From Syncephalis fuscata (taxonomy: Eukaryota; Zoopagomycota; Zoopagomycetes; Zoopagales; Piptocephalidaceae), in contig JAHLTZ010000017.1 in the NCBI GenBank assembly GCA_025786725.1, forward strand, positions 62,001 through 126,000: a stretch of DNA of 64,000 bases, read 5' to 3'. The notes under the pieces were generated by a model that did no database searches, was not told where the DNA came from, and was given only the letters and a program-made list of their open reading frames with translations. Position 1 is the stretch's first letter. Each line of letters begins with the position of its first letter. Below, piece after piece: positions 1-64,000 of this stretch. Both the position numbers and the translations under genes were made by a program.

Positions 1-230
1 ACTTTGCACCGCATAGTAGCTATGGTGCACAAACACGTAGCAGCCACTCGGCAGTTGACAACAGAGCATCATACTACAGTCGCCCTACCAATATACGAAT
101 TGACGAATTAGAAGCTTTTCGTCAACGCGTTGAAGCATTCTACTTGGCATCCGACTTGTTTGAGGTACAGGAAGGATCGGAAACAAATAAGCGCAACACC
201 CTGCAAGTACTTACCAATCTCAATCTTTAA
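1..230 (+). CDS. 3' end of an unidentified protein-coding gene
   Basis: Only the last 75 or so codons are in the window. The frame beginning at base 3 is open to a TAA at 228-230; the other two forward frames close early. The visible C-terminus is Ser/Tyr/Arg-rich at first, followed by a short predicted helix around the residues IDELEAFRQRVEAF, and ends in a polar tail. I do not recognise the family. Coding use is supported by the open frame and by higher GC than the sequence after the stop. A possible AATAAA poly(A) signal lies at 391-396. Confidence 0.6.
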   Translation, partial: FAPHSSYGAQTRSSHSAVDNRASYYSRPTNIRIDELEAFRQRVEAFYLASDLFEVQEGSETNKRNTLQVLTNLNL

Positions 231-589
231 CAATATGTTTATCTGCATTATAGTATATAATAAACTACATTTATTTAAGTGCCAAACAAATAATACATTA
301 ACAGCGATCTTATATTATGTAGATCATAACAATTGTATGTATATTCTAATCAGCAATATTTAAAAATCTAGATTTTACGTATGTAGTCTCAATAAAAATG
401 ACACGTTAATCATTGGAACCTAATCGTTTAAGTAGATTTAGTTATTTAAATATATCACATTGTCTATTGTATTAATATTTTATATTTTTAGTTATATACA
501 CTTGCTAAAAACAGTCATGTTTAATTATTGTCAAAAACATAGTTGTGTTATTCAGGTATAAGCACATCAACAGATTTGTTTAGATTTTA
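231..589. other. AT-rich intergenic region between convergent genes
   Basis: This stretch lies between the stop of the plus-strand gene ending at 230 and the stop of the minus-strand gene ending at 590. It is strongly AT-rich, carries AATAAA at 391-396 that could serve the upstream gene, and shows no supported gene. The 77-codon open frame inside it is of AT-rich, non-coding-like composition. Confidence 0.5.
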
Positions 590-3500
590 TTATGTATTGG
601 AAAAGAGTCTTTTAGGCAGGGATGTTGGTAGCATTCGTCCAACATACATCATCCAGCAACTTGTGCTAATATGAAATACCATCCAGGCTGCTTGATACAA
701 ATATTTAGGAGAAAACACAGTCCAGATAAATAAATGATATCGTAGAACGGTTACAGCTATTGACAGACCGAGAAGACTGAATGAAAAAAACACCTTGTTC
801 ATCCATAGCCATAAGGTAATCGACTGTGACCATGCATCTATATCATTATTAGTATCCAATGATTGTTGCAATAATGGCGCTGTCAGGCTTTCGTCCGTAT
901 TTGTATTTTTATCAGTATTAGCAGTCGATGATGCAAGTAACGAGAATGATAAGTAGGAGCTCTTTTCATGGCCTAGCTCTATGACCGTGCCAAGTGCCAT
1001 CATGCCAGCTAGTGCCCACCAGATGGGACCGGTCCAATTGCAAATAAATGCAAGTAAGCCGACAATTGCTGGTATAAATGTTGTTATACCAACATAGGCA
1101 TTATTCAACTCGAAAGAAGCAAGTGAGTTGCTATTGCCGAGGGCAAAGAATGCAACTTGTTGCAATACAAGTATTGGTATACCCAATTGCACTGTATACA
1201 TAATGGTACTGAGCCCAGGATTACCTTGGCTATTCTTTTCAAACATGGTTTTCAAGCATCGTATATAATTAATCAAAGCATACAATTGTCCGCCAAAAAT
1301 GACAAATACAAATGAATTATGCATACGAGCAAGTAGAATTAGCAACAGTGTAGTAGCCATCAAATAAAGTTGTAATCGGTCACTGGTTCGAGTTTGCTGT
1401 TGAGATGCATTATTTGGCCAGAAACTAGCCATCATCAGCAGAGTAAATATACCGAAATAGGCAAGTCTAGCTAGAGTCAGTTTACCAATATGATCGATCA
1501 TCCAGTGGCCAATAATTGCCGGTATATCTAGATGCGATTCAGCTTCATAGGCCAGTTTATAAAATATCACCATACTACCGGTAATAGCTATGGTAATTGT
1601 AATGGCAATATTTCGTAGATTTCCTAAATAGTACTGCCGATGTCGTACCAGTGTAATGTATATACCCCATCCACACACTGCAATAACGCTTATAAACATT
1701 AGTAAGCGACGCAGATCCATGTGCGTGCTGTTTAAATAAAAACGAATATCCAATTGATCTGCATATTTTTGACCTAAATACAATGTAAATATAATTATCT
1801 ATTTTACTATTATCTAAACCAATTACCTGTCTGATTCCATACTCGTAGTAAACGCATCAATATCATTTGAAACAGTGGATAAATAACCAACTGTCTTTGA
1901 TTTATACGATCAGAAGATGGCCACCTATAAATAATTAACACTTTTCAATATGTATTTATTCTTGATTACTTACCATAATATTATTTGTATCAGCCAAATA
2001 GTTTGTACAATAAAATACCACATTTGGTGTTCCTCTTCAATATAACTACTGGCAAATAATCCAATACCATAGAGTATTGCAAGTACTACTGCACTCTTTG
2101 ACAGAATATGATTATGTCGCCATAAAAGTGATTGTGCTTTAAATTTACTTAAAGAAGCACTATTGGATTTAAAACTAGCATTTTGTTGTTGTTGTTGTTG
2201 TTGTACTACATGGTAGAATAAACGTATTGATACTAGTGTAGTAATAGCCATTAGTATCATTCCTGCCAACATGGATCCCAGTCCATAACTACTAAAATCT
2301 TGTGTAAGTCGCTGTGCTCCTTGTTCAGCAAACTAGTATTCCATCGGTAGTGTTGATTAATATTTGTTTTATTACCACCAATGCTATCCATACCTTTTGA
2401 TATAAATAAGCCACTTGTTCTATAATATCCGCTTGTTCGTTATTCGATATGTGTTGATGGTAATAAACAGCCTGTTCGTAATTACATATCAACTCTTCAT
2501 TTTCTCCTTCCATATCAGCGTCACAATTTACAGTTGCCAAGTCGTGACCCTCTAAACAACTTGTATCCCAATTGTTCCATAATGATATCATCATACTTCG
2601 TATTTGATTTGCATTTAGTTGTAATGCTCGAATCCATTGTTCGCCTACAATAATTGTTATACAAATTAAATTACTATCCTATTATCTATCTTACGTGGTA
2701 ATGCTTGAAACATTTCAGGAACCAAATTACCCAGACTATTACGTGGAGATGGTACACCAAATAGTAAGGAGATGGTTGGCACTACATCTATTTGATTAAT
2801 CGTTCGAGCTGGTATTGTTATATTTGACCATTGAACAGAGGGACTCATAAATATAAGAGCCTGGATAATCAATAAGCCATTATAAGTAATGATGCTATAA
2901 TTGATTTAATATATTTCTAACACTTACAGGTGATGTTTCTCCCGGTGAAGAACCACCATGACCACCAAGCTATATTGAATAATAATAATAATAATAATAC
3001 TTGTTATACTCATGGTCATAATAGTAATTATCATAAAAGTAATTACCTCATTCATACCATGATCACCACATAATATAATTAGTGTGGGTAGAGCATGAGA
3101 ATTGGCTTTAATTCGCTCTTCATCAACTTTTTTAGTTCTTTCGTATAGAATACGTACAACATCGTCCATTTCACGTTGTTTTGGCTTCATTAGTGGACTA
3201 TTGATATTTAGTTGGTTAATTGACCTATACTACAATTATACAAATAATCATTACCTTTTGGGTCCGGCTGAGTGTCCAATATGATCAAGACCTAAATAAT
3301 GCAAAATCATTACATCCCAGTCGCTTTTAGCTAGTTCTGGTTCAACATGTCGTGTTACATTCGTGTCAACTTCAACTGTATCCTAGATAACACCGATAGC
3401 AGTGATTATTTATATAGTTATACCAAATTATTTGAATTAACTTACAGCAACAAAGAATGAAGATGTGCCTTCATAACGTTTAAATAATGGGGCTGCAAAA

Positions 3501-4302
3501 TTCAACCACGTTTCATCGCCGTAAAATATAAAGTTCTTGTCGCGATGTTCACGTAGTTGTACCAGCCAATTGTCATCGTTAGTCGTGCCACTCTCACTAC
3601 TTTCAACTATATTAAGTATAGCATCCTGGAAATTGGGTATCATGCCTATTATTATTATTATTATTATTATTGTTGTTGTTGTTGTTGTTGTTGTTGAATA
3701 GTAATTAATAATTAGATAATATTATAAGGGTGTCTAATATTAGGATATTTACCAGTGCTAAGAGCTTTGATACGTGGTAGAGTAACGGTAGGTGCAGTAG
3801 CCCGACTGATAAATGGTACTGCGTGTTGATTATCAATAGCTCTAGAAGTTTGGTAGATTAGTCTATCTAGTGCTATTTATATTTGTTCAAGGCTATTACA
3901 TACTGTTTGGTGAATTTCATGTAAGAATCAGGGCCTAGCACAAAATCGCTATACAATTGTCAGCTTATATATTATGTAAAGGATTTCGTTGACATTAATT
4001 GCTGCTACTTACTAACGAAGTGCATCAACCACCATGAATATGAGACGGTCAAATTGCGGTGCAATCCCAAAACACGCGTCAAAAAGTGCATATTTACGCG
4101 ATGACTTAGTTTGCTTCGTTTTTAATACTTCACAGGCATTTGAAATTGGGTGGCCTGGCCATTCGGGCACGTCATCCACAGGTGTTGCTCGTGGTGGCAA
4201 GTAAGCTTTTTGTGGAAAGAATCCGTTTGTAAATAAAAGCAGCGCTGCTAGTTCAATAGCTAGCACGGCAAATAGCGCTTTCGACAGAGAATGCATTGTC
4301 AT
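590..4302 (-). CDS. LAS21: GPI ethanolamine phosphate transferase 2 (Las21/Gpi7, PIG-G type)
   Basis: This is a multi-exon gene for an ER membrane enzyme that adds ethanolamine phosphate to the second mannose of GPI anchors. The N-terminus has a signal-anchor helix followed by FFP, then the catalytic-site block MVVDALR-YDF (type I phosphodiesterase/nucleotide pyrophosphatase superfamily). Later exons carry FIFYGDETW, GLDHIGH and CGDHGM, which are metal-binding motifs of the family, then a loop ending VVPTISLLFGVPSP. The C-terminal half (590-2272) is a long run of hydrophobic segments, as in Gpi7/PIG-G. The ATG at 4302 is chosen because the helix follows directly; 4296 is an alternative. The first intron is 3949-4012 (GTAAGT donor). 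GLDHIGH and FYGDETW resemble PIG-G more than PIG-O (Gpi13), but paralogue assignment is by eye. Stop at 590-592. Confidence 0.85.
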
Positions 4303-5059
4303 GGCCAGTATATTATATAGCTGTTGAGTAATCGATATTACCAACTACTAGCCACGCTGTCTAAAATGCAAAAAAAATAGCTTTACACAACGGACGAAGA
4401 AAAGGGAATAAGGAGTAATTAATTTATGTTTGCTTATATTTGTCAAAGAAAACTGTATTTAAATATATTATTTTGTTTGTTGTTAAAATGACTTATTTAA
4501 TAACATCCAACCTATTAACATGATGATGGGTGGCAAGTGACATCAAATACTCATTATTGTAGATTTATTATCCAGTATACATATGTTCTCTATTCACGTA
4601 TATCATTATTATTATACGATATATCAGATGCATTTTATTTGTTATAGGATTTAAGTACATATAGTTTGATTAATGAAACAGGCAAAATAAATTGACATTT
4701 GTTAATAATAAAGCTAGAGCAATAATAAGGGCAGTTTTGAATAAAGATGATATATGCATACTGGATAATGAATCTACGATGAGTATTTAATGATTGATAT
4801 CACTCGCCACCCATCATTATGTTAATAGGTTGGATGTTATTAAATAAGTCATTTAACGCCAAATCACAATAAGTGATTAAATGATCTATAAACAATGTTG
4901 ATAATACTGAATAAAGATAAGCAAGTTGCAATGACCAGTTAAATGTTTTTTAGATTAAATTTATTGAATAATTATTTGAAAACATTTAAGATTTGCCAAG
5001 TAATCACGCATGTGTGGTCTTGATTTTACCGTAACAATAGTAAATTTACGTTAAACAAC
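4303..5059. other. Intergenic region holding a small inverted-repeat element
   Basis: This region lies between the start of the Las21-like gene and the stop of the MFS gene, both on the minus strand. It contains the 4483-4856 inverted-repeat element listed separately; the rest is AT-rich with no supported gene. The first 100 or so bases upstream of 4302 are probably 5' UTR and promoter. Confidence 0.5.
4483..4856. repeat. MITE-like element with ~100-bp terminal inverted repeats
   Basis: The left arm (about 4483-4582) and the reverse complement of the right arm (about 4757-4856) match over roughly 100 bp with a few substitutions. Both contain the block GATGGGTGGCRAGTGA followed by an AAATACTCAT segment and a TTATCCAGTA segment. 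The centre (about 4583-4756) is AT-rich and non-coding. The same arm sequence recurs at 20985-21090, 21690-21800, 45570-45650, 47680-47750, 58200-58310, 58915-59030 and 63120-63235, so this is the smallest member of a dispersed family. TTAA occurs at both edges, which could be a target duplication, but in DNA this AT-rich that is weak evidence. Confidence 0.75.
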
Positions 5060-6742
5060 CTAGCTATTCGTTTTGTTTAGTAATGCAGATGGAGAAGAAA
5101 AGTCGTTGGTGGCAATTGGAGATGAGTCCTCGTTAATTGTACGTGCTGACAACTGACGCCGCTCATACCACCAAACAATACCTGCAGCCAAAAATACTAC
5201 AATATGTAAAACGCCCATAACTACAAACGGACCACCTTGCCACCAAATATCAAATAGTGTGCCACCCAGCTTGCTGGCAAGCATAATGCCTAAACCACCA
5301 ATAAAACTATATACACCGGCCACACTGCCACGAATATCTTCAGGGACATAGTATCCACCAGCCAATGCCAGACTAGTAACAATGGTGCCAATCTCACCAA
5401 GGCCTATCAAGCACATCCAGAAGTAGTTGATGCCGGCAGTTGGTGAGTGGCCCAGTCCAAATCCGAAACAACCAATAAAGCCTAATAGGCCGGCGACCAT
5501 AACAGATACACCGCGAGAGAATCGATCAGATAGAAAACCGAATAATGGTGCACCCAGTAATGCAAACACTTGAGCAACACCAGATAATGAGCTGGCCACC
5601 TTGAATGCTTCACGACAGCTAACTTTAATGTCTTCATTTTCTTGCGATGGTGCTCGTGGACATAGTTCATTATCAATGTAATATTGATTGACCCAGAGGG
5701 TAATAAATAACGATACAACAATCGAGTCACCACGAGCTACAAATCCAGTAATATACGCTAGTGCTACGCGTGGATCCTTGGCTGCAAGTATACCACGCCA
5801 GAACAGCATGTATAGCGGCGGTTTAGCAGCGGGAGATGCAGATTGAGTACCTTCTTCTGTAGTCGAGCCATATTGCGCCACAACTGCTGTCGTATCTTCT
5901 GAAGGAGAACGGCGAAATAATGAACGTATGTTTCTGGTAGCATCGCGATGCAAACCAAAATACATAATGACGGCCACCACAAGAGCAATGGCGCCGCAAA
6001 GATAATAAGTAGCGCGGATGCCGTGTGGTATTTTTGAGTTATCGCCATGGCTAAAGGCCGGTGGAAGACGAACCAGCACAAATACTGCAATGAGCGCACC
6101 AATACCCGAAGCAATACCGGTCATGGCGGCAATCTTACCGCGGTACTGGCCACCACTGTAGTCGGCCAATGTAGCGGTAAGCATCGAGGTGCCAGCTGCA
6201 ACGCCAATTGCAAACACTAGACGGACCAGCAACAGACCAGGATAGACGTCATGCGGCACGGTATAGAGGAAAAGTCCAATGGCCATAACTAGATAGCCGG
6301 CTACCCAGACAGGTCGACGTCCAATACGGTCGGACAAAGTGCCCCATAACGCTGATGCAAATATTGACATGATTTCGTCGTATAGCGTCAATGAGCCACT
6401 AATACTGCCCTTGCCTTCAACTATACCAAGTATATCGGATAGTACAAAGCTCTGTGCCGCATTAAGAAAGACGGCAAAACAGATGGTGAACAGAGCACCG
6501 ATTAACAGCGTAATTAAATTGAATTTAGTGATACCACGATTTACTTCAATAAATCGAAAAATAAGCTGCGATGAAGGCTCAGTTGAAGCTATTTGATTAG
6601 CATTTTTAGACGGTTCAATTGAATGATGCTGCGTATCAATGGGCTCATGGTGTTGTATATCGTCAGATTCGTGCTGCTTATCGCTAGATGAACTAGCTGA
6701 TGAGTTGTTCGGCATTGATGTAGCGTTATTAGTATCCGTCAT
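5060..6742 (-). CDS. Major facilitator superfamily transporter
   Basis: A single-exon ORF of about 560 residues. A Ser/Asn/His-rich cytoplasmic N-tail of roughly 65 residues precedes about 12 hydrophobic segments. Between TM2 and TM3 lies the MFS signature loop, readable as GTLSDRIGRRPVW, and the second half carries the related FGFLSDRFSRG. A long polar loop with REACTION-free low-complexity sequence separates the two six-helix halves, as is usual in the superfamily. It is probably a membrane transporter, but the substrate cannot be read from the sequence. The ATG at 6742 is used because the longer open frame upstream begins with a non-ATG codon. The C-tail is short and Ser/Thr/Asn-rich. The gene lies downstream of the inverted-repeat element and shows no frame damage. 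Confidence 0.85.
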   Translation of the reverse strand: MTDTNNATSMPNNSSASSSSDKQHESDDIQHHEPIDTQHHSIEPSKNANQIASTEPSSQLIFRFIEVNRGITKFNLITLLIGALFTICFAVFLNAAQSFVLSDILGIVEGKGSISGSLTLYDEIMSIFASALWGTLSDRIGRRPVWVAGYLVMAIGLFLYTVPHDVYPGLLLVRLVFAIGVAAGTSMLTATLADYSGGQYRGKIAAMTGIASGIGALIAVFVLVRLPPAFSHGDNSKIPHGIRATYYLCGAIALVVAVIMYFGLHRDATRNIRSLFRRSPSEDTTAVVAQYGSTTEEGTQSASPAAKPPLYMLFWRGILAAKDPRVALAYITGFVARGDSIVVSLFITLWVNQYYIDNELCPRAPSQENEDIKVSCREAFKVASSLSGVAQVFALLGAPLFGFLSDRFSRGVSVMVAGLLGFIGCFGFGLGHSPTAGINYFWMCLIGLGEIGTIVTSLALAGGYYVPEDIRGSVAGVYSFIGGLGIMLASKLGGTLFDIWWQGGPFVVMGVLHIVVFLAAGIVWWYERRQLSARTINEDSSPIATNDFSSPSALLNKTNS

Positions 6743-8548
6743 AGCGGTAAAGATAAACAAAAATGGATTATTAAACACAGATGTTTAGATACTAAGCAAT
6801 TGATTGAATAAATAAACTGCAGGGTGTGCGTAACTCGTTGCTACACTAGGCGAGAAAGAAAGATTCAAACTTGAGAAAAACTGTGGTTTTACTTGCCAAT
6901 ACCAGAATAGGAAGAGAAGAGCATAGGCGAAAAAGATCAACGCACGAGATACTCAAGTAGCGCCTACAATAATCCTTCGTAAGCTAATAAAATAGTTGCT
7001 GCCGTAACGAATGGTGAGAAATAAAAGGAGAAGATCAGATAAGTATCAAAAGACAGGGAAAAGAATAAAAGCGGAACTCATTGATTGAATGGCGCCAATG
7101 TCAAGCGACATCTTTAAATAGTAAAATCATTTAAAAAATAGCGGTACAGTTTTTATACGTCGTGCGCGTGTTATCAGATCAGGGTAAGATCGGGTCATTT
7201 CGGCATAGAATGGCTCATTGTCCGACGCTATAGGCGACAAGTGCCATCCTATTGGCGATAAAAAAACGCATAAATAAAATATTTTAATCAGAATAGTAGT
7301 CATTTTATTTCTATTGTGATTGATAATTATCTGATGTTAGTGGCCAATAATAATAAAGCACTATTTTTACTGGCAGTTATCAGATGAAGCCACTATATGT
7401 CAAAATAGACCCTATTCAACACGACTATTTTGAACACTTGAATCCACATACCTTAAATATCCAAATTGTTTTCTGTTTAGACAAGAAGATAGAATCCGCG
7501 TTCTTAGTAAGGATTATGCTGATCTGAGACAAGCTAGCAAATTCAGCCGATCTACCATTTTCACTACAGATTGATTTGACGATATAGAAAAACTATTGTA
7601 AATAATTCATCTCTACAAATACAACAAATCTACAAACATTTAGTTTATTAAACAAAATAATGGTTATAACAAACACTTACTCAAGAAGAAAGCCACTTAT
7701 CAATTTTGATGGCAACAAGCTCTCCACGATGCTTTCGCCGTTTCAACGTTTGCCAGCACTTATTGACAGCAGCAAATCAATGACTCTTATACATTATTTT
7801 GCCTGCCAAACACAGTAAGCGGCATTGCTTTGTTGCTTGCAGTTTTATTGGATGTCATTCTTTTTTCTCTTTCGGTAAATAGCTATTTAATTGTATGCAA
7901 AAGTATTGAATAATTATGTATAAAACAATACATAATGACTAAACGATTCTAATAATATTTGTTTAAACAAACAAAATTCATTATTTAATATATCTTATAT
8001 TATACCAGAGATGACCTGCAAACTAAATCTTTTTTATTTTTCATTCGGCACTATGTCTTTGCTATCATAGAATAAAATGCTTTTTCGATACTTTATAGTC
8101 CCTGTCATACTGTACTCTCCTTTGGTCATAAGCTATCATACTGCTGCAAATACTGTGATGTTCAGGAGGAACATTGCAGCATTTATTTTACACTAAATAG
8201 TCGGATCGTGTAACAGAATATGGCTAATCTGCACATCTCTACCACGCATGTACGAAATCATCAGATGCATATTATCACATTATTGGTATATTGGTATACA
8301 CGCACTTCAATCCACCACGTGGATGTATTTTATTGGTTCCTACTTCACATCAATGCTATAGTTTATAGAATATACTCGTTGATCCCTCAAGACAACCATA
8401 GACTTAAATAGCCCACACAACACATACAATTAACTAATAGCATTATCGCCACTCTTTAGTTTTTGCTAAATACTCACTACTATTCACTCTTTGCGAATCG
8501 CACTCTATTGTCTATTCTATTTGTTTGTTTCAACAAATCAATATCACC
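6743..8548. other. 1.8-kb divergent intergenic region
   Basis: This region separates the minus-strand MFS gene from the plus-strand micro-exon gene, so it should contain both promoters. It is AT-rich except for a modestly GC-richer patch near 7140-7260. I see no supported gene, RNA or repeat. A 63-codon frame at 8220-8411 has no recognisable features and is not annotated. The sequence just upstream of 8549 is C/A-rich (ATATCACC before the ATG), a plausible leader. Confidence 0.45.
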
Positions 8549-11005
8549 ATGAAGCTTTATATTGCCGCCGTCAGCACTATCGCCGTGGCTTTTATAGCCA
8601 GTACAGCCATGGTAGATGCTAGACCAGCTCTAGTCCGTCGTGGTATGTTGCTATTAAATTAGTGTGCAAGCTGTTATATTTGCTGATATTATATTTAACC
8701 GACAGTGGAATTAGATGGTAGGCCGTGATTATGGGTTGTTGTTGTTGTTGCTATACTTACAATACATTCTTGCTAAATAATAAACATAATAAACAGGCAG
8801 TAAGTCTTGAGTACACATTGTAATATATACGCTGATTAGGAGTTATCTGCCGATTTAAATAGACAAAACACCACCACCACCACCTAAAAGTAAGTTTATT
8901 ACAGCCTAGTATATTATGCACTGTTTTTGTAATACTAATATGCTAAACTAATATTGATAGGACGTAAGTAGCGTTATATATTAACTGAGATTTACCAATT
9001 AATGCTATATATTGTGTATATTAACAATTCAATATTAATAGAATGTAAGTGGTATTGCGTGACAATTAACTGTTCACTAACTATATGTTTACTATGCGCG
9101 TCAACAACTTGATATTAATAGGCTGTATGTAATACTATGTATTAAGTGACTATGTGTTAATTACAAGCTATTCGTTTTGTGTATCAACGGCTTGATATTA
9201 ATAGGCGGCAAGTGGCATTTTGCATCGATTGACTGCGTATTAACTAAATGCCATATTATACATATATATATATATACGACTTAACACTAATAGCTCGTAA
9301 GTGGTATTGTACAATAACCAGTTATTCACTAATTAATTGCTATTATTGTATGTATCAATAACTTGATAGCTTGTAGGTGGATTGTATATTAATTAGCTAT
9401 ATGTTTATTAATTTTTTACTTCTTGCATCAACGGCTTAATATTAACAGGTCGTAAGTGATACTGCACACTACTTTTATACACAAAATGCATGTTGTTTAC
9501 TTTTTTGTATTAAAAATACTATCAACAGCTTGTAAGTAAATTTTTATTTTGCTTGATTATGCACTAATTACATGCTATTTAATGTTTATATCAACAATTT
9601 AATATTAACAGCTGGTAAGTGATATTTTATATTAAGCGATTAAACGACAATTACTTACCATATATTGTGTGTATCAACAACTTGATACTAATAGGCCGTA
9701 AGTAATATTTTACATTGCTTGACCATGCATTAATTATACGTCATTTATTATGCATATCAACATTTTAATATTAATAGAATGTAAGTGGTATTTTATATCG
9801 ATTGGGTTTATATTTAATTAAATACTATACATCGTATGTATCAATGGCTTGTTAGTTTGTAAGTAGTATTGTATGTCAACTATCTATATACTTATTAAGT
9901 CTTCTACTTTGTATGTTAACAAATCAACATTAATAGGTAGTAAGTAATATTGCATATTATTTGCTTATACATCAACTACATGTTGCTTAATTTATGTAAA
10001 AATACAATATTAATAGCTCGTAAGTGGCATTTTGGATTAACTAATTATGCACCAACCACATGTTATTCACTATGTGCATCGACAACTTAATATTGCTAGT
10101 CGGTAAGTGATACCATGTATTAATTGAATATACATCAACTAAATGCTACATATCGTACGTATCAACATCTTAATATTAATAGAATGTAAGTGGCATTGTA
10201 TAAAATTTAGCTACGCACTATCAAATGCCCATTGTTTGTAAATTAACAACTTAATTTTAATAGGTCGTAAGTGGCATTGTATATTGCCTGACTATGCATT
10301 AATTATATGGCTGTTGCATATATCAACAATTTATTACTAATAGGCTGTAAGTTGTATTGTATACTAATTGACCATATATTAAGTATATGATTGCTGTATG
10401 TATTAACAACTTCATATTAATAGTTGGTAAGTGAACTTGTATGCAAGTTGAATATAAGCTAATCACATGCTTATTGTGTTTCAACGACTTACTACCAATA
10501 GTGCGTAAGTGACATTGCATATTAATTGATTATACATTAATTACATGCCATGCACTATACGTATTACAATGTAATGTTACTAGCATGTAAGTGGCATTGT
10601 GCATCAATTGACTATGCACTAATTACATGCTTGTTATACATTATCAACTTAATACTAATAGGCAGTAAGTGATGATGTATATTAGTCGACTATGCATTAA
10701 TTACATACTGTGTATTGTATGTATTATTGGTTAATATTAATAGAAGGTAAAAGATATTGCGCATTAATCAACTATGCCTTAATTATATGCTAACTATATG
10801 TACCGCCGTCTTATACCAATAGATGGTAAGTGCCACTGTATACTAATCGACTATACACTAAGCACATCCTATATGCTGCGTATATCAATAAATTGTATTT
10901 ATAGACCGTAAGTAATACTTTATATCAATTGGCTATGCGCTAATTCTATGCCATATGCTTTATGTATTTAAAGCTACAATTTAACCAGTACTTCCGGGCC
11001 ATTAG
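8549..11005 (+). CDS. Secreted cysteine-rich peptide encoded by 30 exons, 26 of them 3 nt long
   Basis: Predicted exons are 8549-8642 (94 nt), 8706-8717 (12), 8797-8799 (3), 8863-8889 (27), then twenty-five 3-nt exons starting at 8961, 9042, 9122, 9205, 9294, 9370, 9449, 9529, 9612, 9695, 9778, 9856, 9937, 10017, 10100, 10183, 10264, 10344, 10424, 10502, 10584, 10662, 10744, 10823 and 10905, and a final exon from 10989 with TAG at 11003-11005. Every intron is phase 1, so each tiny exon supplies two bases of one codon and one of the next. The spliced CDS is 228 nt, about 9% of the locus, encoding 75 residues: a signal peptide (about 1-24, MKLYIAAVSTI start), a linker with five prolines, a Lys-Arg that could be a Kex2-type site (45-46), then a domain with six cysteines at 48, 49, 52, 58, 62 and 67 (C-C-x2-C-x5-C-x3-C-x4-C), ending LLPGH. 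The motif CCAPCPSGQFC is readable across exons. The function is unknown; a secreted effector-like or defence-like peptide is inference. The exon model rests on splice signals and needs RNA evidence. A possible poly(A) signal AATAAA lies at 11213-11218. Confidence 0.8.
8890..10988 (+). repeat. Tandem array of ~26 homologous introns, period ~75-85 bp, each separated by one 3-nt exon
   Basis: Each unit begins GTAAGT (21 of the 25 micro-exon donors; the others are GTATGT, GCAAGT, GTAGGT and GTAAAA), continues with an AT-rich body containing a TTGACTATGCATTAATTACATGC-like core, and ends with TATCAACAACTTAATATTAATAG or a close variant. Intron lengths are 71-86 nt. The 3 nt between the AG of one unit and the GT of the next vary freely: I count 19 different triplets in 25. 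The repeat is therefore intron plus one codon, with conserved introns and variable exons. TTAAT blocks about 9 and 3 nt before the AG are candidate branch sites. Unit similarity is clear but well below identity, so the array is not a recent expansion or an assembly artefact of one unit. Confidence 0.9.
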
Positions 11006-12509
11006 CATTGGTAGTACATTTGGACTACTAGTCCAATACACTTTAGGTATGCGCTCGGCAAAAGGCAAGATCATTTAGCAGCCGCCGTCTAGTTTATTCA
11101 TACATCAATTCCTGCCAATGCTCCGGTTTATTTGAGCTTCAATCGGTCGAATCATTATATTACTAACAAGCCTAAGTTTAATTGAATCTATTCAACTATC
11201 CAAGCTTGTAGTAATAAACATATGTTCTATCTTAATGAGCACGGTATTTTTATAATAATTATAATTAGTGCAACAATAGTTTACATCATTTTTAGATTAA
11301 AAATATATACTTTTGTAGAAAAAATTTAATAGAAACCCGCTCGATTGCCGTATGGCATTTTGCAATTAATTTTCTTTAACTGTTCGTTTTCACATATGTT
11401 TATATAAAATCAATGGATGAGTTACCTATCATGTATTATATTTGTACAAAAGTGGTAAATTACACATTTACTATTATTATTATTATTTATAGTTCAAATC
11501 AAATCATGTATTTATTACTACGAGCCTGCATGATTAAATAAATACATTTAACTACAGACGTGCTTGGCAATATAGTAACACTATTAGTTAAAGATTGAAT
11601 AAATCATGGGTTGACTAGAACTTGATATATGGGTAAAGTAGACAATAGTTGTCAAATACTCTTGATTTTTGTCAGATGCGTATCTAAAATATGTAATACT
11701 AGCAATTTAATTATATCATCAATGCCAATGTCTTGAAAGCATCAGTTATTTTTATGACCAGTTTTTTATGGTGACGCTGAATAGCACATTTATGATGACT
11801 AACAACAAGCTGATGGACAAGAGCTTGTAGTGATTATCTTTTAACCAATAATGCAGTATCACGACGGATTAAAACTGGCTCAGCATCTATTATGACTATG
11901 TTGGCCACAAAGGTCACAGTGAGGGTACAGGCGACGGCAATATAAGGTTTTCATTATGGCATATAGTATTTGAGTGGTTTTAACATTAATAGTTATAACA
12001 TCTATTAATTAATAATCACAACTGTAGCCTCAATAATCAACTGCACTTATTAAAAAGTATTTGAAAGAGGATTGCTTAACAACAATGCGGAAGGAAAGCT
12101 TAGTAAAAATAGGTGCGAATGACAATAGCCAGAGAAATATGCTTTATTGCTATTTGTTATGGGGAATCGTAGACATTTGTAAATGTTGGAATGGCAATTT
12201 GCTGCTACACTCAGATAGGTCCGCCTTTTACATATCTACATTCGTAGCTTTACCAATACTAATAATATCAACTATAGCTTTTCACCGTCATTTATAGTGT
12301 AAAGTAGTATTACTCTGGTGTTACTATACGTACCTCACCTGTGTGTCAGCTGTTCTTATTGAAAAAAACGCTGTAGAACCTTTGTTTCATCTTGACCATT
12401 TTAAAGAAGTAAAAGCCGTCATTCTATTCGCTGTTACTACCGTTGCTGCTATTGCTGTTACTATTGCTATCGCATCTGTTGGCTGTTTCTTCAATTAATA
12501 CTTGGTGTG
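11006..12509. other. 3' flank of the micro-exon gene and promoter of the Sac gene
   Basis: The first 90 or so bases after the stop are GC-richer than the introns and are probably 3' UTR. AATAAA at 11213-11218 is a candidate poly(A) signal. The rest is AT-rich without a supported gene; the 78-codon frame at 12061-12297 starts at a non-ATG codon and has no features. The end (12400-12500) is pyrimidine-rich with GCTGTTACTATTGCTG-like triplets, a plausible leader for the gene downstream. Confidence 0.45.
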
Positions 12510-12701
12510 ATGCGCGGACCCACTCTACTTGGAGGTCTTAAAGATGTTGCTGCCAGCGCGCCGCTTATTGGAACGTTATTTGGCGGTCCTAGCCAGGAAG
12601 TACTCGGGCCGAACACCACTGCTTCTACTATCGACACAGATGGCACTGGCAGTGACGAACAGCGTACGCGTACTTCACACGACGCGATTGACATTGACTA
12701 A
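12510..12701 (+). CDS. Upstream ORF of 63 codons ending in TAATG at the Sac start
   Basis: An ATG at 12510 opens a 63-codon frame that ends TAA at 12699-12701. The last A of that stop is the A of the ATG of the phosphatase frame (TAATG). Composition is coding-like (GC-rich, Gly/Thr/Ser/Asp-rich, start RGPTLLGGLKDV) and contrasts with the flanking AT-rich DNA. It could be a regulatory uORF, the first cistron of a bicistronic mRNA, or the true N-terminus of the phosphatase separated by a frameshift. A 42-nt intron bridging the two frames was tested by eye and does not restore phase. Confidence 0.45.
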   Translation: MRGPTLLGGLKDVAASAPLIGTLFGGPSQEVLGPNTTASTIDTDGTGSDEQRTRTSHDAIDID

Positions 12702-15700
12702 TGAGCGAATCGACTGCAACATTGGTGGCCAACAGTGGTCATTCTCTTTCTTCGGCAGGTCTACACAAAGAAATGCAGCTGGTAGTGCGGCCTAATTCAT
12801 TTGTTCTTTATGCGCGAGCCAATTTAGCTAATATCGATACTAGTAAATCAAATAGCGTGCAATGGGATACGATAGAATTGTCGTTTGCCGATGCTAAGCT
12901 TGTTCATTCAGGTAACTAATAACTGATTGGTGTTATTTATCTTTACTAATGTTAGAAATCAAAAGTGGAAGATGAACCACCTACTGGTACCAAACAGTAT
13001 GAAATCTACGGTTGTATTGGTATTATCGAATTACACACAGGTAAGTATATTGTTGATGATAACAATAAAATACATGCTAATTACTTATTATTGTAATTCT
13101 ACAGGCCCACATCTTATTGTGATTATAGAGCGAAAGCATATCGGACAACTATTCAACGAAGATATTTATCGAATTCAAAAAATTGCTGTGCTACCATTTG
13201 ATGAGAAAAAGGCACTTTACGTGTTAAATAAATTGGTATGTATAATACTGACTACTGGCTGTTTGTTATCTAACTGCTCATTAGTGTATACTCTATGGAT
13301 ATCGTCGTCGGACGACTAGTGATGCGACTATTGCGCTTGCCGAATCACTAGAGGAAAAAGAATTTGATCCAAATGAAAGCTCAGAACTAGGTATTTTGTC
13401 CGAGGAAGAAGAGGAAGATTCGTCGGAAATGATTCCATCGGTAACAATGGCCGCTCGCATGCGTTCTACATTGATAGGACTTGTACGACGTCCTCCAACA
13501 GGCAGTTCCGATACAGATGAAGAACAGTATGAGTTACAGCCACAACCGCTTCATGATCGCTCCTCCGACGATTTACCACCGCTTAACGATACCGATTCAA
13601 ATGAAGCGGCCAGTGTGCTCAACTCGACTGCTCCTGATGCATCATTGCCCCCAGCACCACTTGGTGATACTACCAATGCTACAGACGAGTTGCTTGACAG
13701 TAAGGATACAGATACTAATCAAATGGACATCAATCCGCAATCACTACCTCGAACCAGTAGTATTACAGCGGCCTTGCGCATAATACGTGGTAACTCACAA
13801 GCTGAACCAAGAGATGAGCGGGTAAGTTAGTCATGAGATAATAAACAATTACTAAGTTTTATTTTTTATTAATTAGGAAGCACTCGATATTCGTATTATT
13901 CGAGAAATGATGTCATTATTCGCTAACAGTGGATTCTACGTATCTTACGGACTTGGTAATATATTAAATACAAACAATAAGTATAATAGTCAATTGACCA
14001 CTTGTAACAGAAATTACGCGAACTTTACAGCAAATTATACAACAGCCCAAAGATTTATCTTCAACTCCTTTGTGGCAGCGAGTACGTAAAGTTTTATTTA
14101 TCTTTTTTATATATATTTTTAATATCTTTTGTATCAACTAGACAGATCGTCGTTTTTGGTGGAATGAGCATGCTTTATTACCATGGATTGAGAATAAGGT
14201 ATATATTACTATGGCGATACATTTTATATAATAGCAGCTAATTAATAATATATTCGTAGTTGCATGCCTGGATTCTGCCAATAATGCAAGGTTACATGCA
14301 TGTTGAACACTGTGAAATTGAAGCGAATGAGTTTGATTTTGTTTTAATTTCCCGTCGTAGTCGAGATCGAGCAGGTAATTAAATTTGTAGCCAATAATAA
14401 GATACACATAGTAACTGACGACCAGGTATGCGATATGAGCGCCGTGGTGTTGATGAATTGGGCAATGTGGCCAATTTTGTTGAAACAGAACAAGCTGTAT
14501 TTGTTGAGGTAGAAATATAAATAAATGTAAAGATATCGACTAACAGTTATTGATGATAGCGTGAGAATCTGCCACATTTTGTATCTTTTCTACAAACCCG
14601 TGGATCAAGTAAGCATTGGCTAATAATTGATGGATTGATAATTAATAGAAATATATTGCTATTTAGTTCCACTGTTTTGGAGCCAAAGTCCATATCGTTT
14701 ACGACCTACACCAGTTGTCGAACGTACAAAGGCCGATAATACAATTGCATTCCAACGCCATATGGAGCAGCTAATCGATCGTTATGGGCCACAGTACTGT
14801 GTTAATCTTGTTGAGCTGCAAGGTCGAGAGGCATTAGTTGGCGATGAGTATCGTAATTATGTAGAGCAATTGAATCAGCCGAAAATACAGTAAGATTATG
14901 AAAGCAATCTGTAGATGATTCTTACACAATTAATCTCTAGTTATCGTGAATTTGATTTTCATAATGAATGCCGTGGAATGAGATACGAAAATATATCCAA
15001 ATTAATTGAACTAATGGAGACGGATTTATCGCATATAAAGTAAGGAATAATGGCATGAAATTAATAATACTAATACTAATAACGTAAATGTGACACACTA
15101 GATACTTTTGGTCTGTGAAATCAGAAAATGTGTTTTGTCAACAAGCGGGTACCATTCGAACAGTAAGGATTATTGCTAAAATTACTATTTGATATTTATC
15201 TATGTTGAGTATAGAACTGTATGGACTGTCTTGATCGAACCAATGTAGTACAGGTAAGTAATAAACTGTTTAAATATCTAAAGTCGCCAATAAAAACAAT
15301 TGTGCTGTTTATTTAGAGTGCAATTGCGCGTCATGTGCTCAATCTGCAACTTTTACGCTTGGGCATACAATTGCACCCTGAACGAGGCATTGCTAATTAT
15401 GAATCATTTGAAACAACTTTTAATCATGGTAGGTTGAATGAATAAACAAACAGATAGATAGATAAACGATATATACTAATGATTAAATAGCATGGGCTAA
15501 TAATGGTGATTCAATCAGCCGTGAATATGCCGGTACAAGTGCGTTAAAGGGAGATTTTACACGGTAAATATATATAATATGCCATTTTATTTCTAAATAC
15601 TAACCAACAGCATTGCTGAATTAGAACGGGTAAGCGAAATTCAAAAGTTAATATGATCATATCTGATTGCCAGATTACGCTATTTAGGCCGACGTAACTT

Positions 15701-16881
15701 CCAAGGCATGATGAATGATGCTACCAATTCATTGGCACGTTTATACCAAAATGCATTCCGTGATTATTTCCGTCAGGTAATTAAATACGCTATGCTGTCA
15801 TTTAATTTATTATTAATACAATAACGATAGGCAACCATTGATTATTTCCTTGGAAATAAAAAGATAGACGTATTTGTACAGGTACTGACTACCAGTGGAC
15901 ATCAATTGCGCCAACAGAGTGAAGAAGAAAGATGGATGAAGATTCGAGCCAATGCCAGTAAGTTTAAACGATATAGCTGATCAACTAGGCATTAAATCAG
16001 CTTTATACAGTTGAAATTACAAGTGGCATTGTTATTGGAGAGGGTGAGATGTTACTTAATGGCTGGACACTTTCATCGCCCGTGACACCACATACTGTGT
16101 AAGTGGTTTAATTAATAACGTAGATGGTTGGCTAACATTTTCTACATTATGGCTGTATAGACGAGACAAATCGTATGAGGAAAAGGTTGTTTTATTGACA
16201 CAGCTTGCACTCTACGTGTGCAGTTTCCATTATGCACTCGAAAAGGTAGTCGAGTTTGTGCGTATTTCTCTTGATACAATTACTGAAATCCAGCGAGGTA
16301 ATAATTGATAACAGGTTTGGTGTTGAATGAATGTATATATTTACAATTGCATATAGGCGAATACATATTGTCAACGGCTCGGCCAGATTTCACTCGTCCC
16401 GAGGATAACTACGGATTTATTGTGAACTACAGGCCAGAAGGTGAAGCTACTCGATTCAACTCGGGTAGTATGCGTAATAGACGAAATAGCTTTACGAGTC
16501 TACTGGGCCCGTCAACCAGTTTGAAACGGGATCCCACGCGATTCTTTGCCTTTAAAGCACTATCACCCAGCATTGTGGGCCAAGCAAATACTCGACAAGG
16601 TCAAACGACTACTGGTGATGAAAATCATCCACGATGCATCGATATTGTCGCTGGTATTGTGGCCGAAATATCGGTAGCCTGTGAGAATGTTGGCAATGGT
16701 CGTAGCAAGGATGAAGAACCATTGGTAGTAAAAGAGCCCATTATTAGGTAAGTACTCTTTCTTCTTTTAAGTGATTTGTAGTAATACATTTATTGATTTA
16801 ATAATTAGTTTGGAGCAAGCATTGGAAACCACAAGCTTGGTGTCAAAAGTTGGTCTTAGGCTTAGACGAGTTGTGTTCTAG
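12701..16881 (+). CDS. Sac-domain phosphoinositide phosphatase with hSac2 domain (INPP5F/Sac2 type)
   Basis: The gene is split by more than a dozen introns of about 40-80 nt. Exon 1 is 12701-12911 and exon 2 begins at 12966 (phase 1). The N-terminal Sac half reads YGCIGIIELHT then GPHLIVIIERKHIG, followed by an acidic, Ser/Thr-rich insert (13396-13820) that interrupts the domain. The catalytic region includes SRRSRDRAGMRYERRG, FVETEQ, the invariant NCMDCLDRTNVVQ (CX5R(T/S) loop, Cys and Arg both present, about 15205-15245) and TSALKGDFTR. The C-terminal part, EKVVLLTQLALYVCSFHY to EIQRGEYILST, matches the hSac2 homology domain of INPP5F-type proteins. These enzymes dephosphorylate phosphoinositides, mainly PI4P, on endomembranes. 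Stop TAG at 16879-16881; a poly(A)-like AATAAA occurs near 17097. Confidence 0.85.
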
Positions 16882-17206
16882 CCCGAATGCTTGATTTATT
16901 GTTTATAAGCATTATAATGTTAGCTATGTAAAACAAAGACGTGTTCCATTTTTATCAATGAACGAATTGACCATATACTGTTAAAAATGTAATTAATTCT
17001 AATATTGAAACTTGGAAAGCCAAGTAGTATTGAATTGAGCACACAATCTATATTGAATTTAATCTTGGATAATAATTATCAGAATGTAGCACCTGTAATA
17101 AAACCAATCTAGTTGATGCTGAGTTGTACTATCTGTATCGTGTTAGTAATTATCTGTGTAAATTAGATATTAATGCTTTAGACATTAGTGTCTCATTGAT
17201 ATTGTT

Positions 17207-17350
17207 GCGCTAAGCGAAGCAAGTTTTAAGTTGGCTATAATGGTGCCAATGACACACATTCGCATAATATTTTACTGCGCACCACTAAACAAAATTCGAA
17301 TTGTAAGTAATAAGTAAAAATAGCCTAGAATTATAATTAACTAGTTAATT
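17207..17350 (+). pseudogene. Relic of an oligopeptidase-B-like exon plus the start of its intron
   Basis: Bases 17228-17350 match 20258-20395 inside the oligopeptidase-like gene with scattered substitutions. One frame of both reads VGYNGANDTH, then HNILLRTTK. The similarity continues through the GTAAGT donor and into the intron as far as TTAGTTACATTTACAT-like sequence. In the relic the codon frame is continuous (A-K-R-S-K-F-stop-V-G-Y-N) but carries an in-frame TAA where the other copy has CAA. No other exons of the second copy are recognisable, so this is a partial duplicate or the remains of a lost tandem paralogue. Confidence 0.7.
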
Positions 17351-17674
17351 ACATTTACATATATATATATATATAGTAATTGACAAATCATGCAAACTGG
17401 GATTGTAATTATTATTTTGTTATGCTTAGATATATGCCTGACAGACAAGTTTATTTGGTAAATACACTGTATAACCTCTCATACATTAACATTCAGCTCA
17501 TATTCTCGGCCACGCAGCTTTCAATTCATGTTGCTGTTACACAACTAATAATAAAACCTATTTTATTCGTACTAACATAACAACCTAAAACCAAACAAAC
17601 TTGTAAATATGGTTGATGCAATGATAAAATGAGTACTATTTTGCACACGGAGTAGTAGCCTGTTTTATGTTTAC

Positions 17675-17796
17675 AAATCCGGTTATGTTTATTGAACAAG
17701 GCCTCCTTTTCCACACATGAGCAATGCAAAAATCCGGCTATGTTTATTAAATAAGGCCTTTCTTTCCACACATGAGCAATGCAGAAATCCGGTTAG
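17675..17796. repeat. Short tandem repeat, ~55-bp unit, about 2.2 copies
   Basis: The unit begins AAATCCGGTTATGTTTATT, runs through AAGGCCTCCTTTTCCACACATGAGCAATGC-like sequence, and repeats at about 17730, with a third partial copy of its start at about 17785. Copies differ at a few positions. No coding sense is visible. It lies in the promoter region of the oligopeptidase-like gene. Confidence 0.8.
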
Positions 17797-18043
17797 CAAG
17801 TCTACCTTTAAAACAATAGAATAATACAATGCCCGCAGTAAAGTTAGCATGGAATATACGCGACTCTCGCTGTTATTTCAACTAATAAATAGACACTTGT
17901 TTTGGCCGATTAATGCCGGTAAATCAGCGCACATCACTACTACTTTATACCTATTCAACTACTAGTAATTAAATATATTTCATTACATAACTCTTGTTTA
18001 TCTTTGCTTGCCATCGATTAGTAGATCCATCCCATTGCGCACA

Positions 18044-20515
18044 ATGCGTTTCCTAGTTGTTGGGCTATTTGCTCTCAAAATATCAAGCTGTTTAGCTGCC
18101 GGTATTCCAAATCCTGCCTCAACATCTACTCAGAAGCCATCACCACCTCCTAATAATCCATCTAATCCTACCACAAGTCTACGCCCGCCAGTGGCTAAGA
18201 AAATACCGTATACCCATCACTACCATGGCCATAATTTACCAGATAATTACCAATGGTTACGTGAGAATATAAACAAAAATGAAGAAGGATTGGCTTACAT
18301 CAAAGCTGAAAATGTCTATGCCGATGCCTTAGTAAAGCCAACCGAATCTTTAAAAAATACACTTTACAAGGAGTTTATAGCACGCACCGAAGAAGAGGAC
18401 GAAGAAGTACCATGGAAAAGTAATGGTTTTCTGTATTTCTCTCGCATACGCAAAGGGCAAGCATATCCTGTACTTTATCGCAAGGAAGACAAACCTGATG
18501 CTAAAGAAGTAGCCATTATGGATTTGAACACAATGGGTCAAGAACAGCTGGATTCTGGTGGATATAGTCCCAGTCCAAACAACGAGTGGCTTAATTACTC
18601 GCTTAAACTCCAAAAAGATGAAAAATACGCCATTTATTTCAAGAATCTAAAAACAAACCAAGTCTTCAAGGAGATTTCCGGAACTGACTCAGCTGCATGG
18701 TCGGCTGACAGCTCTTACGTGTTTTATGTTACAACAGATGATACATTACGCAAAAACCGCGTTTATCGCCATAAACTTGGTACAAAAAGTGACCAAGATG
18801 TTATAGTTGTTCAAGAGAACGATCCAGAGTTTTCTCTTAGCCTTAAAATGTCTGGAAGCAAAGATTACATATTTGTTATTAGCAAAGGTCCAAAAACTTC
18901 AGAAACATATTACTTAGATTCTCATAAGCCAATAGAAAAATTCAAGTTATTTGAACCACGTCAGCCTGGTCGCTCTTACACTGTCCGCCACTTTAATAAG
19001 CAATTTCTTATTTTGACAAATCAGCTAAATGGTGAAAACCAAATTAACCAAGTACTATGTAGCTGCTCGATTAATGGTCCCACCAGCGCTGCAAATTGGC
19101 AAGTTTTACTGGCTCATGACAAGCATATCTATCTATTCGATATTACTCCATATAGTCGCTACCTTGTTATTAAAGAGTACTCTAATGCTCTACCTCGAAT
19201 GCGTGTTTTGGAATCAGATGCTAACGGTGTAATAAGGACGAATGCAGCACATCATTACATCAAGTTTCCTGAAGTCACCTACACAGCCCGTATCGACGCA
19301 AGCGCACTGCCATATAACGATAATATAATTCGCATTGAATACAGCTCCTACGTTACTCCAACCTCTGTATTTGACTATAATTTAGTCACACGTAAACATA
19401 CACTACGTCATAAGGCAAAAGTCAGAATTATGATCCATCACTTTATGCTACAGACTTTATTTTTGTCGACCGCCCTGTTCGCCCCACTGAAGAAGGCCCC
19501 GAGGTCTTACCAAAGGATATGAAAATCCTGTAAGCATTGCTTATCGCCGCGACAAGCTACGCAAAGATGGAACAAATCCTTGCTGGCTTTATGGTTTCGG
19601 TAGTAACGGTGCAGTAACAACACCCAATTTTGAACGGCAAACTGCCTCACTATTGGACCGTGGATTTGTATATGCTATTGTCCATACTCGAGGAGGTGCT
19701 GAGTGGGGCCCTGCCTGGTATGAGCTAGATGGTCGACTTTTGCATAAGAAAAACACATTCCATGATTTTATTGCTGTAGCAGAAAATTTGATTGCTGAAA
19801 AATACACTCGACGAGAAATCATGGTATTTGAAGGTCGTGATGAAGGCGGTTTATTAGTAGGAAGTGCAATCAATATGCGTCCGGATCTGGCCAAAGTTGC
19901 CCTTGTGTATAGTAAGTGCTACTAATAACGGTGTAATCGATTATTTATATTTTTATTTTTAGATCCACCTGTTGATCTAGTTAATACAATGATGGATGCC
20001 ACTCTTCCAATGACTGTCTCCAGATATGGCGAATGGGGAAATCCTAGCAACAAAAATTACTTTGATTATATGCTTTCATATTCACCATACGATAATATTC
20101 GCAAAGGTGTCAATATCCAAATATTGTGATTCGTAGCAATCTAGGCAGTTCTAATTCCAATACTGGGGTAAGTCAATAGTAAACAGCTATTTAGCAATAG
20201 ACTAATAATATGGACTAAATAGAAGCAGCAAAATGGTGTGCTAAACTGCGGAATTCCAAGTTGGCTATAATGGCGCCAATGACACACATCCACATAATAT
20301 TTTACTTCGCACCACTAAAAAAGGTTCAAATCGTAAGTTACAAGTAAAAATGGCTTAGAATTATAATTTATTAATCAGTTACATTTACATCAATAGTTGG
20401 TGCCGATCCTTTTTACAGTCAAATAAATGATATGTCTAATGACTATGCATATGTCATTTCAACTATTGAAACAGCTCAACAGGAGATCTTGGCTAAAAAA
20501 CAACCAAACAAGTAA
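18044..20515 (+). pseudogene. Oligopeptidase-B-like (S9A) secreted protein, frameshifted and lacking the catalytic triad
   Basis: The product begins with a signal peptide (MRFLVVGLFALKISSC) and a Pro-rich segment, then IPYTHHYHGHNLPDNYQWLRE, the N-terminal signature of S9A oligopeptidases, and a beta-propeller region. Apparent one-base losses shift the frame near 19418-19425, 19525, 20110 and 20250. Between them the family sequence continues, for example GFGSNG, RGGAEWGPAWYE, WGNPSNKNYFDYMLSYSPYDN. The nucleophile motif GGSAGG reads GRDEGG, with Asp in place of Ser (about 19830). The Asp loop reads SNLGSSNSN, without the usual HDSQV. The His segment, AGHGG in the family, reads KGSNLG. The product could not be an active peptidase. 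Introns are at about 19911-19961, 20168-20220 and 20329-20396. Stop at 20513-20515. Sequencing errors could explain the shifts but not the lost triad. Confidence 0.75.
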
Positions 20516-20594
20516 AACATTAATAAATACTGACTTCAAAAACAAATTAAATTATTTGCTTATTATGTATATCTTTAAATATAACTTTAGAATT

Positions 20595-22290
20595 TAGCTA
20601 TTTACTTTGAGTTTTACATTTTTTGAAAATAAAGGATATGAAACTTCAACTTACATTAAATTTTTAATTGAAGTGGAGTATTATCAAGTATTAGCAAGCT
20701 TTATTACAAGTCATTCAATATTAACGTAACTTTATTAATATGCTTATTATTTTACTCAAAGTAGAATAATAGCAATATGTTATCATATATTTTACTTAGT
20801 TTATTGCTTAAATATAATAATTTCTTGTTTATAAATACCAACATAATACAATCAGTTACATTTAATACAGTTACATTGACACTGTTCATTTCAACAATAA
20901 TGTCAGTGATTTATTTGTATTATTTTAATACACTAGTAATAAACAATTTATTAATCAGTTATTGTTTGTTTGGTGATCAAATGACCAACATTTAATAACA
21001 TTCAATATATCGAACATGACGATGGTGGTGAGTGACATCAATTATTAAATACTCATCATTGTAGATTTATTATCTAGTACACATATATACAATATGTGTT
21101 ATTACTATGTATACCGTTACTTTACTGATTAGCATTAAAATCATAATAATTTACATGATTATATTATAAATAATTAATAAAAATAATCGTTATATCATAT
21201 TATTGTTATACCAATATACCTCAGTGAACAAACTAAGTGCGATATGTCAATTTTCATTAATAAAAAAGTCGGAACCATACGATAACGGCCATAGACAGCG
21301 TATAGCCAATATATAATAAAATGGTAAATATTATACTGAATATGCAATATTGAACGAGATTAGTAATGTTAAAGTTATTGAACATATATGCATGATCAAT
21401 GAACAGAATTAGCCGATATTTGTTAATAATATCGATAGAACAAAAATAAAGATGGTTTTGGATAGAGGAAGGCTAGATGAATATAGAATGGTATATAGAA
21501 TGATAAATCTACAGTAAGAAAGCATATTAAACGGTGTTAAAGCTATAGTGCATATAATGCAATGTATGGAATAAATGAAGTGTAATGGAACATATAAACA
21601 ATAGAATGTGTCTAGTATATTATAGAATAATATATATTAGTGTAGAATAAATTAGGAATGATATAGATAAATGGTGGATATATGTGTACTAGATAATAAA
21701 TCTACAATAATGAGTATTTGATGGTTGATGTCACTCACCACCCATCAACATGTTCAATAGATTGGATGTTATTAAAATAGCCATTTGACCACCAAAAAAC
21801 AAACAATGTGATGATGTGATGATTAAATAAAACTCACCACTTGTCCCCATGTTCAATAGAATAGATGTGTAGTCCAATTACGCAAATGTTATCAATATAG
21901 TCATTTGATCCCAAATTACATTAAATGACTAATAAATTGTTTAATTTAAAAAGACTATTTTTATTTAATTAATAAATAATGTAATATACACAATCCATAA
22001 ATTGAATGGCGTTGTACATAAAAAGACTATGAATAGATTGAAATACAGATGAGGGAATTGCTTAAGTGGTGGAATAAAGGAAAGAATAAAATTAATAACA
22101 TAAAAGTAAATATAATTATAGAATATGCCATTAGTAAAGCAATGACAGCATTGCCAAAAGAGTATTCTGAATGGATTACTATTTAGAAATCACTACTACA
22201 TAATACTTCCAAGTCAATATACGTAAAATGCGGCACATTGTACATTCAAAACGGTAAAGTGATGTCCTACTAGTTGTATAACAAATAAAT
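20595..22290. repeat. Dispersed repeat copy with internal inverted termini
   Basis: Bases about 20595-21960 match the reverse complement of 58060-59410 along their length, including a segment with CGGAACCATACGATAACGGCC near 21270. They contain two opposed copies (about 20985-21090 and 21690-21800) of the GGTGAGTGACATCAA terminus seen in the 4483 element. The tail (about 21960-22290) resembles 48190-48650. An open frame of about 72 codons (20777-20995) is preserved in the 47.4-kb and 59.0-kb copies, but differences between copies do not favour synonymous sites. No transposase is recognisable, so this is a non-autonomous element or a nested set of them. Confidence 0.75.
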
Positions 22291-22602
22291 ATTAAAAAAT
22301 ATAAATCACTGTGACTAGTAATATATATATATACATACTGTACCTGACAATCCAAGCCACTGATTTAGTTTACAAAGCCATGCAAAGATTAATCAACACC
22401 AGCTTGGCTATTAAACAAATTGTCACACATCCTATTATGGCATCTGGGTCACGAGCTCCAATGATAACATCATCATTCATACTTTCTTTGCACCATTTGA
22501 GCAGTATTGAGTCATGGCTTTGCTATTTATTCATTCACTTTATCGCTGAATTCCAATTTATCGTAACTCATAGTAGTAATAATATCCAATATACTTTTCG
22601 CC

Positions 22603-24825
22603 ATGCTATTATCTCAAACCTATTTGCGACCCTCTGCTTTGTTGCTACAATTGCACGCTGAGGTTTTGCTTCATCTGTGTCATTTCCTTAGCGATGAAGA
22701 ACTCGTTTTATTTGCAGCTAGTTGTCGCTCATTATACAATTTAATCGCGAGACAACCTGCTTACTGGGAGAATCAATACCGCAAGCAGTTTGTTCTAGAG
22801 GATTGGAGAGAGCGAGATTGGTTGGCCTGGTTTAATCGGCAAGCCAACGCACTATATCCCATGGAGCCGTCATACACCGATAATAGCTATGACAGTGATT
22901 TAAGCAAGTCCATTATAGAGCTTACCGATTCTATGAATGATTTTAGCATCAATTCAAATACCTTTAATACGACTATTTGTTCAATGAAAAGCAAGCAAAA
23001 TGATCCTTCCTCATTAGACTGGTCAAATACAAACTGGTACCATGCATACCACCGCCGAAGACTGACGTCCAACGCAATGATCACAGGAGAATGTCGAGTT
23101 AGAGTGTGCCAACTACCTGTGGGTAACAACGTTAAACTTGAAATGAAGGGCATGAATGCTTGGGGATCGCTTCTACGAGAACAAAATGGTATGCGAATGT
23201 GGTCAGCACGACACGATATTTTTACCAATACACCTGGCGTTACCACCGATGATATCTATTGGCAAGAATTACAAGTACCCAAATCAATGGGGGAGCTACG
23301 TAAAATCGATTATATGGAAATTACAAATAGCTTTGTCATGTTATGGGCCACTATTGAATTATCAGATGCAGAACTTGAAAAGCAAAGTTATTTTGATCAT
23401 GGGATACACTGGATGGACAACCGTGAAGATAATATGAATTCAGCACCTTTAAACATTTCAGCAACTGAACCAGTTCGCTTACGTAAAGCAATTGTTTCGT
23501 GGTCAAATATGGATGAAAAAAAAGAATTTATTCCTATATTTGTACAAACTAGTGAAGAAGCACGCGCCAAGAGAACACTTCCCAATTCATTAGGCATGTA
23601 TGATGACTGGCTATTGGTACAGCAGCCTTGTCTAAACGTTTTAGAAGAAAAGGCTAGCGATGAAGATGATGAAGAAGAGGAGCAGAGAGAAGACGAGGAA
23701 GAAGAGGACATTCTAGCAAAGAAACGACGATACAATATATATGACATGCAACGCCGTCAATGGGTCAAAGGCCCAGTTAATATTAAAAGTCGATCAACAG
23801 CACATATTCAAGCGGTAACAGAAGGCACCTCTGACATCCTCATCTATCATTGGCGCAAAAATATGCAACCATTGGGCGATTATGAAGAGTCTGATGACAT
23901 ATTCCTTGATAATATGACATTTGAATGGGAATTAAATAGAGTAACTGCTGGTCAGTCTGCTTATGAGACTATACACCAAGGCAGTGTACTTGTACCATTA
24001 TGGCCTAATCCGTCGTTGGATGCCCAGGAATACAGTCCAGGCTTTTCTCTCGTCTCCATTTTTGATCCAAATGATTCAGAAATACACACTGGTGGCGATC
24101 TTCCTCATTCGTTACTTGCACTTGTTGATGTACGTCATTCATCCACTAAAAGCGAGTATATCCGTCCAGTATGGACACGTTTCGTTGGTACAACACTTAT
24201 TACGCCGCTTTGTAGTGAAAGGATCGTACTAGTACAGCAGTATATGATATTCGATGTATTGGATGCGACCAATGGTGATCTACTTCGACAAATACCTTGC
24301 GAGGCCTATAGTTTATTTTGGACGGTTCTTGGATCAATGTGTGTACTATTTGGTATGGACGGCAATATTAATTACTTTATGGATATGTCAACGGGTAATA
24401 TCCATCGACCAATGAATGTCTGGGAAAAGAATGTATTTACGGTAACAGAAGCATCAAATGAAGAACAAGTCACAACCAACGAAAATACAGAAGCTGCTAA
24501 TACAATAACACCAACAAATGAAGATGAGAATGAAAATACAGAAGATACAGAAGATGCCAACACAACACCAGCCAATGAAGATGAAAATGAAGATACAGAA
24601 GATACAGAAGATACCAACACAACACCAGCCAATGAAGATGAAAATGAAAATGAAAATGAAAGCGATAATGAGAATGAGAATGAAAATACAGAAGTTACTA
24701 ATACCAATACTAATAGTACTTCTGATAACAAATTACCCAACTATCGTATTTCATGTGCCAATGTAGGCATGGTTAGTCCATCAGGTGGAGGCAAATACGC
24801 TTTATTCAATTTAACCTATCTTTAA
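22603..24825 (+). CDS. F-box domain protein with acidic repetitive C-terminal region
   Basis: A single-exon ORF of 740 residues. Residues about 15-60 read LHAEVLLHLCHFLSDEELV, ASCRSLYNLIA, then WENQYRKQF, a typical F-box, which recruits Skp1 of an SCF ubiquitin ligase. The middle of the protein is folded-looking but matches no repeat class I can name; an acidic stretch of Asp/Glu lies at about 347-367. Residues about 615-715 are a low-complexity run of Asn, Glu, Asp and Thr with repeated NEDENE and TEDTED blocks encoded by a minisatellite. The C-terminus (GMVSPSGGGKYALFNLTYL) returns to ordinary composition. The substrate is unknown. The ATG at 22603 immediately precedes the F-box and no closer alternative fits. 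Confidence 0.75.
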   Translation: MLLSQTYLRPSALLLQLHAEVLLHLCHFLSDEELVLFAASCRSLYNLIARQPAYWENQYRKQFVLEDWRERDWLAWFNRQANALYPMEPSYTDNSYDSDLSKSIIELTDSMNDFSINSNTFNTTICSMKSKQNDPSSLDWSNTNWYHAYHRRRLTSNAMITGECRVRVCQLPVGNNVKLEMKGMNAWGSLLREQNGMRMWSARHDIFTNTPGVTTDDIYWQELQVPKSMGELRKIDYMEITNSFVMLWATIELSDAELEKQSYFDHGIHWMDNREDNMNSAPLNISATEPVRLRKAIVSWSNMDEKKEFIPIFVQTSEEARAKRTLPNSLGMYDDWLLVQQPCLNVLEEKASDEDDEEEEQREDEEEEDILAKKRRYNIYDMQRRQWVKGPVNIKSRSTAHIQAVTEGTSDILIYHWRKNMQPLGDYEESDDIFLDNMTFEWELNRVTAGQSAYETIHQGSVLVPLWPNPSLDAQEYSPGFSLVSIFDPNDSEIHTGGDLPHSLLALVDVRHSSTKSEYIRPVWTRFVGTTLITPLCSERIVLVQQYMIFDVLDATNGDLLRQIPCEAYSLFWTVLGSMCVLFGMDGNINYFMDMSTGNIHRPMNVWEKNVFTVTEASNEEQVTTNENTEAANTITPTNEDENENTEDTEDANTTPANEDENEDTEDTEDTNTTPANEDENENENESDNENENENTEVTNTNTNSTSDNKLPNYRISCANVGMVSPSGGGKYALFNLTYL
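24471..24716 (+). repeat. Coding minisatellite in the F-box gene
   Basis: Imperfect repeats based on AATGAAGATGAAAATGAA and ACAGAAGATACAGAAGAT, with two near-identical longer units containing ACAACACCAGCCAATGAAG. The run encodes the acidic Asn/Glu/Asp/Thr region. Unit lengths are multiples of three, so copy-number change would keep the frame; length polymorphism between strains is likely but is inference. Confidence 0.85.
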
Positions 24826-25145
24826 ATTGCATTTCCATTAAAGATATTATTGTATACTTTAAATTGCTTATACTTTTAATCCAATTAATAAATCATTATT
24901 GCTATTATTAAATATGCACTTTGATATGGCTAATTAAAACTATTCATTCAATACTGGTCAAACTACTGGATTATAAACCATTTAAACAGCTTGTTCATTT
25001 GAAAAATATCAATTGTAATGATAATTTATGCACATTTCTTGTATAATAAAAGAACGTCAATAGGTGGTTAGACATGAATATTGTTATAGCGATGGAATAA
25101 AACAGAAACGTAATCATAAATTCAATGGGCACTAGTAAGAGAAAA

Positions 25146-28504
<3,359 letters not shown>

Positions 28505-29007
28505 GCGTTCACTACCACCACGTGGCCGCTAATATATGCTAGATGTATCCAGTATCCATATGTATACATACCTTATCGATATTGAAGCGGCCATGTTTAT
28601 TCAAAGTGCGTTTGTACACGTATACGCCGTGCAGCTACTACCACTACAACTGATAGTGCTACCGCTGTCAACGGTGAGATTATGCCAGACTCCACCTAAT
28701 AATAGCAAAGGATGTACAACTTTCCGTAACGGTGGCCAGTCAGTCGTGGTCAATGAACAGAAAGAGAGAAAGAGAAGAAAACGAAAGATGATCACCTGAC
28801 TAACTGTCTAGAAGCGCTTACACACGCACGTTTAACGCAGAAAGTTCAAGGATGGCTGCACACTTTGTAGTTTAAAGATGCAAGTGCGAAACAACGAAAA
28901 TAAGAGGAATGAATGTGTAGATGTGTGAGGACGGCGAAAGAGCGAAGAATCTTATAACGTGAGCTGCGTATGGTGGGTGTGTGCGTGTGGATATGTGTCT
29001 ATGTAGT

Positions 29008-29039
<32 letters not shown>

Positions 29040-29168
29040 ACAAGTTTACTCGAGTGAATCAGATTAAAATGATAATTCAAATTGAATTATTTTTCTTTTT
29101 TACTATTAGCAAGCTTTCTTAGTTAAACAAAGCACGCTTGATTCCATCTTTATTCTTAGAATTCAACT
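28505..29168. promoter_or_regulatory. Divergent intergenic region between RSP5 and the Rix7 gene, with a (TG)n tract
   Basis: The region separates two divergent housekeeping genes and should contain both promoters. It holds GT/TG-rich sequence from about 28970, with an uninterrupted (TG)n tract at about 29012-29039. The 28500-28800 part is C/A- and G/A-rich, consistent with leader sequence. The 87- and 64-codon frames here lie on opposite strands over the same bases and show no protein features. Confidence 0.5.
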
Positions 29169-32390
<3,222 letters not shown>

Positions 32391-32438
32391 ATTAACCTAT
32401 TGTTCATTGATATACTTTATGGCCCATTTTTAATAAAT

Positions 32439-33710
32439 TTAATTCGCTTTAGGCATAAATGGATCTGCAATACTTAAACGTGCTACACGCTCTCTTGGCA
32501 ATGGCACGGCCTCTTGTCCATCAGACATCACATGTTGATGTGTAGGGAATGGTGGCTGTACGCCTTTAGGGAAAGCAGCAGCGCCTCGTTTCTTAATGGC
32601 ATCCTTAATGTAAATATACTGCCTATCATATCCGGGCACTGCTCCTCGGACATAGACTAGATTAAGTCCAGTATCGACTTTAACCACCTAAACGATCGCA
32701 TATCAATTATAAAGTGTAAATAGTACACTTGGTTGCTACATACCTTTAAGTTTTGTACGGTAGCATAGTTACCACCCATACGTCCGGCCATCTTTTTGCC
32801 CTTAAATACACGACCTGGATCCTATTTATCTTATTCATCAGTAACTAATCTATACTATAGCACCTATTAAATTACCTGACATTGACCAGTAGAACCCAAT
32901 GAACGATGAGATACAGAAACACCATGCGAAGCACGAAGACCTTTAAATCCATGACGTTTCATACCACCGGCAAATCCTTTACCAATACTAATGGATACCA
33001 TTGCCGTTAGTATTCTATACGGCTGATACACATGCACATTGTTAATATTACCTTGGTGCTTGTACATCTACAAACTGTCCTGGTACAAAATGAGAAGCAT
33101 TAAGGGTCGTGCCTATCCATGTATGTTAAATACCACTACTACTACTTATTACTGTACTCTTTGAACCTACCAACAGGTAGACGCGCATCTTCAGTAACTA
33201 GAAACTCGCACACTTTCTTCTTTGGCTCAACACCGGCATTATTAAAATGACCCAATAATGGTTTGGTCATACGTTGAGGCAATTGATTGACTGAACCAAT
33301 TTGTAATTGCACCATACCAGGCTGATGAATCGATTCACGTGCTTGTATAACTTGTACATCTTCAATCTAGTAAATATCAATTAGACGATAGACCCTTCCA
33401 TTCTACTAGCAATACCTACTTTAAGCACAGTTACTGGGTGACGCACGCCCCATTCATCCCATATTGCCGTCATACCAATCTTAATACCAATAATACCTGT
33501 ACGTCTTGATTCTGGCTTCCATGACGGTGTTGCCGTAGCCGTTGCAGTCATTGTTGCGGCTTTAGTCGGCGTGGCTGTGGCCGTAGCGAATGATGCACGT
33601 ATAGTCGAGAATCCTGTATTCGTCGAACTTGATTGAGGCAGCACTGCTGGACAGGAAGCAGCAAACAGTGGCCGCGTAATCGAACGAGCGAGACGTGTTC
33701 GGGCAAACAT
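32439..33710 (-). CDS. MRPL3: Mitochondrial large-subunit ribosomal protein uL3m
   Basis: The N-terminus is Arg/Ser/Ala-rich with no acidic residues for about 50 residues ([14 protein letters not shown]), as expected for a mitochondrial targeting sequence. The body begins [20 protein letters not shown], the start signature of bacterial-type uL3, and continues with [30 protein letters not shown] and [15 protein letters not shown], ending [15 protein letters not shown]. All are diagnostic of the L3 family, and the Ala/Thr-rich leader marks it as the mitochondrial rather than the cytosolic protein. Four or so short introns. It shares a 120-bp divergent promoter with the C2orf76-like gene. In yeast the same protein is called Mrpl9. 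Confidence 0.9.
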
Positions 33711-33830
33711 ACTGACGCGTATATAGCGCGTGTCGTATAGATCAAAGAATAAAGTAAATTGATTAGAAAAAGTTTAAATGGTATAAATAATTCTACTTTT
33801 CTTCTTTTCTTCAAACAACAACACTACAAT
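33711..33830. promoter_or_regulatory. 120-bp bidirectional promoter
   Basis: Only 120 bp separate the start codons of the divergent uL3m (minus) and C2orf76-like (plus) genes. The interval must contain both leaders and cores. It holds a CTTCTTTTCTTC pyrimidine run just before the plus-strand ATG. No TATA box is clearly placed. Confidence 0.6.
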
Positions 33831-34473
33831 ATGACAGATCCCGTTGATGTTGTTACCGTTCGACTTATCAAGTCATTCGAGTATCGAACATTCAAAAACT
33901 TATTGATTCATAATGTTGATCTAACTCAAACAGTTATGGAATTTAAACAACATATCCGTGAAGGTAATAGTGGTTTATTAACTATTTATTAATATTAATG
34001 AAATAAAGCAATGAAGATAGCTTCTGGCATGAAACCATTTATGACTATTGACTATGGTAATTAATATAATATCCTCTATATTCTACTTAGTCATGGTAAT
34101 AATAGATACGTTAAAGGTGTATACACAAGCCCATGGATCTAAAGTAAGTAGTTGTTGTAATATAGCATTTTCATTAAACATCCATGATTAATTAATAACA
34201 TTATGATTAGACCAATAATTTAATTATCAATTTAAATCACGACGAATGGATTATGGAAGATACAAAGCAGTTGGCAGATTATGGTCTAGGTAATTTTGTT
34301 ATTCTTATTATTTTATATCTATTTTATATTTCTATTTCTATATTTCTATTCTACTAATACTATTTCTTATTTCTTTTTCTTTTCTTATTTAAATAGCCAA
34401 TGAGACTGAATTGTCATTTTTTAATCGTGATGCCTATGAGACATTTAAAAATGATCCACAAGTAAAATGGTAA
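33831..34473 (+). CDS. UPF0538 family protein (C2orf76 homologue)
   Basis: Short exons encode roughly 120 residues. Exon 1 reads VTVRLIKSFEYRTFKNLLIHNVDL, the family's N-terminal signature; later exons read GMKPFMTIDY, DTLKVYTQAHGSK, NLIINLNHDEWIMED and LANETELSFFNRDAYETFK, ending VKW. Order, spacing and length match the small conserved eukaryotic C2orf76/UPF0538 family, whose function is not established. Four introns of about 55-140 nt separate these segments; the first donor is at about 33964. It is divergently paired with the uL3m gene and convergent with the Pab2 gene. Confidence 0.85.
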
Positions 34474-34739
34474 TCCTTTGTAGAGAGTATAAAAACGGAT
34501 GTTGGATTAAGAGAGAAGCGACCGTGCCTCTTTATCTTTATCGTCATGACATATTAGTCTGATAGTAGTATGTTAATAAGGCGCGGTAAATCCACCTCGA
34601 CGACCACCTCTACATATCATATATACATATCATATACATATATATATATATATATACATAAATATTAGTTCATCTATTTTATACCTTTAATTGTCACAAT
34701 ATACTTGTCGACAACTGTAAATGTTGTTATTTCTATTGC

Positions 34740-35660
34740 TTACCGGCCACGAGGACGGAATCCTCCTCGGTAGGGACGACGACCACCACGTCCACGTCCT
34801 CGTTGATATCCAGGTACATTGGTGCGCTTGGCCGTTACCTAAATAGTAGTCTATTAATAAACTATAATATTATGGATTATTTAACAAATAGTGTCTACCT
34901 TAAGTTGTCGGCCTCGGAATAAAGAGTCGTCAAGGGTTACTGCATTGGCTACTGAAGCAATATCGGCAAATTCAACATAAGCAAATCTAAATATATGTTA
35001 TTACGATATTAAATAAGTAAATGGCTGTTAATACATTGTATTCTATATGGACTGTAATAGTATTTACCCTTTAGGATGACCGGTCCATTTATCGCATATA
35101 ATGGTAATACGATTAATTGTACCGCACGATTGGAAATGTGCTTGAACTTCCTCGGGTGTAGCACCATAATCAACCTATATAAATGATTCACCAGTAAGCA
35201 TATATTGACTATGTATAGAATAGACTCTATTAACATACATTGCCTACATATACCGAACGAGCATCTGCTTCCTCTTTATCTATTATTATTATCATTATTC
35301 CATAGTATTCATTTTATTAGTAATTGGTATTACTTAGGAATATCTATATAGATATATAGATATATATCTACATATATCATACCTTCACTCATTTCTGAAC
35401 TCATCTCTTGTACTACTTGTGCTTGCATTTCCTTTAACTTGGCTGCCTCTTGCTCCATCTCTTGTACACGTCGCTTCATCGCCTCAATCTATCACGTATA
35501 TTGTTATGGTTGATTATCAGTACTACTACTATAGTACAAGGCAGTAGCTTACACTTGATTCGCCATCTTGGGGTGTTAACCCGTTATCCTGGTTGATCTT
35601 AACCGATTCTGTCGTGGATCCGGTGGTCGGTGTGGGCATTGGTGGTGTAGAATCGGCCAT
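34740..35660 (-). CDS. PAB2: Nuclear polyadenylate-binding protein (Pab2/PABPN1 type)
   Basis: Architecture is acidic/Thr-Pro N-terminus, coiled coil, one RRM, and an Arg-Gly-rich tail. The coiled coil (about 35390-35490) reads [21 protein letters not shown]. The RRM begins [20 protein letters not shown], includes the RNP1-type motif GHPKGFAYVEF, and ends [13 protein letters not shown]. The tail is [18 protein letters not shown], as in PABPN1, where the arginines are methylated and the tail helps nuclear import and binding. The family binds poly(A) in the nucleus and acts in tail-length control and exosome targeting. Four or five introns. The region between it and the C2orf76-like stop contains a (TA)n run at about 34625-34660. 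Confidence 0.9.
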
Positions 35661-35803
35661 TGTATTGATCTTAATATAGTGTACTATAATGTAGTATGAA
35701 AAGAATGTAAAAAAAGTGATAAAAATTAAATGTATAGATTTAATTAATTAATTAATTAATTAGTTAATTATTTTATTGATTTTAGTAGTAATTAATGATT
35801 GAT

Positions 35804-38800
35804 CTATGTAGTATTAGTTGAATGTCGAGCTGACCTACGAAGACTTTGACGTGTTGTTCTTGCAGTCGTTTGTTTGTCAGTATTGCTGGTCTTTGATACA
35901 TCATTCTTGTTACTCTCTTCATCGGCTATTGGTACTGTTAAAGATGCATCGGATGATATTATAGTTGAATAATCTTCTATTTCATCAATAGTAGTAGTAT
36001 GAAGTAAATCAAGTTGTGATGCAGATGGATCTTGTTCTGCTAAAGCATACTTTCTCTCTGTTTCTTCCTCTTCAGTCTCTGATACTGCTGCTGCTGTGCT
36101 GCTTCTGCTTCTTCTTCTTCTTCTTCTTCTTTTTTCTTCTTCTTCTTCTTGCTGTGGTTGTTGTTCTGTACTATTTTCTTTATCATCGGTATCTTCTGAA
36201 GCACTTAAATAAAGATTGGCTAAATCAAGGCCATTTGGATATTATAACTATCGATAGTAGAATCAGTGGTTCCAGATGGCTGCTTATTCCATTGTTCTAA
36301 AAGTGACGATTGAATTGTATCTAGAAATGGTGCATTTTCATGGGCTGGCCACTGACATAGCACTTCAAAGGTTTGCCACATACGCTGATAACTAGCCTCA
36401 CTAGTCATACGAGGCAGTTTAGCTGGGCCTTCACCCAAACCAGCCACAATGGATTGCATTAGCGTTAACATTGGATCTTGATCACCTATCAACCCATATA
36501 ATAAATTAATTGTTAATACCAATAAATAGTATATTTCAATAACTCGTCTTACCAATAAATACTTGAGGCCATGATTTAGCTAGATTTTCTAAGCTGGTAC
36601 AAGATTATCACCCATACACTGTTCTCTTAATAAATCATAGGCCAATACACGAGCTTGAGCCAAGTTATCTCCATTGCGCCATAAAACAGCAAGAAATCGA
36701 ACAATACGACATGCATAAGCTACCACAGATTCATCACTCAAATTCATTACTAATTCGCTTGATAATTGTGTAAATAGTTGGATAGTATATTTGCCTATTA
36801 CAATGTGCATTAGTTGCTATTCTATAAACTACGATAGCTGCAGTAATATTACCTCAGGCCATCGATGGTGCATTATCCATACAAGTAAAATGGCATTTGT
36901 TTCACGTGGTGGTATAAATCGTGGTACAAAACATATAGGTAATGCATCATCAAAGTAGAACCGACGCAACGCTTCAGTGCGTTGAGCACCGGCAATAGCT
37001 TGTAAATCGGCCGATTGGAAGAAATGTGTCTTCATCGTTTTCCAATACTGAGTCAGTGCAGTTAATACTGAATCAGGTCGATATCGCATCATTGATTGGA
37101 ATCGATTAAATTGATCATAAACATTGGCTAGATTGTTTTCCATTCTATCCAATACATCTTTAATATCTAAATGGTATTATTAGTCAAATGCCAGTTTAAT
37201 TACATAATGATATACATTACCTTGCAAGTCCTGTTTAGCATCACCCACTGGTATAGGCTCCAATGGCAACTGATTGTAGGTTCAGGTGATAATGGTACTG
37301 GATCGCATGGCACGTTTAATGGAGCGGTAACCGCCACGCTAGTTATTGATTGAATACGGCGTCGTTTATTGATCGGTGAAGTGGGTTTAATTGGTGTGGC
37401 ACGGATAGATTTAGATGAATTTAATACTACAGGTAATGGTACACGAGTTGATGCCACTTCATTCTCCTCCTCATGGTCTGCTTCTATTATATGCTCAAAT
37501 GTGGTAGGATTAACCGGTGATGGCTCCGCTCTATTCTTTGGCGAGTCAAGTTCATTAAAGCTTCTCTTTTGACGATCAAAAAAGGTGGCCGGTAATGAAT
37601 TCTAATCAATAATAGTAAATAAATGATCAATAATAAATTACGTAAAACTTACTGATGGATGACGTGATCGTAATTCACGTTTTAAATAACCAATATCCAC
37701 TTGTTGATCAGTTACTAAATCTTGTAATGCACGCTATTTAATAACCATTAGTATAAACACTTTTACATATAATATTCATTTTGCTTTACCTTTTCAATAG
37801 TTAATCGTTCTATTTCCCTTTCCAAATCCTTAGTAATATTTCTGGTCATTTGCTCGTTTGTTGAAGGCGTCCAAGCACCTAATTGACGCTCTATTTGGTT
37901 ATTACTCCTATTACTTGTTTTGCTGCTGCACGATTAGATTTTTTTCTTCTTCTAATCGATTGGCTCGTTGTTGCGCTGCCTTTAGTGCGCCTTTCGTTCT
38001 ATCTAATTGTTCATTTAACTCTTGTATGTATCCACATCTACTCGAAGTCTTTCATTTGTTTTTTTCTCTATATCCAATAACCGCGTGGTTGATTGTAATT
38101 GTTCTTGTAACTCTTGTATACATGCTAATCCCCCGTCACTACTACTTATATTTTGGCCATTAATAGACGTGGGTTGTGTTGGTGGCTGTGTTTTTTGTTG
38201 TTTTTGCTGTCGTTGTTGTCGGTGTAATTTCTCTTCAGTCTCTTCAACACGTCGTGTCCATGCTCGTATTTGTGCCTCTAATTCACGGCATCGCTTATCC
38301 CTATATATATATTTAACAAAAGTAATTATATTCACCATTTATAGCTTACCGTTCCTCTAATGTTGTCTCTAATCGCCGTACTTTGTAGATGAACCACTTG
38401 ATTCAAATGCTTCTTTATCTTTTGTATCATCCTGGTTCTGTTGGTCTTCAAGTGGCACGGCCCGTGTCTCTGCATCTACCAATTGCTCTTCTAATTTTCT
38501 CTTTTCCCTCTATGTATAAACGCGAATAAATATACAACTCATCTATAGTCTACCCTTATTACCTCTAATACGGCCACTCTGGATTCAGCCCTTTCTGCTC
38601 GTCTTCGTTCATTATCGAGATTCTGTTCTACCGTGCGTTTCTCCGTTGCTATTTGTTGCCATCGAGTTTTTCGATGTTGGGCCTCTTTCTCAAACGTTGC
38701 TGCTTTATCCATCCATTGTTTAATATGCTTTTCTTTATCAGCTTGGCAATGTTGCAAATCAGTCTCTGCTTGTTTTAAGCCTAATGTCTGCTATTAGCCA

Positions 38801-38945
38801 TTGTTTATATATAACAGCTTTGCAACTATTTACTTTGCGCGGTTTTATTATAAACCTCAATTAAATTGCTGGTTTTAATAATTTTAGACTTTAGTTTGGC
38901 CACATTAGCGTTGAACCTTTCAAGGTTCTGGTCATTATTAGCCAT
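35804..38945 (-). CDS. Coiled-coil protein of unknown function with helical C-terminal domain
   Basis: Reading from 38945, the first ~430 residues are a nearly continuous predicted coiled coil (for example QWMDKAATFEKEAQHRK, VEQNLDNERRRAERAESR, RELEAQIRAWTRRVEE). A basic, Ser/Pro-rich linker follows (INKRRRIQS). A helical globular region (36560-37150) reads LDRMENNLANVYDQFNRF, FVPRFIPPRETNAILLVWIM and FLAVLWRNGDNLAQARVLAYDLL, with repeated W-P pairs (HRWPEV, KSWPQVF). The C-terminus has a Glu/Arg-rich low-complexity run (about 36100-36160) and a basic tail (LRRSARHS). The overall plan, N-terminal coiled coil plus helical repeats, recalls ATRIP/Ddc2 or ICE1-like nuclear scaffolds, but no diagnostic motif was found, so it is left unnamed. 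At least nine introns. Confidence 0.65.
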
Positions 38946-39235
38946 AACCGTAATAAAGACTCAGATTAATAGATTCAAGAATAATAATAATAATAATAAC
39001 GTTAGAGTAGAAGGAGTCACCTTCAAGTAAATACTAGCAAATAAAAGCTAAAAACAATGTCAAATAATAACATTTAAAAGAAAAAAGCTACTTTTTCTAA
39101 TCTATCAATATGGGTGTAATTATACTATTTACCACTCCTATTTGACTTTTACTTGTTATTAATTGTTCATTCCTTTATTTCAACTTTTTGTAATAGTACT
39201 AGCTGAATCACAACGATCAAAGCTCATGAATACAC
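38946..39235. promoter_or_regulatory. 290-bp bidirectional promoter region
   Basis: This separates the divergent starts of the coiled-coil protein gene (minus) and the Swc4-like gene (plus). It includes a short (TAA)n run at about 38981-38998. No other element is recognisable. Confidence 0.5.
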
Positions 39236-41472
39236 AGGATGCACGAGATATATTAGACCTGGGAGCAACTGCCTCAGCTTCTGCTACATCTAGTATGACG
39301 GGCAGTGCAGTAGCAGCCGCGTCTACTGGCCAGCGACACCCAGGTCCTTTACCGCGAGAAAAGAAGCCAGGTTTGTTTTACTATTGCTGGAATCCTATGT
39401 TGACGCTGATACTTAATATATCCTACTACTATAGATGGTGTCAATCGCGAACTATTCAACTTGATTGGCGGATTAGCTACTCTACCAATATCTGAACAGC
39501 GTGTACGATTTAAAGAAAAACCAAATTTTGCTGCTAAACAGTCACATCTCGCTGGTAACTGTGCTATTACTAATCGATTTGTTTAATAGACTAATAAATG
39601 TTATTAATACTAGGGCCAAGAAGGGATTTACTAACAGTGCACGGGATGATGACTTGGTATTATATCACTGGGTAAATGAAGCTGATGAATCAACGGGTAA
39701 GCAGTAATAGGTAGTATTCAATAATAGCTTATATTTAATGATAGATCGATCGTTTGCTGGATTCAATAATGTTGTTGATGTTGTCGAGTATAATGATGAT
39801 GAATATGACCGTTTTTTATCGGGTAATGAAACGAAAGCATTTACATCAACAGATACTCAATTCTATTTAGATTTGGATACTGACTGGAGCAAGCCAGAGA
39901 CAGACTATCTATTTAGCCTATGTCGACAATTTGACCTTCGATTTTTGATCATTGCCGATCGGTACAATTACATAGAAGGACCGGATGCATTGCCACCTCC
40001 TGAACGTACACTAGAGGATATTAAAGAACGATACTATACAGTAGCTCGGCGTATTCTAAAAGCACGTATGTCTTCAGCCCACGGATCAGGAGTTCTACCA
40101 CAAGATTACTTGATGCTTATCTATTCGACAAAGGTAATTAAGGAGCAATTATAAGATACTATAGGCTATAATAAATAAATGGCCAAATAGAACGAGAACA
40201 AGAACGTAAACGTATACTGGATAAACTATTCCATCGTAGTATGTCTGAAATTAAGGTATTAAGGAAATGGCTATCTATCTAATAATTTACAACTAATTGC
40301 AACTTGTCTATTAGGAGGAGGAAGCGTTGGTGGCAGAAGTACGTCGAATTCAACTACAACAGCGTAAACTACAGCGTGACCATGAACATGTAATGCGTCT
40401 ATTAAACATACGTGAAGCACCAAGTGTAGGACCAGTAGGTGTCAATAATGGCCAACACAGCACTACACCCAATACTCAAGGCAATTTACAGGCCACTTCT
40501 CATGCTAATGCTAATAACCATAATAACAATACCAATCATGCTGGTCATAACAATCAGTCATATGCAACACCGGCACCTAAACACAAATCAGGTGGACAGC
40601 AACAACGATCGGCCACTAATGCAGAGACAGGTGGCGAGAGTACAAAGGTAGTTCAATTAAAAGACATTTACATTAAGATAAATTTAATTAATAATTAATT
40701 ATATGAATTATAGGCACGAAAGCGTAAATTGACAAGAAAAGATAGTAATGTATCTGGTCTGGATTGTAAGTAAATAGAATAATAGTTCAATTAAAAGTAT
40801 TTAATATTAATATATCTCGTATCTTTAGTATCACCAAATACAGCGGGTACAGATCTAGCAGCCAGTGGTACACCGCTACCAAAGAAGGAACGACTTACTG
40901 TAGGCGTATCATTACGTAGTGCACGCATTCAACCAATTCGAGCCCAAACCACCGCCAATAAAGTTATTACTTGTTTCCGAGAACTAGGTATTGGTAAGTA
41001 TTATAATAGAAGCAACATTAGTTGTAATTTATATTGATGATTGTTATTAGGTCCTCGACCAGTTATGGCTACAGAAAAAGTATGTGCTAGTTATGAACAA
41101 TTACGTCAAAGTGTTATCAAAATGCTTGAACGAAAGAAATACGCCGATCGATTGGAACAAGAACTGCGTACTTTAAATTATCGTAAAGATGAATTAAAGG
41201 GGAAACCACTGCCAGATAGTATGAATTCATCGCTATTAACAGGTGGTGGGGATGATGATGATGATGATGACCTTGGTACTGTAGCTAATAACAACGATGA
41301 AATAATATCCATGACTATGATAGCCTCTAATACACCGAAGGGACAAGGAGTAAGTGTTGATTTGTTATTAGATACATTATATTAACATATTATTAATTAA
41401 CGAATGTAGAGAAAGCGATCTATCAGTGGTGCAAGTGCTACTACTGCATCACAGAAACGTATACGTCGCTAA
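39236..41472 (+). CDS. SWC4: Swc4/DMAP1 family chromatin-complex subunit
   Basis: The N-terminus reads MNTQDARDILDLG, as in Swc4/DMAP1. It is followed by PLPREKKPDGVNRELFNLIGG and an aromatic-acidic block including ARDDDLVLYHWV. The SANT/Myb-like domain is clear: TDTQFYLDLDTDWSKPETDYLFSLC then FDLRFLIIADRY and RTLEDIKERYYTVARRIL. A His/Asn/Gly-rich low-complexity segment (40430-40640) precedes the C-terminal DMAP1-type region with RPVMATEKVCASYEQLR. The family is a shared subunit of the NuA4 histone acetyltransferase and SWR1 H2A.Z-exchange complexes. About nine introns. An Asp-rich run (41248-41270) is encoded by a GAT microsatellite. Stop TAA at 41470-41472. Confidence 0.9.
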
Positions 41473-41803
41473 TAATAAAGCGATTCATTGTATTATCTTG
41501 ATTTCGATGACTATAAGCTACAAAAATAAACAGTGCAAAAATGATCATTTATTCAACTAGATATTTTAATCATTGTCTTCTAATTGATCGATAATAATCA
41601 TATCAATAAAATAATGACAAAAGTGATAACAACAACAATAAAAACAACACGCCTTGTCTCGTCACTATAAAGCGTGTTGCCGATAATAATGATAATGGTG
41701 GTGACGAGCCTTTTCGTTTTAAAACTTACTAATACAATAACAACTGCGCGAATCTTCTTATTTTTATCGTTGATGGCTATCAGTTCATGTATCTATGCCC
41801 ATC
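41473..41803. other. Convergent 3' intergenic region
   Basis: This lies between the stops of the Swc4-like gene (plus) and the Ups2-like gene (minus). AAATAAAC at about 41524 and AATAAAA near 41607 are possible 3'-end signals for the plus strand. A short GC-richer patch at 41650-41710 (CGCCTTGTCTC, GACGAGCC) can form a weak hairpin. No gene is supported. Confidence 0.4.
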
Positions 41804-42594
41804 TTATTTAGTAGACATGGCAGAAATCGATTCATTGTTATTATTATTGTTATTAGTATTGTTATGTAGCATTGGAAGATGGGCGGTAACAGCAGCACCT
41901 TCACGCCACAATCGTTCTAATACCCATTCAAATCCACGTCGGCCAATAGCGGCATTCTCGCCAAATCGTGTTAGAGCAAAATCCTCGACACGGCCCGCCA
42001 GTCGAGATAATGTACCTAGTGCACTAATACGTGCTTCTTGTACAAATACCGTGCGTCCATTGCCTGGTGCACCACCCAGAGTAGTAGCGGGTGTATCGAC
42101 TGCTACGGCGCCATCTGTATATTCAGATGTAGCAACGCGATAGTCGCAACGCTCTTCAACGGTCATCACATCACGCATAGATAGATTCCAGGTGACCGAT
42201 GTGTGAACACGCCCAGCTGGATCGACTTGTGATAGCTCACGTGCAAATGATAAATCGCTGGCCCCTAACAAGCGTCGGAAGAGGGCAGGAATAGGCTGTT
42301 TACATGTGATAAGTCGTTCCGTGTGTAGCACACCGGTATTTGGATCAACACGGCGTTCGAGGATATCGACATGAACAACATGGGCACAGTTTGGATTGGG
42401 ATATTTAAGCCAGTTGGCAGTCGTTACTTGATCCCAGCTATAGCTGTAGTAGTAGTAGTAGTAGTAGTATAAAGAATAACAACAAAACAATAAGTATATA
42501 GACAAGTGGTACGCGTACCCTATCAACTATAGGCATACACTTATATGCACACGTATACTTACTCGTAAAGGTGGGTAGAAGAGAACAGCTTCAT
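41804..42594 (-). CDS. PRELI/MSF1-domain protein, Ups2-like mitochondrial lipid transfer protein
   Basis: Two exons. Exon 1 (42594 to about 42562) encodes MKLFSSTHLY and ends in phase 2. Exon 2 begins inside a (TAC)n-derived acceptor and restores DYSWDQVTTANWLKYPNP, the PRELI start signature. It continues VDILERRVDP, TERLITCKQPIP and NLSMRDVMTVEERCDY, and ends VEDFALTRFGENAAIGRRGFE, which resembles yeast Ups2 more than Ups1 or SLMO. These proteins carry phospholipids across the mitochondrial intermembrane space with Mdm35. The C-tail is Asn-rich. The acceptor CTACAG lies at the end of a long TAC repeat at about 42440-42470. Confidence 0.85.
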
Positions 42595-43074
42595 TTTACC
42601 AGTAGTAATATAGTAGTAGTAATAACAATAAGCAAGTTAATGCTACTAGACTAGCACTTGTATGACTTGAGAGGAAATGCTCGTTAAACACTTCAACGCT
42701 TATATATGCACTCCTTTCGGATCCCTTTAATAGATCCAATTTATAAAATACCAAAGGAAGAATAAGAATAAAGGGAATCAACAACAAATAAACACACAAT
42801 GCACGCACAACAATCGGGAAATGCACAAAGAAGATCTAGTACGAATATAGATCGACGGCTGTTTATATAGAAGTGCCTGTAAACCGGTGCTGTGTGGGTG
42901 TGTGAAGAGAAAAAGGAGAGTAATTGTTTTTCCAGTGGCCAATACAACAAAAGAGTGAAAACTAACGAAAATGGTATGAGCGATTACGGTTTTCTCCGAT
43001 ACCATTCACATGCACATGCACGCGCTCAGTATTAAAAACAAAGAACGAATAAGAAGAAAACAACAACACACGTA
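42595..43074. other. Intergenic region upstream of the Ups2-like gene
   Basis: This is promoter DNA for the minus-strand Ups2-like gene and the 3' flank of the Ndc1-like gene. It includes a TAG/TAA triplet run at about 42600-42630 and CACACA/TGTGTG patches near 42890 and 43010. Overlapping open frames of 69-76 codons here are of biased composition and have no features. Confidence 0.4.
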
Positions 43075-43279
43075 CTATACGTTAAAGTCCATAAATGGTT
43101 GTAGTTGTTGAGCAACAAGTGGTGGGAACTCATAGGCTCGCAATGTTTCATAAAAAGTAGTTGTGATTTCATAGATGCAGTTTTCAAATACTATTATCAT
43201 CATTGGCAGTGTATATAGAATGATAGATAGATAATACATAAAAAATAAAACACAAATATTATTAGTACGTCATCATTGC

Positions 43280-43312
<33 letters not shown>

Positions 43313-45455
43313 CCGTCTTTCATGACAAGAGATTGACGATGAACAATCTGGGCGTGAGATAAATCACCTCGTACAGCATCGAGTCCATGGAGCGGAGATG
43401 AGGCCTGGTGGACTTTTAAAGTCGCCATACAAGCAAGGTAGCGCTCGAGTACCCGAGGCACGTCATATTGTACGCTGCCGTAACGATCTTCATTATAAGA
43501 GGCAGCGATTAAATGCGATAATGCTAGCAGTAATAGAGTAAATATCACAATAAATATATAACATACCTTTCTATTTACCATAACTTACCTTGAGAAGCCC
43601 AAATAATACGCTCAATATCCGCGTATGGCTGTGCTGCTTGATTTGCTAGACGTGACCATACTAACTGTCGACCAGCTGACCATTGGGCAATTAACCGTTC
43701 AATGCTTGATGCTATCCATCCGCGTACACGATCAACTAGACCACTGCCTGGTGCAGATGGCAATGCATTGGCAGCATTAAGACCTGATACTTTTGTGCTT
43801 GACGATAACGGCTGCTTCTTTAATAAAACATTATTGTAAACAATTCGCTGGTTAGCAACGCCTCGTGTTGGTTTTTTCACCACTTCAATGGATGGTGGTG
43901 CTAGTGATGCTGATGTTGGCTTGGCTGTTTTATAAATGATTGTTTTATAAATAATTGTTTTATAAACAATTGTTTTATAAATTATTATTAATCATTATAA
44001 TTAATTATACTTCATTGTAATCAATATTATAAAATCATAACTATTTACCTGATTCATCTGTCAATCCACCACGAAATAGATCAAGTGTATCAAGACAGGC
44101 ATCACAGATCTGTCGCCATCCTGTAGGTCGACTTTCAACATCTGAAAATAAAGCAATTCGCCATTGTTCGTCATATCGTGTCAATCGCCAGAGCTCCAAA
44201 TAGGCCAAGCGTTGAATAAGCGGCTTCTTATTCGCACGCAATCCATCGGCGAGTGTGGCAAACGGTCTATCGCATCCCATAGAAATAGATACTGGCTAAA
44301 TACTTTATCAATATACACATCACAATTATTTTGCTGCTTATGTTTACCTCACTAAAGAACACATCGAATATTTCATTGACCGTTTCCCAGCACACGATAC
44401 ATAAAATGCCGCCCAAGGTAGACCGAATTAAAAGTGGTATATTCCAGAGATGGCCAAACCGTGAACCGCCAGCATCCACAGCGCTATTTACTGTATAAAT
44501 AAACCGTTGATAGAATATACATACAATACCACCTACCCCGACACAAATCCAATTGTAGATTGGACGACAGCATAGGTAATTGGACCAAGAAACAAGTAGA
44601 TAAACACAAATGTTCGTGTAAATCGCAAAGCGCCCTTCCATGCAACGCCTAGCATCGTTGGCATTCGGCTTTTAATTGAATGGTATCGTTTTTGCTAGTC
44701 CAAATGTCAGTAGCTTATATCTACCGCCCATCAATAGCCATCTAGTTACCTGAGTCATAGGAAATAAAATATGATCACGCTGATAAACTATATGTCCTAT
44801 ACCATAGATAATACCTAGCACAATGGCGTGCCAATAAACATAAAGAGTGCCGTCATTAACAAGATTGCGCTTGGTTATGCTAAAAGAGTTGAAGAATAGC
44901 CAAATTAGTGTTACTGGGCGTTATTACGCGTCTAGTAGCCTACCTATCGCGATATAGTATACTGGCATATTGCGATCCATTGACAGTATAGTACATTTTA
45001 GTTAGAAAGAGCGCCGAGACGCTGTAGATTGCAATGGCCGCAACAGCTCGAAACGTCAATAGCTGCGTGAGTACATGCCCTAGCTCCGAACAAGCCGGCC
45101 GTTGCACTACCGACGTGCCATTAGCATAACTTATCGTCTAATTATACGAATCGCTTACCATAGAGTGCGATCTTGCGATAAACAAGCAACGCTAGTAAAG
45201 GCAACAGCGCGAATAATGTGGCAAACCACTGACCGATCGAGAATACATTTAAGAGTAGATCTGGTATGAACAAGACGCAAAAAGTCAATATACATTACGT
45301 CGATACATACAGGCTGTAGGCATACTCAATCCATCCGTAAAAACATTTAATTGCCAAAGATAAAGATAAATAAACGTAAAGGCGGATACCCATATTCCAG
45401 CTGCTATAGTGCGATGTTGCAGTATCGCTGTACAGCGCAGTGTATAGCTGTTCAT
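43075..45455 (-). CDS. NDC1: Nucleoporin Ndc1-like transmembrane protein
   Basis: The N-terminal half has about six hydrophobic segments in short exons, starting MNSYTLRCTAILQHR followed by a helix with WVSAFTFIYLYLW. The C-terminal cytoplasmic half includes ANKKPLIQRLAYLELWRLTRYDEQWRIALFSDVESRPTGW-type sequence (44041-44280), with the conserved pattern F-D/S-D, W and a following CLDTLDLF. This is the most recognisable part of Ndc1, a membrane nucleoporin that anchors pore complexes and, in fungi, spindle pole bodies. The gene ends QLQPFMDFNV before TAG at 43075-43077. About eight introns, including one with a (TAA)n run at 43280-43305. Assignment rests on topology plus this region. Confidence 0.7.
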
Positions 45456-46812
45456 TGTGGTGCAAAGAAAAAGAAAACAAATGGCTAACTATGGCCACGC
45501 GTTATTTCTGTTTTTATTTTTGTATTAAACGACTAAATTTAATAACTTTTGCACAATTGAACTAATATTCGCTCTATTGAACATAACGATGGGTGGTGAG
45601 TGACGTCAGCCATTAAATACCTATATTTTAGATTTATTATTCAATATGCATATATCACCATTTACTTACTATTATTCCCCTTCTATTTTACACTACTATT
45701 ACTACTCTATAGTATACTAAATACACTATATTACTTGTATGTTCCAGTACACTTTGCTCATTCCTCTCATCGCAGTGTATATATACCATAGTGTCAACAC
45801 CACTCATCATGCTCTTTCCATTGTATATCTATTTTATTCTATATCATTTATGCTCGTATAGCCTTGCTCTATTCAAAACTGTTTTTTGTTATTACCTTTA
45901 TTGTTTACAAGCTTTAGCTTGGTTCTTTCACTCATTCATGCCTATATGCACACTATAACTTTAGCATTGATAATCGCACACTTTCCCTGCACATTCATTC
46001 TGTTATATATTGTCTCACTATACACTAGCTACGCACTACTTAGCTTTACTAGCACCAGTGCGATAATAGTGGCAGTAGTTGTACTCATTGCTATATAGCA
46101 TAGACTATATGCGCCATATTCCTTTCTTCTATTACTTTACTCACTACATTCTTTCTTTCTATTTCTTATTTATTACAATCTATATATACCTATAACAGTA
46201 AGTACACCCACTATATGCACGCCACGCTTGAGTCTACCTTTTTTTCTTTCATACCGTTATGCTCATTTGTTTGCTTTGTTTCTATTGTTCCAGTGAATAG
46301 TATTTCATCAGCTATAGTATACACACTATATGTATGCTAGTCATCTACACTATATGCACTCTTATTTTTGCTTATGTTTATCGCAAATACGCAGCATTGC
46401 TTTGCCAACTGCATTGCTATTGAATGACAGACTGTGCATATGTATATAATATATGCATATATTCCTTTTACTATTGAATAGTATTTATAGTCTATAGTTG
46501 TATATAGATTGCACCACGCTACTCATCTATGCTTTTGTTGCTACTCATTGGCTTATGACACAAGTAAATTATTGAATTGTGTTAATAGTATATTATGCAT
46601 AATAGTAGTAACTAAACCAGTATATTACATGCATACACTATTGCTAGCATTGTATATATAATTGTATTTATTATTGTGCGTATGCGTTTGATTATGTGTA
46701 TGGCGCAATAGTAGATGCGTGTGTATGTATTTGTAGAATGGTCACTACAATTGCTGTAAGCTTTTACACAAACTAGAAATTATGAATGAGTGCAAAAAAA
46801 TGCCTCCACTTC
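45456..46812. other. Gene-free region with a diverged repeat copy, upstream of the 5S gene
   Basis: The first 100 bases are promoter of the Ndc1-like gene. From about 45565 to 45910 the sequence is a diverged copy of the dispersed repeat (listed separately). The remainder to 46800 is AT-rich with many TATA and ATGCA-like words, including alternating TATATGCATATA near 46440-46460. No gene is supported; the 63- and 70-codon frames are repeat-derived or of low complexity. Confidence 0.5.
45565..45910 (+). repeat. Diverged partial copy of the dispersed repeat
   Basis: Bases from ATGGGTGGTGAGTGACGTCA (about 45588) through CTGTTTTTTGTTATTACC (45880-45897) align with 47680-48000 and 58240-58560, with many substitutions and indels. 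It is clearly older than the copies at 47.7, 58.2 and 63.2 kb, which are nearly identical to each other over the shared part. Confidence 0.7.
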
Positions 46813-46930
46813 AACTACGTTCATTGCGCCTAGAAAGCACCGGATCCCGTCCGATCTCCGAAGTTAAGTTAGGCCGCGCTTCTGTAGTACTGCGGTGGGG
46901 GACCACGCGGGAATGAGAAGTAATGTAGTT
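46813..46930 (+). rRNA. 5S ribosomal RNA
   Basis: The 118-nt sequence has the 5S terminal helix: AACTACGTT at the 5' end pairs with AATGTAGTT at the 3' end. It contains the conserved CGGATCCCGTC segment, TCTCCGAAGTTAAG, and TAGTACTGCGGTGGGGGACCAC, the internal control region and loop E area of eukaryotic 5S genes. It is transcribed by RNA polymerase III with TFIIIA. The RNA joins the large ribosomal subunit. Ends are set by the helix and are good to one or two bases. A single copy is present here, outside any rDNA unit, as in many fungi with dispersed 5S genes. Confidence 0.95.
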
Positions 46931-46937
46931 CAAGCTA

Positions 46938-47009
46938 TCTCTGTTAGTATAGTGGCAAGTATACCCGCCTGTCACGCGGGAGACCGGGGTTCAATTCCCC
47001 GACAGAGAG
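46938..47009 (+). tRNA. tRNA-Asp (anticodon GUC)
   Basis: A 72-nt intronless tRNA. The acceptor stem TCTCTGT pairs with ACAGAGA, with G as discriminator base. The D-arm is TTAGTATAGTGG (box A), the anticodon stem CCCGC/GCGGG holds GTC at 46971-46973, and the T-arm is CGGGG TTCAATT CCCCG (box B). All stems are fully paired. The gene starts 7 bp after the end of the 5S rRNA gene on the same strand, and a T-run follows within 3 bp. Confidence 0.97.
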
Positions 47010-47011
47010 CT

Positions 47012-47016
47012 CTTTT
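47012..47016 (+). terminator. Pol III T-run terminator after tRNA-Asp
   Basis: TTTTT lies 3 nt after the tRNA and is a standard RNA polymerase III stop. There is no run of four or more T between the 5S gene and the tRNA (spacer 46931-46937), so this may serve both genes. Confidence 0.8.
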
Positions 47017-47262
47017 TGCGCCGTAGCGCTTTACTTTTTGCATTGTAGAACGTTTTGCAAAGCTATCAGCTTTTTTTGCATTATAGTGTGTGTAAAATCA
47101 ATTTAATTAAAAATCAGTAACAATAAAAGTCTGACAGTAAATATTATTTTATTCATTTTTACACAATAGTACTGATTGAATAAGTGACATGGTATTAATG
47201 AATTAATAAATGCTAGTTCGTTTTAATAGTCCCTGAGTTAATATTAAGTCAAATAAAAAATT

Positions 47263-48690
47263 GTTTTACTTTGAGTTTTATATTTTTTGGAAATAAAGGA
47301 TATGAAACTTCAACTACATTAAGTTTTTAATTGAAGTGGAGTATTATCAAGTATTAGCAAGCTTTATTACAAGTCATTCAAGATTAACGTAACTTTATTA
47401 ATATGCTTATTATTTTACTCAAAGTAGAATAATAGCAATATGTTATCATATATTTTACTTAGTTTATTGCTTAAATATAATAGTTTCTTGTTTATAGATA
47501 CCAACATAATACAATCAGTTACATTTAATACAGTTACATTGACACTGTTCATTTCAACAATAATGTCAGTGATTTATTTGTATTATTTTAATACACTAGT
47601 AATAAACAATTTATTAATCAGTTATTGTTTGTTTGGTGATCAAATGACTATTTAATAACATTCAATATATGAACATGTGATGGGTGGTGAGTGACATCAA
47701 TATTAAATATCATTATTGTAGATTTATTATCTAGTACACATATATCCACCATTTATCTATATCATTTCCATTCTATTCCACACCACCATATATCATTCTA
47801 CAATATACTAAACACATTCTATTGTTTATATGTTCCATTACACTTCATTTATTCCATACATTGCATTATATGCACTATAGCTTTAACATCGTTTTATATG
47901 CCTTCTTACTGTAGATTTATTATTTCATATACCATTTTATACTCGCATAGTCTTCCTCTGTCCAAAACTACTTTTATTTTTGTTCTATCACTATTATTAA
48001 TGAATGTTATTAAATGTAGTCATTTGGCCACCAAACAAACAATAAATGTAATGATTTAATTATTATTTTTTATCACCTGACTTCATGTTTAATAGAATAA
48101 GTATGTAGTTTACTACTTAAATGTCATCAATATAATCATTTAATCCCCAAATTCCACTAAATGGTTAATAAATTGTTTAATGTACAAAAATATTAGCTTT
48201 ATTTAATTAATAAATAAGTTAATATATACAATATGATAGTGCAGGTTATAAATTGAATAAAATTGTACATAAAAAGACAATGAATAAACTAAAGTATTAA
48301 TGAAAGAGTTGTTCAAAGGTGGAATAAAAGAAACAATAGAAATCGATTGTATAAAAGCAAATATAATGATGGAATATGCCATCAGTAAAACAATGAATGT
48401 AATAGGGAAAATACATGAACAATAAAGACAAGCATAATCATGGAACAGTGTCAACAGTGAAACAATGGTTGTAATAAAAATAGTAAATGACAAACAATAA
48501 AATACGTTTAATCATAGAATATGCCATTAGTAAAACAATGAAAGCATTGCCAAAAGAGTATTCCGAATAGATTATTATTTAAAAATTACCGTTGTATAAT
48601 GCTTCTAAATTAACATACGTAAAAATGTGGCAAATTGTACATTCAAAAAGGCAAAGCAATGAATTGCTAGCTTATATATATATAAAGCAT
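47263..48690 (+). repeat. Dispersed repeat copy, plus orientation
   Basis: Bases 47263-47750 match 20600-21090 and the reverse complement of 58920-59405. The next part (about 47740-48650) matches 63230-64000 almost base for base, including indel-free runs over several hundred bases. The copy thus joins the left part of one subtype to the body of another. It carries the GGTGAGTGACATCAA terminus at 47688. Open frames of 71, 122 and 96 codons recur in other copies but look like by-products of AT-rich repeat sequence. No transposase is visible. Confidence 0.8.
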
Positions 48691-51600
48691 ATCCATTTAA
48701 CAAGTCTGATTTTATTATAATTATAATAGAAAGTATGGAACTTAAAGCACACTTCAATCCAAATAGCATAATAACGACGTGGAGCGATAAACACGCGGTT
48801 AGTTTAAAATAGCATGTGGTTTTTAATCGACAAAAGGCAAGGTATAGTTAATAATATTACTTTATTCGTGGCGTAGTGTGCTATACCCGTGCCAAGGTCA
48901 CATTAAGAGAAAAGACAAAAACGTAATAGAAATTGTTAACTTGAACACTGTCCATTCGTGCATCTATGCAAAACGAAGTCAGCTAATCAACAACAGTTTT
49001 AATTAGTCAAGTCCGCCGGCTTATAGAGCTTGTACTTTAGCTTGTGATTTTTTTCTTGCATACATGTGCGGCATAAATCCATGCGTAGCAAAGATAGCGT
49101 TGCTTGTATTTAATTTTTGGAGTTATTGTACTCTAACTCCCATATCTTACAACTTTTCAAAAAACAAAACAAAATCAGTCAAATTCCTAATTCAAGCACT
49201 AATTTTAAAAAAAATAGATTTAGTGCTTGAATTAGGAATTTGACTGATTTTGTTTTGTTTTTTAGCGCATGTAATAAACTATCACGGATGCATATCCTTT
49301 TGTGCTGCCACATTAGCAATCAAGTGTTTTTTTTGCGCAAATAATAGTTGATTATACAAGTGTATGTATGGTCAGTGATGGTGTATTATTTCATTTAGTT
49401 TATTAATTTGTATTAAATTATTATTATTACATTGCTATTATAGAAATATCATTGCTTGTATTAATCAAATAATTTTTTTCCACAAAAACAAGCATGTTAC
49501 AGGTGATCCGCACGGTTAATACCCAACTATAAAGATACATGTGCAGCCGTTTTTGTGCATGGCTCATTAGTGGCTGTTTTCCCTGTGCATCCTTGTGAAT
49601 GCACAAGCAGCCAAAGAAACCGGTATTTGGCTGTTAACGTCTGGATAACCTGCCAGGGCTGGGTATACTTGCGTGGCAATAAATCAGCAACGATGAATGG
49701 CAGCTATTTCTGTCGGGCATTTTGTTTTAGCCGAGCAATGCAGCTATAGTATTGTTTGCTGCATATAGCGATTGCTACACTGCTACAAGTCAGTAAAGGG
49801 CCGACTTCAGCCTTTTCCTTTCTTTTCTCTGCTGGCTCGGCAATTGATGCAAACTACTATCGCTATACTCGGATTTGCCAAGGACTTTAGTCTATGGTCA
49901 ACACAGCGATGTGAAAGTATTGCTATGTCAAACTGCAGTACATCCATTTGAATTGGCAAAGACTGTATTAAAACCAATAAAAACTATACTTTATTTTATT
50001 AAAACACCATTTAGGAAATTTATAAAATAAACAAGTTAAAAATATCAATATAGCAATAGTAATTGCATCCATGCTGTTCTATAATTGAATTAGCAAATCT
50101 ATGGAAAAGGATTAGTGTCATGCTTACAGGAAGGCTTGTCATTTAGTCTCATGTCCTACAAAAGCATGGCAAACGTGCATTGCTTCCATGCAGCCACTTA
50201 TACCTATGCACTAGGAATGTGTTACGCCATACAGTGGGCCCTTGAACTTGGCTTTATTGGCACGTTTTAGTAGACACGATTTTGTATCGGTGCTAACAAA
50301 TACCGTGATTTAATTTGCCTGGCAGTTTATTAAAATAAGCAAGCAAATTCTTGGTGATTAATGCTGCAGTCTATCATTACTACCATTATTACAGCTACAA
50401 TCCAAAAAATAGTACCATTTTTAGCGATGAACACCATATAAAATACCAAAAAAGCTCAATACCCAAGGGAGTAGCCATTTTTGGCCAAACGAGCCATGTG
50501 CCTGTGCACAGTATTTTCCGAATTCCTCGGTCCGATCATTCTGATGTCATGCTGCTTCCTTTGCTAGCACAAATAGACCATTGCCAATTTGCACTACTGC
50601 TAAGAAATTAAAGCAGAATGCGTGGAAAGCGCACGTGAGATGCAATGCCAGCAATGATCAGGTGCCGTCGTACAACCTGCTTCCCATTCCTTGTGATTTA
50701 TGAACTTTGATGATATTGACACTATCGTTGTGGGTGCTAGTGGCCTTGTCCCAGCCTTCGCACGACAGGTCCCACATGAAAAGCAATTAAAATACTGTTT
50801 CTTCCCTTGACTTCATCCTACTATTGCATGCGTACAAGTGTGTATATGTGTGCGTGTGTGGAAAATTACAAGTATTGTATTGGTATTCATTTCTAGCAAT
50901 GGAGATCGGAGAAAGGAGCTTTGCAATTAACACTGGCAAAGCTGACACTTGTCACACGTCAAATCTCTGCAATACACGCAGTCCAACTCCTTACTAGGAA
51001 GTAAAACATCGATGAATTCTCTAGAGATATCATGCTGTTAATGATGCTAATTAATCGTAGTAATACTGAGACATTTACTAAAAATAGTGGCTATTTGGTC
51101 CTGTATCTTTCGGGAATATTCATCCAAGCAAATGTCCCACTTGTAGTAATTTCCCCTTAGTAAATAAATAGATTACCAGTTGCGGATCCTCCTCCCCTAG
51201 TCGATTAATTAACTTAAAGTTCAGTAGTGGTCGCCGCCACCGTACAATAAGTGCAGTTCGGCTTCCCCTCGCCTTGGTGTTCATTATCTCCGCGGTCACG
51301 TCGACACCCCTGGGTTAAGTCTCCTTTGCAACTAGCAGTTTTGTTGCAATTGTTGCAATTGTTGCTGCTCTTTTTGCCAATGCTCATTCTTCGTTACTGG
51401 AGAACAGGTCTGGGAAAGATTAGCGTGCAACTGCCTGCGCATGAGCACATACAGCCATGCTTAGTATTTTCATGGCCATGGCAAGGCTTATACAGCCAAA
51501 TGTACATGCTTGGTCACCATAATTCCGTTTGGTACCAGCTGTCTACCCAGTTTGGCGGTTTAGATACACACCATCATCTAGTGGCACGCGGCCAGATGGG

Positions 51601-54136
51601 TGTGCGCGTGTCTATTTGTCTGGCTTCACACGATCCACCGGCAAGCGTGCCATCTGGCATATCGCTATTGCCTATCCCGCTCATACAGTCATTTGGAATC
51701 CTCCTTTTTTAGACTCCTGGGTGGCGAAGGTGTGTTTCACGTCGCGTGCTCCATTGCTAAGTTGCCTGTTACGAGTAGGACAAATCAATACACGTTGACC
51801 ATACGACGGCGCCCCTACGTATTCCCTTTTCTTGTTACATGGACCATGTGGCCTGACCTTTGGCTTACACGCCACTCTCTACAACGGCAGCGGCATTGCT
51901 GCTTGCGTGCACTTGTAAAGACGTAGACCGGTCGCGTGGGCCACGGCGCTTGCGGCCGTCTATATAACCTGCAGCTCCAAATCTAGCATTACCCTGGTTT
52001 ATTTCTTTATTTTCTTTGTGTCTTTCCACTGCCTCCAACTGGTTTTCGTTTCAGATCTTCTAACTCATCACTCATCGAATGTCGTGGTGTTCCAGCTTTC
52101 ATTGAGATAATATACACCATACACACACACACATATAGTTGACAAGACTTTCCTATCGTCTTCCTTTGCCATACACAAATACCCATATACATTTATAGCT
52201 TTTTGCTAAATACGTAAAATTGGTGCTTGTATTGGCTTTATCGTCAATTCGATCTATCTCCCGTGCCTACTTGTACACCTCCACCATTATCGCCACCACT
52301 AACAAACAATTAAACACTTAAACACTCCAAATTATCCTAGTTTTCCCAATCTATTCCACACTTTATTCTCGTTTCTGTTACGCGTAATCAATCGCACAAT
52401 CCGATTCACGATTTCCCTATTTCTCTCGCCCGACTATCCGAGTTATCTTGCCCAATCACTATTGTCATTGCCATTATCACGCTAGTGATTTACCTTTTGT
52501 CATTACCTACTCCAACGTCGTTTGCTATCTATTTAAAGGTAAGAATTGCATTTGTTTGGCCCACATATAAATAGAGTCCTCGATTTTCTGGCTATTGGTG
52601 TGATCAGCGGCGATGCAGATGAAATGTCTCCCTGCAGCAGTGCAGGACCGCAACTGCACATTATGTATAATTTAAGCGGAATGCTAGCAGCTAGCTTCTC
52701 CGCACTTTGAATTTACCCGCACAATATTGCTATTTGAATGGGGAAAGGGGTGTTTTTTGAATATTACTGCTGCGATCTTTGTCGTGTTGGCGAATTCTAT
52801 CTGGTTTTTAGAATGCATTGCCATTTTAGGCACTGCTTGCCTGTATTTTGTGGATTGGTCAAAAATGATATGAAGTCACATTTGCTGCTCAATTAGTAGC
52901 AGTATCCATGATTTTTACCATTTTAATTAATCCACCCATCCACACACAAATACGCACCATTCATCCACACACACGCACACACAAGTTAGCTTAGAATGGC
53001 GCACATCATTCTTAAGGACAATGACCTATCACTGGCCATATTTCAGACCATTTGCTTTCCGAAAAAGGATAAGATACTAAGAAAAAGCAAGTTTTGTGCA
53101 ATGGACCAGTCATGTGTTGTTGTATGTTGGCGACCCTGTCATTTGGTGAACCAACTGGCATGTTTGAGCAAAATTGACTGCACTCTACAGCATTTTTTGC
53201 CTTTGACTTGCCACTTCGAAATTGCAACTGCACGTAGTTCCCCCTTGAGTGACGCATATCTATTCCGGTACATACGCGCACACACCACCATAACTACAAA
53301 ATGGTGGCTACCATTAGTTACCCATAGCTGCAGAACGACAGTAATGCACATGGCTTTTTTATATTCACACATCCATGCATCCTCTCTCTATTCATTTTGC
53401 AGCAACATTCAATCCAAACTCGGCATTCTTGGCGGCGTAGACCCCTCTCCTTGACTGTCGACAGACGTATTGATGACTATTTAGCGTCTGATGATGCTAG
53501 CAGTCAGCCACACATCAATGCTGCTCGTATTTTTATAGCGTATAGTAAATGTGCTTTGCCGCCTTTTCTACTCAATCTCCAGTACTCCCTTTCTTTTCTA
53601 CTAGCAGCCAATTTTATTGCATCATTAGAGCTGCTATTTGTAGTACTCCACCTAAGAACAGTGATACACAAGTGTATCTTGTACCATCATTACTGCTGTA
53701 CTCGTATCATTGTAGCCATTACATATTTGTAGCTACACGTATGCATTTGCATAATTGCATCAGCTATTCTGGTCTTTATTTGAATTAAAGGTGCAGCAGC
53801 AGCGGCGTTTTAATTGTGATGACAAAGCAAATAACTAACATTTTATTTTATATTCTATTACAATTTAGTTTGCACTCATTTGTTAGCTGCCAACTTATTT
53901 ACTAGCCTAAATAGTGTGATCGGTTTTTAAATCCATTTTTGGTTTCGCCTAATTAACAGTAAGTAACTAGCACATTAATAATTAATATATTAATCGTTAT
54001 AACAATCGATGTTTAGACGATTGTATTCATACTCGCTCTGATCTAGCAAGAATTGCTTTTTTGCAACAACTATATTCACCTGCTACTACAATAGCTATTA
54101 TCATTGCTATAGTCACAATTTTCTATTTCTTTCAAC
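48691..54136. other. 5.4-kb gene-poor region upstream of the Nrg1-like gene
   Basis: No protein gene is supported. The first part (to about 50600) is AT-rich and contains the palindrome at 49159-49263. From about 50640 to 54000 the sequence is clearly GC-richer and pyrimidine-rich, with CA repeats near 52115 and 52975. Frames of 89-153 codons at 51251-51926 overlap one another on both strands, mostly lack ATG starts and have no motif. A GTAAGA donor-like site at about 52540 follows a C/A-rich, leader-like stretch (52240-52540), so a long 5' UTR with introns for the zinc-finger gene, or a non-coding RNA, is possible but unproven. Confidence 0.4.
49159..49263. repeat. Perfect palindrome: 44-bp arms, 17-bp spacer
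   Basis: The left arm 49159-49202 (starting AAAAAACAAAACAAAATCAG) is exactly complementary, reversed, to the right arm 49220-49263 (ending TTTTGTTTTGTTTTTT). The spacer is A/T-rich. RNA from either strand would form a 44-bp perfect hairpin. It shares no sequence with the dispersed repeat family and lies more than 4 kb from any gene. Confidence 0.95.
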
Positions 54137-55561
54137 ATGCAAAGCCAATCTACCTATTCGATGAGCCAAGAACGTATTCAGCGTGGTCGTGTTCCAGCAC
54201 CTCTTGTTATTTGCCCGCCTTCGCCTATTAGTCCGGCATTGATGAATGGTACGCGTTCCGTCAGCGGTCAATATATCGACGGACGCGCCTATCCAGTTGC
54301 TGGTCCATCTGGCGAAATCAGTCCAGTTAGTCCGACACATTACAGCCATCCTTTTACTCCGACTATGGCAACTAGCCAGCAATTGCCGTCGTTGCGCGAG
54401 CATCTGCACGCTAATTCGGGTGCCACGGTGACCGAGAGTCTTCCCAGCACACCGGTCAATCCAGCACGTCCTACAATCTTTGTAAATGCCACACCTATTA
54501 CCATGTCGGCTCCTACCTCACCGACGACACCTACCACGTCACAACAGCCACAGGTGGCTAAACTTCCCATTCTCGCGGCCCATACATCATCCAATGTGAC
54601 ATTGGCCAACAATACAACCGGCGCCACAATCAAGCGCAAGTATCGTTGCCAGTATCCAAATTGTGATAAATCTTTCACAACAAGTGGCCATCTTGCTCGT
54701 CACAATCGCATCCATACGGGCGAAAAGAACTTCCGCTGTCCAATGGAAGGATGTATGTCCCGTTTCTCTCGTCAGGACAATATGATGCAACACTATCGTA
54801 CACATCTTAGCGGCCGCTCTCGCCGCTTGCCAAACCGTATGCGTGGCTCCTCCGCTCAATTACAAGCGGATATTGAACGCCGCGAACAACGGGCTGGATC
54901 TGAAACGACCCTTGCACTATCTGGCCGCACACCACCAATGTCACCACGTGTGTTGCGGGCCAGTTTTGCAGCTCAACGCGGTAATATTATGGCAGGTATG
55001 ATCCAGCAACAGCAGCAGCAGCAACAACATCACCACCACCACCATAATGGTGCATCAAAGACAATGGAGGATAGTATGCAGTCTATTCAATTCGACTACT
55101 ACCAGCCGCCTACTTCTCCTACCGTATCGAGTCCGTCGATCGCCTCATCCGGTCGATCTTCGCCTAGCCATAACGAGAATGGTTCGCATTCCCCTGAACC
55201 ACAACAAATGCCATCTATGATGATGGATACAAGCGCTGCTACGACCACAACGGCTCCTTCACTCAACTTGCTATCGGCAACCTCGGCATTCCGTCATCCA
55301 GAGCGTCCTAGCGCCCTGTACCTTCCCCCACCATCACCTACAGTGATTCCCAGCTCTTCCGACAAGTTTCCTCGTCTTCCTGCATCGCCATCGGCCATGA
55401 CCGAGTATCGTGGCTTCACCTTCCCCACACACAACCAAACCGAGGTTGATGGCCATCAAGCGGCCTCTACAATGATGATGATGCGAGCCAATGCCACTGC
55501 ACGCACTTATCGTGCATCGTCTCTTGATACACTTGTTCAAGCTGCCCATACCGTTGGATAA
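54137..55561 (+). CDS. C2H2 zinc-finger transcription factor, Nrg1-like
   Basis: A single-exon ORF of 474 residues. Two adjacent C2H2 fingers lie at about 168-225: YRCQYPNCDKSF with TTSGHLARHNRIHTGEKN, then FRCPMEGCMSRF with SRQDNMMQHYRTHLSG. The helix sequences TTSGHLARH and SRQDNMMQHYRTH are those of the Nrg1/Nrg2/Rgm1 group of fungal repressors that bind CCCT-type sites. The flanks are Ser/Pro/Thr-rich and probably disordered, with many SP and TP sites. A Gln8-His6 run near residue 295 is encoded by CAG/CAC repeats. A basic stretch (SRRLPNRMRGS) follows the fingers. The ATG at 54137 starts the coding-like composition. It is probably a regulator of stress, carbon or developmental genes; target specificity is inference. 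Confidence 0.85.
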   Translation: MQSQSTYSMSQERIQRGRVPAPLVICPPSPISPALMNGTRSVSGQYIDGRAYPVAGPSGEISPVSPTHYSHPFTPTMATSQQLPSLREHLHANSGATVTESLPSTPVNPARPTIFVNATPITMSAPTSPTTPTTSQQPQVAKLPILAAHTSSNVTLANNTTGATIKRKYRCQYPNCDKSFTTSGHLARHNRIHTGEKNFRCPMEGCMSRFSRQDNMMQHYRTHLSGRSRRLPNRMRGSSAQLQADIERREQRAGSETTLALSGRTPPMSPRVLRASFAAQRGNIMAGMIQQQQQQQQHHHHHHNGASKTMEDSMQSIQFDYYQPPTSPTVSSPSIASSGRSSPSHNENGSHSPEPQQMPSMMMDTSAATTTTAPSLNLLSATSAFRHPERPSALYLPPPSPTVIPSSSDKFPRLPASPSAMTEYRGFTFPTHNQTEVDGHQAASTMMMMRANATARTYRASSLDTLVQAAHTVG

Positions 55562-57223
55562 GCCATTTATTTTCTATTACCACTGCCATTGCGTCTATTT
55601 GCTTCTCTCTCTCGTTTTTCTCTCGTTTGCTTTCTTTTAGCATGTGTTTTCTCTGCGTTTACCGTTTATCGTTCTCTTTTAATCCCGCCTTTATTTGCCG
55701 CGTTTATTACCTTACCTTTTGTCGTTATTGCCTTTTATTTTTTTGTCGAAACATTCCCTGTTAGCCTAGCAAGCAATCAACGTTGATTATAACGTTATCT
55801 CGCATTTCCTTTGTATTTGCCGGGTCATTCTTTACGGCAACACTATATAATAATCACTATACCCATCTATCTTGTTGATAGATGCAGTATTGAATAGATT
55901 AATACCTGTATTGTTGGAGATATATGTCTAGCATGCGTAGTGGTCGCCAGGTGCGAGCCACCCCATTGTCCCGCGTAACACTGGACAGTCTTATATATTT
56001 CATGAACACTCGATTTACAACCTTTTACTTCTCTATTTTCTTTTACAATTTATTATCACTTGTGTATCTCACTTTCCTATTTCCGTTCTTTTTTCTATTG
56101 CCGCTGCATCTTTCCTACTATCCAGCGTTTAGATTCACTTTAAATTTTGATCACTCCAATTTTGTGTATTGTTATCACTGGAATTCGACCAGTTCACGGT
56201 AATGCACACAACAATTTGCACTGTTTTGTTTACTATCCATCTTTAACTTGCACCTTTATTTTTCCCTCAGCTGAAAGACCCCTTTCGTGCCGCGAGCAAG
56301 CTAAACTGGAACGATTCCCCAACATTGCTCGCCGGTTCTTTTTCAGAATCTTAAGATTTACAACTCTATACAAAGCCCACCGTCGGCAACATTATAAACA
56401 CCATCGTATCATCAAAATCTGAAGACTATTCCGAGTGCTATAATAGGCGCGCATCACACCCGCTACAATCAGCTTACCGTGTCGAATTGCGCAGCCTCCC
56501 TGGCCTCCTCCTTATACAAATTGATTAATAGCCTTCAGCTTTATTATACTTTTGGCCTTTCTATTGCAGTTGCAAAGAATACACATTTCTTCAACTGACT
56601 GTACCTATCTATTTTCTTTTATTAGACAATACATTTTTTGCCTATACTAAATATCGTTCAAATATAACATGTCGTGTGACTGTTTATAAATAGAAATAAT
56701 TGGTGCATTTGTCTATTACCGGTTACAGTGCAGATAACTGATGGCTATGTTTTTATCACGCGTTGGTTAACGTTTACCGAATGCTGGTTGCAACGGCATT
56801 GTTTAAAAATAGGTTTTAAAGTAGGCGTGGTGGATTATGTCTATGCAACATGCAATTTTGTATTACAGTGCCGTGCAGCTGTATGACCTTTGCGCAGTAT
56901 TTCCCACAGGTTCAGATCATCCGTAAGTTCCAAACTAAAGCACTGACTATGCCGAAGCCATAGTTGCTATTTTTAAAATAGTGGCTGCAATTAGCGTGAT
57001 AATCCATTATAAATACGCACACAGCTACGTATTACTTTGGCACAATATACCTCCTACGCTTGTTTCTTCTGAATATTTCTATTAGCAGTTAGTGCTCTGT
57101 ATTCATTACTGCTAGGTATTGAGTTTAATTTATTGCAACCATTCTTTGCAACAATATCATACAACCCTGTTCTTTATATTCCAAACTCTTTGTTTAGTTT
57201 ATTGCATCAAACCAATCAAAACA
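55562..57223. other. 3' flank of the zinc-finger gene; a small gene is possible at 55924-56422
   Basis: The first 350 bases are pyrimidine-rich and probably 3' UTR. From 55924 a frame begins MSSMRSGRQVRATP, and a second coding-like stretch (SCREQAKLERFPNIARRF, 56272-56422) follows a good acceptor (TTTCCCTCAG) with a GTAATG donor at 56200. The part between is hydrophobic low complexity. A small two- or three-exon gene is possible but is not called. The rest to 57223 shows no feature except the promoter of the next gene. Confidence 0.35.
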
Positions 57224-57800
57224 ATGAAGGCCGTAAAGCTTTTTATTACACTGTCCCTAATATCCGGTGGATTGCTGGTGGATGCCGCGTTATATAGGTA
57301 GGCTAGTCACGACGAACAGTCTAGTATATTGCTAATAGTCTATCTGTGGTTATACAGACGTCAAGATCAAACAGTACCCGAGGGGGTGTATGTGGCGGCT
57401 TCCGACCAGGACCAGTGCCCACCTGCCAACCTGAACTCGTGTGCAAGACTGACCCTATGATTCCTGATAAACCTGGTGTTTGTGTGCGACCAGAGCCAGT
57501 GATCTCCAATGAAGGTGGGCCATGTGGCGGATTCATGCTAAATCCTCCCCGTTGCGCTCGTAAACTACAATGCAAGCTTGATCCTACGGTTCCTGATAAA
57601 CCTGGCGTTTGTGTCGTAGCCAAGCCGCCTGTTTCAGGCAAAGGTGGGCCATGTGGTGGATTGTACAGAATCCTCCTGTATGCAGTTATGGACTGGTATG
57701 CAAGTATAATTCCAAGATCCGTGATGTACCAGGTGTTTGTGTAGACCCAAAGGACAACTGTACACCAAAACCACCACCACCACCGCCATCAAAGTACTAG
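57224..57800 (+). pseudogene. Secreted protein with three tandem cysteine-rich repeats, frameshifted in the third
   Basis: Exon 1 (57224-57297) encodes a signal peptide (MKAVKLFITLSLISGG). A 41-nt intron (57298-57338, GTAGGC donor, GCTAATAG end) joins in phase 2 to exon 2. The mature part contains three repeats of about 45 residues with the pattern G-G-x-C-G-G-F, C, L-x-C-K, then PDKPGVCV or VPGVCV. Repeats 1 and 2 are intact. In repeat 3 the frame shifts by one base at about 57658-57664 (GGATTGTACAG, where a third T would restore the reading), after which GLVCKYNSK and VPGVCVDPK resume. The tail is proline-rich (PKPPPPPP) before TAG at 57798-57800. The lesion may be a homopolymer sequencing error. 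The function is unknown; the repeats recall small secreted cysteine-rich modules. Confidence 0.65.
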
Positions 57801-58059
57801 TTGATTTATAATTTGAAATAAATGTTGCGTATTTTGAAATTTAAGCATTAGTTGTTACATTTAGTTCAAAAAACTTAATGTTGTCGCGAATCGGACTAAA
57901 ATCCGACTGACCGCTGAGACTTAAAAGTTATACAATATTCTTATATTTAAATAAACCGAGAATTCTTTTTTAATACGTATTATATGCACATTAGCATTAA
58001 TTTATTATTAAAAAATCTATTACTATATATTTATGCCTTTTAATAACAACATGATTAAC
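57801..58059. other. 3' flank of the cysteine-repeat gene
   Basis: AATAAATG at about 57820 is a likely poly(A) signal. The rest is AT-rich. A GC-richer patch at 57883-57920 (TCGCGAATCGGACTAAAATCCGACTGACCG) includes a short inverted repeat TCGGA/TCCGA. No gene is seen. Confidence 0.4.
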
Positions 58060-59410
58060 CATTTGCATTATTTGAGGGTCGAATGACTATATTGATAACA
58101 TTCGCGTAATTGAACTACATATTCAATCTATTGAACATAAAGATAAGTGGTGAATTTTATTAAATAATAAATTATTTAAATATATTGTTTGTTTGTGGTC
58201 AAATGACTTATTTAATAACATCCAATTTATTGAACATGACGATGGGTGGTGAGTGACATCAACCATCAAATACTCATTATTGTAGATTTATTATCTAGTA
58301 CACATATATCCACCATTTATCTATATCATTTCCATTCTATTCCACACCACCATATATCATTCTACAATATACTAAACACATTCTATTGTTTATATGTTCC
58401 ATTACACTTCATTTATTCCATACATTGCATTATATGCACTATAGCTTTAACATCGTTTTATATGCCTTCTTACTGTAGATTTATTATTTCATATACCATT
58501 TTATACTCGCATAGTCTTCCTCTGTCCAAAACTACTTTTATTTTTGTTCTATCACTATTATTAAGAAAGTTCGACTAATGTTGGTTATCTACTCATGCAT
58601 ATATACTCAATACTTTAACATTACTAATCTCGTTTAATATTGCATATTCAGTATAATATTTACCATTTTATTATATATTGGCTATACGCTGTCTATGGCC
58701 GTTTCAGTATGGTTCCGACTTTTTATTAATGAAAATTGACATATCGCACTTAGTTTGTTCACTGAGGTATATTGGTATAACAAATAATATGGATATGAAC
58801 GGAGTTATGTTTTATTAAGATTATTTATAAATAAACTAAATCATGTAAATTAGTTATGATTTTAATGCTAATCAAGTAAAGTAACGGGTATACATAGTAA
58901 TAACACATATTGTGATGATATATGTGTACTAGATAATAAATCTACAATGATGAGTATTTAATAATTGATGTCACTCACCACCCATCTCATGTTCGATATA
59001 TTGAATGTTATTAAATGTTGGTCATTTGATCACCAAACAAACAATAACTGATTAATAAATTGTTTATTACTAGTGTATTAAAATAATACAAATAAATCAC
59101 TGACATTATTGTTGAAATGCACAGTGTCAATGTAACTGTATTAAATGTAACTGATTGTATTATGTTGGTATCTATAAACAAGAAACTATTATATTTAAGC
59201 AATAAACTAAGTAAAATATATGATAACATATTGCTATTATTCTACTTTGAGTAAAATAATAAGCATATTAATAAAGTTACGTTAATCTTGAATGACTTGT
59301 AATAAAGCTTGCTAATACTTGATAATACTCCACTTCAATTAAAAACTTAATGTAAGTTGAAGTTTCATATCCTTTATTTCCAAAAAATATAAAACTCAAA
59401 GTAAATAGCT
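58060..59410 (-). repeat. Dispersed repeat copy, inverted relative to the 20.6-kb copy
   Basis: The reverse complement aligns with 20595-21960 along its whole length, and its two ends (58200-58310 and 58915-59030) carry the GGTGAGTGACATCAA terminus in opposite orientation. Bases 58060-58565 also match 62980-63484 almost exactly, after which the two copies diverge abruptly at about 58566, where this copy continues with the central segment shared with the 20.6-kb copy (TCAGTATGGTTCCGACTTTT). This shows a modular or recombined family. Confidence 0.8.
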
Positions 59411-59524
59411 TCTAGTTATCTAGTGACATTGTTGCTAATCCATTTACACAAACTGCTCGATCATCATCATCATCGAGTATTGTGCTATTTTTATTATTAT
59501 TACCACTATTATCATCTATTATTA

Positions 59525-60332
59525 TTATTCTATTACTGACCTAGATGAATTCTCTATGTTCATTTGATGCTTCTGGTAATCCAGTCGTCGATGAGTTGCA
59601 CTTACACTATGAACACGAGGCCGTAATCCGTTTGCGACTAAATCAAATCGAAATGAACGAGGAAATTTATGTGCGTCAACCAAGTGTAATCTACGTGTTC
59701 TAGGAGTAGCAAATCGACGTGTACAGCCTTCAACGTAACACTGATACTGCAAAGCATTGTGCAATACTACATCAGCCAATATTTACCAAGCAATTACCAA
59801 CTCATCAATTACCGTTTTCTCACCGCGTTCTCGACGAATAGCCACTTGTGGATCGTGAAACTCGGCCAGGTGAAGCTGAAGCCAAAAATCACCGGGAAAA
59901 ACTCGCCGATCGCGACACGTCTCACAGCGGTACCAATGGGCCAGTCGATGATGCTGCTCATAGTCAATAGTCGACCAAAAACGTAGTGGCCATCGATCAC
60001 ATCCAGGTGCCTCATAACAAATTATCGGCTCTCTTGGAATGGTAATACCCATGCTATACTGCCCATTAGCAACTATCTATACACCTATTTATTTACCTTT
60101 CCAAGTCCTCGTCTAATTCCGAGATTACTAACTTATTTTCTACAGTACCCATTTCATTCGTTTCTTCCTCAAAATGGTGCTGCTGCCGCCACAAGTGTCT
60201 ACGGGCAGCAACATTGCCTTCGAAAAAAAACGTATCATTTACCGGCAAACGCCGCTTCTTTAGCTGATACAAGCTACGTATCGCCAAAGAAGCAGCGGCT
60301 TTTTCTGTTTTTATTGTAGATACTTGATTCAT
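59525..60332 (-). CDS. ZNF511-type C2H2 zinc-finger protein
   Basis: Three coding segments. The first (60332-60093) is basic and acidic without a known domain. The second (60052 to about 59785) reads CYEAPGCDRWP, then HHRLAHWYRCETC and LQLHLAEFHDP, two degenerate C2H2 fingers. The third (about 59779-59525) reads YQCYVEGCTRRFATPRTRRLHLVDAHKFPRSFRFD, the highly characteristic last finger of ZNF511, where VEGC, RRLHL-x-DxHK-x-P and F-x-F are conserved from fungi to animals. The family is conserved and probably nuclear; its role is poorly known. Two short introns. It shares a 265-bp divergent promoter with STT3. Confidence 0.82.
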
Positions 60333-60597
60333 TGTTAATTTTGAAGCAAATATGATAACCAGCCTATTTTATTCTATAATTCAGTTTGAACAGTTATAGT
60401 TTGACTCGATCAGGTAAGGATTGACGTGGCAGCTAGAATCGTCTTTTCCGTCGCTACTACTTCTCGTCTTCACACGCACACATACTCATCAGTTAAACAT
60501 CCCTTTGCCAAACAAAGCCTATGTTTGGTTATTCTACATATCCATAGTTTATCTTTATAAATTCTACTGATCGATTCTATTAAACGGTTAGCTGAAC
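60333..60597. promoter_or_regulatory. 265-bp bidirectional promoter of the ZNF511-like gene and STT3
   Basis: This lies between divergent start codons. Around 60420-60500 it is less AT-rich, with GACGTGGCAGC and CACACGCACACA words. GACGTGGC resembles an ER-stress or bZIP-type ACGT core and would be a sensible site for an ER glycosylation gene, but one occurrence is weak evidence. Confidence 0.45.
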
Positions 60598-62878
60598 ATG
60601 TTGTCGTTGACTACCGACAACCAGACACGCTTATTGCGCGTGATTATTCTGGCAAGCATTGCTCTCGTAGCCTTTGCTTCGCGTCTCTTCTCTGTTATTC
60701 GTTACGAATCGGTCATCCACGAGTTTGATCCTTGGTTCAACTATCGCACCACTCGCTACCTTGTAGAGCATGATCTACATCAGTTTTGGAACTGGTTCGA
60801 TGAGACAAGCTGGTATCCGCTAGGCCGTATTGTAGGCGGTACACTTTATCCAGGTCTAATGATTACGGCAGCAGCCTTTTGGAATACACTGCACACCATT
60901 GGATTACCCGTTGATATCCGTAATGTATGTGTATTTATGGCGCCAATCTTCTCTGGTCTATGTGCTGTAGCAACCTATCTTGTCGCAAAGGAACTTAAAG
61001 ATAGCCGAACAGGCTTGTTGGCTGCATTGTTTATTGGTGTTGCACCTGGCTACATCTCTCGATCAGTTGCCGGCTCCTATGACTATGAAGGTATTGCCAT
61101 CTTTCAAATGATGCTTACCTTTTACTTCTGGCTAAAGGCCGTAAAAACTGGATCAGCCTTCTTTGGCGGTCTTGCTGCCATTGCCTACTTTTACATGGTG
61201 TCAACCTGGGGCGGCTACGTATTTCCAATTAATCTTATTCCATTGCATGTGTTTGTTCTGCTACTTATGGGCCGGTTCTCGAATCGAGTCTATGTCGCCT
61301 ATTCCACGTTCTACGCTATTGGTACATTGTATTCAATGCAAATTCCATTTGTTGGTTTCCAGCCAACACGTACGAGCGAACACATGGCAGCACTTGGTGA
61401 GTAGTATTTCTGACTATATCTATTGATATATTTACATTTTATTAGGTATCTTTGGCTTAATTCAAATCGTCGCTTTTATACAGTTGGTACGCAGCCATCT
61501 GGCTAGCAAACAGTTCCGTACACTATTGCTAGTCTCAGTTGGTGTATCATTTGTATTGGCATTTGGTGCTTTGGTCTTTCTTACCATGCGTGGCTATATC
61601 GCACCATGGACTGGCCGTTTTTATTCGCTATGGGACACAGGATATGCCAAGAAACATATTCCAATTATTGCATCCGTTTCGGAACATCAGCCAACGCCAT
61701 GGACAAGCATCTTCTTCGACTTACAGCTACTTACTTTCCTATTCCCTGCTGGTGTATATTTCTGCTTCCGTACGCTAAAGGATGAGCATATATTTGTCGT
61801 GTTATTTGCTGCTGCTGCCACGTACTTTGCAGGTGTTATGATTCGTCTGGTACTTACATTGACCCCTGTAGTATGTGTGGCAGCTGCAATTGCCGTTTCC
61901 AATGTATTGGACGCGTATTTAAAGGCAGTACCAAAATCCGACAGCTCCACCGCGTCATCGACGCAAAATGTCAGTGCCGATGGCAAGTCGTCGACTTCTA
62001 ATACCGATAGTAAACGTACTCGTTCTTCATCAGTGTCTTCTGATGACTTGACGGAGAAAGGCTACGTTCGCAGCGAGCTATCCAAGCTGGGTACCGTTGC
62101 TGTCTTTGCCTATATGATGGTACAATTTGTCTGGCATTGTACATGGGTGACAAGCAGCTCTTATTCTTCGCCATCAATTATTCTTTCTTCATATACACCC
62201 GATGGCCGACAACATATTATTGATGATTTCCGTGAAGCATACTTTTGGCTGCAGGAAAATACGGCTCCTGATGCAAAGATTTTATCTTGGTGGGACTATG
62301 GCTATCAGATTGCCGGCATGGCCAATCGTACCGTGATTGTTGACAACAATACGTGGAATAACACGCATATTGCCACTGTAGGTTTGGCATTGGCATCTCC
62401 TGAACCAGTGGCGTATGATGTGATGCGCAAATTGGATGTTGACTATGTGCTTATCATTCATGGTTCCGTGTTGGGCTATAGCGGTGATGACATCAACAAG
62501 TTCCTATGGATGATCCGTATTGCACAGGGTGTGTATCCACATATGGTGCAAGAATCCGACTTTTACTCGGCCAAAGGACAGTACCGGGTTGATGGAGAAG
62601 CATCCAAGACCATGAAAGAAAGCTTAATGTTTAAGTTGAATTACTATCGTGTACATGAGCTATTTAACAACGGAGAAGCATGGGATCGTGTACGACAAAC
62701 GGGCGTAGATTCTAAAAACATTAAACTGTCTACAGTTGATGAAGTCTACACCAGTGAGAACTGGATTGTTCGCATCTACAAGCTAAAAAAGCCTGATAAT
62801 TTGGGCCGTCCGCTACAGGATGCAGCCGCTTTCGAGGAGAATCGTCGTAGAAAGCGCAAGATTGTGAAAAAGTATTAA
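60598..62878 (+). CDS. STT3: Oligosaccharyltransferase catalytic subunit STT3
   Basis: Two exons (60598-61396 and 61446-62878) joined in phase 1 across a 49-nt intron give 743 residues. The first luminal loop has [17 protein letters not shown] with the catalytic-metal DPWFN motif. Multiple membrane segments follow (about 13 in the family). The second half contains [11 protein letters not shown] and the signature [17 protein letters not shown] (WWDYG, sequon recognition), then NNTWNNTHI and a C-terminal DK-type region ([25 protein letters not shown]). The enzyme transfers the preassembled glycan to Asn-X-Ser/Thr in the ER. A Ser/Thr-rich insert (about residues 425-465) interrupts the lumenal domain. 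The frame is intact. The ATG at 60598 begins directly before the first membrane segment. Confidence 0.96.
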
Positions 62879-62959
62879 GATGATTTAATGGCGATTTGCG
62901 AATAAATACATGGTTTATTTAATTGGCTGTCTTGTTTGTTTATGTTAATGCTATTATAT

Positions 62960-64000
62960 TAACATTAAACACTTTATTAGTCATTTAATGTAATTTGTGG
63001 GTAAATGACTAAATCTAATAACATTCGCGCAATTGAACTACACATTCAATCTATTGAACATAAAGATAAGTGGTGAATTTTATTAAATAATAAATTATTT
63101 AAATATATTGTTTGTTTGGTGGTCAAATGACTTATTTAATAACATCCAATTTATTGAACATGACGATGGGTGGTGAGTGACATCAACCATCAAATACTCA
63201 TTATTGTAGATTTATTATCTAGTACACATATATCCACCATTTATCTATATCATTTCCATTCTATTCCACACCACCATATATCATTCTACAATATACTAAA
63301 CACATTCTATTGTTTATATGTTCCATTACACTTCATTTATTCCATACATTGCATTATATGCACTATAGCTTTAACATCGTTTTATATGCCTTCTTACTGT
63401 AGATTTATTATTTCATATACCATTTTATACTCGCATAGTCTTCCTCTGTCCAAAACTACTTTTATTTTTGTTCTATCACTATTATTAATGAATGTTATTA
63501 AATGTAGTCATTTGGCCACCAAACAAACAATAAATGTAATGATTTAATTATTATTTTTTATCACCTGACTTCATGTTTAATAGAATAAGTATGTAGTTTA
63601 CTACTTAAATGTCATCAATATAATCATTTAATCCCCAAATTCCACTAAATGGTTAATAAATTGTTTAATGTACAAAAATATTAGCTTTATTTAATTAATA
63701 AATAAGTTAATATATACAATATGATAGTGCAGGTTATAAATTGAATAAAATTGTACATAAAAAGACAATGAATAAACTAAAGTATTAATGAAAGAGTTGT
63801 TCAAAGGTGGAATAAAAGAAACAATAGAAATCGATTGTATAAAAGCAAATATAATGATGGAATATGCCATCAGTAAAACAATGAATGTAATAGGAAAATA
63901 CATGAACAATAAAGACAAGCATAATCATGGAACAGTGTCAACAGTGAAACAATGGTTGTAATAAAAATAGTAAATGACAAACAATAAAATACGTTTAATC
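62960..64000 (+). repeat. Dispersed repeat copy running off the window
   Basis: The left part (62980-63484) is almost identical to 58060-58565, and the body from about 63230 to the end is almost identical to 47740-48510. The repeat terminus lies about 60 bp downstream of the STT3 stop. The near-identity of three copies suggests recent spread or gene conversion. The copy continues beyond base 64000. Confidence 0.85.

Follow-up and report, generated by a model that had tools for sequence, protein, structure and literature searches.

The micro-exon genes (MEGs) of schistosomes are described as encoding secreted, fast-evolving products at the parasite-host interface, with a coding region that consists mostly of very small symmetrical exons (PMC4350168). 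The bicycle genes of aphids, described as fast-evolving putative effectors, have about 17 exons on average, including many microexons, with codon position 2 as the start of almost all internal exons (PMC9168663). Even smaller exons have been reported singly, i.e. a 1-nt exon in plant APC11 and VPS55 and a 3-bp exon in Drosophila homothorax, and intron definition combined with stepwise splicing has been suggested for the inclusion of such tiny exons (PMC4674806, PMC8831610, PMC7392893). Fungal introner-like elements are described as many near-identical spliceosomal introns in one genome (PMC4457414), and the ratchet points of recursive splicing in flies as abutting acceptor and donor sites that are used stepwise (PMC8605326). 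No precedent for dozens of single-codon exons in a row was found in the literature searched.

Syncephalis is a genus of mycoparasites. The window analysed here is a stretch of 64,000 nucleotides from Syncephalis fuscata (contig JAHLTZ010000017.1, positions 62,001 to 126,000), in which a sequence-only reading had placed a gene with one codon per exon at positions 8549-11005 of the forward strand. This gene very probably belongs to an S. fuscata family of small secreted peptides encoded by codon-by-codon arrays, which appear to be diversified by exchange of units. All coordinates were re-read and the exons spliced in silico, and the exon and splice-site map of the earlier reading stood. The gene comprises a first exon of 94 nt, three exons that measure 12, 3 and 27 nt, an uninterrupted run of 25 exons of 3 nt each and a last exon, with introns in phase 1 throughout. 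The predicted spliced product, MKLYIAAVSTIAVAFIASTAMVDARPALVRRVELDGNKTPPPPPKRQCCAPCPSGQFCTLECRFVPCKDDLLPGH followed by a stop, has 75 residues and no internal stops in the joined frame, in agreement with the peptide proposed earlier, which has six cysteines within 20 residues.

A 5' leader (8501-8548) that is conserved among paralogs, as found by searching fetched loci with positions 8501-8654, precedes exon 1 (8549-8642), which ends in phase 1 and encodes a putative signal peptide and a dibasic, Kex2-like site (...PALVRR). The same exon occurs in array-bearing and intronless paralogs, and the signal peptide and dibasic site were recognized by eye in the heads of both. Three short exons had been said to follow; they are present, and one of them is itself a 3-nt exon. 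These are exon 2 (8706-8717, 12 nt, with the weak donor gtaggc), exon 3 (8797-8799, GCA) and exon 4 (8863-8889, 27 nt), the latter encoding most of a KTPPPPPK linker. The array proper (8890-10988) consists of introns of 71-86 nt alternating with 25 single-codon exons, in units of about 81 nt. In the splice model these exons are GAC (8961-8963), AAT (9042-9044), GCT (9122-9124, donor gtatgt), GCG (9205-9207), CTC (9294-9296), CTT (9370-9372, donor gtaggt), GTC (9449-9451), CTT (9529-9531), CTG (9612-9614), GCC (9695-9697), AAT (9778-9780), TTT (9856-9858), GTA (9937-9939), CTC (10017-10019), TCG (10100-10102), AAT (10183-10185), GTC (10264-10266), GCT (10344-10346), TTG (10424-10426), TGC (10502-10504), CAT (10584-10586), GCA (10662-10664), AAG (10744-10746, donor gtaaaa), ATG (10823-10825) and ACC (10905-10907). 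Each has AG directly before it and GT directly after it, except for a single GC donor at 9208, after the fourth. The last exon, with the stop codon TAG (10989-11005), adjoins a CAT.AGCATTG-type 3' motif that is shared by paralogs; in 17 of the 23 models that are anchored at their 3' end, the acceptor of the last exon sits 9 nt further upstream. The least secure calls are exon 2, the least certain of all, exons 3 and 4, and the last exon.

Taken alone, the window gene proves little, since shuffling the order of its exons gives on average 0.97 stops, against none observed, and 2.1 cysteines, against four observed, in the 18 adjacent codons tested. The earlier estimate that the open frame would arise by chance with a probability of about 0.3 was thus fair, and a chance open frame would be a reasonable explanation of this gene in isolation. 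The coding interpretation holds through the paralogs and not as a proof from this single gene, of which the statistics are within chance; the proof of single-codon coding comes from the family.

The spacing of exactly one codon per exon, noted earlier for this gene, recurs throughout the genome. The pattern TTAATAG-N3-GTAAGT has 1992 exact matches, compared to 1 for the reversed control, while N2 and N4 spacing yields only 13 and 5 matches (8 and 4 in the reversed controls); these exact-pattern counts carry no preference for an exon length of 3. The genome is estimated to contain roughly 140 arrays of this type. In 40 fetched loci 13 to 45 3-nt units were detected per locus, and all 997 strong units with exon length 3 lay on the sense strand, the antisense strand having none. 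The signal-peptide head (query 8501-8654) was found in 39 of these 40 loci, with 77-86% identity in the 38 besides the window gene, in a few over part of the query. Four arrays beyond the first list were added, two with a signal-peptide exon upstream and two with none within the fetched stretch, and three of these four read without cysteines, units being missing. Altogether, 44 array loci were examined, and all 41 with a head carry that of this peptide family. A search with the first-donor pattern gave 110 matches, compared to 20 in the reversed control, and among those listed at least 57 start with TGGTATGTT, the type of the array heads. An assembly error is unlikely, since the head recurs in 39 of 40 loci, on many contigs, and none of the 40 has fewer than 13 units.

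Reading-frame analysis across the 40 loci, with exons located without using the exon letters, supports coding. Joining neighbouring exons in phase 1 produced 4 stops in 859 adjacent codons, compared to 53.9 ± 5.8 when exon order was shuffled (the fewest in 2000 shuffles was 34), and 149 cysteines, compared to 77.4 ± 6.4; phase-2 joins of the same exons produced 69 stops. After removal of nine near-duplicates, with the groups containing phase-1 stops still represented, the 31 remaining loci (699 codons) had 3 stops versus 43.6 ± 5.1 and 123 cysteines versus 62.6 ± 5.7, and this is the deduplicated figure to use. An alternative deduplication gave 1 stop versus 39.8 ± 5.0; it dropped 12 loci, including L027, L041 and L044, which are three of the four loci with a phase-1 stop. 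The family thus supports the single frame that had been read across the 3-nt exons, with stops depleted and cysteines enriched in genomic order and in phase 1, and the stop depletion together with the spacing counts rejects a chance open frame.

Gene models were made for 39 loci; L029, which has no head, was left out, and L027 was left out of one modelling run. In these models 1062 of the 1093 internal exons are 3 nt long, as called by scripts that favour this length by 3-5 score units. Nine models contain one or more internal exons of a length not divisible by 3, and four of these have a 2-nt exon that was also found by the exact pattern. Six of the other 30 models have 0-3 cysteines, which in five of them results from a donor that the script placed within exon 1. 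In 24 of the 39, all internal exons are divisible by 3 and four or more cysteines are present (odd counts included). About 40% of the product lies in the larger first exon, and many peptides of the family carry about six cysteines in the predicted products. The 3' end could be anchored to the common motif in 23 of the 39 loci, leaving 16 without an anchor; in 17 of the 23 the last acceptor lies 20 nt before the motif, a place that the score mildly favours.

It could be argued that the arrays are a non-coding satellite of intron origin within one long intron, with recursive-splicing or decoy sites, exon 1 being joined directly to the last exon, or that the loci have decayed. The shared consensus of the sampled introns, the nine models with an exon length not divisible by 3 and the chance-level statistics of the window gene would fit such a satellite. 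We consider it very improbable, as it is contradicted by the 4 stops where 54 are expected and the about twofold excess of cysteines, both confined to the true order and phase 1, by the distance of 20 nt between the last acceptor and the 3' motif in 17 of 23 models, which the score mildly favours, and by the homology of a spliced array product to an uninterrupted gene, which extends even to an exon that had been overlooked.

This homology came from 28 further loci, 17 of which were picked for long open frames; in 24 of the 28 the same signal peptide is followed by an uninterrupted mature frame with 6 to 8 cysteines. A short, cysteine-rich mature part occurs in array models and uninterrupted loci alike. 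The spliced product of array gene L025 aligns with intronless L064 with a score of 113, compared to 58 for the best of 300 cysteine-preserving shuffles, and at the DNA level 76 of the 92 aligned nucleotides of their mature parts are identical (score 83, compared to a maximum of 38.5 in 500 codon shuffles). A residue absent from the L025 model proved to be encoded by TGG, an overlooked 3-nt exon that is followed by a GC donor. Such a clear win over cysteine-preserving shuffles was obtained for one of the 16 array peptides tested; L018, L019 and L030 were reached by 3 of 300 shuffles, L012 by 7 of 300, and the other 11 by 14 to 282 of 300. The existence of uninterrupted paralogs, one of them clearly homologous to an array peptide, backs the earlier reading of a cysteine-rich product encoded by single codons.

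The same comparison bears on alternative splicing as the main point of the arrays, by which skipping of symmetric 3-nt exons would generate a pool of in-frame isoforms. The preponderance of 3-nt internal exons would permit this, and schistosome MEGs are described as making such pools (PMC4350168). The L025 product that agrees with the intronless paralog, however, has all exons included, and constitutive use is favoured because donors and acceptors have strong motifs that hardly vary from unit to unit. Isoform production as the main point thus seems unlikely, and it is compatible with the peptide family proposed here.

All proteins listed by two protein-profile searches with the family, 11 at E ≤ 1 and 14 at E ≤ 10, are from S. 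fuscata. The CYC motif is a feature of bicycle proteins, and no aphid protein was among those listed (E ≤ 10). Four of the 14 annotated S. fuscata family proteins are contiguous in the genome, and none of the 14 shares more than five consecutive mature residues with any of the 39 array models, for which reason the annotation seems to miss the arrays; similar genes may therefore be hidden in other genomes. A Pfam scan of ten spliced members gave no convincing match, the best being to a zinc-finger model in one member (E 0.0019), with other matches at E 0.025 or weaker in one member each. AlphaFold2 modelling of P0121, an annotated member without introns, together with two relatives gave an unusable result (pLDDT 60, pTM 0.31).

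The array introns resemble each other. Of 859 introns, 390 have the commonest length, 78 nt, and a sample of 150 could be aligned to a single consensus, so that a whole array is a tandem repeat. No RNA-structure mechanism is claimed, as RNAalifold found no consensus structure in the 150 sampled introns and 60 single introns fold at a mean of -10.1 kcal/mol, compared to -8.9 (s.d. 2.9) for plain shuffles; the consensus sequence alone folds at -13.1 kcal/mol. The introns have GT(GC)-AG ends, which were required for a unit call, GTAAGT donors and TACTAAT/TTAAT-like 3' motifs. This spliceosomal appearance makes it barely credible that the intervening sequences are eliminated from the DNA or excised by some mechanism other than the spliceosome; the only support for this is the general knowledge that 3-nt exons are difficult for exon definition.

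Another possibility is that copies of one mobile intron saturated intronless six-cysteine genes, in an introner-like invasion, as opposed to an origin by tandem duplication of an intron with its codon. Intronless paralogs do exist in S. fuscata, fungal introner-like elements are known (PMC4457414), and units from unrelated arrays with sampled intron cores that are 90-95% identical share their codon in only 3.0% of 935 pairs, which is chance level. Above 95% identity there are 15 pairs, with the same codon in 3 of 13 and 2 of 2. On the other hand, neighbouring introns are more alike (0.768 at distance 1, compared to 0.708 beyond distance 12), as tandem duplication predicts, and all 41 array loci with a head, of the 44, have the family head. 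Since random insertion would not yield a constant 3-nt step in one phase, a simple invasion leaves this step unexplained, and we regard this origin as doubtful. Tandem duplication followed by neutral drift is disfavoured as well, by the chance-level codon sharing of units with intron cores that are 90-95% identical.

Comparison of close paralogs suggests how the codons change. Pooled over ten paralog pairs, 190 of 765 sites differ in 3-nt exons versus 1278 of 16485 in intron cores; exons did not significantly outpace introns in four of the pairs (p 0.098 to 1). Conservation of splice sites between paralogs is inflated, because the sites were called by requiring them. In the pair L013/L014 differences were found at 0 of 600 upstream sites, 477 of 2308 intron-core sites and 68 of 114 exon sites. 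Where the introns on either side show differences at more than 8 sites, 76 of 99 codons had changed, compared to 2 of 47 where these introns show none. Positive selection at the amino-acid level as the sole cause of the fast exons is disfavoured, because differences are spread about evenly over the three exon positions (60, 61 and 69 in the ten pairs, the middle base being the third codon position) and codon changes accompany intron changes. Codons thus change mainly as intron-codon blocks, by patchy replacement and indels of whole units, between flanks that are identical in some pairs; recombination or gene conversion may be the replacing process.

The array, its frame, the family, the intronless paralogs and the block replacement are established at the sequence level, and the large family, the intronless versions and the replacement of codons as blocks are new beyond the earlier reading. 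We propose that exon 1 would supply the signal peptide and dibasic site, the array, with a repeat unit of one intron of about 78 nt plus one codon in phase 1, would spell the mature peptide, and the last exon would provide the stop. Splicing would take out the dozens of short introns singly, presumably through intron definition, and every ligation would retain one codon, so that the finished mRNA would read straight through. Since every unit contributes three coding nucleotides without a shift of phase, whole residues are altered, and the frame is preserved, when units are gained, lost, copied or exchanged. The block replacement between flanks gives the array the appearance of a codon-level cassette region, which would diversify a peptide facing a host or rival fungus; the peptides are probably secreted and cleaved at the dibasic site, and may play a role in antagonism of fungi. 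We lean, with some reserve, towards single-codon diversification in which some 140 arrays hold several thousand recombinable intron-codon cassettes: exchange among arrays would rewrite peptides residue by residue without frameshift, long serial splicing would re-assemble the message from the cassettes, and the intronless members would be 'frozen' versions.

If the predicted splicing is real, the S. fuscata spliceosome handles 13 to 45 3-nt exons per gene, far beyond the isolated 1-3-nt exons that have been reported, and exon-size limits and intron-definition models become directly testable. Introns would, moreover, have a new use as homologous spacers that make single codons exchangeable in fast-evolving genes, with a frame immune to gain or loss of intron-codon units. 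The isolated exons of plants and Drosophila are a precedent for spliceosomal inclusion of exons of 1-3 nt, but those reported have at most two neighbouring microexons, as opposed to dozens in a row. Like the introner-like elements, the arrays hold many near-identical introns in one fungal genome, whereas the former are described as copies in unrelated genes and not at 3-nt intervals. The nearly abutting acceptor and donor sites are reminiscent of the ratchet points of flies; a ratchet point is not known to leave anything in the mRNA, whereas one codon would stay at every step in S. fuscata. Bicycle genes, as described, share with the arrays the many microexons and the common phase of internal exons (codon position 2), and differ in that S. 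fuscata has 3-nt exons, homologous repeat introns and intronless paralogs in the same genome. As in the described schistosome MEGs, fast-evolving and probably secreted products would act where a parasite faces its host, and most of the coding region lies in very small symmetrical exons, a likeness of gene architecture that implies no sequence relation, but in S. fuscata these exons are, with few exceptions, 3 nt long and number 13 to 45 per locus, the sampled introns copy one consensus as a tandem repeat, and the organism is a fungus.

The gene at 8549-11005 (plus strand) had been proposed to contain 25 consecutive 3-nt exons in one continuous frame, and both points were upheld when the chain was rebuilt by script and the region re-read: every exon lies where it had been placed, preceded by AG and followed by GT (once by GC), and the joined frame is kept over 228 nt including the stop, giving 75 residues. 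All introns are in phase 1, i.e. each codon combines the last base of one exon with the first two of the next. The three short exons proposed before the run also exist, but one of them is itself 3 nt long. Exon 4 (8863-8889) carries CCA repeats encoding PPPPP, upstream of Lys-Arg, and may have grown from a 3-nt exon by trinucleotide slippage, perhaps yielding a second dibasic site. Taken singly, this gene is weak evidence: compared with the means obtained with exon order shuffled, it has 0 stops versus 0.97, and 4 cysteines versus 2.1, in the 18 adjacent codons of the array that were tested.

In a sample of 40 fetched array loci of S. fuscata, stop depletion and cysteine excess relative to shuffled order place the coding information in the order of 3-nt pieces spaced about 78 nt apart. 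Units were located by intron letters alone, and exon order was permuted within each locus. Phase-1 joining of neighbours gave 859 codons with 4 stops (53.9 +/- 5.8 shuffled, minimum 34 in 2000) and 149 cysteines (77.4 +/- 6.4 shuffled, maximum 99). After removal of nine near-duplicates (31 loci, 699 codons) there were 3 stops (43.6 +/- 5.1 shuffled, minimum 26) and 123 cysteines (62.6 +/- 5.7 shuffled, maximum 81). The four stops occur in L027, with start codon ACG, L032, with a 2-nt exon, L041 and L044. Phase 2 gave 69 stops. Phase 0, in which each exon is a codon, is stop-poor too (5 in 1035), yet phase 1 is fixed by exon 1 and the last exon; read in phase 0, the exons encode chiefly Ala, Leu, Ile and Asn, and Cys makes up 0.7%.

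The 3-nt spacing holds genome-wide. The pattern TTAATAG-N3-GTAAGT has 1992 matches (911 + 1081) and its reversed control 1, compared with 13 (control 8) for N2 and 5 (control 4) for N4 spacing; within the 40 loci, strong acceptor-donor pairs at 3 nt number 997 in sense and 0 in antisense. Scaling by the proportion of exact among all units (562/1035 in the 40 loci, which were best matches) gives a rough estimate of 3,700 single-codon exons in some 140 arrays.

Searching the S. fuscata genome with the DNA of 8501-11100 gave at least 126 matches (40 of 369 candidates scored), and at the protein level the signal peptide found at least 155 (150 of 340 scored). The same signal-peptide exon is found in 39 of the 40 fetched loci, including the window gene; the other, L029, begins at a contig end and lacks it. 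The family count is a lower bound for a further reason, as arrays may break the assembly: 12 of the 40 loci lie on contigs below 35 kb (L017, L018, L020, L029, L030, L031, L036, L038, L040, L042, L044 and L046). Frame-blind splicing of 38 loci produced MKLSIAVVCTIVVALVASTAMVDA[KN]PALVRR-type signal peptides, in many cases followed by a short cysteine-rich peptide, with 3 nt in 1034 of 1051 internal exons; in 39 frame-aware models the figure is 1062 of 1093. In thirty of these models every internal exon is a multiple of 3, and in 24 of them the mature part has at least four cysteines; in five of the remaining six a wrong donor within exon 1 was used. The other nine models include an exon whose length is not divisible by 3; they seem to be broken copies or mistaken models, and four of them (L013, L015, L022 and L032) have one 2-nt exon, confirmed by exact pattern, in an otherwise regular array. 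Not every array need be cysteine-rich, as the phase-1 reading of three arrays beyond the first list (L077, L078 and L080) is free of cysteine, although units are missing from it; the signal-peptide heads of L077 and L080 are divergent, and L078 has none in the fetched stretch. Two annotated S. fuscata proteins, P0129 and P0132, represent a sub-family in which this signal peptide precedes a mature part of type GPIPPFGACKCRDDDGYCTSC. In addition, the sequence TAGTATGTTGCAATG recurs in many rows of a first-donor pattern search of the genome, outside known array heads.

Uninterrupted relatives also exist. Behind the same signal peptide, 24 of 28 further loci (17 picked for long open frames, 8 best signal-peptide matches and 3 likely array heads, some duplicating one another) encode the mature part in one contiguous frame holding 6 to 8 cysteines, typically C-x2-C-x3-C ... 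C-x3-C-x3-C. When 16 array peptides were compared with 17 contiguous ones, both sets chosen by us, spliced L025 matched uninterrupted L064 with a score of 113, against at most 58 in 300 shuffles of L025 keeping cysteine positions. Their DNA is identical at 179 of 214 aligned nt when exon 1 is included and at 76 of 92 for the mature part alone, which scores 83, whereas none of 500 codon shuffles exceeded 38.5. In this alignment L025 lacks one L064 residue at a 161-nt gap left by the script; within the gap lies another 3-nt exon (TGG, followed by a GC donor), missed because its acceptor is too distant from the motif, and including it restores the L064 residues. For L018, L019 and L030, 3 of 300 shuffles matched or beat the real score, and for L012, 7 of 300; the other 11 of the 16 fell within the shuffles against the 17 contiguous peptides (14 to 282 of 300).

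Among ten close paralog pairs, some with a common member, 190 of 765 3-nt exon sites differ, compared with 1278 of 16485 in intron cores; donor sites (17/1643) and acceptor AG (0/546) are biased, having been required for calling. Exons are faster at p <0.01 in six pairs, and not in the four least diverged (p 0.098 to 1). The three positions of the exon differ about equally often (60, 61 and 69), which would not be expected if point selection on amino acids were the sole driver. Codon changes accompany intron changes: flank divergence is 0.146 at changed and 0.024 at unchanged exons (15 pairs), and in the ten pairs codons changed in 2/47 cases with no flank differences, 5/49 with 1-2, 11/45 with 3-8 and 76/99 with more than 8. 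Unit profiles of seven pairs are mosaics of identical, divergent, gained or lost units, a pattern that mis-pairing by the aligner would inflate, yet this would itself reflect unit gain or loss; whole-unit indels also occur, L018/L019 being separated by a 243-nt and L020/L021 by a 641-nt gap, for example. Certain pairs have frozen gene flanks, with 0/600 upstream differences in L013/L014 and L042/L047. Downstream, L013/L014 differ at 11/300 from the last unit and 0/300 from 90 nt beyond it, versus 477/2308 in intron cores and 68/114 in exons inside the array. In other pairs the flanks are not frozen, for instance L026/L030 (12 to 23 differences per 100 upstream). Block exchange does not cover every codon change, as in the last two units of L015/L016 neighbouring exons changed (GCA to ACC and TCA to ACG, 5 of 6 bases) while the intron preceding them and the one separating them show 0/80 differences, a hint that some changes are confined to exons.

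Two origins of the arrays may be considered. Tandem duplication of units would explain the constant 3-nt step and phase, and introns within an array are more alike between neighbours than between distant units. Mass intron insertion would explain the missing codon memory: units from different clusters with 90-95% identity over 80 sampled intron sites share a codon no more often than background (3.0% of 935 pairs). Duplication followed by unit exchange or fast codon turnover could reconcile both signals.

The family was not found outside S. fuscata in two profile searches, no convincing Pfam match was obtained, and structure prediction gave an unusable result. The source is supported by an STT3 segment (61427-62878) with 100% identity to an annotated Syncephalis fuscata protein, and the species is placed in the Zoopagales. 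The window further holds a decayed second signal-peptide exon of the family (11857-11945, minus strand, 72% identity over 89 nt), whose frame reads ...IAVACTLTVTFVANIVIIDAEPVLIRR without in-frame start, and a 5S rRNA gene followed 6 nt on by a tRNA gene (46813-47009, plus strand). Hosts of Syncephalis are Mucoromycota. A cited title calls Syncephalis a mycoparasite genus, S. pseudoplumigaleata is among the biotrophic mycoparasites that have been sequenced, and Dimargaritales are said to attack similar host species in the Mucoromycota (PMC10386755, PMC6784888). The predicted secretion signal, dibasic site and cysteine framework, together with a large family, seen in S. fuscata alone by the two profile searches, that diversifies between conserved flanks, would suit molecules acting in antagonism or recognition. 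In a mycoparasite, antagonism of host or rival fungi is the likeliest reading and somewhat probable; self/nonself or mating signalling would come next, as an unlikely one.

Among papers listed from an open-licence library, judged by titles and abstract openings, none describes a gene in which single-codon exons follow one another in runs; no listed title naming Syncephalis concerns such exons, and the papers matched by wording on such exons treat other subjects. We judge the arrangement new in kind, because its repeat unit is an intron plus one codon. It shares small symmetrical exons with micro-exon genes, and weighting that feature alone would make the arrays a variant of them.
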